Part shown: one piece after another, positions 1 through 64,000 of the stretch
How positions within the stretch are numbered: position 1 is the first letter of the stretch
How the letters are laid out: the number at the start of each line of letters is the position of its first letter
DNA from: Leptasterias polaris
Taxonomy: Eukaryota > Echinodermata > Asteroidea > Forcipulatida > Asteriidae
Reading direction: 5' to 3'
Length of the DNA: 64,000 bases
Assembly (NCBI GenBank): GCA_037783415.1
Contig: JAZGTN010000046.1
Location: 3,726,501-3,790,500, forward strand
Made by a program: the position numbers and the translations under genes
The notes under the pieces: generated by a model
Database searches by the model: none
Told to the model about the DNA's origin: nothing
Seen by the model: the letters and a program-made list of their open reading frames with translations, nothing else

Positions 1-43
1 CAAAAAGCCAGTGTTTTCTTTTGCCTTTTTTACAGACACAATA

Positions 44-696
44 TGTGACGGGCTCTACGAAAATGAGTCGCTTGTCGCACAACCCACTTTCAATTACGGG
101 GCAGTTGAGTGTTGGGAGGGTTAAAAAAAAATTGAAATAAAATTGTGATAAAACGGTTTATTGCCTTTTAAGGGTCTATCTTTTCATAATTCTTAAATAG
201 AAACTTTTTTTTTGTTCGATAAACATGAATAAAAACAGTTTTTAATGACCCTTTTGTTTCAATTTTGTACTTTAAAAGGCATTGTAAATGTCTCCCTTTA
301 ATTTATTTCAGATATGCAAATAAGGTCATTTGTAATTAGTATTGAAAATATTAAAATTGCATCGTCATGTGAATACACTAATAAAACTTCCCCAAAAATT
401 TCAAGTCTGTAGCAATTGATTGAGGAACATTGTGGTATCTATGGACAAAATAATAGTATTTCTCTTTTGACATCAATATTTGATGTTTTTTATTAAACGG
501 GCCGTTTCTCCATTAGGGGTTATTTTCAGATATCGACATAATTTGTTTTTCAAAAGGTCATAACTTTTGAACCTAAAATGACACAAGTGTGTAAGAGATG
601 TCAAAATTAAGCTTGTTGTGTGCTCTTTACAGCCATGTATAAAACTCAAAAGTGAATTGTCCCCCCAAGTGACTCATTTTCACAGAGCCCGTCACA
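44..696. mobile_element. TA-flanked MITE (Tc1/mariner-like)
   Basis: Terminal inverted repeats begin TGTGACGGGCTCT and extend about 30 bp with a few mismatches (44-75 against 665-696). Each end is followed by TA, the usual Tc1/mariner target duplication. The A/T-rich interior has no open reading frame of note, so this is a non-autonomous copy. Superfamily assignment rests only on the TA duplication. Confidence 0.7.
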
Positions 697-699
697 TAT

Positions 700-995
700 T
701 ATTGGTGCAATTTTGCGCGTATGACATTTACAATTTTATTAAACGCAATGTGCGGGAACCCAATGTTCTCGAAATGCACGAGGCCTGCAATGACTTCAAT
801 TTGTTGGGTTGTCAGCGTCAGCAGGGCATGCCGTCCAAGTTTGCCCGGCATGGAACAACCATCATTGAATGTGCAGGGCCATTTTTATCCACACATGCCA
901 CAAGAACGCATCCGTTACAAAATTAGTGAAGTGGCGGAAATGCACGCATACGGCAATGTGAAGTTGCATGGTTTTTGCTTATGCAGCAAATTGGT
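700..995. other. Unassigned low-copy stretch split by the foldback element
   Basis: Relatively G/C-rich sequence with open frames on the plus strand and no repeat signature. It resumes after the 996-2590 insertion, because the 9-bp CAAATTGGT is present on both sides. I recognise no protein family in any frame. It could be a gene fragment or an old transposon remnant. Confidence 0.3.
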
Positions 996-2590
996 GGGTT
1001 GTTCTAAAACCCCCTCGACCCCCTCGACCCCCACGACCCACGACCCACAACCCCTCGACGTCCGCCCCGTTATCGAAACGTGTCCCAATTCCAATTCATA
1101 ACACATCGCTTTACGGCCGAGTAAGAATTAAGTTCCCGATTTAGAATTCACAGCGTGTGATCCAAAGAGCTAGCTGGTCTGGCGACGCGACTTCCTTCCG
1201 GCGACCTGCTGATGACCAACAGACCATACGTCCAGAGTCAGTGGTGTTGCACCGACCGAGTGAGAGTCACGACACAAGAAGAGAGGTAGCATGTCAAATA
1301 ATTTCGTGTTGTCAACAATTGTTTGCCAGTCTGTGTGCACGTTACGTGCACACCGATCATGATCTCGTTTCATATGGTCGGGGGCCCGGGTGTGGGAGAC
1401 TGACAACCCCAAAACACGTGTGGGCCATGGTCGGTCGGGTCTACAACCTCGAGCTCCGCATAGAGCAAGTAGTAATTGTTGACACAGGACGGGAGCGATC
1501 AGCCGGAAATGAGTCTGCCTGATCATCACGTAATGAGTTGGCCTAAATCGTACTCGGGCGGTAAACGCAGGATCCCAGTTGGGATATACTCCTATTCAGG
1601 CTCGGGTCGGCCAAGAGATACGCTTGGAAATGCCGCGATTTTTTTTCTGTACACCAAAATTGCCACAGTACCCGATCTCAGCCAATCACGCGCAGTTTGC
1701 TTCGTGCGTGATTGGCTGAGATCGTGTCATGTGGCAATTTTGGGGGTTGTTCTAAAACCCCCTCGACCCCCTCGACCCCCACGACCCACGACCCACGACC
1801 CCCTCGACCCCTCGACTTATGCTCGATTTTTTTTTATGTACACCAAAATTGCCACATGACACGATCTCAGCCAATCACGCACGAAGCAAACTGCGCGTGA
1901 TTGGCTGAGATCGGGTACTGTGGCAATTTTGGTGTACAGAAAAAAAATCGCGGCATTTCCAAGCGTATCTCTTGGCCGACCCGAGCCTGAATAGGAGTAT
2001 ATCCCAACTGGGATCCTGCGTTTACCGCCCGAGTACGATTTAGGCCAACTCATTACGTGATGATCAGGCAGACTCATTTCCGGCTGATCGCTCCCGTCCT
2101 GTGTCAACAATTACTACTTGCTCTATGCGGAGCTCGAGGTTGTAGACCCGACCGACCATGGCCCACACGTGTTTTGGGGTTGTCAGTCTCCCACACCCGG
2201 GCCCCCGACCATATGAAACGAGATCATGATCGGTGTGCACGTAACGTGCACACAGACTGGCAAACAATTGTTGACAACACGAAATTATTTGACATGCTAC
2301 CTCTCTTCTTGTGTCGTGACTCTCACTCGGTCGGTGCAACACCACTGACTCTGGACGTATGGTCTGTTGGTCATCAGCAGGTCGCCGGAAGGAAGTCGCG
2401 TCGCCAGACCAGCTAGCTCTTTGGATCACACGCTGTGAATTCTAAATCGGGAACTTAATTCTTACTCGGCCGTAAAGCGATGTGTTATGAATTGGAATTG
2501 GGACACATTTCGATAACGGGGCGGACGTCGAGGGGTCGTGGGTCGTGGGTCGTGGGGGTCGAGGGGGTCGAGGGGGTTTTAGAACAACCC
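996..2590. mobile_element. Mutator-like foldback element with ~740-bp inverted arms
   Basis: The element begins GGGTTGTTCTAAAAC and ends with its reverse complement. It is flanked by perfect 9-bp direct repeats CAAATTGGT (987-995 and 2591-2599), the target duplication length typical of Mutator-like elements. The left arm (996-1744) and right arm (1838-2590) are identical over long stretches: 1157-1522 and 2064-2429 read as the same frame in opposite directions. Small differences occur near the termini, in the CGACCC-type repeats. The loop (1745-1837) carries a third copy of the terminal sequence, in left-end orientation. The arms also contain a smaller hairpin (1657-1744) around GATCTCAGCCAATCACG. 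No transposase is visible. Confidence 0.85.
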
Positions 2591-2599
2591 CAAATTGGT

Positions 2600-3880
2600 C
2601 CTTGAACATTGAGACCAAAGAGGAAGACAAGAAAATGCGAACAAAACGGTTCATCATTCATAAACATAAGCATGAATGCCAAGCAAATATCCAAGAAAGA
2701 AATTGTGGTGAATAGTGCACGTACCTGTTGGTTCAGAATTGAAAGTTTGTTTGCACTTGAAGACGTCGAGCACATTTCCTTTTTTGGCATCACGAATAAA
2801 GTCATACCTTCTCAACATACACATAACCAAAGGCACACCATCTTCTCACCAATCTCCAGTAGTCAGCAGACGACAGGGTAATTAATTGATTTCAGTTTGA
2901 TACAATTTTGCCAGAAAATTGCCCATATTTTTCACTACAGAAATTAACAGACGACATTAATTGGCAATATTTTTCACATGTGTGATGTCATCGGATGATA
3001 CACTTTTTTTGCTTACTTTCATAGGGAACCAACCAAAACTGTTCTTTTATAAAAACGCTAAATTTTGGCTGGTAACCCGATTCTGCTTAAAGAAACAGTC
3101 TAATTTGCATATTAATCACGTGAAGGTGTTTAAAGAGTTTTGATTGGGAAGGAAGAAAATCTGTGATTTACATGACAGTTGTTCCAAAGTAAAACGTAAA
3201 TATAAATTCATTTATCGTCATGTAAAAAAAGTAACTTGAAATTTGTATTAGAAAAATATGACAACATCCCTCGCAAATAATTCAAAGACATGTAACGAAC
3301 CATTTTCGGTACGAAAATTTAACCATCGAGAATGCACACTCGATATCTAAAAGATTCATTTTAAATATTTTCAGCAAAGAGAAGAATGAAAGAAAATGTC
3401 CAAGACTTGGACTTAGTCGCCTACAGCCATCCATGCCACAGTAGTCTAATCAAACACACAGGTAAATTTTTACTTCAAAAGCTTGTTTTCTGCTTCTTCA
3501 CAAAGTGACTTATTTTCTTAAATAAAAGTACCTATGCATAAATAGGTAATTAATCACTTTCACTTTTCTCTCTGAAATTTTGGTAGGTCAACACAGAATG
3601 GAGTAGTGTTTCCTAATTGCACATAATTATTATACATTTCTCCACAAAATAACAGGTGCTGTAAACAACTTGATGCTTCGATCAGTATGCTCTAATGAGT
3701 CAGGGGAAAAAAATTCAATTGAACATAATTATCAGTCTTCCTGATAATAACCGAGACAATGTCTTAATAGTAAAATCTCTACTTGAGAAGTAAAGATAAT
3801 TTATTTCATAAAATTTCTGACATTTAAGTTAAGCTACTACAGCAAAATAATAACAGTAAGTTTGGTGGGAAAAGAGACAT
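2600..3880. other. Stretch without recognised gene
   Basis: A possible minus-strand exon lies at about 2725-2835 (a short open frame ending at a GTACGTG donor), but there is no family match and no partner exon. From about 2900 the sequence is A/T-rich. Near 3660-3695 a piece resembling the GCTTCGATCAGTATGCTCT repeat seen again near 59.2-59.4 kb is present. Nothing else can be supported. Confidence 0.3.
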
Positions 3881-3884
3881 TTGT

Positions 3885-4925
3885 AATTACCCAGAGTGGG
3901 ATTCGACCCTTAAATAATGAAAGGTAAGTAGTGTAACTGCGAATAATATTATTGGGCAATCATTTCTTGATTGTCTAGTTTGTAATTACCAAGGATGGGA
4001 TTCGAACCCTAAATAATGAAAGGTAAGCAGTGTAACCGTGGGCGTGGATAATGCTAATGGTCAATCATTCCTTGATTAACAACTTTGTGATTAACCAGAA
4101 CCCTAAATCATAAAAGGTAAGCAGAATTACCCAGAGTGGAATTCGAACCTTAACTAATGCAAGGGAAGAAGCGTACTATTTCGGATAAGTGAACGGGCAA
4201 TCATTCTTTGATTAACCAGCTTGTGATTACCCATAGTGGGATTCGAACCCTAAAAAACAAAAAGTAAGCAGTGTAACTGCAGATAAGTCAATGGACAATC
4301 ATTCCTTGATTAACCAGTTTGTGATTACCCAAGGTGGCATTCGAACCCTTAACAATGAAAGGAAAGCAGTATAACTGTGAAGGTTTGCCAATCATTCCTC
4401 AATTACTAGTTGTGTTTACCCAGGGTGGGATTTGAACCCTAAATCACAAAAGGTAAGTAGATTAACTGTGGATATTTGGCGACCATTCCTTAATTGACCA
4501 GTTTTGTAATTACCAAGGATGGGATTCGAACTCCAAATAATGAAAGATAAGCAGTGTAACCGTGGGCATGGATAATGCTTAAGGGCAATCATTCCTTGAT
4601 TAACCACTTTGTGATTAACCAGAATGGGATTCGAACCCTAAATAACGAAAAGTAAGCAGTGTAACTGCAGATAAGTCAATAGACAATCAATTCTACCAAG
4701 GCTGGGATTCGAACCCAATGAAAGGTAAGCAGTGAAACCATGGGCGTGGATAATGCTTATGGGCAATCACCCCTTGATTAACCAGTTTGTGTTATCTCTC
4801 TGAGTGGGAATCTAACCCCCCAAAATGGAAGATAAGCAGTTTAACTGCAGATGAGTTAATGGGCAATCATTCCTGGATTAACCAGTTTGTGGATGTCCAG
4901 GATTGGGTTAGAGCCCTGAAAAACT
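3885..4925. repeat. ~100-bp tandem satellite carrying tRNA B-box-like motifs
   Basis: About ten to twelve diverged units, each with a core such as TGGGATTCGAACCCT followed by AAATAATGAAAGGTAAGCAG and TCATTCCTTGATTAACCAG. On the minus strand the core reads GGTTCGAATCCCA, the consensus of a tRNA T-arm and RNA polymerase III B box. No full tRNA cloverleaf is present, so this looks like amplified 3' halves of a tRNA-derived SINE. It lies just downstream of the GTF2F1 stop codon and could be part of its 3' UTR, since no AATAAA is obvious on the minus strand before about 3.8 kb. Confidence 0.75.
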
Positions 4926-4960
4926 GAACGGAATGCAAAAATGCGGCAAATAAAGTAATC

Positions 4961-7900
4961 TCATTCTTTGATGAACCAGTACGTCTTGTCCTTAATCTTA
5001 GTCTGCTGTGGGTTCAATTTCCTCATGATTTCAGTGAACTGTTTGACGAGCATGTCTGACTTGAGTCCTATCTTCTTGGACTTGAGTTTGTAGAGAAGAT
5101 CTTTGGTTGTCATGGGTTTCCGCACAAGGTACCGTCTTATGACATCTTCTGTCAGCCCAACCATCTCCCTGATTTCAACAAAGATAAGTTAATCGTTATT
5201 TTATAAGAATATTAACAGAAGATTATCATCTTGGTTTTAACGTTGCCCCAATTTTTTATTTTGTTAATGTTATTTTAGACAAATTTTAAGGTTTTAAAAT
5301 AAAATAATAATCCACAGGCTACTAAGGTGGTATTTGACCCCATAACCCACACATTCTATTTTGGTTTGACACTCACAGCGATAAGGTAAGTTGTGATTAA
5401 GTTTCAAGATTTAAGTAAATATTTCATGATTTTTCTAAATTGGAAACAAATTTAAAGGAAAAGGTATCAAACTTACTTCCCCGGTGTCCTTGAAGCTGAC
5501 GCACTCTCTTCTGTTTTGTGTCGCTTCGATGAGGAAGCTTCATCGGTACCCGGCCTCTTTAATGAGACTACAAGAAGACAAAATGTTCAGAAAAATTGAT
5601 TAAAAATCCCTGAAACTCAACAACTGAAACATAAAAACAGGGCCACCTACCTATGTTCTGACAACCACTATGTTCCAACACCCCTATGTTCCGACACCCC
5701 CGTGATTCAACAACCCTGTGTTCTGACAACCCGTGTTCCAACACCTCTATGTTCCAACACCCCTATGTTCCGACACCCCCTGTGTTTCAACACCCCTGTG
5801 TTCCAAAACCCCTATGTACCGACACCCCTACATGTATGTTCCGACACCCCTATAATCTGACACCCCTAGTGTACAATAATAAACCTGTCTGGGTGTATGG
5901 TGAGGACTGAACAGAAGTGAATGATCTCTAAAGAGTTAAGGGAGTGGACGAGAAAAATAACCTTGGGTTGAGCAAAGAAAAATTTCCTAGAGTGGGACTT
6001 GAACCTACGACCAATGGACTAACATGCCGGCGCTATACCAACTAAGCTATCTAGCCCTAATGTTGGCATCTCCCTATTTTGTCAACATCTTTGTTCGCGG
6101 AGCCAGTAAGAAGACATACACCCTTTAACTGCCATATAGCCAGGGAAAATAACCATCAAAACGTAAGCAAGAAAAACAACCGTCTAGTGGTGTGATACAT
6201 GAATGGTATAGTAGTAAAACCATGTTTTCATTTCAAATAGAAACATACCTCTGTCTTGTAGCTTATCCGCTGCATCAGACAGTGTATTTGTCGTTGTGGC
6301 GCTGTTCAAATTTGCATTCTGCGTCGGCGTCTCAGGTCTGCTCCCACTCCTACTAGACGTCTTTGAGGGCGTTTTTTGGTTTGGTGGAGTGGCTGGCCTC
6401 TTGGACGGCTTCTTTTGCTGCCAGAAAAATATGTAATAATAATAATAAATTAACTTACAAGCGCAATATTACTGAGAAAACAGCCTCATAGCGCTATGAA
6501 CAAAAACAAAGCTAGATAAAAAGACACGCGTCACGTGTCATACTTTATTTTGCCATGTAAATACTACCATGATGCGTAACGATCCAAAAATTTAATATTG
6601 GAGTCCAATATTGATAAATATAGGACACTTGGAGCACTTCACAGTGTCACTAAACGAGCAGAAAAAAAATAAAAAAATCAGCTGATCAGCTGAAAAGCTG
6701 CATGCCTGCAATAAGTGACCGAATCACCGTACCTTTTGAATTGAATTGAAATGGTTCATTGAAATTCAAATTCTGTAAAAGACAGCTTGAGGGCTGATAC
6801 ATTACGAATTAACAAAAAGTAAAAAGGATAAAATAGAAAGAATAGGCTATGATAATTAAAAAGAAGACGATATAGAGAATAATGTAAAAATTGTGTGTAA
6901 AAAGAGTTAAACGAATGTAGGATATAAAAAACAAACCAAAAAATACAACAACAAACTTTTTTCCACTAACCTGCATTAACATAGCTGAATGAATTTTGGT
7001 ATCGTCGATATCGCTGTCATCCGAGTCTGAACTACTGGAGCTGCTCTCCCCTTTTAAAACAACAAATACTACAATCTCAAGTTACTGTTAAAACCCTACC
7101 ACATTCAACGTCAAGTAGCCGGTTCTAGGCTCTGTTTAAATATGTTGAACTGAGGACTTACTACTGTGCCACAGCCACAATCATGGGTACACTTTTTGTT
7201 ACAAAGACACCAAATGAACAACAGATAAATATTGAGTAACTCTTTGCAGATCTTGTATTTGACAAACTCAAGCACTTTTTATTCATCATTGACACAGCGA
7301 TTGCTAATTGATATATAAATAACATTGAGATATAACTGCTACCAGTGGTTTTCAAACATGTGTACCCATGATCGTGGCTGTGCACTACTGCAAATCTGGG
7401 CCCAATTTCATTGAGAAAATTGCTTCAAAATTTTCTGTGAAGCAAAAGTAAGCAGGATACCAGTCACAGATTGTACATGTGACATGGAATATTGGCTGGT
7501 AACCTTATTCTGGTAAGCATAATTTTGTTGTACTTAGGTACTGTTTTAATCCTTTAACCCTAACAATCCCAAACCCTACAAATTCAAACAGGGCAAAGTG
7601 TTTAATTTTGTTAGGTTAAGTACAGTGAAGTTAGGATTGGGTGGGTGTTTGATTCTGTGGGATTGTGTATCCTTGCTGCCAAGTAATGGTGTTGGAATTT
7701 GATTGAGTGGGTATGGTGGATGTGTGAAATGTACATGTCTGGCATTGCTCTTTCCTCCATGGTCTAATGATGTGTAATTTTGTTTGAGTGGGGATGGTTG
7801 GCAATTTTAGCATTATGTACATGTGTGGAGCCAACAGTATGACAGCGAGAAACCCAAGTTGTGCTTCAAATGAACCGAGTCCAAACAACATTTTGTCCCA

Positions 7901-10900
7901 CATAAAAAAATAGTGTAAAGATAGTTGTTTGATTATGTTACGTTGGGTACTGTGTGATTTCACTGATAAAATTTTGCACATGCCAAGTGTACACACTCCA
8001 ACAAAATCAAACAAAAAAGGCCTGTTGGAGTTTGTTAGGTTGTGTATCATCCCCCTAAGATTGGGTACAGTTCCCATCGCATGGTAGTATAAGCTGTTGG
8101 AATTTGTTGGGTTAGGGATGGATTCTAGTAAAAACGCTTTGGGAGTTAGGGATATATATGTAGATATAAATACAATAAAACTAACCAGTGAAAAGTGCAC
8201 TTCAAAAACCGGGGAGAATATGTCCACGTAGGAAGAATAATCCCTACAGGAATACACAATCTGAGAAACGTTTCTGACAGAAACGTTTCTCAGATTCAAA
8301 TTTGTTTCCATAACCTACATTACATTAATTTTCAAAACGCTTTATACTATTGAAAGCTGCTGTACTTCTAACAAAAGTAAGTTTCTATTGCCATTAATTT
8401 TAAAAGTGATTACCAAAGGTATAACCTCCACTTAAGGTAGGGTGTCTTACCTTCCTTCTTGACTTTCCCCTCAGTTTTTCCGTCCATCTCGTCCTTTTTC
8501 TCTTTTCCGTCCTTCACTTTGTTCTCCTCCTCTTCTTCCTCCTCCTCCTCCTCTTCGTCTTCAATCATTTGTAACTCCTCATCAAGATCCTTGATGTTAA
8601 TCTTTTGTTGTTCCTCCTCATCATCACTGATTGACCAATCACAACACAGGAAGAGAAAAATCAAAGACTTATTAACATCCCAATAATTTAAATAAATATA
8701 TATTCAGTATATTTCCTCGAAAATAAACAAAACACCAATGGTTCTTTTCCCCACACTGACATACCAAGAGTGGCATAATTTTTAGCCCAAAGAAGTTTGA
8801 TCGTCTAGAATGCTGACAAGGCTGACGAGTGTGTGTTCGACTCCCAAATGCAACTGTGAATTAGGCCCATTTCAGACCCATAATGGGCTCCCTGTCGGAC
8901 CCATAATTTCAGACCCATAATGGGCTCCCTGTTTGCCCTCATGCGTTCGTACTAAGTCAGTTGGATTGTTTCACCATCGTCTCAGTTAGTTTACCTACGT
9001 CAAATAATCCAAGTGCAGACGTCTGTCAAATTTACCCTGTTGGAACGTCACCTGTGGTCTCATTAAAAAATTAATCCAAATGCGAACATGGCTTATTTAA
9101 GTCATTTCAAGACTACACACTATCAGAAGTGCGAGTTGCTACTTGCTTGTGTAATTTTTTTTAGATTACTGCTTCTAGGAAAAATGACCTTTCCAGGGTA
9201 AACTATAGAGGGCGCACTGTTTTGTGAATTACCAGTATTGCTATAGACCATGTGACTTGTGCCATCACATGTTTACAAAAGAGCCACAGAGCCTGGACTT
9301 TCTGCAGGCACAGTTTGTACACAGCTCAATGGAAGAATACAAGAAATCTTATGTTTCATGGAGATTGCACTGTCAACTTTTGATATGAAGAAAAGGGGAT
9401 ACATGTTGTATCTCAAAAGCTGCACAGCTGTTGCTTTTGTAATTTTGAATTTCTGTAAAAATTATGACACAAAATGTAAATGTTCCCATATAGCCTGTGT
9501 ACTATCTTACCGTCAGGAAATGCATTATAATGTACAAGGTCACTACTCTGTAAACAAAGGTAACATGGTCTATAAATGGCACCATACCTTGAATCCTCTG
9601 AGATGTAGTCTAGTTCCTTGCAATCAAAATCCCCCTCGTCACTTTCCTCTTCCCCTTCATCATCGGAATCCTGCTTCTTTTTCTTGCTCCGTCTCTTCTT
9701 CGCTCCCTTTTTCTTGGACTTTGATTTGGCTGTGAAGATGTATAGCTCTGAAATTTAGAGTCTTTCAACTACTTAACATAATAACTAGTCACACTGCCCC
9801 ACTTTAACATACAAAACACTGCAACGCATTTGGTCATGAGAGCAAAGTGCAGTGAAATTGTCAGCACCGATGCTGCACTCTTCACACTGGCTCCCCATTA
9901 TCAAACGGATTCAATTCAAAATTATTCTTCTTACATACAAAGCAAGAAATGGCCTCCCTCCCACATACCTTAGTAGTCTCATCCCTCAAAGGTTGCAAAC
10001 CTCATTCATCAACCTTCGATCAATACCAATATCCACTATCAACTCTCCCTCGGCCCACACATAAACACCCCGCTATGGTCAATGAGCGTTCCCAGTGGCT
10101 GTACCAGCACTATGGAACAAACTCTCTCTGCACATCCGAGACGAGACTCACCCTCCATCAACTCATTCAACACTCAGTTGAAAACACAAAGATATATAAA
10201 TATATATATATGTTCATACATTTTTTACATCAAGAGAACCCAGCACAAGAAAAAGGTTCCCTGGGCTCGATTTTCACAAACAGCTATAGATTGATCTTAA
10301 CTGCGAATCAATCTTAATTGCTAAGCAAAGTGTGAAGTCACAATACAAATTACTATGGATCTTAGTGCTTTAAGAAATCGAACCCCAGTGCAATTTAATT
10401 AAGATCAGGTTGGTTCAGTGGTTTCTTTCCCTGCCTTTCACCTCTGTGGACCCAGTTTGAGTCTCAACTCAGACCAAGAGGGGATTGGGTTTTCAGTCTC
10501 TACCTAATTCATGTAATTGAGTGGGTTTCCCCAATTTGGGGTTTTCCTCCCACATCTAAAACTGCAGGCATGGAATCACACGGAGACCAGGGTCTCTGTT
10601 GCCCCTTGTCTTGGCCTTGGTGCCCCTACAAAAGTTTCCCAAAGATTTTCCTTTTCTAATGGAAGTGCCCTCTGCAGAATGAAAATGGCCTCTCAAAGAT
10701 AAAATTCCAGGCCTGAAATTAAACATTTCTTCTTGTCTCCTATTCCTCATCCTGTGGATGTTGGATGTGTAATGAAATAACAATAACAGTAATACTAATA
10801 ATAGTGGCTTCTTATACAGCGCTCATATCCGTCACTCAGTGAGGCTCAAAGCCCTTCAACAGTCAGTATTTTTATGCAAGGTACATGTATGTGGACAAGT

Positions 10901-13900
10901 ATGTAATTGCAGCCAATCAAACCAGGAACACCAGGAAATAAATAAATAAACAAAACAAAAATTAACTAAAGAATCTCATCTATAAAACTTCTATGAAAAT
11001 TTGACAAGGAATGTTTATAATCAGTGTTTCTGATCGGACTGATTTTTAATTTACCAGCTGGTTCATCATCATCGCTGATGTAGGCATCACTCTCCTCGGA
11101 CGTCATCAGATCTTGATAATCGTCATCTTCTGTAATCCTCTGGAAAAAAAACCCCCAAAACAAGGTATTGGCTAACATGCCTCGAAATGTCTCTTTTATG
11201 GGGGTTATTGTGTAACACCCAATTCAAGACCATTGTCCCATTGTTGTACAATGTGGCATACAAGAATGGACAGGAGCATTGTTTATCATTGCATTCTACT
11301 CATTGGAAGGTAGGTTTGGGGGTTCCGAGATTCATGGCAGATTATCGGCCATTGCAATGTACAATGTGTGTCTACTCATATTCTCTCACACAACATCGAA
11401 TCCCGGTGCTAATCATGAGAACCTTTGTGGTCTTTCCTTTGTCAAGACAGGGTTTCATTGTGGCAATAACACTTTCAAAAGAAAATAATAACTCCAGATG
11501 CTCAATAAAGTTTTTAAAATTAATACTGCAGGTTGGCATGGACCCGAAGTGGTTGCTCTGAAAGAGTCCCAAAGTAAAATGACACACTATTTGAACATGA
11601 GGTTTAAGAGACTTGTTGTTTCCCCCCCCCCCCCCCCCCTTCTTCTTTTTTACGGAATCTATATATTGAAAACTAAGTGCATCACAAAACTGAATTTGAC
11701 ATTAGAGCCCCTCTTTCAGGAAATATTGGTTGTCCAATCTTACCAGATCGACCTTCTTCTTTCTGGTCTTGGTCTTGGCCTTCAACTCCTCGTCATCCTC
11801 TTTGCTTAATTCCTCCCCGGTGCTTTCCTTCATCCGCTTCTCTACCATCAGGGAGAAGAAATTAAAGGTGCGGTCTCTCCTAGAAAAAAACAAATAATCT
11901 TCTGATTGATCTTTTTGTAGGCCTTCCTCACCAACAACAAAATAAACTGCAACGCCTCAAAAACGGTGCTGCCAGATTTGTAGCGCTCACCAAAAACTAT
12001 AGTCACAAAACACCTGTTCTTGAACCCCTCCTTTGGTTGCCTGTTGCGAAACGCATCACCCTCAAAATTCTGTTGCTGGTCCACCTATAACACCATGAGA
12101 ATTGGGAGAGCTGACTGTCCGAGGAGAAGACAGAACATTTTAAGTATTTATATGGTGGTGGTACTTATTTGAGAAGGGGTTTCAGACCCAGTAAAAGTTG
12201 TGCCTGGTTGAATACTTATTTGAGATGGGGTTTCAGACCCAGTAAAAGTTAAAGTGTCTGGTTGAGTACATATTTAAGATGGGGTTTCAGACCCAGTAAA
12301 AGTTAAAGTGCCTGGTTGAGTACTTATTTGAGATGGGGTTTCAGACCCAGTAAAAAGTTAAAGTGCTGGTTGAGTACTTATTTGAGATGGGGTTTCAGAC
12401 CCAGTAAAAAGTTAAAATGCCTGGTTGAGTACTTATTTGAGATGGGGTTTCCGACCCAGTAAAAAGTTTAAATGAAGTTGTGTATTTACAACATGAGGAG
12501 TGTGGAACACCAAACTAGTAGCAGAGAATTGCTTTATTTCATTTTGTAAATGAATTGTATATAATAAGGCTGTTGGCCTGTGGAATTTTGTGTAAATAAA
12601 TCTAAGTGGAACTAAAGAAGGCTTCAGACTTTATAATTATTTTAAGACCAACGTTGTTCTCACACACTTCATGGCTCCTCACCAGGCTATATGCAGAATT
12701 TAATACAGGTATACAATCCTCCACGTAGACTAAGGTCATCAGACACCTCCCTTCTTCAAGCTTCCAGATCCCTACGCTCTTGGGGTGACTGCGTTTTTCC
12801 CATGCTGGCCCTACTCTCTGGAACAGTCTTCCACTTGCCCTTCGTCAAGCCTCATCAGCCAGTTCTTTCAAACAATTTCTCAAAACCTAATTGTTCACAC
12901 TCTAATCCAAATCAGTATATTTTTTCCGCTTTTTGCTTTTGCATATTGTTGAGTGGCATGAGCGTCACTCTGGATGGAACTGTGCACTAGATAAGAAGCC
13001 ACTATTCTTTTTATTATTATTGATCTCAAATGGACTAGCCTTTCAACAAGTGAGCTTTTAGTGGTTATAAGCCCTCTGCTTACAAGCCCAAATTGCGAAA
13101 GTGAAGCAACTTTCCAGGCATCACAATTGGAAAACAGCGCTGATTGCTTGCGTCACGCCAAAAGCTTTGCCTTCTCTTTCATGTGCAGCATGAACCGGGC
13201 TTCAGAAAGAGGAGGTTTGTCGTAAGATTATCTCACTAGGCGCACTTGTGGATTCAGAATACAGTGCCATGCCAGATTTGACTTGGGAGGAAAGGGGGTG
13301 AGTTCCACTCCGACTTTGCCAACATACCTGTTTCCCAACCAGAAACCAGAATGTGCTGAGAAAAAAATGTGTTGGCAACACTAATGAAATTCGGGGCACG
13401 TGCCCCCCCTTCAAAACCTCAAAACGAGACGATCCTGCCCCCCTGAAAAAAAAGAGCACAACATGACCCCACCATTAAAAAACCTGGCCCATCCCTACCC
13501 TGAAAAGCAATGCCCCCTCCCCTGTGCCCCACTCCACCTCACTTGGTTCAAAATCAATTCAAGTAAAACCTAACACCCCTGCAACCCACCTTCCGAACTC
13601 CTCCTCTGCCTCCTCAGCCGTCAGCGTCTTGTGTTTAGCAACTGACGTGAAGCTGTACCAGGAATCAACCGGCATGGCTTCAAAGGTGCCGTCTGCTTGC
13701 TGCTTGAAGACATAGTAGGTGGAGTTCTCACTGATAAGACCTTCCTTCTTGCCCTTGTACCTGCAGGAAATGAGGTCGATCAAGCATAAAACAATCAAAA
13801 AGAAAAGAAGAAGTTCTTATATAGACCCATTGCACAACGCGGAATGCACATTCGAACATGATGCGCGCCCTTCCATTTTGGGAGTCAACTCTATGATTCT

Positions 13901-16900
13901 TGAAGGTGCGTTCCGCGTTTTGCAATGGGTCTATAGAGCTTTGTCACACTGTGCAATGGGTCTATAGAGCTTTGTCACACTGTCTGGTGTCTCAAAGCAA
14001 ATCATTTTAAAGGTAAGCAGAACTATGTTTAAAATGAAAAATAAATATCACCACCCAAATTTATTATTTGTGTTTACCATACACCAATACATCTGTGTTT
14101 AAAGGCACTGAACACGTTTGGTAATTACTCAAAATATATATTAGCATAAAAACTTACTTGGTAACCAGCAACGGAGAGCTGTTGATAGTATAAAACATTG
14201 TGAGAAACCACTCCCTCTGAAGTAATGTAGTTTTTGAGAAAGAGGTAACTTCTCACTAAAATAATAAAAGACTTCATGCATGAAGCCTTTTATTAGCATC
14301 TGAAAGCACACAAATTTGTGCTACAAGGGTGTTTTTTCTTTCTTTATTTTCTTGCAACTTCGATGACCGATTCAGCCCAAATTTTCACAGGTTTGTTATT
14401 TTATGCATGGGATACACCGAGTGACAATACTGGTCTTTGATAATTACCAAACATGTTCAGTGCCTTTAAGCACTGTACAGTTTGTATACTCAGTACTTTC
14501 CGCAATTCAAACACACAACCTTTGCCACTTTAGAGTAAATGTCTTACCACTGGACCATCGAGCATGCCGGATAGCTACAGACATTTCAAATCATCGGGTA
14601 CCGCAACAATTTTAACAGAAGTTAAATTTGCAAGCAGGATAAACAATATTATGTGTTTTACCCGTACACTTTTTCGGGCGCCCTCGATGGTGGTCTTGTG
14701 GTAAAACATCTGCTCTAGAATGGAAAAGGTCGTGGGTTCAAATCCAACCAGAGTAATAACAATGGCGGTGGATTTTTTTCACAGAGGTCAGGGAAAGTAC
14801 TGAGTTTACAGTGCTTAATATTGTCTCTATCCCATAGGCAAATTTAAGATCTATTCAAACCCAAATTAAAGAGTACATTATATAATTGTGTTGATCCACA
14901 GGCATGTCAAAGGTAAGAATTCAATACATTAAACATATATATATTATATATTTTTTATGCAAGTTCGCCCCAAACAAGGCTGAAAGCCACTCTTGGCAAG
15001 GGGCTACAAGAAGAAAACATTTAAGACGAAAATAACTCAAGGGGAGTTGAAAGCAGGAATTGATATTCCTCTGAATCCTTTTAAAACAGTCTAGAGGATG
15101 GAGGGAAACATGCACCAGGCAAGGAAGGAGTTCCAAAGAGATGCAGTGCGTGGAACAAAGCTGTTGGAATGACTGTTTGTTCTACATCTCAGCAAAGCAA
15201 GAGTGTATGGGTGAGAACAAGCAGAGAGCCTGGCTTCACGCTCAAACATTCTTCAAGGAGGAACCAAGTCAGACACACTGGTGGCACATTTACCATGAAA
15301 ATATATGTAGAAAGGAAAGAGGCTAGCTACAGACCTACGGTGGGAAAGAGGATGTAATGTTGATCCCAACCCTTCAACAACAAGATTAACAATACGCTTC
15401 TGCAATCTATCTAGTAAAGATAACTGACTGGCAGAAGCTTCAGCCCAAATGTGACAACAGAACTCCTTTAGGGGACGTATATTTGTCTTAAATAGATTTT
15501 ACGGAAGGTTCTTGACGATATCATCTTTAAGGAACGCCTACTTACTTCTTGCCTGGGTTGCCGAGTTGCTTGAGGATCCAGGGCTGGTTTTCCTCTTTGT
15601 ACTTCTTGGCGACGACTCCGTACTTCTTACGCCTGGCCTCTTCCCTAACCTCACGTCCAAACTCACTGCCGGCTCCGTGGGTCGGCATATCTGGATTCAG
15701 CATCTTGAACTCCCTCATGTTATTCTCGCGTTCCATCCTGGCCTAGAAAAATAACAATAGTGGCTTTTTATATAGCGCTCAAATCCTTCACTCAGTGACG
15801 CTCATGGTGCTCGAACATTATTATTTATCCTACAAGGTATGTGGAGCTACGTTTTTGAAGTATGAGACCCTTTTCTTATAGCACCATGTAATGGTTTACA
15901 AGGTGCTGTGGCGCAATATGCTGGCAATCAAACGAGGAACACCGGGGCGAACCCCTTCTCTTTGTGATAAGTGCACTAGGTTCTTTTACGTGCATTACAC
16001 AACACAGCTTTACAATCCATCCCAAGGACGCAGCAATAATGGTTAACTGTCTTGCTTATAAAAAGACACAAGTGTCACGACCGGGACTCGAATCCAAGAC
16101 CACACTTTGCTGACCTGAAACACCAGAGCTTGAGTCTGGTGCTCTTATCCACTCGAAAATGAAAAGGTGTTTTGGGGTTTACTGATAACTAAAACAAAGT
16201 TTGTATTCCCATTTTTATAAAATTTAAAATTGTCTGATTTACCTGTTTCCATTTGGACAAATCCACATTGTCTCCTCTGTTAAACTGCATTATGCTGTAT
16301 TTCCTTGACTGTTTCCTGTCAACAATAAAAACAGAAAGTGGTTAAAGACTCCATATACAGCCACAAGTTCTGGACTTTCGTGCCCTGCAAAATAACCCCA
16401 AGCTTCAAATGATCCCAAGCACCCAGACCCCCATTTCCACCTACTTAGAAATACTGTTCCTGCCTAAGCCCAGTTGGGGGTAGCGCTTATTACTGCATTA
16501 CAATAAACATTAGTTAATTACAGACTTCCAAATAAATATATCTTGAACAAACTAAGTGCTACTGGAAAGAGTACATAACACTCGGTTCAGACAGGCGCTC
16601 CAGATTTGCGCCGAATCAAATAGATTACGAGCAACTCTAGGTCAAGCCAAATAAATTTTAGTTTCAGACAGGCCAACATAACATAACATTTTCATTAGGT
16701 TCGTGTGAAACCACGACGTTGCTCCAGAGTAATTCCGAACGACTGCAACAGTCGATCTTTCCTTACTGTTTCAGACAACAAACTTTTCATATACTTCATT
16801 GAATTTGGTTCGGCGCGACTCTAGAGCGCCTGTCTGAACCGGGTGTAACTCTTCTTAACCCTCCAGTAAGTGCATACTCCAAGATGCCTGAAAACCTCCC

Positions 16901-19900
16901 ATGTGCTATGCAAACAACAATTGCTGCTCGATATGGGGCAGAGGGAGGCCCCCCCTCTATTGTGTCTTCATTGTGTTCTGGGAATCTCAGGAATTCTTTT
17001 GAGAATTTTAGGGGGGGTGCTTCTGTATACAAGAGGGAAGAGTGTGTTAGGGTTAGGGTTAGTTTGGGGGGCCTCCCTCTGCCCCATATCGGGCATGGTA
17101 TAGCAAACAATGGTGAAGTAACCCATGCCACACTTTCCTATCATTGTAATTGTAAATATGTCCAATAAATGTCAATAAATGCCACAGATTACCATGGCAG
17201 AAATTTACCAAGGTTGAGAAACCTTATCTCTTCCAATCCAACTGGCTCAATTCAGCAAAAAATCAGAAAAATCTACTGCTAAAAATTACAGGTCCACATT
17301 TTGGCCAATGTCTGGAATTTACGAAAGGTGACCCAGGCTCAAGTCTGAACTCTGCTGGTGGTAGTGAATTACAAAGTAATGCGTGTGTTTTTTCTGGTGC
17401 TTGTCTTTTTGCCTTTCTTTGTTTACAAAGGGGGGGGGGGGGGGGGTGTCGCTATTTTGGGTCGGAGTGACACACCCCTTTGGTGATGGTGTTTTATTTC
17501 ACTTTTGTCTTTCTCCTACAGGCAGCCCATCTATTGTTTTGTCTGTTGCCCAGGTGTTTTCAAATTTCTTCTTTTTTCATAAATTTGTATTTTAAGCTGT
17601 ATTGATTAGGAAGGGGTATTCATTTTAACCCTTTCCTGACCGAATTGTTTGGACATAAACTGCTGAATACCGCAATAATTTACCACTCAAGCGTGAAGCA
17701 CACATTCTTACATGTACACAACAGAAAGCTTTCGTTCAAAGGTCATTTTTACAAACCCAATTATCTCCTTGAAGACATTGTTTTACAGCAAAATAAGTAA
17801 TAAAAAAGTTCTCACTTATTGAATTCCCTTTCATATAATCAAAAAATCATTGAGATCGGTCAATAAATGTCAAAGTTCTTTGTCTTTCTTTCCTTGTGTG
17901 ATCTGTAATCTCAAACACTTTTTTGTACACAACCATATGGCGCTCCAAATTTTCACAGGCTTGTTATTTTATGCATGTTGGGATACACCAAGTGAGAATA
18001 CTGGTCTTTGACAATTACAAAACGTGTCCAGTGTCTAAACAATTTTTCTAAATTTGGGCGTTTTTGTATATTGTGATTTGCCTGAATAAAATGTTTTTAT
18101 TGTAGTAAAACACTGACCCCATTGTTGTTTTTCTGTTTTGATGTTAAAATGTTTCCCCCCAAAACACAAAAGATTATGAAAGTAACATTATAGAGCTAAT
18201 ATATAGGGCCGGGTGTAATGACTAAGACTCACGTTTGTAGTTTGACGGTACACTTAGCTGGTTCGGCTGGTCCCATTGTAGACGATGACGGCCTTGAAGG
18301 TCCTTTACTTAAGCTCTAAAGTAGGAAAAATTGACATCATTACAGGGCTTGAAATTGGAGGAAAAATTCACAAGACCGCAGGGCTTGCAGCTCAGAATTT
18401 TTACTGGACCGGAATGTTTTTCACAAGGCCGGCAATTTTTTTCACAAGACCAAGATTCAAGATTGTAGTTATTGTTTTGAGTAGAAAAAGTTGATTGCAT
18501 TTGTCTTTATGGGTTTCAAGTAGACTTTGGTACTCAGCATAATTGAAAGATATTTATCAGACTCAAAATCTAGTTGAGCATAATATTTTTGTTTAAGAAG
18601 TATGAAAATCATAAGATCCTTGTCCAGTTGTGAGTTTACTGGCCTGACACTAAAATCACTGGCCTCGGGCCTGCGGTCCAGTGTAAAATTCGAGCCCTGC
18701 ATTGTGGGTTTTGATCACCCCTACAAGAAGTTATTTGCGAGTTACCGTAGATCTGAATGATGTCTGGTACAATACCTTGTTTAGTCACAAGTCCAGTGCT
18801 GACTAATGTAATAGGGCTCGACGGATTTTTTATGTTATTTTTCTGCCAAATATTTTCTCGATGATGTTTTAAGTGTTCTAGATTAAATCATTACACATTG
18901 AAGATCACATCTGTGTTCTTAGATTAAAATGTGTGTTATGAATTTTGAAAGTGGTAAAGATTGGGCAAATCTGGTCATGAGTCTGACTGATGTTCAAATT
19001 TTTGTTGGGCATTGTACTCCGATTACTATGCGTCTACTCCTAAAACTATGTTGCGCTATCGTTTCGTGGAGATGATAGCGAGGCAAACCTCATTGAGTCA
19101 TAGTTCTAGAAGTACACTGTGTTGTAACTGTCTGCGATTTTCGGGAGGATGGAGGGTTACGATTATTGCAACTGAACTAGTCTTTGACAAGTCCATCATC
19201 AATCATCATCAGTTGGCTGCACAGCGGGCCCGGGGGGGGGTTCAACTATCCTCTTCTGTGCTTCTAGTCTCCGAATCTCCAGCGGGAGAGCAGAACATCC
19301 TGTGACACTAATATTGCGACGACCTAGTTGAGATAATCATAACCCTCCATCCTCCCGATGGTCGCATTGGGAGGATGGTGGGTTATGATTGTTCGCAACT
19401 AGCGATGACCATATGCTAGTCCATTATTGACATTATTTTTAGTTGAAATCTGCACTGGAGCCCGATTCATACTCTACGTGAAAGCAAACTGAGACACGAC
19501 ATTAACACTACTAACACTACACTTACACTGTACAGACAGTACTCAGGTCTCAGTTCAGTAAAGTACTCTCAGAGTCTCAGTCTCACTTCTCAGTCTCACT
19601 CACCAGTCACTGCATGCAGCTCAAATTGGTGGTGCAGCCAGGGAAGCAGACACAGTGACAAAACAAAGTCTAGTCTGGTTCTATTTGCTTGACATTAATA
19701 TACTTTAACTCAATCAACACGACCAGGGCAGGAACACGACCTATATTAATACAGCGATGGCATTTTTATCTTTCACTTTACGTCTTTAAAGTAAGGAAAA
19801 TACACTTAAAACATTTTTCCAAATGCGAATATATACAATATTTATTTAAAAATCAATCTCAAGATAATGAAAATTGTGTTCCGGACTTCATACTCACCGT

Positions 19901-19912
19901 TTTAAGAGACAT
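4961..19912 (-). CDS. GTF2F1: General transcription factor IIF subunit 1 (RAP74), complete
   Basis: Large subunit of TFIIF, which binds RNA polymerase II with RAP30 (GTF2F2) in the nucleus during initiation and elongation. Exons in transcript order: 19912-19898, 18315-18233, 16315-16243, 15742-15546, 13760-13590, 11879-11744, 11139-11055, 9729-9588, 8626-8451, 7050-6971, 6417-6249, 5567-5477, 5168-4961. All junctions are GT-AG and all phases join, giving 541 codons plus stop (human RAP74 is 517 aa). Recognisable parts are the N-terminal RAP30-dimerisation fold (GAGSEFGREVREEARRKKYG in exon 4; YYVF...LTAEEAEEEF in exon 5), a charged middle with a poly-Glu run (exon 9), a Ser/Thr/Pro-rich linker, and the C-terminal winged helix (RRYLVRKPMTTKDLL) that in the family contacts the CTD phosphatase FCP1. 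The first exon (five codons, MSLKT) is inferred from a GTGAGT donor and a matching phase; translation could instead start at the ATG at 18276, giving 523 aa. Confidence 0.93.
5645..5880. repeat. Minisatellite, ~15-16-bp unit
   Basis: Tandem variants of CCTATGTTCCGACACC, with C/T and G/A changes, about fifteen copies, within GTF2F1 intron 11. The open frame across it is a by-product of the repeat. Confidence 0.8.
5940..6150 (-). mobile_element. tRNA-derived SINE
   Basis: The minus strand has a tRNA-like head with an A box (TAGCTTAGTTGGTATAGCGC) and B box (GGTTCAAGTCCC). It is followed by a body (GTTGGCATCTCCC... then GCGGAGCCAGTAAGAAG on the plus strand) shared with the copy at 24.77-24.96 kb. 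The acceptor stem does not pair, so it is not a functional tRNA gene. Confidence 0.7.
8258..8297. repeat. Perfect short palindrome
   Basis: AATCTGAGAAACGTTTCTG is followed almost directly by its reverse complement. It is the inner hairpin of a MITE family also seen at 55.67-56.04 kb (there AATCTGAGAAGC...GCTTCTCAGATT). It lies in GTF2F1 intron 9. Confidence 0.6.
9850..10200 (+). pseudogene. LINE reverse transcriptase C-terminal fragment (CR1-like)
   Basis: Reads in shifting frames as the end of a non-LTR retrotransposon polyprotein: HWLPIIKRIQFKIILLTYKA and further on RRDSPSINSFNTQLKT. These are hallmark strings of the CR1/L2-type RT C-terminus. Frameshifts break it. It lies in GTF2F1 intron 7 in antisense orientation to the gene. 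Confidence 0.7.
10560..10730. repeat. Dispersed repeat, same family as the target of the intron-1 transposon
   Basis: Contains GTCTTGGCCTTGGTGCCCC, AATGGAAGTGCCCT and AAAATTCCAGGCCTG. The same strings occur at 43.15-43.26 and 51.10-51.16 kb, where a copy is split by the 7.8-kb transposon. This copy shows the uninterrupted insertion site. Not otherwise identified. Confidence 0.6.
12160..12475. repeat. ~60-bp tandem repeat
   Basis: About five units built around TATTTGAGATGGGGTTTCAG, ACCCAGTAAAA and CTGGTTGAGTAC, with small length differences. It lies in GTF2F1 intron 5. Confidence 0.8.
12660..12925 (+). pseudogene. LINE reverse transcriptase C-terminal fragment
   Basis: The plus strand reads PPRRLRSSDTSLLQASRS and then a degenerate GD-rich, WNSLP-like segment. 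This matches the C-terminal region of CR1-type non-LTR polyproteins. Short, no start, degenerate; it lies in GTF2F1 intron 5, antisense. Confidence 0.6.
13815..13937. mobile_element. Small foldback MITE
   Basis: TATAGACCCATTGCA at the left and TGCAATGGGTCTATAG at the right; the arms continue inward as ACGCGGAA / TTCCGCGT. No coding potential. The right end is followed by a short direct duplication (13941-13981). Confidence 0.7.
14103..14465. mobile_element. TTAA-flanked MITE, AGGCACTG family
   Basis: Ends AGGCACTG... / ...CAGTGCCT, with TTAA at both junctions (14099-14102 and 14466-14469). The interior has the family's conserved blocks: CTTACTTGGTAAC, GAGCTGTTGATAGTATAAAA, GAAAGCACACAAATTTGTG, CCCAAATTTTCACAGG. 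TTAA duplications are typical of piggyBac and Kolobok transposons. Full sister copies are at 25.66 and 30.62 kb; partial ones are near 17.95, 23.94 and 28.30 kb. Confidence 0.85.
14675..14765 (+). mobile_element. tRNA-like SINE head
   Basis: GATGGTGGTCTTGTGGTAAA (A-box region) and GGTCGTGGGTTCAAATCC (B-box region), with a decayed acceptor stem. A related but inverted piece lies at 14.51-14.58 kb. Confidence 0.6.
16579..16845. mobile_element. Harbinger-like MITE
   Basis: Inverted repeats CACTCGGTTCAGACAGGCGC with the reverse complement (one mismatch) at the right. Three-bp direct repeats TAA flank it (16576-16578 and 16846-16848), matching the TWA preference of Harbinger elements. No open frame. 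It lies in GTF2F1 intron 2. Confidence 0.7.
16930..17097. mobile_element. Foldback MITE with short telomere-like motif
   Basis: ATATGGGGCAGAGGGAGGCC at the left and its reverse complement at the right, about 24 bp. The interior has GTTAGGGTTAGGGTTAG (17048-17064) and a TGTGTCTTCATTGTGTTCTG block that recurs at 62.0 kb. It lies in GTF2F1 intron 2. Confidence 0.7.
18342..18705. repeat. Inverted-repeat element in GTF2F1 intron 1
   Basis: Begins CAGGGCTTGAAATTGG and ends AAATTCGAGCCCTGCA, with inner blocks CACAAGACCGCAGGGCTTGC / GGCCTCGGGCCTGCGGTCCA. MITE-like; no clear target duplication was seen. Confidence 0.55.
19326..19400. repeat. Short palindromic repeat AGTTGnGATAATC...
   Basis: AGATAATCATAACCCTCCATCCTCCCGA... 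mirrored by ...GGGAGGATGGTGGGTTATGATTG. Single arms of the same sequence occur at 19.14-19.18 kb and 21.28-21.31 kb, and a full copy at 53.48-53.55 kb. Confidence 0.6.
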
Positions 19913-21608
19913 AATGACAATCCAACAAATGCGTAGTAAACTCTCTGTCTCACTCACATTTCGTTTGCCGTCAATTCCTCAACTACTGTGTGACCTCTAA
20001 CCTCCTTCCCTGCAGACCTCTCCACTTTTGGGGGGGTTAGACAAATTTGTATCGTCGCAATAAGGGTAAAATGCAACCTATCATTTTCACATAAATACTG
20101 AAAAAGAATATTAAAATACTTAAGTCAATAAAATTCAAGCCACTTTAACTGATGATAAAATAATATTAACCTATTAAATGTTGTAAATACTTTAGAATTC
20201 TGGGAAAAAAGTAACTTTACTTATATAGAAACACCCCCAGGGTTACAATGAATTGCTCTCGAAAGAAATCAATTTACACACTCAAGCGGCGGCCGAGAGG
20301 TGGATGGAGGTTCGGGAGAAACTTTTACTAGATCCGATCCGAATGTTATAAATCAAAATATGTTGTAATCTATAATGTGCATTTTGATTAGGCAGCTTTT
20401 GAATTAATAATAGCATCAAAATGACACACAATGAAACCAGAGGCCATTGGTATAAAGAGGGAGCCATAGGTCTTGGAGGTAAATATTTTGAATCAGTAAA
20501 TATTCAGTTAATACAAGCAAGATACGGACTAACATTATATTAACAAAAGTCAAAACACTCAAGCCAAAATGAGCTGAGGCACTGAAAAATGTAAACACAA
20601 CTTTTCTGTGCCTTTGGAGATCAAACGTAAAACCAGGCATTGTGGAATTTGGAAATAGGCCACAAGACTACTCAGGTCTGACTACTCCTATTCCCCTAAA
20701 CTAGAATGAGGCTGTCGTCTCCACTACCAACATGACCAATGATGATACTTTCACTTCATTCAATCAATTCATTTTATTTAATGATTGATTGTATTAAAGT
20801 CTGAAGTGGCTAAACAAACATGATGTACTTTGCTACTTCGGGAACCTCCAACGAGTGATGAACCTCCAACGAGTGATGAACATCAAATGAATGATGAACA
20901 TCAAATGAATGATGAACTCCATTATTCAGATGATGATGTACCACATCGACCCACTCGCAGCAGACACCCTCCAACGATGTTGACTTATGACACACTTGGA
21001 ACTCCTTCTTGTCAACCAACCTCGCTGAATGCAGTACATGTTCCTGGAATGGTTCCGATGACTTACCAGTACCCCCAGCAGCCACCTGCACCGATTCCAT
21101 TTCAGCAGCAGTTCCCACAATAGTTCCCGCAACAGTTCTACTCCGGGTATCCTGGACAACCTTTCTGGCAGTACCCTACTCAAGGACATTACCAGACATG
21201 GGCCCACATGCCTTCCGCAGTAGCACAAGTGAGGCAGTAGAAACCATCAACCTGGAGATGTGGTGGCAAGCGACCTTCGTGGAGGGTTACGATTATCGCA
21301 ACTAATCAATCATCTGATTGAAGTAGAAAAGTACATCATGTTTGTTTAGCCACTGAGAGGGTAGTTCTCACTATCAGTTCTAAAGCAGCCCACTTTTTAA
21401 ATTGCAATAACTAACTGGTTCTTAACTTTTATAAATTATTGTTATAAAAGTACATGTAGGGCTACTGTAAAATTCTCCCATGTGTCATTGAACATACACA
21501 TACATTAGAAGTGATCTAGCTTGGCCAGAAAGTAGGCAAAAATACTGATGAGTCAGAGTGTAAAATATGATTTTTATTAATTAAAATCCCAACACACTGT
21601 TCTTGTAG
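19913..21608. other. Intergenic stretch between GTF2F1 and the SLC25 carrier
   Basis: The missing 5' exon(s) of the carrier should lie here, but I found no convincing ATG-to-donor exon. It holds the inverted-repeat element at 20.80-21.35 kb, otherwise A/T-rich sequence. It may include the GTF2F1 promoter (upstream of 19.91 kb on the minus strand); no TATA box is evident. Confidence 0.4.
20803..21352 (+). mobile_element. Non-autonomous inverted-repeat element with decayed Pro/Gln-rich ORF
   Basis: About 35-bp inverted ends: GTGGCTAAACAAACATGATG... and ...CATCATGTTTGTTTAGCCAC. The plus strand interior reads as an acidic, then Pro/Gln/Tyr-rich peptide (tandem TSDEPPTSDE and HQMNDEHQMNDE, later QFYSGYPGQPFWQYP) interrupted by a TAG at 21121. 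The family is unknown to me. It may be a captured gene fragment or a transposon Gag-like remnant. Confidence 0.5.
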
Positions 21609-24600
21609 TTGGCGTTTTATATGGAGTCACCAGTGTATGTGTTGGACATCCGTTTGACACAATCAAGACCAAGATGCAAGCACAGGCTGGTTTTGAGAAA
21701 GATGGACTCTTCCGAACACTCAGCAAAACCTTCAAGACACAGGGAATCATTGGGTTCTATAGGTAAGCCTAAATACTTGCAGTTGTACGGATGAGCGCTA
21801 CAGCCTATAGACCGTATCGAATATGACGTTACCTGTCAAATGCCCCACAACATGGCGTCTGTTGCGTGGGTGTGTGCGTGTGCCATAGAAATCAAACCAG
21901 GAACGCAGAGTGCATGAAAGCGGCCATATCATAGGACAGGCCGTATGCGCGTGTAAACGCGTCTTAGCGTTCCTGGTTTGATTTCTATGGCACACGCACA
22001 CGCACACGCTCACAGACGCCATGTTGTGGGTCACATTGCAAGGTAACGTCATATTCGATACGGTCTATAGGTACAATGTAAGCTAAGAAGCTTACAGGTA
22101 AACATCATGCTTACTCCAGTGACTAGCGAAAAGTTAGCCCCACAAGTTCTATGATGCCTGATGGCACAAGCTTTGACAACTTGGCTGATCGCTAGCCAAA
22201 TTTTTTGGGCTGTTATGGCTCTCTTTTACCGTCAGTCTTATCATAGTTGGCTCTCTTTTAACATCGGCCTTGCCCTTGTCTTTACAAAATTAAAAAGACA
22301 AAACTAAAAAGAAAGGTTAACTATTGTATTGCTGTAACCCTTTCTTTTCTTTGCTTTTTGTTCTTTCAAACAGGGGTTCCATTCCGGTCCTGTGGGGTTC
22401 AGGCATTTATAGATCCACTCAGTTTGGAGTTTTTGAATCTGTGTAAGTATCAATACAGATAAAAATCAAATGGGAAATCGGGGAAGGTAGTGAATTTTGC
22501 TCTACTAGCCAGGCTGGTCGTGGCTCCTAGTGGATGATCCTCTTTAAGGACTGTGAAGGGGGTAACCCTGTTTCAGCCCAAGGAGTAGGTGTCAAGGTGC
22601 CTCTGGGGACAGTTGATCTAAGTCGGCAGCCCAAATCAGTTAACTGTAGCCCTTGTAGTTGTAGTGGCCATCCGGCCTTGTGATGTTAAGCAATTTCTCA
22701 TAATTTTTGTTTTCTTTCTTTCTAAATAGGCCCTATATGTTTCTGGTATTATGAAACCAAGGATGCATCATAAGTGAACTTAAGAAACCTTTATACAAGG
22801 ATGCTTACTATTTGAACCATGAACAAAGGTGTTAAACCTACTCTTGATGTGTTCTGGGTTCTGGGTTTTTTAACGTGCACTACCAATCCTGCGGCTTAAT
22901 GTCCCATCCAAAAGACAAAGCAATTATGGTAAAAGTATCTTGCTCAAGGACACCAGTGCCATGACTGGGACTCAAACCCACACTCTGCTGATCAGAAACA
23001 CCAGAGCTTGTGTCTGGTGCTCTTAACCACTCCGCCATTGACACCCAACAAGGAACGATAGGAGTTCTGGTGTGATAGCGCCCTCTGTCAGTGATAAGTT
23101 GCCTTTTCAGGCAATGGATTGAGTATTACTAAAACCGGGAGTATCTGGGAACCAACACTTTGTAATTCCAGGCTTGTCATATACACACTGCATTTAACTT
23201 TAGTCCAACCAATCAAATCGATTTATAATCTTAAAATGTAACCATTCTCAATGCTTGCTTGTAACTAACCCTTTACATTGTGTACCTAATTTTTTTCAGT
23301 TACACCTTTTTAGATAATCCCTTTTGCAAATCTGAGATACCTTTTACAGCAGGGCTGCAAGTGTAAGTAAAAATCATTGGTCATTTTGTGGTTGTTCTTG
23401 TGTATTTCCCTATGAAACATGAAACTGTTTACTTCAGGCCATTAACAAGTTTTGTATCTTGTTTTCTCCAATTCAAATTAATGCAACTAAATTGATGCTG
23501 AATTTTCTTTTTAAGTCTGGACCCTTTTTGATATAAGGAGAATCATTATTCTTGATCACTTTGGTAGACAGGGATCGTGACGAAGATGACAGAAACATGA
23601 TGAATATCTATCTAGATTGCAACATCTATATTCTGATGTAATAACCATTATACAAATATCTATTGACATTGACGGGTCAACACTGTCCATTGCACTGTGT
23701 GAACTTTGTGTCTCTATAACGACAAAATGCAGCCCTTTTTGTATAAACCGGAGTTGCAACGATATGATTTTAAGTTGAAATGAAACCATTGTCTCTTTGT
23801 GCAATAGACGGGTATTGCTAGCCGGAGCCTGTGGTTCAACTGCAAGAGCCATCATCGAGTCACCTCTAGAACTTGCAAAGGTACAGGAGATCAAAAATCA
23901 TAAACTTTTACTTTGTTGTTATTTTTTGGTAATTGTCAAAGACCAGTATTCTCACTTGGTGTATCCCAAAATATGCATAATATAACAAGCCTGTGAACAT
24001 TTAGGCTCAATTGGTCATCGAAGTTGCTGTAACGGCCCCCCCCCTTCCTTCTTCAACCCAAAGTGGCACATTGGATTTTTTTCTTTAACAGATCAGACGG
24101 CAAACACAGCAAACCTGGCAGTTCAGAGGTTTATACAAGGTAAATATTACTATTTTTTTACTTGGTTTTCTTGTAGATTGTTCAAGCTTAAAGTAACCCA
24201 TATCGGCCTGACTGGTCATAGTATATATTTTTTTCTGATTTCAGTATTTTCTCAAAAACTCCATGAGCCTTCCAATTTCTTGAAAGATGTAAAGCAGTCA
24301 CTGAAGGAAGGAAGAAATAGTCCACATTGAGGCCAAACCTGTAGTTTTGTAATTCTGGTGATGCACAGAGTCTGTAAACCTCCTGAATTGTAACATCCTG
24401 GAGGTTTTGGGTCTAGAATAAGTTTTACATTTATTCAGTCTGATTCCTGAATCGTTGTTACTAGGAATAGAAATTGATCTTATAATTTATGGCCAATACT
24501 TTTGTTCCTTTTTTGGCTGCAGGGATTTGGCGTCCATTGGTTTCGTACAATGGGTCTAATGTGTACCTACTTCATGCTGATTGACACCCAGAGGAGACAC

Positions 24601-26510
24601 TTCCCTCAAGTCTTCAATTCCAGCATTATCGGACCATTCCTGGTGTCAGGAACGGCAGCAACATATCCTTTCTTATTTATAAAAAAAAAAAATGATGCAA
24701 GTTTGCTCCCAGACAAGGCTAAAAACCACTCATGGTACAAGAAACATTTAAGATAAACATTATTTTGGCTTGAACAAAGAAAAATTTACTAGAGCGAGAT
24801 TTGAACCAAAGACATTAAGTTAATGTGCCAGCGCTCTACCAACTGAGCTATCTAGCTGTATGTTGGTGGTCTCCTTTTTTTGTCAATATCTTGTTTGGGG
24901 GTGCCAGTCAGAAGCCATACAACCGTTAACTGCCGTGTAGCCGGGGATCAAACCCAAGTTAACAATACAACCTGGGGAGTGGCAGCCAGGGGATCACCTT
25001 AAGGGGATGCGATGAAAATAACTCAAGGAAACTGAAGGTAGGAATTGATATTCCTCTTAAAACAGTCTCGATTGGTGATTTTCCAACAGTTTGAAACCTT
25101 TACTAATCTTTTTCACTGTTTCTTTACCATTCCTTGACCTTTTTATCACGTTAGCTTGGTGGATCGTATGGCCTTTGGAGTACATGAAATCACAAGTACA
25201 AGGCAACTATGGAAAGTAAGAATGCAGTCTAGAGCATCGGACTCAAATTCCAATGGCCTAGTCATCAGAGTGGGGGTTGGAATCTTGGTCATGACACCTG
25301 TGTCTTTGAGCAAGATAGTTAACCATAAATTGCTTCTCTTAACCCAGGTGTATGAATGGGAACTGGGACGGTATTATGTTGGATTGACCCCTCAATGCTA
25401 ATATCAGTTGCTTGAGGTTGCATGCTCCCCAGGGAGTTGAGAAAGTTTGAGGAATGGTTTAAGCATGCCTGATGAACAGAGATAATAATGATGTAAAGCA
25501 CCTTGATCTAGCTGCTAGGGTATGTGCGCTATATAAGAACCAAGTATTATCATGAGTACAATTTTCACAGGTTATTTGTTGAAAACTAGAACTCATAAAT
25601 TCACTCTGAGTAATGATGTGCTTTCTCCATTAATAAAAATTTTGTAAAATGTTGCTTAAAGGCACTGGACATGTTTGGTAATTGTCAAAGACCAGTATTC
25701 TCACTTGGTGTATCCAAACATATGCATAAATTAACAAACCTGTGAAAATTTGGGCTCAAGTGGTCATCGAAGTTGCAAGAAAATAATGAAAGAAAAAACA
25801 CCCTAGTTGTACAAATTTGTGTGCTTTCAGATGTCTGAATAAGGCTTCAGGCCTGAAGTCTTTTTCAGATTCAAATATTTTAGTGCGAAATTGCCTCTTT
25901 CTCAAAAACTACGTTACTTCAGGAGTCGTTTCTCACACTGTTTTATACTATCAACAGCTCTCTGTTGCTCATTACCAAGTAAGTTTTTATGCTAATATAT
26001 ATTTTGAGTAATTACCAAACGTGTCCAGTGCCTTTAAGGCAGTCTTGCACTTTTGTCATTATTACTTTTGCAGAATAAACATAAGAAATTTGCGGTGACA
26101 CCATGAAGTTAGATCTCTTTTGAGTGAATGGTGGTTCTGGAGAAGAACCGATGGACTCAAACTTACTGTCCTGATGACGGATAGAGTATACTGTTCGAAA
26201 CGTTGAAGTCCATCGGTTCCTTTCAGAACTACCAATCACTCAAAAGAGATCTAACTACATAGTGTAATTGCAAATTTCTCATGTTCATTGTCTTTCCACT
26301 ATGCAAACCTTCCAAGTCTTTTTGTACTTTTGCAGAGACATGCCAGTCTTAAAAAGAATGCGGCTGATCGTTAAAGAACGTGGAGGATTCTTTGCTCTCT
26401 ATCGCGGAATCGGACCTGGGACCATCCGGAGTTTCATCTCCAATGGGACCAGTATGATCGTTATGGCCAACGCCCAGAAGAAGGTGTCCGAATGGGGCTT
26501 ACGAGATTGA
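21609..26510 (+). CDS. Mitochondrial carrier (SLC25) family protein, 5' end not found
   Basis: Inner mitochondrial membrane solute carrier; the substrate cannot be told from sequence. Exons: 21609-21762, 22374-22442, 23300-23362, 23808-23880, 24092-24139, 24523-24662, 25150-25215, 26336-26510. Phases join throughout and the stop is TGA at 26508. All three carrier signature repeats are present: GHPFDTIKTKMQ in the first exon seen, ESPLELAKIRRQ across exons 4-5, and WPLEYMKSQ in exon 7. Each is followed by the usual aromatic-G (GFYR, GLYKG, ALYRGIGPG) segment, as expected for three pairs of membrane helices. About 262 residues are encoded; carriers are usually ~300, so roughly the first helix is missing. 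The upstream exon must end one base into a codon. It is not clearly any of the well-known human SLC25 members. The intron 24663-25149 is of the U12 type. Confidence 0.88.
21804..22071. mobile_element. Foldback MITE with >100-bp arms
   Basis: CCTATAGACCGTATCGAATA at the left mirrored at the right; the arms continue with AACATGGCGTCTG and GCCATAGAAATCAAACCAGG. TACA-like flanks suggest a short target duplication. It lies in SLC25 intron 1 of the part seen. Confidence 0.75.
24663..25149 (+). other. U12-type AT-AC spliceosomal intron of the SLC25 gene
   Basis: The 5' splice site reads ATATCCTTTC (24663-24672). The branch-point motif is TTCCTTGAC (25130-25138), and the intron ends ...TATCAC at 25149, 12 nt after the predicted branch A. 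These match the minor-spliceosome consensus. A GT-AG alternative would break the frame, while AC|G restores it and gives the conserved ...TAATLAWWIVWPLEYMK stretch. Confidence 0.9.
24770..24960 (-). mobile_element. tRNA-derived SINE
   Basis: On the minus strand, TAGCTCAGTTGGTAGAGCGC (A box) and TTTGGTTCAAATCTCGC (B box) precede the same body as at 5.94-6.15 kb. It lies inside the U12 intron, between the 5' splice site and the branch point. Confidence 0.7.
25660..26033. mobile_element. TTAA-flanked MITE, AGGCACTG family (inverted copy)
   Basis: AGGCACTGGACATGTTTGG... to ...GTCCAGTGCCT, with TTAA at both sides (25656-25659, 26034-26037). Same family as 14.10 kb but in the opposite orientation. 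It lies in the last SLC25 intron. Confidence 0.85.
26095..26262. repeat. Inverted repeat, MITE-like
   Basis: GTTAGATCTCTTTTGAGTGA and GAACCGATGGA on the left are mirrored as TCCATCGGTTC and CACTCAAAAGAGATCTAAC on the right. The centre resembles the GAGTATACTGTTCGAAACGTT motif of the 59.2-59.4 kb repeat. Confidence 0.6.
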
Positions 26511-29463
26511 AACAGTAAGAAACAACAGAGGCAAGGCTGAAACGGGTTCGGCGGGCGGGCTCACAAATACCTGTAGTGATCCCATCGGGGTAGGGAGTGA
26601 CCAGTTGAAGGGTGAAGCAGTTTTTAAAAAAGAGAGATCTCATCCAGTAAAGTATTACACCAATGAGATTGTATACAGCAGGGTTTGAAAATATTGCAGA
26701 GATTCTATCCAGTAAGATACAAGGACAGGGTAAAGAAAATTACTTGTGTAGAGATGTCGGACATGTTCTTTTGTAAATTCTGTAATCATGTGAGTATTGC
26801 AATTTTTATTGATGTCGAAGAAGAAGAATAATAATGTAAAAATTAATGAACTGATAAAATTTTGTAACTATTCAACAAAATATGTGCAGATTAATTCTCC
26901 AATATTATTTTGTGTGCAAATATTGGGAATGATATTTTGTGCAGTGCCATTTAATTGTTTCATTTAGGAAGGGAAGCTCTCAAACTCATTATGGATTGGT
27001 GGGTAAGACGCCACTCTATTGGATACTGTTTAATAATAATAAACGGCTTTTATATGGCGCCCTTAACCCTAAAAAGGGTCCCGAGGCGCTTTGCAAAGGT
27101 TAAAATAATAGGAACAATTTAAGAAATACTGAACAATTGAAGGTAAACAGATTAAGAAATACTTAAGAAAAATAAAAACGCACAACTACAATGATGTGAA
27201 GTCTCAGTCTCAAACGACATGACTTAGGCAGATGAGAAACTTTAAAAAGCCAAAAAGCCCAATTAATAAAGTTAATGGTTCCAATCGTACAATATGCATT
27301 CCAGGCATGAGTTTGGTTCTTGGAAAAAAGTAGGAACATTTGATCGAGTACAAGGGCTGACCTACATGTACATGTACACATGGTGTAGGCCTTTATAGAT
27401 ATTTCAGGCTATTTAATCACAATTGTTTAGATTATATTCAAAGGCAACAAAATCGGAAATCAGACTAAAGTAGGAAGACTCTCTTGCCTGGTATTCTAAG
27501 ATGACATAAACAATGCGGGGAAAGGAATGGTACATCTGCTGCTCCCAGGGTCTACAAAGTCTTCCACTAACCCCAGCCGTGTCCCAGGCTGAGTACATCA
27601 GCTCAATTTGCAGACTGTGTTTTGGCAGGGCTGATTAAATCCGCCCTATTTATATCGCATTTTGTATTGGTTACGACACACCACATGACCTTATAATGAC
27701 CTTTGTGGAAGTTTAAGCTGTGACCAAAAATAACAGTTAGGAACGTCAGCTTTGAAATTGTAACTTCTTTACAAAAAAATAGTAATTTACAGCTTAAAAA
27801 GCTTGACATTATAAGTTTATAACACAGGACACTGCTGGGGTTAGTGACAATGTTGATGCAAGCAGGAGCATTGGGTAAATCCTAAGTGTCCTTGTCTTTG
27901 TGTTAAGTTTCTTCATCAGTTTATTGTTTTTTCAGTATTCAATGCTGCAGAACTAATTTTTTGGTCACTAAGTTTATCTTAACTAAAGTATTTAAAGTGA
28001 TATATTTTAAACTATTTCTTAAACTATATCTTAAACTACAAAAGTATTCTTTCTGGATTGTGCTTACATTTCTTCTGTTCCTTCACTCATTCAGATACTT
28101 GTAACATTAATCTGGAATGTATTAGTAACACATATTTTAATTCAAAAACTAAAGATGGTATTAGGTGTAAATGCATGGCTGCTGATGCATTCTTTATGGA
28201 CAGAATCAAGAGGTAAATTTCAAAAATCCTGGAGGAAAGTAGACAAAGGTTGTCCCCTAAAACACAAACAAATAATTTATTTAGTTAAGATATGTCTTTA
28301 AAGGCACTGGACATGTTTTGTAATTGTCAAAGACCAGTATCCTCACTTAGTGTATCCCAACATATGCATAACATAACAAACCTGTGAAAATTTGGGCTCA
28401 ATGGAAAGATAGTATTTGGGCTCGATCGAATAATGAAAGAAAAAACACCCTTATTGCTAATTGTGTGCTTTCAGATGCCTGAGAAAGGGTTCATGCCTGA
28501 AGACTTTCTGAGGTTCAAAATTGTTAGTGAAAAAATTACCCCTTTCTCTAAAGCTACATTACTAATCATATAGAAGCAATCAATACACAATTATTTAAAG
28601 CCAACATCAAACACTTGTTTTTGCCAATGCTAAAGTCATATCGCAAGTTAACAATGTGCAGGGCTGTAGTTGAGTCTCTGTTTGAGTTCGAGTCTTGAGT
28701 CCCTCCTGTACCAGTAAGAGTCCGCCCATTGGAGTCCGGGACCGGTTATAAGTCCCCCAGCTCTGACTGTGTAATATGATCCACTTTTACTATTTAAAGA
28801 CATTTTTAGTAAACAAACTTTGTAATATAAAATATCATGCGTCTCTAATTGCTAATATACAAATTGGGTTAAAGCATCAAACACTCACAATGAGTAATTC
28901 TATTTCACCAGTTTAGCAATCACTTGTCAAATAAGATCATTCATTCATCAGACCGCAAGACTCAATTTCGTAAAAGCCTTCAGCAATTTCATTCAATTTC
29001 ATCAAGTGTAAATGAAATTCAGGTTTTAAAGCACAAGGACAACATTGGTAAAAGACCAGTATCCACACTCGCTGTGGCCCACATGAAATAACAAACCTGT
29101 TAAAGTTTAAGCTCAATCGGTCGTTGGAGTCACGAGAAAAAAGTGGGATAATCTTTACATGTTTTCAAACGTTAAGTTTTGGACTCGCAAGATCAAAACC
29201 AATTGTTTTACTCATTTCTCAAAAACTATTGCATTTCAAGCAGAAATATTTCAATGGGAGTTTCCCACCATATGAATATTTATATTTTTACTCTTTCCAA
29301 TGTAATACACACCCTTTAACATGTAGGACTATATTTGACGGTCAAATCGCACAAATAATGGAGAATTCTTTGTTCTTATATTATAGAAGATCGATGCAGA
29401 TTCCTGTTTTTTGTGATTAGGAAAAATCATTTCACTCCTCAGGTTCTGTACCAAAAACTAATA
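26511..29463. other. 3' flank between the convergent SLC25 and amidohydrolase genes
   Basis: No gene recognised. It includes a LINE/SINE 3' tail with ATAATAATAA and CTTTTATATGGCGCCC (27.03-27.11 kb), a partial AGGCACTG-family MITE (28.30-28.57 kb) and a fragment of the AGGGTGTGTAC family (29.04-29.32 kb). AATAAA near 27.04 kb could end the SLC25 transcript. Confidence 0.45.
28300..28570. mobile_element. Partial AGGCACTG-family MITE
   Basis: Starts AAAGGCACTGGACATGTTT and keeps the family blocks (AAAGACCAGTATCC, CCTGTGAAAATTTGGGCTCA, GAAAGAAAAAACACCC), but the right end is lost or diverged. Confidence 0.65.
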
Positions 29464-29469
29464 TTTATT
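29464..29469 (-). promoter_or_regulatory. Candidate polyadenylation signal of the amidohydrolase gene
   Basis: TTTATT on the plus strand is AATAAA on the minus strand, about 370 nt after the stop codon. Motif match only. Confidence 0.35.
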
Positions 29470-29839
29470 TGTATAACTTACAGTATTTTGTTATAATACG
29501 TCAGAGTGAATGTAACTGGTACAATTACATATAAACGGAATTTGTTTATCAAATGTATTAAAATACAGAGAGACTTTTACAAAATGTCACTTCTTGTCTG
29601 CCTGCCCTTAAGCTTAATTGGCTAAGTAATATTTGACAAAAGATCATGTTTAAACATAGCAACAACACAAAAGTGTCTTTACAAGGATAGCTCTACATAC
29701 AAGCTGCTTACATCGCATGATATATTGGTAGGCACTAAAAAATCTTGCCAACCCTAACCATAAAACTGTAATGTCGCGCCTTCACTCTTTTTGTCTAGGA
29801 AAATCTCAGCATAGACTTCCTGTGTGCATGTGGCTTCTC

Positions 29840-32800
29840 TTATGGTTTATGCGCAAGAATATGGAAGGCAGTCTTGTGGAGGTTTTGGAAGTCGGCAAAG
29901 TTGTTGCGGCAGCCATTGAGAAATGTCTCAATTACTTGAATCCTCTCCAAGTTGACTGGTTCCACGTTGTACGGGTTCTCAGACAGCACCACCAGGTCGG
30001 CCTTTTTGCCGACTGTGATGCTACCTACATCTTTTTCCAGGTGGAGCTGCCAGGCCGCGTTGACGGTGTAGGACTTGAGAGCCTCGTGGATGGACACACG
30101 GTACTCTGGGCCGTAAGGCGTGTTGGGGTCGTCCCTGGTGCAGCGAGTTATGGCCGTCTTCATATTGGAGAAGGGGGTGGCTTGGCCAGGAAATGTTGGG
30201 TGGTCCTTGTGGGGAGAGAGCACAATGAATTCAAAAGATTGTCAACTGATATGGATTTAGTTGGGTTAAAGGGTGTGTACAACATTGGTAATTGTCAAAG
30301 ACCTGTATCCAAACTTGATGTGACCCAACATATACATGAAATAACAAACCTGTGAAAGTTTAAGCTAAATCGGTCTTTGGAGTCATGAGAAAACAGTGAA
30401 AAACCCTATTATGTGTTTTAACTTCTTTTCAAACGTCGGAATTTATCCTGCAGGATAAAGACTATTATTTTACTCATTTCCTAAAAACTATGGCATTTCA
30501 AGCAAAACTATTTCAAGGGAAGTTTTCCACCATGACCATCTTCATACCATGTAAGTTATGTGCAAATCTGTGAACATTTATATTTTTATTCTTACCAATG
30601 TTGTACACACCCTTTAAAGGCACTGTACACGTTTGGTAATTACTCAAAATATATATTAGCATAAAAACTTACTTGGTAACGAGCAACGGAGAGCTGTTGA
30701 TAGTATAAAACATTGTGAGAAACCACTCCCTCTGAAGTAACGTAGTTTTTGAGAAAGAGGTAATTTATCACTCAAATAATAAAAGACTTCTGGCCAGAAG
30801 CCTTTTATTCCTATCTGAAAGCACACAAATTTGTACAACAAAGGTGTTTTTTCTTTCATCATTTTCTTGCAACTTCAATGACCAATTGAGCCCAAATTTT
30901 CACAGGCTTGTTATTTTATGCATATGTTGGGATACATCAAGTGAGAATACTGGTCTTTGACAATTACAAAACGTGTTCAGTGCCTTTAAGTGGGTTGAGA
31001 GGGCTCATTGGGTAAGGTTGGGCTGGGTTGGGTTGCAATGGGGAGAGTGAGTTGTACGTGTTTGGGAGATAGGTTTGTTTGAGTGGATCCATGATGGATT
31101 GCTCCATGAGTGGATTTAAATTTGATGTTAGTTTGGACACTGGGCAGGTTTATTTATATAGGTGGGGTTAGTCAGGTTGAGCCTTGTGGTAGGTTATACC
31201 TGGTGAATTGTCCAAGTAACATCACTCTTTGTTGCCACGGACAGAGGAGCCCACCGGTTGACTCTGTCGCCGAGGATATCTGTCTTGTAGGTCAACCCGT
31301 AGAAGCGAAGGTGGTCCACAAAGAATGACAGGCCAAGTTTGATCTTACCAGCTCGGGCAATCTGCTCTGGGGTCATGAGGCCAAGATGCTCCATGCGGTG
31401 GCGCCTACTGCACGGATTCTTGGCTAAGACCTGCAACAAAAATCAAAAAACCAAGTCCTACTACCTGTTTTGATAATTTCTACACAAAGTTGAGTCTCAT
31501 GATTTGGTAGTGGTTAAGGCATTTTCCCAGATGATGATTATTATGTTCCTTGTCAAAAGTTCCTTGTATAATTAGCTTAATTACAAAATATCTGAAGATT
31601 TTACCTCCTCGTAACTTTTCAGGACTTGTTCGGCAGCTCGTTCCCCATGGCAGTGAATTGCAAGCTGCTTTTCTTGTAGGTGGTACCTCTTGATCGTGTC
31701 CAACATAGCCTTCTTGTCGTAGTTTAGAGAGCCATACCCTGGGGCTGAGGGGAAGCCAAGGGTTTCAGTCAGTGGAGTGTTCAGGTAGGGCTCCCGAACT
31801 GCTGCGGTGCCGCTGTGCGGAGAGCCATCAGCGATGATCTTCACACCGGCCTCCCAGAGCTTGTCGTTGTAGTTGCCGATGCCGGTTGCTGCACCGGCCA
31901 TGCGCATCTTGTCGGCTTCTACGCAGTGAGTGTTGAACCTTGGACAACAGGATTGGGGTGGAGGTGCCAAACTGGACTTGGTACTCGACTCCAAATGACA
32001 GTCTTCCACTGCGTGTGTGAGCTGATATAGTGCTAAAAAAAAGAACACACCATTTGCAAAGTAAGTTTGGCATTATGCTCATTTGGTTTAATTGAAATTA
32101 ATGTAAATCATCAAATCCATACGGTATGAGTAAATCTAAAGAAGTTCTTCAAAAATCTGAAAATTTGAAATGGTCACCAGACCTTTTTAGGTCAAATATG
32201 AATAGTTTCATACTTTTTAAACAGATAAATACAGGTCACTTAAAATAACCAGGGCTTGCTTTGCCAAATAGTGATTTGTTCCGACTTCGCTTAATTAAAA
32301 TTGATACACAGTTATTTAAGATTATTCTTAGCTCTTTGTGAAATCGGCCCCGAGAAGCACATGCTAACAAAAATAATTTATAGGTAAAGCCTACGCACCG
32401 AGATACGACGTCATTGACGCGACGAATTATACAAAAAAAAAAATTTGTTTAAAGAACAAACTTCATGCGGTGTGGAGACATCACGACCAGTGTCACTGTC
32501 AGATTCGTCAAAAGGGATGTAGAAATAAAATCCCTTTACAATCGATCTCCCAGATTCTCACCGAGTTTGATTGGACAATCCCCCTTTTTAGAAACATTTT
32601 TCAAAAGCTCATCAAAGTTTGGATTGGGCGTGTACGCCAGGTCCGTGACGGTCGTGAACCCCATCGAAGCATAGTAGCGCCACTGCTTCTCGACGGACGC
32701 TACGATCTCCTGGACGCTTGGAAAGGGTGCCTTGCTTACGACACCTAGGATGGCAGGCTCCTCGAGAAGCTGCCCTGTGAGTTTGCCCTCTTGGTCTCTG

Positions 32801-35800
32801 ACAAAGGTCCCACCGGGAGGGTTGGGGGTGTCATTATTTACCTGTGGAATAAATCAATGTATGCTTATGGGTGGATTTTCTACTGGTAAAGTTTAGTCAA
32901 CAATAGACATAAAGGGATGTTTCCTGTTGCAGGAGCTCTAAGACGTTCAGATTTCAAGGGGTTTGAAAACTAATTATAATTTTTATTTTTATTTAATTTT
33001 TTTTTACTTATAGGCCTTATTGTTTGATCTGTTTGTGTTTGAGGAACAATTTCATTTATTTTCACGATTAAAACATACTAAATAAAAGCATAGAGAAAGG
33101 ATAGTATGGTGTTCCATATGTGCCATCCATTCCGTCGCCTTTTCAATTTTTTCCGTCGCCTTTTCAATTTTTTCCGTCGCCTTTTCAATTTTGGTCCGTC
33201 GCCTTTTCAATTTTTTCCGTCGCCTTTTCAATTTTGGTCCGTCGCCTTTTCAATTTTGGTCCGTCGCCTTTTCAATTTTAGTCCGTCGCCTTTTCAATTT
33301 TGGTCCGTCGCCTTTTCAATTTTGGTCCGTCGCCTTTTCAATTTTGGTCCGTCGCCTTTTCAATTTTGGTCCGTCGCCTTTTCAATTTTGGTCCGTCGCC
33401 TTTTCAATTTTGGTCCGTCGCCTTTTCAATTTTGGTCCGTCGCCTTTTCAATTTTGGTCCGTCGCCTTTTCAATTTTTTCATCGTGGGTCCACGTGACTA
33501 CCAGGTGATTATCACATGACTCCAAAGGAAATTCGACCTTTGGGAGGCATACCGCTGTTGCCAAAATGTATACGTTGCTTCATCCACAGTCGAGACCAGA
33601 TAGCTATGGGGCGCCGTTTGTCAATTAATTTGTTAGCGTATTTTTGACGTGTTTTTACCATGGTTTGTAATAATTAGATGTAAACCATAGAAAGTGCTGT
33701 CAATTTATTTTGTGGTTTACATTTTTATTTTATTTCAGCCACATCCAACAGCGCAAGCGCCAATAACAGGATGGATAAAAACATTAAATTACATAAAATA
33801 GCACAATAATTTTTTTTAAACAAACAAAACAAGACAGAGATTAAAATGGTGAACAGTTCTTACATCAAAAAAATAAATAAAAAGTTAAAACATAAGTTAC
33901 ACTCTGGACCCGACCTCCCCCTTCAGATAAAAAAATCACAAGATTTCATTGATTTTATGTTTGAAGGCAGGAAGGGTGAGGTGGAAAATGTCAATACTGG
34001 GATTTGAATGGGTAATTCTGTTGTAATTAGAAGACAGACGATGAATAAAACCGTTTTTAGTGGCATTGACTTTATTGTTTGGAACGTAAAACAGGTCAGG
34101 ATGCCGAAGGTTGGGGCGGGGAATCTTCAGGGGAAAAAGGGAAAACTATGGTGGCCCTGAAGGGACATCGCATATCGCATACGTGTGCGCACACGTATGC
34201 AATGTCGTGAAACAAATCGCGAATATGTGCGCACACGTATGCAATGTCGTGAAACAATTCGCGAATATGTGCGCACACGTATGCAATGTCGTGAAACAAA
34301 TCGCGAATATGTGCGCACACGTATGCAATGTCGTGAAACAATTCGCGAATATGTGCGCACACGTATGCAATGTCGTGAAACAATTCGCGAATGTGTGCGC
34401 ACACGAGTGCGAATATATTTGCAATGTCGTGAACGTTTATTGCATACCAAGTTGCATACCTTTGGGATGATGTCATAGTTGCAGACAATTTGTTAGAGAC
34501 CTAGGGAGTACGTGGCGCTACAGTCAGGCTCCTGTAAGCATGGCTATACAATAATGTGTACCCAAGAACTTGGCACCAGGCCAAGTTTCGCCAACATGTA
34601 CTACAGCATAAGCTATCTACCTACAGCCCACTAATAATTGTACTTGTGCTATTACAATCAAGGTCGAAGAGTACGCACGCGCGAGGGTATTTTACGGTCA
34701 AACACGCCCATATGTTAATAGCCCACGTTCGTCCTGGGAAAAAAAGAAATACGCTACCCGCCTCGCTTGCCTCACAACAATGACTACCGCTGCAATGACT
34801 ACCGCTAATCTCACTGTGGGCAAGAAACCCCCCAGATCATTAGACATTTTATTCAAAGGTATGCAACTTGGTATGCAATAAACGTTCACGACATCGCAAA
34901 TATATTTGCAGACGTGTGCGCACATATTCGCGAATTGTTTCACGACATTGCATACGTGTGCGCACACGTTTGCGATATGCGATGTCCCTTCAGGGCCACC
35001 ATAGAAAACAGATTACTGGTAAAGTAAGAGTTCACACATTTGAAAAGAAAAGTCAGATCCAGACTCTGTCTACGTTTCTTTAGTGAATCAAGAGGAGACA
35101 AATTAACAATATGTGTGTTGTCTACATTGTTGCCAAGGAAGCGAAGGAATTTGTTTTGGATGCGTTCAATGCGAATTTCATGGGAAGCTGATATTGAGTT
35201 GAAAGAAACAGATGAGAATTCAAGACTAGGTCTGACAAGGGAGCAGTACAGCAATTGTTTAGTCTTGAGATCTAAGCTTCTACAATGGCGCCAAAAAATT
35301 CCAAGCATGCGGTTTGCCTTGGCAACAATGGAGTCAATGTGAGGAGAAAATGTTAACTTAGAGTCAATAATAATACCTAGATCTTTATGGGTTTTTACTC
35401 TTTCCAATTGCGACTGGGCTATTCTATACTTGAACACAATGGGTTTGGTTTTCAAAGTAATAGTAAGTGATTTGCATTTGGTGGGATTCAATGACAATTT
35501 CCATGTGGATGACCACGCAGACAGCCTCCCCAAATCTTCCTGCAGCAGTTGGGCATCACAATGCGCCCTGACCGTGCGAAACAGCTTCAAATCATCGGCA
35601 AATAAAAGACTCTGAGAGTGATTAAATTTAAGGGGAATGTCATTCACAAACATATTAAAAAACAAAGGACCCAGTACAGAGCCCTGTGGGACACCTGATG
35701 TCACGGGTTGCCAGTTTGAGGAACAGCCATTAAAAACAACCCGTTGGAGTCTACCTGTCAGATAACTATTAATCCAGGTGAACAGATGTCCAGATGTCCA

Positions 35801-38800
35801 GAAATGCCAAATTTGCTGATCTTATGCATTAGCAGATCATGCTGGACTGTATCAAATGCTTTTGAAAAGTCCGTGTAGATAATGTCACAATCAAAGCTTA
35901 TAAATTATGGTTTATAAACCATGAACATTGAATCATCATGTCGGAACCTGTTATAAATTGCATTATAACTACTTTAAGGTTGTCCGACGAAGTTTATTTT
36001 TAATATAATTTCTACTTCTTTAGCATTCGCGAAAAGGGCAAGATGCTCTAATTCCCCTTAGTTTACTAGTCCAGAAAGTGTTATAACACCTCCATGGGGG
36101 AAGGGTAGAATTGCTGTTCCCACGATATTCTGCTGACCACAGCATATTTGGCACATCCGGAACTACCCCAGGGACATTACGTAAAGCCTGCCTGCATTCG
36201 CACCATTTTGCAAGTTATGTCTTAGTGTTAGATTTTGCCACGTTCGCCACTGTAGTATAGCACTTGGCTATTGGTTGGGCCCTGAGTCTAGGCTGGATAA
36301 AAGTGTAGAGGACGAAACGTCTTACAAGGTTAGCAGCTGGCTCAAGACTGCCTCGTGGCTGGCCCGCTCGCACAGTCCAGCCACTGACACGCTTGGGTGA
36401 CTTTATTGTATTCCAATCGTAATGGCTACAACATAATAATGTACATCACTACACTCCTCCCCGGGGCATTTTTTTTATTTTTATTTTTATTTTTATTTTT
36501 TGAGAGGGAGGGTGTCAAAAATTCAAAAATTCAAAAAAAATATCACATTAAACGTACATTTTTAAGGAGAAAACAAAATGCAAATTCAAACACAAGTTCA
36601 GTGGAACACCTATTGCAAAAAACATGTCTAATCTTCCCGCCTCAAAAATTCCAAAAGTATATCATAATATATGTACACTGTATAAGTAGAAACAGAATGA
36701 CAATAAATGAAAAATTTGCGGAACACCTACTGAAAAACATGTCTATTTCTTCTCTTGTGAACAGAAAATCAAAATAAAATTTATTTTAAATTGGCTTGGG
36801 GTCATGACTTGACCTCGTTTTCATCTGACAAGATATAGATCTAATGAAACAAAACAGTGCAACAAAATATAATGTCTAATGCAACATGTATACAGTTTAT
36901 AACACATCACTTTACATAGACCGGTCGGAGCAAATTAACGTGTAGCAGTGGAGATGGATTCTCCACATTCTGGGAAGGGTCTGCCTAACAATTTTGAAGC
37001 AGTCCGGTTCAGCATCCCTACAATGCAATACTACTGGTAGGTTGGAGTTGACTGCCAATACTAGTAGCTTCTTGAAGACAGCTTGCTGCTTCTCCTTGTA
37101 CCGGTAGTAACTGCCCGAGTAGTCAAGGCCAATCTCACCAAGAACGCAGACATTTGAAGTGTCCAGCACATGCCGGATCAAAAGCTCTGCGTCCCTGGTG
37201 AAATTGTGAGCGTTCTTCGGATGATATCCGACTGCAGCATGCACCCCGGTACTCTCAATCAACGCTTTCTGATTTTCCCATTTGCTCAGACTGGCCTCAT
37301 CGCAAAATACTGTGATGCATCCTTTGAAGCCTGGTTCGACGAAGCGGCGTTGCTCCAAGAACCCATCGAGTGAGCCAGTGTAGCCGGAAACGCGGAAGAG
37401 CCTATCCAGATGGCAGTGCGAATCCACAAACTCTGAAGAGTAACTAAGGGGTGATGAAATATAGGGCGGGGTCCAGGAGAGGAGGCGCTGTAGCGTCCGC
37501 CAATGGAAAAGTGACGAGACGCGTGTGGGGTCTTCCAAGTTCCGCTGATGTATCTTTGGTAGACCCATGTAGCTGTCGTAGCTGTCCCAAACGGTCAGTT
37601 CTTCTACTGGGAGGGATGACTGTTGGTCGCCCAACCTATAGTGGGAGACTAACTGCATCAGGTCTTTGGTGTGGTTTAGCCTCAACTTGCTGGATAGGTA
37701 TTCAAGAAAAAGACTGACCTGGGCTACCAGCTTTGTAAGATGCGTTTCGGCTTTAAATGGACCGTGGGACTTGATGTGTGTCGAGATCTCCAACTTCTCA
37801 CAGGTCCAGCATGCCATCAGTGGATACAGTGCCCACCATTGTCCATCGCAGATGTGGTAGCGGACGACATGCCTCTTCATCTTCCTGGTTTTGTGGTCGC
37901 ATCCCTCCTGAGGGCAGGACTGCAGACCAGAATGGCCTCGTCGTCCCCCGGTCTTCTCTGGGGCCATCGTCACCACGGATGGCGTGTCAGGGTGGGCGAT
38001 GTTGCTGTTGACGTCAGTGTTGTTGTTATTTTCTTGCGCTAGTTCCATTTGGAGGTTTCCCAGCAAACACCGGTCTGCCTCCCCATGCAAGTTAATATTG
38101 TCGCTCGTTGGAGATATACATTCTTGTGATTGTTCCATGTGGAGGTTTCCCAGCAAACACCGGTCTGCCTCCACATGCAAGTTATTGTCACTTAATGGAT
38201 ATATACATTCCGGGTCCACTTCCTCGCCTCTACCAACCACATGCCCTCTCATTAAACGAATGTACGAATTACTTTGATTGCGGAGGCACATGATTCCCTG
38301 CTTTGTAGTTGGGTCGTTCTGATGAACTAGACTATGCGGAATTAGAATACCTTTATGGTTAATTTCCGGGCCGTGAATTATATATGTCTTATTTGATGAA
38401 TGAGAAAATTCGATTTTAGCGTTCACTAGGCTGTGAGGGGGAACGATGGTTTTTCTTTGAATTATCACCCTTTGAACTGAGTATTTCTCATTTTTGTTTT
38501 TTCTCATGTGTGCCTGGACGCTACAACCATCCAGATTCAATGTGTCGTTATTTAGGTCAATAACGCCGGAATATGTTTTGAGAAAGTCTAATCCCAATAT
38601 AACGGTGTCTTCAATAGGGGCATTGACAAAATTCCATTTGAAGCTGCGATTACCTAAAATCAGGCTTACTGGCTTCATTTTATGTGCAAGCATGGTGCTG
38701 GTTTTGTCGGCACCCTTTAAAATTAATGGCTCTTCTACAAGGGCTGCATGTCTAATTTTATTGGTAATTTCATTGTTCAATATCGACACTTGTGCTGCGG

Positions 38801-41800
38801 TGTCCACCACAGCGCAAGTGCAGACCCCTCCGACTTGAATTGGAACGACGAGAGTTATACCGGGATTAGTTGAAAATTTAACTTCCTGAAGTGCAGCTAC
38901 GGGAACATTTGTTTTGCAGGGGGTTTGTTCTAATTTTGAGTTATGATGGCCCAAAGTTTTTTTAACCTGGACTGGTTGTAGGCCGGTGCAACCAGTCTGC
39001 ATTAGTTTAAAGACGCCTTGTTGAATCTTTGTGACGGTGAAGGTGAGCGCGGTCTAGCATTATGAGGGCAATCTCGGGAAAAGTGACCAATCGCATTGCA
39101 CGTAAAACACCGTGATTGTCTCCCGGGTGAGGGGGGAGGCGATTGGGCGCGGCGTGGGGAGAAACTACGTGTGTTTGTGGCAGGGTTGCCTGATTTGTCT
39201 GGTAAGCGGGTAATAGGGCTGTTGTATTCAGGCAGTGGTTTTTGTGGACCTGATTGTGGTCGGGGACCCTTTAAGCAAGTTACTAATTCGCGAACGTTTT
39301 TGTTTAGATCTGACCAATCAAGATGAACATCCAATTGATCCGGCCCAGTTTGTTTTACTTGAATTTGTTTAACCGCAAGTGGTTCTGTCGGGCCGAAAGA
39401 GACATGTCTTAGTCTTGACCTTCCCTGACGGGCTAGCAGTTTATGGTTATGGGTCGCAGTTTGAGTATATTGGACCGCCTGATTGAGTGTTTGGGGGTCC
39501 CTAAAGAGAGCCATTTCGGCAGCGTCGACGTCTAAACATCCTCGCAAAAATGCTTCCCTAGCTAATGTTTCGAATACATCTGTTTGCGCTGTGGGGAATG
39601 CCCGCGTTGTTAATTGACGCACCCGCTGCCCAAATTCTTCAAGGGATTCCTCATCTCTTTGTCTTATGGACGACAGTTCTGAACGGCTTATTATAGGGTC
39701 TTTTGTTTTCCCAAACATTGTTAGAAGGTGTTCCCTACTTTGGTCGTAGTTCCCCTTAATGAAAATCATGAAAGTCATCTAATTTGACCACGCCCTTGAT
39801 GTCCCTGACTGCTACAATTGCCTGGGCAAATTTTACACCGATCCCAGGAAGGGCGGTGAGTTCTTTCACCGGGGCAGTATTTATGTTTACTAGCATATTT
39901 ACGATTACAAATTAAACACTGAAAGCTGTCTTAGTATCGCTACAATTGTGATAGTCACTGATTTGAATCTTTCTACCAACGCCCCTGTTGAAATGACGCT
40001 CAACAGTTTGACCGGATTGGTAGAAAGCTGAATTATTTGGCGTAACACTAAAAATAAGTGTAAGTTCGGAAAATCTGCTCAAGTACCTCGCTATGCGACA
40101 AAAACAGCTTTTAAATATTCAATTATAATAATTGTGATAATAATTAAAGTATAGCGTGGCAGAGCTGAAAGTCAGCCACACTATGACAAATAAATAAATA
40201 TTTGCGGCAGTCACTCGCTTCCACTGTTAATGCCTTCTGCTGGGAGTGACGCTCAGCAGTTTGACCAGGATATAAACAGTAGTTAAATTTTGTATTTAGC
40301 CAAAAATGAACGTTGCCGTTCCTCCCTTTTTTTTTATTTTTTTATAAAACGCACCACGCAAGGCAATACAAGCAACAAGCACAAACTAGGACAAATTCAT
40401 ACACAATTAAGCTTAATAATGGCACAATATTATATTTAAGTCTAGGGGGCAACTGAATTACTTGCTCTACTTGTAAGCTGGTTTTAATTTTGGCATCGAC
40501 AAGTTCAGCAGAACCGAGGATGTCGATATATAGATTTTGGCAACGACAAATTCAGCCGAACCAAGAATGTGCACATAAAGTAAAGCTGGGTCCTAAAGCT
40601 GTCCCCACTGTTAATCAACAAATATTTTGTGGAAAATGCCACTAATATATTAATTGAAAAGAGCAAATTTAATAAATACACTAAATAAATTTCGACAAAT
40701 TCCGAAAACTCGTCAAAATTAGCTTGAATAATGATACAAGCTGATTTTTTTTAAATGTTTTATGTCAACTGTAAAAGATGACGGTTCGGCTCTTTTCAAT
40801 TAAACCTAAAAATACCTCAATTTAGTAGAATACTTTAATCTGGAAATTTATCCTCGTCGCCAATGTAGTATAGCACTTGGCTATTGGTTGGGCCCTGAGT
40901 CTAGGCTGGATAAAAGTGTAGAGGACGAAACGTCTTACAAGGTTAGCAGCTGGCTCAAGACTGCCTCGTGGCTGGCCCGCTCGCACAGTCCAGCCACTGA
41001 CACGCTTGGGTGACTTTATTGTATTCCAATCGTAATGGCTACAACATAATAATGTACATCACTACACCACCATCCTTCCAAATTTGGTCGTCTTTGCTGA
41101 CCACGTAATTATTTAAAAATGTTAGTCCACTAGTCTTTTTGTGATTGGTTGAAGCTCATTTAGGACATCATTGTTTTAAGACTTTGACCAATCAAATAGT
41201 TTAATTCTGTCCGAGTGCGTGACCAGCCGGGTTTTTAAACCCATGTTTCGCTCCTGGCTCCTCAGAAGCGAGAACGGCCTGAGATGCTAAGTCAGAAAAA
41301 GTGTCCCGCTATACACTTTGTCTTGACTTGATTGGAACGCGACGACTTTTCCCTAAAAGTGGTTCCTAAACTATTGCATCCCTTTTTTACGTGCTCTGTT
41401 GATACAGATGTACTAGCCCCCCAGGTCCGCTTTGGTAGATACGACCCGGTTCATCTCTCCACCTTGCCCCGGCTTCTCAACCCCTTTCATCGCCTTTTCC
41501 TGGACCTTGAGGTTGTCATCTTGGAGCCCATCTGAGTGACGTGCACCTTCCATCCCCAGCCGTAGATGTGCAGATAAACCCAGCTAAGATCTTTACCAAT
41601 ATCCATGTATTTTCACAGATGTATTTTTGTATATTTTATCAAGTGTTAAATCGTATTCCATTTGATGATAATAATTTCTAACTGAAGCTATTGTATTTTA
41701 ACCTACACTTGTATTTATCAAATTCTTTATATTTCAATTGCTTGTTTATCATTTACATACTGTTGTTGGCATTGATTCGTATGAACAAATAATAATACGG

Positions 41801-44800
41801 TGATTCCAGTTAGAGAATCAAACCACATATATAGCTGTCCGTTGCGTTTATTACCGAGCAAGTTTCCCTTACACAACATCGAACCGTTCGCAGGCTCGTA
41901 TTTAAATAGAGGTAAAACCTGTGACAATCATAAAACATGCATGGTTTATAAACCATGAAAATTTAAGCGCCTTCAAAACATGGTTTATAAACCATACAAA
42001 TTTAAGCATCAAAACATGGTCTACAAATCATGGTTTGATTTGTGAACACACGTTTTTTATGGTTTATAAACCATGAATCATGATTTGTAAACCATGTTTA
42101 CATGTTTTGTGCTTAATTTTTCATGGTTTATAAACCATGTTTTATGAAGCTTCAGTTTTCATGGTTTATAAACCATAATTTATAAGCTTTGATTGTATGT
42201 AAACCACAAAATAAATTGACAGCACTTTCTATGGTTTACATCTAATTATTACAAACCATGGTAAAAACACGTCAAAAATACGCTAAACAATTAATTGACA
42301 AACGGCGCCCCATAGCTATCTGGTCTCGACTGTGGATGAAGCAACGTATACATTTTGGCAACAGCGGTATGCCCCCCCCCCCCCCCCCCCAAAGGTCGAA
42401 TTTCCTTTGGAGTCATGTGATAATCACCTGGTAGTCACGTGGACCCACGATGGACAAATTGAAAAGGCGACGGACAAAATTGAAAAGGCGACAGACAAAA
42501 ATTGGCGACGGACCAAAATTGAAAAGGCGACGGACCAAAATTGAAAAGGCGACGGACCAAAATTGAAAAGGCGACGGACCAAAATTGAAAAGGCGACGGA
42601 CCAAAATTGAAAAGGCGACGGAAAAAATTGAAAAGGCGACGGAAAAAATTGAAAAGGCGACGGAAAAAATTGAAAAGGCGACGGAAAGGAGTGGCACATA
42701 TGGAACACCATAGGATAGTCCTTTCTCTATGATAAACTCTATGATAAAAGACACTTACGTTTGCCTCCTGAAGAGCTTGACTATTAATTAACCCACGCAA
42801 CGTGACCGCTCTGGCCAACCACTGCCATCGGAACGTCTTTGGGGAAAGTAGCGTCCAGATAGGCGGCGCTAAGCGTCGGAAGATCGGGTACGAGCTCCGG
42901 GTCCCAACCGAAAAACAAACCCCATTTGTTGCTCCCTTGAACACTAGTGCGTATCTGCCCAATTTCCTTCATTTCTTTCTCCAGCACAGCATGAATCTCC
43001 TGGTAGCTCCTTCAATTAAATGTACAAGTAAATTGTTAATTTTAAGTAATTTAAAGTAGAAGTTTGTCAAAAAGCCCCTTTCAATTTCCCATGCGCACAT
43101 GACAATCTTCAAAGTTCGTTTGTTAAAAATCCCCCTTTAAATTTCCTTTCCAGGCCTTGAATTTCACGGAAGCCGCGGAGGCCATGGCCTCTGTTGCCCC
43201 TGGTCTTGGCCTTGGTGCCCCTTCAAAAGTTTCTCATAGGTTTTCCAATGGAAGTCCCAGCTAACACATTACGTTGCTACAACATTGCACAACGTTGTGA
43301 TAAGGTTGCAATTTGGTCGATGGGCTGACAACGTTTTGACGACGTTGTATGAACGTCAGATCTTAACATGATTTTTAACCAATGTTGTACTTTGGTTGCA
43401 TGTTGGTAGTTTATGCAACATTACCGAAAAGTTTTTCACCGAACGTTTTCACAACATTGTATTTAGGTATTATTACAACGTAGTATTTAAGTTAGGGCAC
43501 GAACGTTGTGAAGAAGTTATTTTTTGGTCTCGTTAGTGTTCATGCGTTTTGCACGTACGTACGACGTTCATTAAGCTCTTGTCCAATAAAAAGGCTCTGT
43601 TATGAAGACTCCACCCCAATCGCCACCCTCTACGACTGTCTAATCCTTATAATCCCACAATGAGCCCGGTCTGTCATTGTTCGTTTTCTTCCACTCCGTT
43701 GATTTGCAAGGAAGGTCGTCAAGAAGACAATGCTAACACTATACTTCATTGAGTTGTCTGCCGCTCAGAGGTTAGGAATCTTTCTGGCGATGGTGGCGTC
43801 ATTATTTTGTGCTTGCCTTACACGTTTTCCTGTTTGGTGTGTGGGGGTGTGTGATTGGAGGGATTGGATTGTTTTTTCTTGGGCGGGGGGGGGGGGGGGG
43901 GATGAAGAGATAAATAAGTATTCCAATCCCAAACCCATCCCCAGTCGTTACGACACTAATCAGCTACCAGCAGTGCCCATTGTCGGGCTAGGATTTACAG
44001 AGTCATAAAACCCCGTTGAAGATCCCGTTGAATGGCTGCTATAAATGAAAAGTTTACTTGTATCACGTATCTGATTTTCTTTTCATGAAAATCAGTTATC
44101 TTGATCATCTACTTATAGAAGTTAAATTTCTTATTGCACTGATATAATGTTACTGTAAACAATGGGAAGATTGAACGTAATTAAGTATTGTTCTTTTGGG
44201 GGAAGGGGTCATTTAATACATGTTTTTATTTACCCAGTGCAGTCCAAAACAAAACTCGGGTTGGATGCCGTCTTCATCGGAGGAATCCAATTTGGGCTCG
44301 CAAAAAATCTGATTTCCGTTTGGGCCTTAAAGAATTACTGCTTAATCTTTTAGGTACATCTTTTATATTACATTTGTACAGACGACGTATCGTTTGAAAA
44401 GACACCTAATCCTTTTGGTACGTCTTTTATAACACATTTGTACAGACGACGTATCGTTTGAATAGACACCTAATCCTTTAGGTACGTCTTTTATATTACA
44501 TTTGTATAGAGGACGTATCGTTTGAAAAGACACCTAATCTTTTAGGTACGTCTTTTATATTACATTTGTACAGACGACGTATCGTTTGAAAAGACACCTA
44601 ATCCTTTAGGTACGTATTTTATATTACATTTGTACAGACGACGTATCGTCTTTTATATATACTTTCCATATGTAAATGAGTCAAATGCAAATTGCTCTAA
44701 CCTAGGTTTAGCGAAAGACTTATATATATCTGTCTACGTCTGTGACCAACACATTTCATCATGGCCCACAGACAACAAGCCCGGTTACCTGTCCATAATG

Positions 44801-46413
44801 AAGAGAGGCGTTTGGTTTTAGAGGGCTACCGAGCCCATGGAAACCAATGGGGCCTGGTTGTAGACTATGTTATTGAAAACTCCCTTCCTGAAGAGGAAAT
44901 AAATCAGCACTATCTCCGTAGAAACGGGGTCCAGCAAAGGAGAAGAGTGCGAGAGATCATCAATCGAGATATTGGCAGGTATTGGCTAACATGCAAATGC
45001 TTGTGATTTTTATGTGACTTTTTTGTGTTACAGCTGTTTAATTACAATTTATTTCTATTTAGGCTATTATAAGTTTCAGAAAAAGGTTTTATGTCCCATA
45101 TACATAGATACACATAAACAGGAATAGGCCTGTACAAAATATTACAAACAAAAGAGAATCGAAAAAGAGCGAATAGAATAAGAACAAGATTTAGGCCTAT
45201 GGAACAGGAACAAAGTAATCGTGCTATATTTATAGATAAAACGTATGCCTACCTGTAGGGGTTACCGAGCATGCATTTGCACCCCAAATTACCACAATAA
45301 TCCAAGTTAATATTATTCCTTTTTTTTTCAAAACGAAATTTTTTTAAATAAAAACAAAACACACATTTGAAAAGCTGTCACTTAAAATCCCACCTATTTC
45401 AATGTCAATTTCAAAATGTTCCACCCCCCCCCCCTCTTGTACGGATATGAATCAATATTAACAAACGTTTAAATTGTCATAAATTATGCCAAGATGTACA
45501 TTTTGTCTTATTCTTCATAAATCCAAGTAAAATGAGAGGCTCTGAATGGGAACTGATTCCAAAACGATGTTTAATTTTGTTAGATTTTTAGAATAATCGT
45601 TACCCCCGATAGTTTTGTTAGATTCTTAGAATAATCGTTACCACCCCCGCCCCCTTTTCAAACGTCACCTTTACCTAAGCACGTGATGACTTCATTTTTT
45701 ATTTTATTTTTGCAGGCTCCAGGAGCAGAGGCTTGCAAACATGCGACATGCAGCCAGGGGCAATCCATACCAACGGAGACAACGAAATGTTGAGCTGGAG
45801 TTGCCTGCACAACAGCCGGCACCACCACCACCACCTCCAGAACCCGAAGCTCTTCCTCAACATGCACCGATGGAGCCAGAGGTAGCACCTGCACAACCCC
45901 GTGAACGAGCACCTCTATTTCAAGAACCCCCTGACCCACCACAAGGTCCACTTCATCACCTTCAAAATCAGCACCATGACGACCTACCAGCACCAAGACT
46001 TGCAAATGATGATGATTGGCTTCCTCAAGAGCAGTACCCACAACAACAACCACCCCCGCGGCAGGCACCCCCACCAGTTGACCCAATAGACCAACATGAA
46101 CTTAATGATAATCCTCCTAATTTTCCTCGGGGTAGAAACATCCCTTTACCTCGAGGCCAGCAGGGGAGGCAGCCATTATACCAAATTATACGGGACAGCC
46201 ATGTTGGTTTTTTACATTATGTCAACAATATTTTACCTGTTTTGTCCATTGAGTTCTACAATACTATGCGAATGTTCCAAAGGTACATGTTAAATTTACA
46301 GGGAGAGGATGACAACTGGCAACACAACTACCCCCGCCCACCACAGCCACCGCCACCAAGACAGCGGCAGCAACAGCCTTGGCAACAACAGCAGCAGCCT
46401 TGGCAACAGCAGA

Positions 46414-46467
<54 letters not shown>

Positions 46468-49400
46468 GTCGACAACAGCAGCAACCTCGGCAGCAGCAAC
46501 AGCCTCGGCGGCAGCAGCAACAGCCTCGGCGGCAGCAGCAACAGCCTCGGCAACAGCAACTACAGCAGCCTCGGCAACAGCAACAGCCTCAGCAACAGCA
46601 ACAGCAACAGCAACAGCCTCAGCAGCAAGAACAGTTACAGCCTCAGCGACAACAGGAACAGCAGTAGCAAAAATTAAAAAAATACATAATTATTTTATTT
46701 TGGCTCTTTATTTTTACTTTCAATTGTCTTTTCATGTAATTTTCTTTGAGCACCATTAAAGCAAAGAAGCATAGGTTGCCAAATTTTATTCTGTGTACTG
46801 ATCAATTATTGACTCACACATTTATTACTCCACAAAAGAAAATAATTATTTTTAATTATATTGTTGAAAAAATTTATGGTGCTACCTGTGGAAAAAACGC
46901 TACTAGTTTGCCAGTTTTTAAGTTAGAAGTTCCCTTTTTAATACATTGTTTATAACCCAATTACAAATCAAGTTTTTTATCAATAAGTAAACAAGGAACT
47001 CACCTCGCCATAAACTTAGCGAGTAAAATAATTACGGGATATTAATTTAATCCAGTAATAGGCGCAATTTCCCTGCATGTCAGGACAGCAGTGTGTTGTT
47101 GTTAATATCTATTGTTGCAAATCCACGAGTGAAACGATATTGAACAATGGGCTACCGAACTCATTATGAAATTCTATAGACGTCGACGGTCGAAGTGGGT
47201 TGGATTTTCTTGGATCTGTGGGCGGAGTCAGCAAAGCAGAGCTTTTCATTGGCCAAGAGCTTTATGGCCGTTGTACGTACGTGCAAAACGCATGAACACT
47301 GATAAAACGTATTAATTATGTTGTGACATGCACGTTGTCTGCACGTTGCATTTTGGTTTTATCAAAACGTCATAGTGGTGTTCATGCGTTTTGCTCGTAC
47401 ATACACTAGGTCATAAAGCTCTTGGCCAATGAAAAGCTCAGCTTTGCTGACTCCGCCCAAAGATCCAAGAAAATCCAACCCACCTCAACCGTCGACGTCT
47501 ATACGCCTCTCTTAATATTCATGCATGACGTCATAATTCTTACTTAAAATGAGGCTATAGGCGCGCGTCCGCCACCACTTGCAGTGGCTGCGCCTATGGC
47601 CTCGTTTTGGGTTAGAATTGTGACGTACTCGAGCATAAATAAGAGGCGTATAGAATTTCATAATGAGTCCGGTAGCCGATTGTTCAATTTCGTTTCACTC
47701 GGCGTGGATTTGCAACAATGGATATTAACAACAATACTGCTGTCCTGACAGGGAAATTGCGACACAGGGAATACGCGTGCGGGGACAGTTTGAATAAATG
47801 GCGGATAATGGTGGGGGCATATTCATATCCCGTAATTATTTTACTCGCTAAGTTTTTGGTGAGTTCCTTGTTTACTTATTGAGTAAACTTGATTTGTAAT
47901 TGGGTTATAAACAATGTATTAAAAAGAGCACTTCTAACCTAAAAACTGGCAAGTGGTGTTTTTGTCCACAGGCAGCACCATAAGTTCAGGTTTCAAAAAT
48001 ATAATTAAAAATAATTCATTTTTTCGTGGAGTAATAATGTGTGAGTCACAGACGTAGACAGATATATCAGTCTTTCGCTAACCTAGATTAGAGCAATTTG
48101 CATTTGACTCATCTACATATGGAAAGTATGTATAAAAGAATACGTCGTCTGTACAAATGTAATATAAAAGACGTAGGCCTACCTAAAGGATTATCTGTCT
48201 TTTCAAACGATACGTCGTCTGTACAAATGTAATATAAAAGACGTACCTACAGGATTAGGTGTCTTTTCAAACGATACGTCGTCTGTACAAATGTATTATA
48301 AAAGACGTACCTACAGGATTAGGTGTCTTTTCAAACGATACGTCGTCTGAACAAATGTATTATAAAAGACGTACCTACAGGATTAGTTGTCCTTTCAAAC
48401 AATACGTCGTCTGTACAAATGTGATATAAAAGATGTACCTAAAAGATTAAGCAGTAATTCTTTAAGGCCCAAACGGAAATCAGATTGTTGGCGAGCCCAA
48501 ATTGGATTCCTCCGATGAAGACGGCATCCAACCCGAGTTATGTTTTGGACTGCACTGGGTAAATAAAAACATGTATTAAATACCCCTTCCCCCAAAAGAA
48601 CAATACTTAATTACGTTCAATCTTCCCATTGTTTACAGTAACACTATATCAGTGCAATAAGAAATGTAACTTCTATAGATGATCAAGATAACTGATTTTC
48701 ATGAAAAGAAAATCAGATACGTGATACACAAGTAAACTTTACATTTATAGCAGCCATTCAACGGGGTTTTATGACTTTGTAAATCCTAGCCCGACGATGG
48801 GCACTGCTGGTAGCTGATTAGTGTCGTAACGACTGGGGATGGGTTTGGGATTGGAATACTTATTTATCTCTTCATTTTTCCCCTCAAATTTAGGACGAAA
48901 AGCAGTCAAAAGCACCATTTAAATGAAAATCAAAGCATCAAGTCTCCGCTGTAAGAAAACCAGTTAAAAATACCCAAGCGTTTTGAAGGAAAGCGGGATT
49001 TAAAAAAGCGTTCAACATTGAACGCCGCTTTCTCCGATTGTTACTTTTCACTGGGATCTACGTGTGTGTGGCGTCGGTGACGATTTGATTGTTACAGTCA
49101 CATTGACAAAATGTGTCTCGAAAGTAAGCATTCATGACTTGTCGCATGACTGCTTGCAATGGTTAATTGTCTCATACAATGTATACACTACATGAAACTT
49201 CGGAGTCTAGACACTATTGTGTACACCCATTGCATTTATTTGCACATTTGATATTTTAAAAGTTATAGGTCATTAATTGTCGCATGACTGCTTGCAATGG
49301 TTTATTGACTGATACAATTTAAACGCTACATAAAACTTTGGAGTCCAGGCACTATTTTGTACATAACCAGTACATACATTTGTACATTTGATAGTTTCAC

Positions 49401-52154
49401 AGTACATTGACATTTATTGTATGATACATTATGACATGAATATAATTAGCAAATCTTGAGACCACCATATCTCGAAAAGTATAAGTCCGATCAACTGTTT
49501 TCGATTGTGTATTTCGATTGTGTACTTGTGGGATACTGTAGATGTATTTGTTGGGCTAAACATTGTGCGACGTCATCATGAAGGATTGAGGGGGAGTGGG
49601 TTTTGGAAAGGGGGGAGGGGGGTTTGGTTTTCAGGGGAAGGGGTTGTTGGAACTCACTAAAAAGCAGCTCGTCGGGATGGTTTTGGAGGACATTATTATC
49701 TAACAGAAGGCTTAATTGACATTACAAACAATGTTTTTCGCAATTTAGTTTTTTACATCGATTGTCATAGTTAGTACAATTAATTGGCACTTGAGGAGCG
49801 TCCCTATCACATCTGCATCGATCAATCTAAACAGTACAACCGGTAATTGCATTTAATTGAACTTATTGTGTCAAGCAGAATCCCCCCCCCCACCCCACCA
49901 CCACCACACACCACCACCGTACAGCGGCATTCAATTCCAAGCCGTTGACAGAATCTTCGACAGAAATATTGTCCACTGATAGGATGGTCTATCATCACTG
50001 AGGCCGTTTTGTTCCACGCTAAAAACTTCCTCAAAAGCCAAAACTTGTTCATCAATGTTTCAAAGACACTTTCAACGTTTTAAGTATACTCTCGGGTACT
50101 ATTAATTGTGTTTTGCATCACTTTATTAATTACAAAGACCTACGTTTCCGTTCAGATATCATGCGCTCATCTTGACGCATTGAGTAGCGCACGGAATGCT
50201 GCGGTCTATTAAAAATGATTATGACAACGTCATGACAACGTTATGACAATGTAAATATCACATATGCAAATTTTTAGATATTTACTATACGGCTTAGAAG
50301 TTGTACAATTCATACAAGTTTTTTCAAGAAATTTACCAAATTTATGAACTAGGTGCACTAATTTCTTCTTGTATTTGTCTAGACTGTCAGAGGATTTTAT
50401 GGATAAAATAAATGCAGTAACTAAAACATGAAATATAATTTCCAATATATAATTAAAATTAAACAACCCTTTAAAAAATATACACCCATGACTGCCAAAT
50501 AAAAAAATTCGGTCTATATATATCGTACTTGCTGTACGATGTATTGTAGACACAGGTGCAGAGAAGTCAGGTAACGGCAACGTGTAGAAAAGACTTACTG
50601 GTAAGTTTGTATTGTTGAAATTAAATTATCATGTTGACATACCAATTAACAGTGTTGTGTAATTAACTGATGTAGTAAATAAAATAAATGATTGATCTGC
50701 CGTTGTGACAACGTTCAGGGTACCGGAAAAAAATACGTTGTGACAACATTCTTTTGAAAACAATTATTTACAACATGGCAACGTTGCATCATTACGTTCT
50801 GAAGACGTACAGGGGAGGGGAGTCGACAAAGATTCGTTGTTACATAGATAACGTTATAACAACCTAAAACACACACTCTGGCAACGTTGTTGTAACGTTA
50901 TAAATTAGTTGCCATAAGGTCACTTGGAACGTTTATTAAACGTACCAACAACGTGGTTGTTACATCGCGTCTTTACGTTCAGAAGACGTATAGGGGAGTC
51001 GACAGAGTTTCGTTGTGACGTTATGTTAATAACGTCACCTACACCAAAGTCTGACTTCATTACAACGTTGTGAGAACGTCAAATTGTTAGCTGGGGTGCC
51101 CTTTTTGCAAAATGAAAATGGCCTTGCCCTCCCAAAAATGAATTCCAGGCCTGCCTTGCGCCCGTGAAATTCTTCAGAGTCTTTTTAACTTAAGGGTATG
51201 TGGAAAGTTTTAAAACTGTTTAAAGAGTTTAAAACTGTTTCCAAGTCTCATTGTGAAGGGAAACTTACGGAAGCCCGTTAGTGCCAGGCGAATGTATGTT
51301 TCTTCGACAGGATAATCATTCGTTGACATGTGGTGTGAACATTTTAACTGATATTCACCTGGCACTAACAGGCTTCCGTAAAAAATATGCCATCAATCAA
51401 GGACCGCAATTTTTGTCTATGGTATCCCAATTCCAGAATTATATTACAGTTAGCAATAGCTTTCAGGCCTGAGATGGGAGGGTAGGGTTGAAACGTTCAA
51501 TAATTCGTTCGATCTGAACGAAACAGTGACGGTATCTGGACGATCTGGCTTTCTCAAAAAGTGAAGTTCGCACGAATCACATAAGTATAGGCTTAGTTAA
51601 TGTTTATAAAATTATCATTATATAGGCCTACTGGTTTTATATTTTTTGTCAGTCAGTTTCCAAAGTATTTTTTAATAAGCAGGACAGTTTTTTTCAGAAC
51701 TAAGAAGTCTCCCGAAGTATCCCGAATTCCAAATAATCTACTCCGTGGCTGAACATAAATTATAGCAAGACAAGTTCTCAAAGAACAAAATTTAAACCTA
51801 GCAAGTAGATAATACACATGGTGTTACCGCAAACCAACGTTACAAAGTATTTTTTCATTATACATAGGCCTACCTGTAATTGACACCGCTTATATCGGTG
51901 TACTGGCTGTTTGCCTGGGCGGTCAGGATGGCGTGTTGATGAGGTTCAATAAACCCCGGCATCAGGGTCTGCTGGTTGAGGTAGATCACCTCTGTCTTAC
52001 CCCCCTTCAAGCAGAAGACGTCTTCCATCTTACCCACGGCCACGATCTTCTCCCGGGTGATGGCCACGGCTTCAGCTGTGGCCTGGTTGCCTTCATCCAT
52101 CGTGAGGATGCTCCCGCCAAAGAGGATAAAATCTGCATATTTTTTTGGAGGCAT
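29840..52154 (-). CDS. YtcJ-like metal-dependent amidohydrolase (Amidohydro_3), frame broken in exon 2
   Basis: Exons in transcript order: 52154-51874, 43009-42759, 32841-32562, 32032-31605, 31430-31200, 30205-29840. All junctions are GT-AG. The product would be about 610 aa, in the range of bacterial YtcJ/NfdA-type amidohydrolases, which cut C-N bonds with bound metal; the substrate here is unknown. Visible features: N-terminal beta-sandwich start (ADFILFGGSILTMDEG), metal-site motif PGFIEPHQH in exon 1, WNQ-like GHVAWVN in exon 2, PGGTFVRDQEGKLTGQL in exon 3, KIIADGSPHSGTA and AIHCHGERAAEQ in exon 4, RHRMEHLG in exon 5, and the C-terminal GSITVGKKADLVVL in exon 6. A 4-bp tandem duplication (TAAT) at about 42783-42790 shifts the frame inside the VNSQAL motif and gives an immediate stop; removing it restores every downstream phase. 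So this is either a mutated allele/recent pseudogene or an assembly error. Introns 1 and 2 are almost entirely transposon. Confidence 0.85.
30270..30613. mobile_element. TTAA-flanked MITE, AGGGTGTGTAC family
   Basis: AGGGTGTGTACAACATTGG at the left and CCAATGTTGTACACACCCT at the right. TTAA is at 30266-30269 and 30614-30617, the latter shared with the next element. It keeps interior blocks related to the AGGCACTG family (AAAGACCTGTATCC, AACAAACCTGTGAAAGTTTA). Confidence 0.8.
30618..30985. mobile_element. TTAA-flanked MITE, AGGCACTG family
   Basis: AGGCACTGTACACG... to ...GTTCAGTGCCT, with TTAA on both sides (30614-30617, 30986-30989). Full-length sister of 14.10 and 25.66 kb. It lies in the last amidohydrolase intron, directly abutting the previous MITE. 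Confidence 0.85.
33130..33478. repeat. 22-bp satellite in the left arm
   Basis: About sixteen units of CCGTCGCCTTTTCAATTTTGGT, some with TTT in place of GGT (21 bp). Open frames across it are artefacts of periodicity. Confidence 0.9.
33722..35888 (-). mobile_element. 5'-truncated CR1/Jockey-type LINE
   Basis: The minus strand encodes the C-terminal half of a non-LTR reverse transcriptase: YTDFSKAFDTV (near 35.86 kb), TSGVPQGSVLGPLFF, then LLFADDLKLF and WSSTWKLSLNPTKC. The 3' end has an A-rich AAATAAAAT tail joined directly to the host transposon arm at 33721. An 8-bp tandem duplication (GTCCAGAT) near 35.79 kb breaks the frame, and a MITE at 34147-35004 cuts the downstream coding region. 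Inactive. The intact target sequence can be read in the opposite arm (GTTTACATACAATC). Confidence 0.85.
34147..35004. mobile_element. MITE with 42-bp internal array, nested in the LINE
   Basis: Inverted ends CTATGGTGGCCCTGAAGGGA / reverse complement, with arms about 150-300 bp. AAAA is on both sides. In the left arm a 42-bp unit containing GCAATGTCGTGAAACAA and CGCGAATATGTGCGCACACG is repeated about five times (34187-34400); the right arm has about one. The 42-bp period keeps frames open on both strands without any real gene. Confidence 0.85.
36251..36453 (-). repeat. 3' LTR
   Basis: 203 bp, TG...CA ends, identical to 40864-41066. On the coding strand it carries AATAAA (36402-36407) and a CCAAT motif. 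Confidence 0.9.
36912..39002 (-). CDS. Retropepsin - zinc-finger-like - TatD nuclease fusion (696 aa) of the LTR element
   Basis: Domain order: retropepsin-like protease at about residues 45-150 (active-site VVDTAAQVSIL, DTA at 67-69; second-half motif ILGLDFL). Next comes a beta-rich stretch like the pre-RT part of Gypsy polyproteins (to about 260), then two copies of a HxEADRCLLGNL motif. A C2H2-like CPQEGCDHKTRKMKRHVVRYH follows at about 363-383, then a spacer, and a TatD-family nuclease domain from about 525 to the end. TatD metal-site motifs seen are FVDSHCHLD, GEIGLDY, VVLHCRD and HLHCYT; the last family Asp motif and the C-terminal third are missing because the frame stops shortly after HCYT. 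The start codon overlaps the Gag stop as TAATG. TatD proteins are metal-dependent 3' exonuclease-like DNases; activity here is doubtful. Confidence 0.85.
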   Translation of the reverse strand: MQTGCTGLQPVQVKKTLGHHNSKLEQTPCKTNVPVAALQEVKFSTNPGITLVVPIQVGGVCTCAVVDTAAQVSILNNEITNKIRHAALVEEPLILKGADKTSTMLAHKMKPVSLILGNRSFKWNFVNAPIEDTVILGLDFLKTYSGVIDLNNDTLNLDGCSVQAHMRKNKNEKYSVQRVIIQRKTIVPPHSLVNAKIEFSHSSNKTYIIHGPEINHKGILIPHSLVHQNDPTTKQGIMCLRNQSNSYIRLMRGHVVGRGEEVDPECIYPLSDNNLHVEADRCLLGNLHMEQSQECISPTSDNINLHGEADRCLLGNLQMELAQENNNNTDVNSNIAHPDTPSVVTMAPEKTGGRRGHSGLQSCPQEGCDHKTRKMKRHVVRYHICDGQWWALYPLMACWTCEKLEISTHIKSHGPFKAETHLTKLVAQVSLFLEYLSSKLRLNHTKDLMQLVSHYRLGDQQSSLPVEELTVWDSYDSYMGLPKIHQRNLEDPTRVSSLFHWRTLQRLLSWTPPYISSPLSYSSEFVDSHCHLDRLFRVSGYTGSLDGFLEQRRFVEPGFKGCITVFCDEASLSKWENQKALIESTGVHAAVGYHPKNAHNFTRDAELLIRHVLDTSNVCVLGEIGLDYSGSYYRYKEKQQAVFKKLLVLAVNSNLPVVLHCRDAEPDCFKIVRQTLPRMWRIHLHCYTLICSDRSM
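39002..39778 (-). CDS. Gag-like protein with CCHC zinc knuckle
   Basis: 258 aa. A capsid-like region has SELSSIRQRDEESLEEFGQR and AREAFLRGC, typical of Gypsy-type Gag. A Pro/Ser/Arg-rich linker and one knuckle CFTCNAIGHFSRDC follow near the C-terminus. The ATG comes directly after an in-frame TAG, and the usual N-terminal part of Gag is absent; the upstream HhH frame overlaps it in another phase. Confidence 0.8.
   Translation of the reverse strand: MTFMIFIKGNYDQSREHLLTMFGKTKDPIISRSELSSIRQRDEESLEEFGQRVRQLTTRAFPTAQTDVFETLAREAFLRGCLDVDAAEMALFRDPQTLNQAVQYTQTATHNHKLLARQGRSRLRHVSFGPTEPLAVKQIQVKQTGPDQLDVHLDWSDLNKNVRELVTCLKGPRPQSGPQKPLPEYNSPITRLPDKSGNPATNTRSFSPRRAQSPPPSPGRQSRCFTCNAIGHFSRDCPHNARPRSPSPSQRFNKASLN
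39756..39896 (-). CDS. ComEA-like helix-hairpin-helix peptide (46 aa)
   Basis: The peptide contains NINTAPVKELTALPGIG, then AQAIVAVRDIKGVVKLDDF, which matches the double-turn HhH DNA-binding motif of ComEA-type proteins, including the GIG hairpin. Its last 23 bases overlap the Gag start in a different phase (Gag is +1 relative to it). A +1 shift would make an HhH-Gag fusion; a single indel could also explain it. HhH motifs bind DNA backbones without sequence preference. Confidence 0.7.
   Translation of the reverse strand: MLVNINTAPVKELTALPGIGVKFAQAIVAVRDIKGVVKLDDFHDFH
40864..41066 (-). repeat. 5' LTR
   Basis: 203 bp, identical to the 3' LTR. Followed on the coding strand by the primer-binding-site-like sequence. 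Confidence 0.9.
41930..42190. repeat. Array of the 16-bp palindrome ATGGTTTATAAACCAT
   Basis: Five full copies plus variants (for example ATGGTCTACAAATCAT) spaced 30-70 bp apart, just inside the right arm. One copy sits at the matching place on the left (35904-35919). Each is a perfect palindrome. Confidence 0.8.
42454..42685. repeat. 22-bp satellite in the right arm
   Basis: The inverse of the 33.13-kb array (ACCAAAATTGAAAAGGCGACGG), about ten units with some truncated. A C18 tract (42369-42390) sits next to it only on this arm. Confidence 0.9.
44344..44660. repeat. 64-bp tandem repeat, left copy
   Basis: About five units containing TTTAGGTACGTCTTTTATAT and CAGACGACGTATCGTTTGAA. The mirrored array is at 48.13-48.43 kb in the opposite arm. 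Confidence 0.85.
44761..46667 (+). CDS. Transposon-borne SANT/Myb-like polyglutamine protein
   Basis: Two exons, 44761-44978 and 45716-46667, joined by a GT-AG intron in phase 2, encode 389 aa. Residues about 10-65 look like a SANT/Myb-like helical domain (EERRLVLEGYRAHGNQWGLV, then EEEINQHYLRR and a basic RRRVREI). A Pro-rich acidic middle follows (APPPPPPEPEA), then a short hydrophobic segment (HVGFLHYVNNILPVLSIEF). The C-terminal ~100 residues are almost all Gln with Pro/Arg, coded by CAG/CAA runs. Such a protein could be a DNA-binding accessory factor of the transposon, as Harbinger elements have, or a captured host gene; neither is proven. No transposase neighbours it. Confidence 0.65.
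47340..48890. repeat. Right arm of the inverted duplication (gene-less)
   Basis: Reverse complement of 43905-44746 joined to 46814-47340, about 90-95% identical by eye. The sequence TGTGAC|TCACAC at 48040-48050 is continuous here, whereas in the left arm 44747-46813 (the gene) sits at that point. It includes the mirrored 64-bp array and a small MITE (47.51-47.65 kb). Confidence 0.85.
47506..47645. mobile_element. Small palindromic MITE
   Basis: TTCATGCATGACGTCATAAT and AATGAGGCTATAGGCGC at the left, mirrored (imperfectly) as GCGCCTATGGCCTCGTTT and TTGTGACG at the right. Present only in the right arm. Confidence 0.55.
51265..51382. mobile_element. 118-bp foldback MITE
   Basis: TTACGGAAGCCCGTTAGTGC mirrored by GCACTAACAGGCTTCCGTAA. 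It lies in amidohydrolase intron 1, outside the large transposon. Confidence 0.7.
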
Positions 52155-53478
52155 TCTTCTACTCGACACGAGGTGAAACGTAACTGTGCTTCTTGTTTGT
52201 AAAACAGTGCTCCAAACCCTGATCTTTACGTTTTAAATGGTATACGGGTGCAGGATCAAGTGTGTAATCTTTCAAGCGGGCTCTTATCGAAGGTTAGAGC
52301 CGAAGTGCATTGAACAAAGCCGTATGTGCAACCGCCGGTCCACCACTGCAGAATGAACGGGGAAGCAAAATGCCACTGGTAATTGCCGAGCGCTTGCTGC
52401 CTCGCTTATACAGGTTATATAGTTTTATTGTATATGTATGATTAAAACAACCAAACGGTTCCAATAGCACGTGTATACTCTGCCTTAAGTTAAAACGTTT
52501 CAGGGTTTCAATTTTTTTTTTTTTTGAGGAAGTTTAATTAATGATGTTGACTTTCAAAATATGATAACATCACAAGCTGGTTTCTGGAGTTGATGAGATA
52601 GCTCCTTCGCTTTGTGAAAACATTGTAGGTTTAAAAGCACTCGGTACAACTTGACCTTTAATCAGCATTGTTCCGGTGCTACAAGCCACATTATTTAAAA
52701 CGGTCAAGTAGTTCGCTCTCGTCAATTTTCGTTGTTCACTCAATATTCAAGTGCTTCCTTTTGTTAACATTTATCCACTTATAAACTGGATACAGAACGG
52801 TGGTTCACTTTTGTTTTGTCTACTCAAAATCAAATTTAAGTTGGTTAACAATTCCACACTTATAAACTGAAAGTCTGAGTGGAAGTAAGCCAAGCCGAAT
52901 ACTGTGGTACCCGCCGGTATCAGCTTTGTTCAGTGCCCGACACTTCACCGGGTGCGCGCGTGACCAACTTGGTTAAATAGGGCCGTCATTAGAAAGACGC
53001 ACTTTGATACAATTATCAAAAATAATATTTTGGAACAACTTTTTGCTACTTTTAACCCAACAGCTCATCAACTTTTTTCCTATAACCATACTGTCTGAAA
53101 TTATGTCAAGTTCATGGTTTCCTTCTTCTTTTCTTTCTTTTTTAAGCGGTGAAACTGATAAGCCACAGCGTTGCAACATACACAACCTTCTACTTGACAA
53201 CACTATTGGAGACTTTCTTGTCTGAATCAAAGCAACGGACATGAACAGAAGAATGTAATTTCAGATGGAAATATAACTACCCCCCATGATTCAAGCATCT
53301 TGTCTGATGCAGGTACCCAAAAATAGGCCCTACATTAATTATTAGCTGCAGTAAAGAATATGATGGTCACAATACCACAGCGAGCTTCAAGCACAACATC
53401 TAATCGTTCGCTGGCACAGAAACTGTGTCTTTACTTACACATCCAAATTGCAAAGAAAAAGACATATTTTAGTACGGT

Positions 53479-53547
53479 AGTTGCGATAATCTGAAACCTC
53501 CATCCTCCCGACCGTCCGGATGATGTAGGGTTTTGATTATCGCAACT
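53479..53547. repeat. Short palindrome AGTTGCGATAATC...GATTATCGCAACT
   Basis: 69 bp, almost perfectly self-complementary around ACCTCCATCCTCCCGACCG. Full copy of the family seen at 19.3 kb. Confidence 0.7.
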
Positions 53548-54319
53548 ACTTAAACGCCGCAAGCAGCAAGAAACAAACAGAGCTACAGCTACAAAGAGGA
53601 AACGGAGATGATCATGATACAAAATGTTGATGCTATCCCATCCAGTGACACTGTATATGTTTTTGTATGCCATTTTGGGGGTTACAAGCTTGTAAAATAC
53701 TATAAAATAGGTTGTGTAATTACACCCTAGGTATTGATAAATATCAATAAAAACAATTAATCGATATTACAAATTGCCCAACCCTGAGGAGTGGTCATCA
53801 CTCAGATTCTTAAACAGTGTGACCTTCTTGTGTGGAATCTTCCTAAAAAAACATTATATATCCAACAAAACATGGCTTCCGGACTAGTTTGGAGCATGGA
53901 GAACACCATTGTGATTCGAGGACACCACTCGACCTATAAGCAAGCAAGCAAGCTTATTCTTTGCGTGGGCCTACAGCTATAGCTGGCGTTGCCAGTGCGT
54001 CGCGCTGGCACGCCTTTGCTAACACTACAGGATGGCAAACAAACTTGCTTGTCTTTTTAAAACGATTTCTTGGTTCCACGGGGTTGCTTCTGTGGGTCCT
54101 TTCTATGCAGTCACTCTCACAATACACATGCATTCCAAACCCTGTCACCTTCATAATTTAAGTCACGCTCTGACATGTCTTTAATTTTATTTCAAAATTT
54201 ATTTTTAGGCCTAAAGTTTAGTTTAATGTTTTTATAGATGCAATAATGGTATTGAGGATAATGACAAAGATGTTTACCTTACACTGGTTTGTGATAAGCA
54301 GTCTATACTCAGTACTTTC

Positions 54320-54450
54320 CCGGGTTCTACGGAAGAATCCAAAGATATTATTACAACTCTGGTGGGATTCGAACCCACAACCCTCTCCATTTTGCAGTTG
54401 GACTACTCTGAGAGTGATGAGAGTGCCAACCACTAAACTGCAATAGCGCC
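54320..54450 (-). mobile_element. tRNA-like SINE
   Basis: The minus strand has GGGTTCGAATCCCACC (B box) and a degenerate A-box region (TTGCAGTTTAGTGGTTGGC). The stem is not intact. Related to the 14.7 and 60.2 kb copies. Confidence 0.6.
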
Positions 54451-55522
54451 ACCATACGCCTTAAAATGGCCAACTTCAGTCAACAGTCCGCTTATGATCA
54501 CGACATTTTGAAACAAAAGCGTAATTACTTGCATTGTAATTGGCTGTGTATTGATTCAAAAAGTCAAATATATAATCTCTATAGCTATGTATAGTTTTGC
54601 TGGATATTGAAATTTAATAAACTGTCTTTTTGAAAGGTACAAAGTAAAAGTGTTAATAATAATTTCTAAAAACGGCTGAAAATGAGGTCACTTCATTTAG
54701 TCGGATCCCTTTTGAACGACTTCTCCAAACATAGTAATCTTCTGTGGAAGGAGTCTGGCTCTCTGATGTAATGGCGGGTTGATCAAAATTTCAATGTCTC
54801 TGTAGTGTTTGTTTACGATCAACGATAGCGATGATCTGAGTATAACTTATAAGACAATCGTTGATCCAAGTTTAAAGACGATCGTTCAACATCCAGATGA
54901 TTTTCTCCTCAAAAATGGTAAGTTATTGTCGACAAATATTCACTAGTCAGAGCATCGCTAGTACTAATATAATAGTATCTGAGATTTCAAGAAGATTCCA
55001 GTCATTCACAATCACAGGAATCTTATGCTTTAGATCTGAGATTCTCGTTCTAATCTTATTTTTTAGATTACACATCTTAAAATATCAGCATGATGGATTC
55101 ATTTCTAATTCTACTGAGTCACTGAGTGATTATTTGCAATTTGGCAATCATGTCACTTTTTATGTTGTAAACTACGTTTGTTAACGTTCGTTGATAAAGA
55201 AATACAGAGTGAGTAGGCACTATGACTAACTTCAAAATCAAAGTTCAAACATCCTGAACACGATTAGACTGTAGTTCCACGACAGACTGAGGATGTGATC
55301 ATATTCATAGTTGCTGGCTTGCTACTACCTACTACAGTCCTTCAGTAGGGAGGAGGATTCCAATTACCACAAGTACCTCCATACCTGTGTCAATCTAACA
55401 TAACAACTAATGGAATTGGGTAGTTGCACATTATTTTAATATAAACTTTTTACCAACTTTCTTTCCTTTTCACAGCAGTTTTGTACTTCAATGTAGACTA
55501 TTAGCCTACGTTTTCATGAATC

Positions 55523-58500
55523 ATGACCGACCAGTTATTCAACCATGTGTTGTCCGTCTGCATGAAGTGCACGGGGCATGATGACAGGTAAAGATTCCCA
55601 TCAATTTAGAACTTGACCTTTCTTTTGACCGGAGTTTTAACCTCTTGGCTCGAGACTCTCTTTAAAGGTGCTGTATATTGGAGCCTACTGATTGTGTTAA
55701 TCCTAATCCTATAAATGTAGGTGTATACAATCAAACTAACCTGTGAAAATTTCACTTCAAAAGGTGGTCGCGTTTTTGAGATATCACCGAAAAACCGGAG
55801 TGAATATTTCCACACAGAAAGAATATTCCCTACAGGAAAACACAATCTGAGAAGCATCGCTTCTCAGATTCAAATTTTGGGGGATAAAAAGTGATATATT
55901 TTTCCATAACCGTAGTACTTCGAAGAGAAAAGTTTCTCAAAATTCATTATACTACCCAAAGCTGCTGTACTTATTACCAAGTAAGTTTTTATTGCCATTA
56001 ACTTTCAGAGTCATTACCAAACGTATACAGACCCTTTAAAATAAGAGGCCTATAGCCCACCAATGTGGCACTATGTGTCCGCAACTGTGTACTAAAAAGT
56101 ATTTTTGTAAGAGAGATTGAACAAGAATTTTTCCAAACAGTGCAGGTACTTTCATTTTACATTCCATCGAATGAAAGGTACCGAAGATGTCACTGAACAT
56201 CAATAGCCTGTCAAAACCACTGGGTATATTGTATTTTCATTTTAAAAAATGGCATGGAGAGTGTGACAGTTGAGTTGCCAACATTTTTGCTTGACAAAAG
56301 CTAACATGAATGTGTGGCTATGGTTCGACCAGATTGTCAAAAAGCTGGGGACGTTAGTATAGAAATATTGACTGCTATGAGGGGCACAGTTAAAATTATA
56401 GGCCCGAGGTGATGTCAAAATCATGACTATGCCCGAAGCGAAGCTGAGAGCATAGTCATGGTTTTGACATCACCGAGGGCCTACAATTTTAACTGTGCCC
56501 CGAATATTAAGCAGTCAATATTTCTTTTATATACCGAAGAAAGGACATCAGTTCGCGCCGTGACACGAACGTATACAACGCGTACAGAAGTACACAAGCG
56601 ACTATGAAATACAGCAGTGTGTTGCGACTGGCGGGCACAGTCGATTGCTGTGCCCCGGGCACAGTTAATTATGACGTCATCTTGATAGAAAAAGGGGGCC
56701 CAGCTATTTCAATGACTCCGCTTTTAACCAATCAGATTAGAGGATTCTATATATGAGGTATATAATAGGGGCTAGAGACTCTTGAGCCGTGTCCAAATTA
56801 GCGGCTATGGCTACAGTTAGATTTCCCATCATCAAGCGTTAAAGTATATCCTTAGTTAGCAACACCCTTAGCAACAGTCATAGCCCATAGCTGTTGCCGC
56901 CAATTTGGATGGCCTTACTAGAGACTTGGTACCAAAGACTTGATGACAAATCTCTACTGCAATCTTAATTTTTTTTAATATGGAGATTTGGTTCACATTC
57001 AATAATGTATTTTTTGTTTCCCTCTCCAGGGTTGCATCAATTAGAGTGCAGCTCGAGCTTCAGACTTCATCCTCCCCAATGCAAAGGAAGGTTAGACAAT
57101 AAAAAGTATTCATTGAAATTTATTTAAACATTAATTTTCCTTAAACCAGCACGCCCAAAAGCACAAGAAACATAGTAGGAAAGATGCATTTAGATCCATG
57201 AAGTTTATAAATTGTTTTTTACCCTTATACTGATTTGTGTAAGGGTAAAAAAACGAATTATATTCTTTATCCCCGATGCAAAAAATTAACATCTATTAAA
57301 TTCAATGAAGTTGGTTGTATCTCTACTTTGTAAAACAAAATCGCAGAAGAGAAAACATGAAGTAATAACAATTGAATTAATTTCAGGAACAGTCACACAA
57401 GGTTGATCTTTTAAGTAATTTCAATTGATTTAGCAGACTTAATGTATGCAGGAGTATTGTTCCATTCCTTAGCAGCGAAGACTGTGAATGTTTGGTCTCC
57501 AGCAGGATTGCGAGTTTATGAGTTCGTCAAACTCAAAAGATCCAAAATGGAGCAGAATTTTTTTTTTTAAATGATTGATCACGTTGAAGACAGTTTATAA
57601 TGTTATTTGGTGACTGATAGATGAATGTTTTTAAACAAGTAAAATTACCTTGAAAGGATGCACTCATATTTATCTATTTATTTATCTATTTATCTATTTA
57701 TCTATTTATCTATTTATTTATCTATTTATTTATTTATATATTTATTTATTTATTCATATTTATCTATTCATATTTATTTGTTAATTTTTTTTCCTTGAGT
57801 GTCTTCATTTGAAATTGAATTTGTTTGTATACATTGTGCTTTATATAATTTATTCGATTTCATAGTTAACTAATTTTGGTCTTGAAATTTTATATTTTTA
57901 CTTTTGTTTGCCTTTATATACATGAATGTAGTATTCCTTGTTTAAATTTATTGTCTTATGTCACCATTTAAGCTTGGATAGACAGGCCTTCGGGTCACAG
58001 TGTTTAGGTACACTTTTGTCTATCCTGGCCGGCTTAAATTGGTTATGTTGTTCTTGATTCTTGTTTTTCCGATTCTGTTGTTTTTGTCATGTTCTTGTTT
58101 ATTAATATGTCTTGAGCTGTTCTTTGTTTGTGTCTTGTTGTTGTTGTTTTTGTTGTTGCTTTGTTGTCGCTTTGTTGTCGCTTTGTTGCTTTGTTGCTTG
58201 TTTTTTTTTTTTTTTTTTTTTTTTTTCCCGTTGTCTTTCATGGTTGCCCAACCACCCCCTCCCTTTTCCTTCCAACTTCGTTTTGTCTTAGTTTTTGTAC
58301 TGTCGTATTTATTTTTTAAAATAATTTTGACTTATATTTTCTATTTTGCTTGATTCTGTTTACTTGTACATACTGTATTTTTGTGATCTTTATTGTCTTT
58401 GAATCCTGGCCGAATAAATAATAATAATAATAATAATAATAATAATTTAGGGAGGATTTTGGATGGTTAGAACTTACTACAGACTTTTAAAGAAATTTAC

Positions 58501-61500
58501 ATTATAATTTGTATTTTCGAAACAGGAGCTGAATGTACGACTCACAGATGACGCCGATCCTTTCTTTCTCTTCAACTTGGCTCTGGGAGAAGATGACTTT
58601 CAAAGGTATTTTATTGTTAAAACTGACTGTAAGGTTTTGTAGTAAGGCCACGTACAGGAAATGTCTATCTATGTGTAACAGGGCCAAAAATCAAGTCAGG
58701 AAACAGCATTATGATGTAGACGTAATATTTAATTTCCATTTTTTCCACAGTGGAAACCGCGCGCAGCCAGCGCTGTACAAACTATATCTTAAACCTTTGC
58801 TCCTTACAGAGTGAAGTCTTGCAACCAACTGAATTAAGAATATGAAAAAGACCCACAGGAATCAAGCACTGCATTCCTGGGCTATGACTAACTAATGAAT
58901 AAACATGAAACAACTATCAAAGGAATATGTAAATTAGTCTAGTGCTACTGGTGGTTTCTCAAGTTCCAATAAACAATGACCCTGAGAGTCTCTGGGGTGC
59001 ATAATTATTAAATCTTTTAAGATCAGATTGGCTGTAGAACTTTCCCACAGATCCAATAAACTGTAATTTGAAATGTAATGGCATGGATGAAAAAGAAAAG
59101 TAAATATGATAGAGTAAATATACCTATTTGTTAAGTAATAGAGAATTAAGCAACCTAAGCAAAGAAAACAAGACCATACATTTTTCACCTGTCACATATG
59201 AATTGTGTTGGTTCTGAAAAGAACCGGTGGTGAAACAACTTAATGTTTCGATCAGTATACTCTGATTGTCTTCAGAGCAAACAAGAATAGTGTATATTAA
59301 ACTAGTAAGGTTTGTGGTAACACCACTTACAGCACAGGAAATATCTGTATGACTTGATGTTTCGATCAGTATGCTCTGATCGTCTTCAAGAGAAAGCTTG
59401 ACTCTGATGCTACAGTAATTTTGGTTTGTCAGACAAAAGAATAGAGGACTGGAATTGGCAATTTCACAATAGGTAAAAGGGAGAATTTGAGAATGAGTTC
59501 CAGTACCTTTTGTCCCTCTGTACAGGGCAAACAAGGCATGAACTGTGAGTACATGCATGATGCACGCTACTCAATAAAATTTTGAGGGCATGTTATCACG
59601 TCACCTGCTGTTGACATTGTACCTCACAAAATGTCTCATCACATCAACTGCCGCACAAAAAGGATGTTTTAAAAATTCATTTACCAGCCCTCTGCTCCCG
59701 TATACTTTAAAATTTGTGTTTATACACGCTACTAGGCGTTAAGTGATTAACAGTCATATGTCAGTATATCATTAGTTCTTCTCTTCACCCGTCCACAGCC
59801 TGAAGATTCAGCAAGGTTTGCTGGTTGACTTCTCAGCGTTTCCACAGAAGCTCATAGAACTTCTCCAACGATGCTTTGAAGAGCAAACCAAAGACTCACC
59901 TAAGTAAGTTTAGAATCCCCTAAGTAAGTTTAGAATCCCAACCCAAAATGTATGCCATATTTGCAAATCATGGATTGCTGTCATTGACAAGAGTCAAACT
60001 GTGTCTAAATTAGTGTCACAGCTGCTAAGTTGGAAACTACCTTTAATTCAGTAGATGTTAATTTAACCTTTAGTGCAGTTTTGTTTACTCGGGTTTGATA
60101 CTGTGTGTTACCTGTGAGAACGAGGTTGGAAACTCTGCACTAATGATGTTGCGGTGACCACTGCGGTCCCGCTGTTAAAATATAGGATTTGAACTGCTTC
60201 TAGCCACCTGGCTATCTCGATGGACCAGTGGTATGGCAACTGCTCTAGAATGGCAAAGGTTGTGGGTTTGAATCCCACTGACTCGGGAAAATACTGAGTA
60301 TGCAGTGCTTTACTCACACGGGTGTATGGGTAAAACCAATTAACATTAGAGTAATAATGTTAGTGGTCAGGTGAAATAAGTGTGACCATAAATTTTGAAC
60401 ATACAAAAAGAGAAAAATTCATTTTTTGATGTGTTTGTATTTTACCCTTTTTTCTGCTGCAGGTTTGTCATACATTTTACGAGATCAGAGCCCCTGGCTC
60501 AGGGTTTGGCCGAGCTCTGCCTGGTGGAGACCAACCCCTTCAAACATCTAACCCACCTGGCTCTAAAGCTGCAGCCGGGCAGCGATACTGACGTCAAGAA
60601 ATACCTGGCAACATGCCTCAAATCGTTGCAGGTTGGTACTTGGCGGCCCTTACCTGCTATCACACCTTTCCCTGTTCCCGAGATGCAATACACCCCTTGC
60701 ATATAATAATACCAACACTTATAAAGCGCCCTAATCATGCAGGCATGCTCTAAGGCGCTGAACACAGTAAAATGAAAAATGACACGAGTCAAACGCCAAG
60801 CAGGAACATTTGTTTTGACATATTAAATAAATTTCGAAAATGAATTGCAACAAGCAGGAGTAAAAAATTATAAATACATTAAAAAGAGGAAAAAAGAATT
60901 ACTGAAGATTACATATGACGTCACAAGCCCAAAATAGCACCCTCACTGAGGCCAATGAAGAGCTATCCTTGGCTGAGAGTCTTACGCAGTGCATACACGA
61001 TTGCCTCTTTTCATTGTTTAACATCAAAGATGGCGACTAATGACTGCTGCTAATCTGGAAATGACCATAGCCTTTTTTCAAGCTAGGCCCAATTTCATTG
61101 AGCTATATACTTGAGCAGAAAGTATTGGGTGACATTTCTGCTGAGCCAAAATGAGCATGAATACCAGTCACAGATGGTACATGTAACTCTTGGCTGCTAA
61201 CCTTATTCAGGTAAGCGTAATTCTGTTGTGTTAAGCTGGTTTTTGTGCTTAAGCTGCTCTATGAAATAGTGCCCAGGGCGGGTAACTTTTGTAAAACCAA
61301 ATTTTTAATGGCTGATGTTTCGTTGCAGGCTGAACACAACAAAGTGTCAACGAGACTGGCTCACACAGAGACTTCCCTCTCAGGACAGCTCAAAGAAGCT
61401 CACAAGGTAATTAATTCCAAGATTTTATTCATATTTCACTCCAAAGTCATGTAACTTATCAGCTGATTAGGGTCCAATTTTGGCTTACCACGGAATTCTG

Positions 61501-63409
61501 CACTTACGGCCAATATAATTATGTGCTTTACAGGGCACCATAAACGCAGAATTCTGCAGTATTAAATAGAGCCATGTAATCGGACCGTGCTGATTTCTTC
61601 ATTTTTGGTTTCTTAGCTGTTCCATTGAAAATTTTAAAACACAGTACAAGAAGTATTCTGGAGCATTGTTGTGAAGGACTTTGTTTTGGGGCAAACTCAA
61701 ACTTCTTTTTCCAAATCAAAGATGAAGTAAATGCTTTGATTTTTCTTTCCCCCCCCCCCCCCCCCAATGGTTCTGTTTTCAGGCTTTATCGTCTCGCACT
61801 CATGAACTGGAGAGCTTGAGATCGGAGTGGAGCGCCCACACAGAGAGCCTTGTTGCGAAACACAAACAAGAAATGGCCGAGGAAAGGCAGAAAGCCTTGC
61901 AGGTAAAAACCTTCTCCATTTGAATTCCTCGGACTAAATCCACATTCGGTACTTTAGTATGGGGCATGGTGATACCCCCTCTCCTCCCTCTATAGTGTCT
62001 TCATTGTGTGCTCTTGGAATCTCAGGAATTCTTTAGTGGATTTTGTTGATATCACAGGGCTGTTTTGGCTGCAAATTGTTTGCAGGAGTTGAGCACAAGT
62101 CAACTCTTTGTTTCGTATTTGTGGCGTCAAAATCCGTATCGCATTCGCATTCGCAGGAAGTACATGTATGAGCCGGGCTTTACACGCCTGTGTTTACAAT
62201 GCAACTGCCATTTCCCACTGTTACAGCTGATGTGCGTGTCCCTAGTTTGTAGTAGAGGATTGTGTGCGAACTGTTTGTTTTCTAAATGTTCAGAATCAGC
62301 GAGACTTGGAGCAGAGACACGAGCGAGAAAGGAAAAAGATTGACACCATGAGATTGCAAGGTTCGTCTGAACTAAAGTCAAGACTAACGGACCTCCAGAG
62401 GGCAAATCAAGTAAGTAGCTTGCACCACACTGGGGACAAATCAAGTAAGTAGCTTGCACCACACTGGGGGAAAACTAAGTGAGTAGCTTGCACCACACTG
62501 GGGGAAAATCAAGTAAGTAGCTTGCACCACACTGGGGGAAAACTAAGTGAGTAGCTTGCACTACACTGGGGACAAATCAAGTGAGTAGCTTGCACTACAC
62601 TGGGGGAAAACCAAGTGAGTAGCTTGCACTACACTGGGGGAAAATCAAGTAAGTAGCTTGCACTACACTGGGGGAAAATCAAGTAAGTAGCTTGCACTAC
62701 ACTGGGGGAAAACCAAGTGAGTAGCTTGCACTACACTGGGGGAAAATCAAGTAAGTAGCTTGCACTACACTGGGGGAAAATCAAGTAAGTAGCTTGCACT
62801 ACACTGGGGGAAAACCAAGTGAGTAGCTTGCACCACACTGTGGGAAAATCAAGTAAGTAGCTTGCACTACACTGGGGGAAAACCAAGTGAGTAGCTTGCA
62901 CTACACTGGGGGAAAATCAAGTAAGTAGCTTGCACTACACTGGTCCCAGGTATGCACCAAAATATGCTCCTTGTGTCTCCTACTGTCCAACCATTCAATA
63001 TCCACACGGTTTTGAATGAAAGAGAAACTATGCCAGCCTGCATTATTATGTGATGGTCTATTCAGTACACAGTCAACCCTCCTACTGTCTGACCATTTAG
63101 TGAGGTGACAGCGGGTACCAACGATTAATGCATGTAACATTTCTCAGACTCTGTTTTTATTGATTTCTAATTTCACAGAATGCATACTACCATTACCATC
63201 TTATAACAAGTAAGCTTTCATATAGAAATTAAACATTTTTGGGGGTCATTACCAAAGCATGACCCTACCTTTAATGGGTTTGTGAATATTGGTCAATTTT
63301 AGCTGTTTTTAAAATTATTTTTTAATTTTTTCAGGACCTGACAGACAAGAAATATCACCTGGAGTCATCGATGAGAGAACTGAAAGGAAGACTTGGAACT
63401 CTGGACGAG
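55523..63409 (+). CDS. SASS6: Spindle assembly abnormal protein 6 (SAS-6), 5' nine exons
   Basis: Core protein of the centriole cartwheel; homodimers form the nine-fold ring. Exons: 55523-55587, 57030-57090, 58526-58605, 59799-59903, 60463-60631, 61329-61406, 61783-61902, 62294-62410, 63335-63409. All are GT-AG with matching phases, giving 290 codons; the gene runs on past the window (human protein is 657 aa). The N-terminal head domain is clear: [46 protein letters not shown] (PISA-type region), [16 protein letters not shown]. From exon 6 on it is coiled coil ([47 protein letters not shown]). The start ATG at 55523 is the second of two close ATGs; the one at 55516 is out of frame. Exon 8 is followed by a minisatellite made of its own splice donor. 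Confidence 0.95.
55666..56035. mobile_element. TTAA-flanked MITE, divergent family
   Basis: AGGTGCTGTATATTGG... to ...CGTATACAGACCCT with TTAA on both sides (55662-55665, 56036-56039). The interior has a hairpin AATCTGAGAAGCATCGCTTCTCAGATT shared with 8.26 kb (that copy has AAACGTTTC). It lies in SASS6 intron 1. Confidence 0.75.
56361..56525. repeat. Near-perfect 165-bp palindrome
   Basis: AGAAATATTGACTGC... and ...GCAGTCAATATTTCT, with the arms paired almost throughout (GGTGATGTCAAAA, GACTATGC). The loop is a few bases near 56443. It lies in SASS6 intron 1. Confidence 0.8.
57655..57780. repeat. TATT/TATC microsatellite
   Basis: Tetranucleotide repeats of TATT and CTAT types in SASS6 intron 2. 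A T26 tract follows at 58201-58226 and an AAT trinucleotide run at 58419-58446. Confidence 0.85.
60220..60310 (+). mobile_element. tRNA-like SINE
   Basis: GATGGACCAGTGGTATGGCA (A-box region) and GGTTGTGGGTTTGAATCCC (B-box region), then a short body CTGAGTATGCAGTGCTT. The stems are decayed. It lies in SASS6 intron 4. Confidence 0.6.
62402..62945 (+). repeat. 34-bp minisatellite of a duplicated 5' splice site
   Basis: Sixteen units; the first unit contains the real exon 8 donor (AAATCAA|GTAAGTAGC). Each unit reads AAATCAAGTAAGTAGC or AAACCAAGTGAGTAGC (or AAACTAAGTGAG), followed by TTGCACTACACTGGGGGA. Every unit therefore keeps a GTRAGT donor. No repeat of the array lies elsewhere in the window. 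Confidence 0.95.
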
Positions 63410-63631
63410 GTAAATTAGAGAAAAACCTGACTGGAATTTCATCTTGTGGAGGCTGTACTATTTTCATTTTGGAAGGAACAACTTCCATGAACAGTTAAGC
63501 ATTATATAAGATGCTCTATGCCATAACCAGTCACTTGCTGCCAAAACTCAAAACTAGGTTAAGATCTTCATCAAGTAGTTGAGAAGAAGAGTGTTTAAAT
63601 AACATCTATTTGGGGGCTATTGCTGAGGCAT

Positions 63632-63960
63632 ATAATAATAATAATAATAATAACTAGTTCTTATATAGCGCATTTTACAATAACGTACCAATGCGCTTTA
63701 CATTAGTGCCCTGGTCATTGGGCCAATAACATTCCTTTAATCTTTCTCAGCTCCCTGGGGAGTATACAGCCCCGGGCTGCCGTGGCGCTCCTAAGACTTT
63801 TTCAAACACAATATCAACCTCTACCATCGCAGGTGCCCATTTATACCCCTGGGTGAGGAGAAGCAATTATAGCAAAGTGTCTTGCTCAAGGACACAAGTG
63901 TCATGACCGGGACTCGAACCCACACCCCGATGACTAAACCACCAGAACTTGAATCCGATG
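63632..63960. repeat. LINE/SINE 3' region with ATA microsatellite
   Basis: ATAATAATAATAATAATA followed by TTCTTATATAGCGCATTTTA, AGCTCCCTGGGGAGTATACA and CCGGGACTCGAACCCACAC. Similar tails (TTATATAGCGC or variants) occur at 10.78-10.86, 15.75-16.15, 22.84-23.05, 25.40-25.53, 27.03-27.11 and 60.70-60.78 kb. Confidence 0.65.
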
Positions 63961-64000
63961 CTACCATGACACCCTAGGGGAAATAGTTGGGGAATTGTGC

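What the first reader, a model, noticed from the sequence alone, without database searches (positions are those of the whole stretch)
36251..41066. LTR retroelement encoding HhH, Gag, protease and a TatD nuclease in place of reverse transcriptase
Seen: identical 203-bp LTRs, CCAC duplications, primer-site-like and polypurine sequences, and three coding frames. The pol frame has a retropepsin and the pre-RT stretch of Gypsy elements, then switches to a C2H2-like segment and a TatD domain. No RT, RNase H or integrase motif exists between the LTRs. Known: standard Gypsy elements run protease-RT-RNase H-integrase; TatD proteins are host DNases. Inference: a non-autonomous element that captured nuclease and HhH sequences and still moves by borrowing an RT. 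A DNA-binding HhH plus a nuclease fold packaged by Gag would be an unusual cargo.
Basis: partly seen in the sequence, partly recalled or inferred. Interest (0 to 1): 0.92.

Follow-up and report, generated by a model that had tools for sequence, protein, structure and literature searches.

The report
Jumping gene with its own nuclease
The window holds a crippled copy of a virus-like jumping gene, probably from an echinoderm; fuller relatives in the same genome carry, besides the usual replication genes, a conserved gene for a TatD-type nucleic-acid-cutting enzyme.

Summary
In detail: identical LTRs, CCAC duplications, PBS, PPT, HhH, Gag/CCHC, retropepsin and a TatD segment, without RT, RNase H or integrase. 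The reading is half right: TatD did not replace RT. The same genome (630 Mb; mitochondrial code points to an echinoderm) holds a full-length copy with the same LTR: HhH-Gag / PR-RT-RNaseH / integrase / ORF4 = zinc-finger module plus complete TatD nuclease. The window copy is an internal-deletion derivative. A 3.56-kb deletion removed RT to IN and fused protease in frame to the resident TatD; a 436-bp deletion cut off the end of TatD with two catalytic acids; a private deletion split HhH from Gag. Four copies share the first two deletions at four target sites, so the RT-less form moved in trans. Five divergent LTR families read here carry ORF4 between integrase and the 3' LTR, with invariant catalytic residues and purifying selection. 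A sea-star protein annotated TATDN2 is probably the same ORF. So: a Gypsy lineage with a TatD accessory nuclease, which no paper found in my searches appears to describe (open-licence library only; Repbase not available). Its function is inferred, not shown.

The parts
36247..36250 (.). target-site duplication CCAC, left side
36251..36453 (-). 3' LTR (sense strand is minus), 203 bp
   Evidence: 28 places in the genome
36454..36462 (-). polypurine tract GGGGAGGAG next to the 3' LTR
   Evidence: same or similar purine tract in 4 of 4 divergent families checked, least alike in C135
36912..39002 (-). fused ORF protease - zinc-finger module - truncated TatD, 696 aa from ATG (713 aa stop to stop)
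   Evidence: open in C46, C73, C77, interrupted by TAG in C40
36939..37427 (-). TatD_DNase, N-terminal 156 of 253 profile positions; metal ligands up to the H152 equivalent, no ETD motif
   Evidence: residues from PMC4176340, assigned by motif
37473..37916 (-). C2H2-like/CWxC zinc-finger module plus linker that precedes TatD in ORF4 (named from its Cys/His pattern; no Pfam match)
36940..36941 (-). junction of the 436-bp deletion that truncates TatD (shared by 4 copies)
38021..38027 (-). junction of the 3.56-kb RT-RNaseH-IN deletion, 7-nt overlap AACAACA; fuses PR in frame to ORF4
38577..38843 (-). retropepsin
39002..39778 (-). C-terminal Gag and CCHC knuckle (N-terminal part of Gag deleted)
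39761..39765 (-). junction of a ~0.84-kb deletion in ORF1 not shared by C40, C73, C77
39765..39902 (-). HhH motif, start of ORF1, now out of frame with Gag
40850..40863 (-). primer-binding site TTGGCGACGAGGAT (complementary to the 3' end of tRNA-Ser(GCU); recalled, not tested)
   Evidence: same motif in 4 of 4 divergent families checked
40864..41066 (-). 5' LTR, 203 bp, identical to the 3' LTR
41067..41070 (.). target-site duplication CCAC, right side

Best explanation
The window element is an RT-less internal-deletion derivative of a Ty3/Gypsy LTR retrotransposon of a probable echinoderm. Full-length members encode HhH-Gag, PR-RT-RNaseH, integrase and, in the place where retroviruses have env, a fourth ORF: a zinc-finger module plus a complete class II (TATDN2-type) TatD nuclease. 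Shown: deletion joined protease in frame to the resident TatD; the RT-less form stands at four separate insertion sites, so it was mobilised in trans; ORF4 is a conserved, selected part of several divergent families. Inferred: ORF4 is made from its own (probably spliced) mRNA and acts as an accessory nuclease on RNA, RNA-DNA hybrids or damaged 3' ends, either in the element's own reverse transcription and repair or against a host control in the germ line. In the window copy this nuclease is predicted dead, because two essential acidic ligands are gone.
For: Same LTR at 28 places. C102:5157242-5166774 is a 9533-bp copy with four open frames and identical LTRs (Pfam RVT_1 1.4e-30, RT_RNaseH 4.6e-32, rve 5.2e-16, TatD 1.8e-51 over 1-253). 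The window copy maps onto it at 98.8, 99.9 and 99.6% in its three long blocks (89.6-96.1% in the non-coding 3' end), with deletions 1300-2144, 3886-7443 and 8531-8966. C40, C73 and C77 share the last two, with TSDs CTAG, CAAG and ATAG against GTGG here. Four further families (C68:1507639, C58:3590757, C135, C50) have the same gene order, a HhH match before Gag (partial in C135) and LTR pairs outside ORF4 with the same PBS. ORF4 across 5 families: pS 0.80-0.85 (saturated), pN 0.31-0.39; HCH, E, H, H and ETD invariant in 5 of 5. E201A and D203A kill E. coli TatD (PMC4176340, passages). A strong 3' splice-site-like AG lies 5-10 nt before the ORF4 ATG in 4 of 5 families (approximate weights).
Against: No transcript, protein or enzyme data. 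In C102 pol is split over two overlapping frames (ORF2, ORF3), whereas it is one frame in the C58 and C68 families, so it is not shown that C102 itself is active, and it is the only full-length copy of its LTR family that I found. One of 5 families (C135) has no good splice acceptor, and the eight best donor-like sites of C102 lie inside ORF1 to ORF3, none in the leader. PR/RT relatives without TatD downstream exist (8 of 42 at 43% identity or more in the subset; L051 has RT and IN but no ORF4 match in 8 kb), so ORF4 is not essential to every relative. ORF4 evolves faster than the RT/RNaseH piece (mean pN 0.36 against 0.20).
Confidence: 0.9

Rival explanations
1. One reading: an element that recently captured host TatD and HhH sequences in place of RT, by template switching to host mRNAs.
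For: LTR elements are known to capture genes (search listing); TatD is fused in frame to protease in the window copy.
Against: A full-length copy with the same LTR carries both RT-IN and TatD. ORF4 occurs in five divergent families read here. HhH is the N-terminus of ORF1 in other copies and families.
Confidence: 0.03
2. ORF4 is a neutral hitch-hiker: an old capture carried along without use.
For: Derivatives without most of ORF4 also moved (C196a and C196b have TSDs). Among near-identical ORF4 copies dN/dS is noisy (0.15-0.76, few changes).
Against: Across 5 families synonymous sites are saturated while pN is 0.31-0.39, open frames of 490-544 aa persist in 4 of 5 (ORF4 of C50 has one TGA), and all catalytic motifs are invariant. 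Proteins of the same kind occur in other sources, one of them Patiria miniata.
Confidence: 0.08
3. ORF4 helps the element's own replication: removing RNA from RNA-DNA hybrids or primers, or trimming and repairing damaged cDNA ends (3' exonuclease / AP endonuclease).
For: TatD enzymes are 3'-5' exonucleases and AP endonucleases (PMC4176340, PMC10085689 passages); TATDN2 is cited as an RNA exo/endonuclease that resolves R-loops (PMC12709183 passage). A second RNase H was fixed in plant Tat elements (PMC10508981 abstract).
Against: The element already has RNase H. ORF4 is a separate ORF, not fused to Gag-Pol in full-length copies, so packaging is not evident.
Confidence: 0.4
4. ORF4 is a host-directed counter-defence or nuclear factor, degrading silencing RNAs or tuning R-loops and repair in germ cells, made from a spliced mRNA in the env position.
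For: Splice-acceptor-like sites before the ORF4 ATG in 4 of 5 families; tatdn2 acts in medaka germ cells (PMC12709183 abstract). A Gypsy lineage with a fixed RNA demethylase, proposed to answer host surveillance, is known in orchids (PMC9289625 abstract).
Against: No direct evidence; no donor found in the leader; C135 lacks a good acceptor.
Confidence: 0.4

Closest known systems
Ty3/Gypsy (Metaviridae) LTR retrotransposons
   Same: TG..CA LTRs, 4-bp TSD, PBS, PPT, Gag-CCHC, PR-RT-RNaseH-IN order (full-length copies)
   Different: extra ORF4 (zinc-finger module + TatD) between IN and PPT, and a HhH motif at the start of Gag; the window copy lacks RT-RH-IN
Orchid Ty3/Gypsy elements with an AlkB RNA demethylase ORF (PMC9289625; outline with abstract, Introduction and passages seen)
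   Same: an extra nucleic-acid enzyme fixed as an added ORF in a Gypsy lineage
   Different: demethylase, 25-kb plant elements; here a nuclease in animal elements of about 9-9.6 kb
Tat LTR elements with an additional RNase H (PMC10508981; outline with abstract seen)
   Same: a second nuclease gained and kept by an LTR lineage
   Different: RNase H next to the native one in pol; here a TatD domain in a separate ORF
Cellular TATDN2
   Same: class II TatD domain with the HxH motif; among the sequence-search hits
   Different: no zinc module in the octopus and scorpion proteins aligned (P0006, P0024); cellular ones lie apart in the tree
Non-autonomous LTR derivatives (LARD/TR-GAG types; recalled)
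   Same: internal deletions with LTRs, PBS and PPT kept; mobilised in trans
   Different: keeps a PR-TatD fusion frame
Env-bearing Gypsy elements (errantiviruses; as reviewed in PMC12440569, passages seen)
   Same: extra ORF after integrase, here with a splice-acceptor-like site
   Different: ORF4 is a nuclease, no envelope

Membership tests
Ty3/Gypsy LTR retrotransposon (full-length copy C102) | PR-RT-RNaseH-IN order between LTRs with PBS, PPT and TSD | tested here: met
   pol split over two overlapping frames
Ty3/Gypsy LTR retrotransposon (window copy) | encodes RT and integrase | tested here: not met
   region deleted; a derivative, not an autonomous member
TatD DNase family (ORF4 of full-length copies) | complete TatD domain with metal ligands E91, H127, H152, E201, D203 (E. 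coli numbers) | tested here: met
   1-253 of 253 in C102; HCH, E, H, H, ETD invariant in 5 of 5; ligands from PMC4176340, assigned by motif
TatD DNase family (window copy) | same ligands | tested here: not met
   ends shortly after HLHCYT; no ETD
TATDN2 clade | class II HxH motif | tested here: met
   HCH; class definition from PMC10085689; TATDN3 shares it
TATDN2 clade | groups with cellular TATDN2 in a tree | tested here: inconclusive
   deep forks weak; no TATDN1/TATDN3 outgroup in the tree; element ORF4s group with ZnF-TatD proteins, cellular ones apart
TatD as an active enzyme | nuclease activity | not testable with these tools
   needs a bench assay
Troyka | CG..CG termini and 3-bp TSD | tested here: not met
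   TG..CA and 4-bp TSD; definition from PMC12440569 (abstract, passages)
Env-bearing (errantivirus-like) Gypsy | envelope glycoprotein ORF after IN | tested here: not met
   ORF4 of C102 matches TatD alone in Pfam at E <= 0.01

The most novel reading that the evidence does not exclude
A Gypsy lineage of echinoderms, and perhaps of other marine animals, has fixed its own TatD nuclease as an env-position accessory gene, made from a spliced mRNA and acting on RNA-DNA hybrids or silencing RNAs; many multi-copy 'TATDN2' genes annotated in animal genomes would be this retrotransposon gene, and RT-less derivatives that keep ORF4 would spread it further.
Probability: 0.4. Interest if true: 0.85.

Novelty: new variant of a known kind. 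Interest (0 to 1): 0.72.

Why it matters
Fixation of a new domain in an LTR retrotransposon lineage is described as rare (PMC9289625 abstract). A nuclease of the TATDN2 kind, whose cellular relative is reported to resolve R-loops and protect germ cells (PMC12709183 abstract), carried and conserved by a retrotransposon points to RNA-DNA hybrids or small RNAs as a point of conflict between host and element, and gives a single purified protein on which to test it. It also warns annotators: a 'putative deoxyribonuclease TATDN2' can be a retrotransposon ORF, as is likely for one in the sea star Patiria miniata (tree; its genomic surroundings were not seen).

Tried and rejected
Viral and prokaryotic contig collections gave no relatives: LTR pattern in viral contigs 0; zinc-module profile in viral contigs (53 stretches, none confirmed) and genome contigs (97 stretches, none confirmed); P0001 in viral contigs (11 stretches, none confirmed). 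16 phage records matched; the 5 listed match the TatD part only, at 27-37% identity. Congruence of RT and TatD trees could not be judged: the five families form an unresolved star. Both structure predictions had not returned when last asked, so no fold search was run. The CCHC-TatD proteins (P0026, P0028, P0030-P0034) were considered as further element fusions; they form their own clade (100/99) and nothing shows that they are mobile. Microhomology at deletion junctions: block overlaps in the map are 7 nt at the shared RT-IN junction and 0 at the shared TatD junction; nine further junctions of other copies give 0, 1, 2, 2, 3, 3, 3, 6 and 21, so no general rule. The counts took block ends without their overlaps and are set aside. 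A first motif search missed HCH in C172 only because the copy has Thr for Ser beside it.

Literature: TatD with retrotransposon and gag, 0 papers; TatD with 'LTR retrotransposons', 2 papers by listing, neither on such elements as far as title, abstract start and term counts show; TATDN2 with retrotransposon, 8, with transposable elements, 5; broad searches, of which only the top rows were listed. Only open-licence papers were searched and Repbase was not available, so such elements may be filed there under Gypsy names.

Full report
What is in the window. The element at 36251-41066 reads on the minus strand. Its two 203-bp LTRs are identical and flanked by CCAC on both sides. The sense strand reads 5' LTR, PBS TTGGCGACGAGGAT, a HhH motif (HHH_3 1.6e-10), Gag with a CCHC knuckle, a 696-aa ORF with a retropepsin and a TatD segment, the tract GGGGAGGAG, and the 3' LTR. 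TatD_DNase scores 6.4e-29, but over positions 1-156 of 253 only; the frame ends shortly after HLHCYT, before the ETD motif.

The host. The genome search places the window at C46:3726501-3790500 of a 629.7-Mb assembly in 334 contigs. Its COX1 matches solved COX1 best when AAA is read as Asn (844.7 bits with code 9 for 1occ, against 812.9 with code 5 and 809.7 with code 13), which with TGA=Trp and AGA=Ser is the echinoderm/flatworm mitochondrial code. The tree neighbour Patiria miniata (below) favours an echinoderm.

The partner. A public protein (P0001, 417 aa) is 88% identical over 42% of the window ORF (BLASTP) through the protease and then differs, reading like the start of a Gypsy RT; in the genome its best match is C102. 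The LTR occurs at 28 places. At C102:5157242-5166774 a 9533-bp copy with identical LTRs (TSD CTAC) has four open frames: ORF1 583 aa (HhH, Gag, CCHC in one frame), ORF2 934 aa (PR, RVT_1 1.4e-30, RT_RNaseH 4.6e-32), ORF3 554 aa (Integrase_H2C2, rve 5.2e-16) and ORF4 528 aa stop to stop, 509 from its ATG (TatD 1.8e-51 over the whole profile). ORF2 and ORF3 overlap by 74 nt in different frames, whereas pol is one frame in the C58 and C68 families; whether C102 itself is active is not shown.

The derivative. Against that copy, the window element lacks 1300-2144, 3886-7443 and 8531-8966. The 3.56-kb gap removes RT, RNase H, IN and the start of ORF4; the two blocks overlap by 7 nt (AACAACA) and it joins protease in frame to the zinc-finger/TatD part. 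The 436-bp gap removes the last 97 of 253 TatD profile positions. The copies at C40, C73 and C77 have the same two gaps but keep the ORF1 part that the window copy lost, and differ by very little (C46 and C73: 1 mismatch in 3511 nt, and 4 mismatches and a gap in the other 1303). Their TSDs are CTAG, CAAG and ATAG, and GTGG here (sense strand). Four insertions of a form that has no RT mean mobilisation in trans. In E. coli TatD, E201A and D203A abolish activity (PMC4176340, passages); by motif these residues are the missing ETD, so the TatD of this copy is predicted inactive.

A swarm of deletion forms. Of the other two-LTR copies fetched, C172 and C75 keep IN (with a short gap in C172) and complete ORF4 but lost RT; C68 keeps complete TatD in a 991-aa fused frame; C48 and the tandem array at C121 keep TatD from about profile position 28 or 69 on; C196a and C196b keep RT but lost most or all of ORF4. 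All 10 single copies with two LTRs in which both flanks could be read have perfect 4-bp TSDs (C46, C40, C73, C77, C196a, C196b, C172, C102, C68, C48); C75 and the C121 array were not scored, and C47 and C247 gave one LTR each. C250 is a solo LTR with TTAG on both sides. Among the fetched copies only C102 has every gene.

A lineage, not an accident. PF01026 gives 96 matches in the genome and ORF4 gives 102; both are lower bounds. In a subset of 56 of the 132 PR/RT matches (second pieces and short RT-only rows dropped), 34 of 42 with 43% identity or more have TatD downstream and 0 of 14 with less. Of the eight without, one is C196b of the same LTR family, and another (C58:2730497, locus L051) has RT and IN at 55% and 43% but no ORF4 match in the 8 kb fetched, so ORF4 may mark a sub-lineage. 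Four divergent families were read (C68:1507639, C58:3590757, C135:123971, C50:4300939): gene order Gag / PR-RT-RH / IN / ORF4, a HhH match at the start of ORF1 in 4 of 4 (partial in C135), LTR pairs (100, 100, 90 and 98.5% identical) outside ORF4, the same PBS in all four, purine tracts, and TSDs legible in three (ATAG, TATA, GTAC). C135 and C50 carry broken pol frames, and the ORF4 of C50 has one TGA.

Selection. Across these five families ORF4 has pS 0.80-0.85 and pN 0.31-0.39; the RT/RNaseH piece has pS 0.82-0.96 and pN 0.16-0.23. Synonymous sites are saturated while the protein stays 47-55% identical over its last 380 residues. The metal-binding motifs HCH, LGExGLDY, HCR, HLHC and ETD are invariant in 5 of 5. 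Near-identical copies give too few changes for a rate (0.15-0.76).

Other species. The zinc-finger/TatD architecture recurs in proteins from other sources. In a tree of 34 TatD domains, a Patiria miniata protein annotated 'putative deoxyribonuclease TATDN2' (P0013) joins the C135 ORF4 with support 99/98, P0012 joins C68 with 100/97, and P0014 joins C102 with 83/79; cellular TATDN2-like proteins lie apart, but deep forks are weak. P0018 and P0035 were dropped before the tree (no motif; a long insert). The genomic neighbourhoods could not be read, so that these are element ORFs is inference.

How it may work. ORF4 is a separate frame after IN. In 4 of 5 families a pyrimidine-rich AG lies 5-10 nt before its ATG and ranks 1st to 6th among 600-642 AGs of the stretch; in C135 the best ranks 146th of 626 (weights from memory). 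This suggests a spliced mRNA as for env, but no good donor was seen in the leader of C102. TatD enzymes are 3'-5' exonucleases and AP endonucleases (PMC4176340, PMC10085689 passages); TATDN2 is cited as cutting RNA and resolving R-loops and is needed in medaka germ cells (PMC12709183, abstract and passages). I therefore expect an accessory nuclease acting on RNA-DNA hybrids, RNA or damaged ends. Whether it serves the element's own cDNA or counters the host is open, and I give the two about equal odds.

What is known. Extra domains in LTR elements are rare but documented: chromodomain, env, an added RNase H, an RNA demethylase, and the planarian giant Gypsy elements (PMC9289625 abstract and Introduction; PMC10508981 abstract; PMC12440569 abstract and passages). 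None of the searches made listed a TatD-bearing LTR element by title, abstract start or term counts; of the broad ones only the top rows were seen. The library is open-licence only and Repbase was not available.

Noticed in passing
34940-35704: Fragment of a non-LTR (LINE-type) reverse transcriptase ORF on the minus strand beside the element (named from its translation, no family search).
   Followed up: no
35887-35939 and 42144-42196: 92% complementary arms and repeated palindromes ATGGTTTATAAACCAT straddle the LTR element, as if it had inserted into a palindrome-rich repeat.
   Followed up: no
33131-33477 and 42456-42685: 22-bp minisatellites with similar units in opposite orientation on either side of the element; 64-bp units likewise at 44343-44649 and 48140-48449.
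   Followed up: no
45741-46667: 308-aa ORF rich in Gln and Pro over a CAG-type repeat; coding status unknown.
   Followed up: no
G000:C121, about 100-113 kb (L025, L026): Tandem array of deletion-derivative units that share LTRs (LTR-body-LTR-body-LTR).
   Followed up: partly
G000:C15:7050640-7668428: Seven recurring ZnF-TatD copies, each broken at the same place, probably a large segmental repeat that carries an old ORF4.
   Followed up: no
P0026, P0028, P0030-P0034: A separate clade of CCHC zinc-knuckle + TatD proteins in unnamed sources.
   Followed up: partly
P0037: A ZnF-TatD protein filed under a Sedimenticola MAG; by its relatives it may be animal contamination.
   Followed up: no
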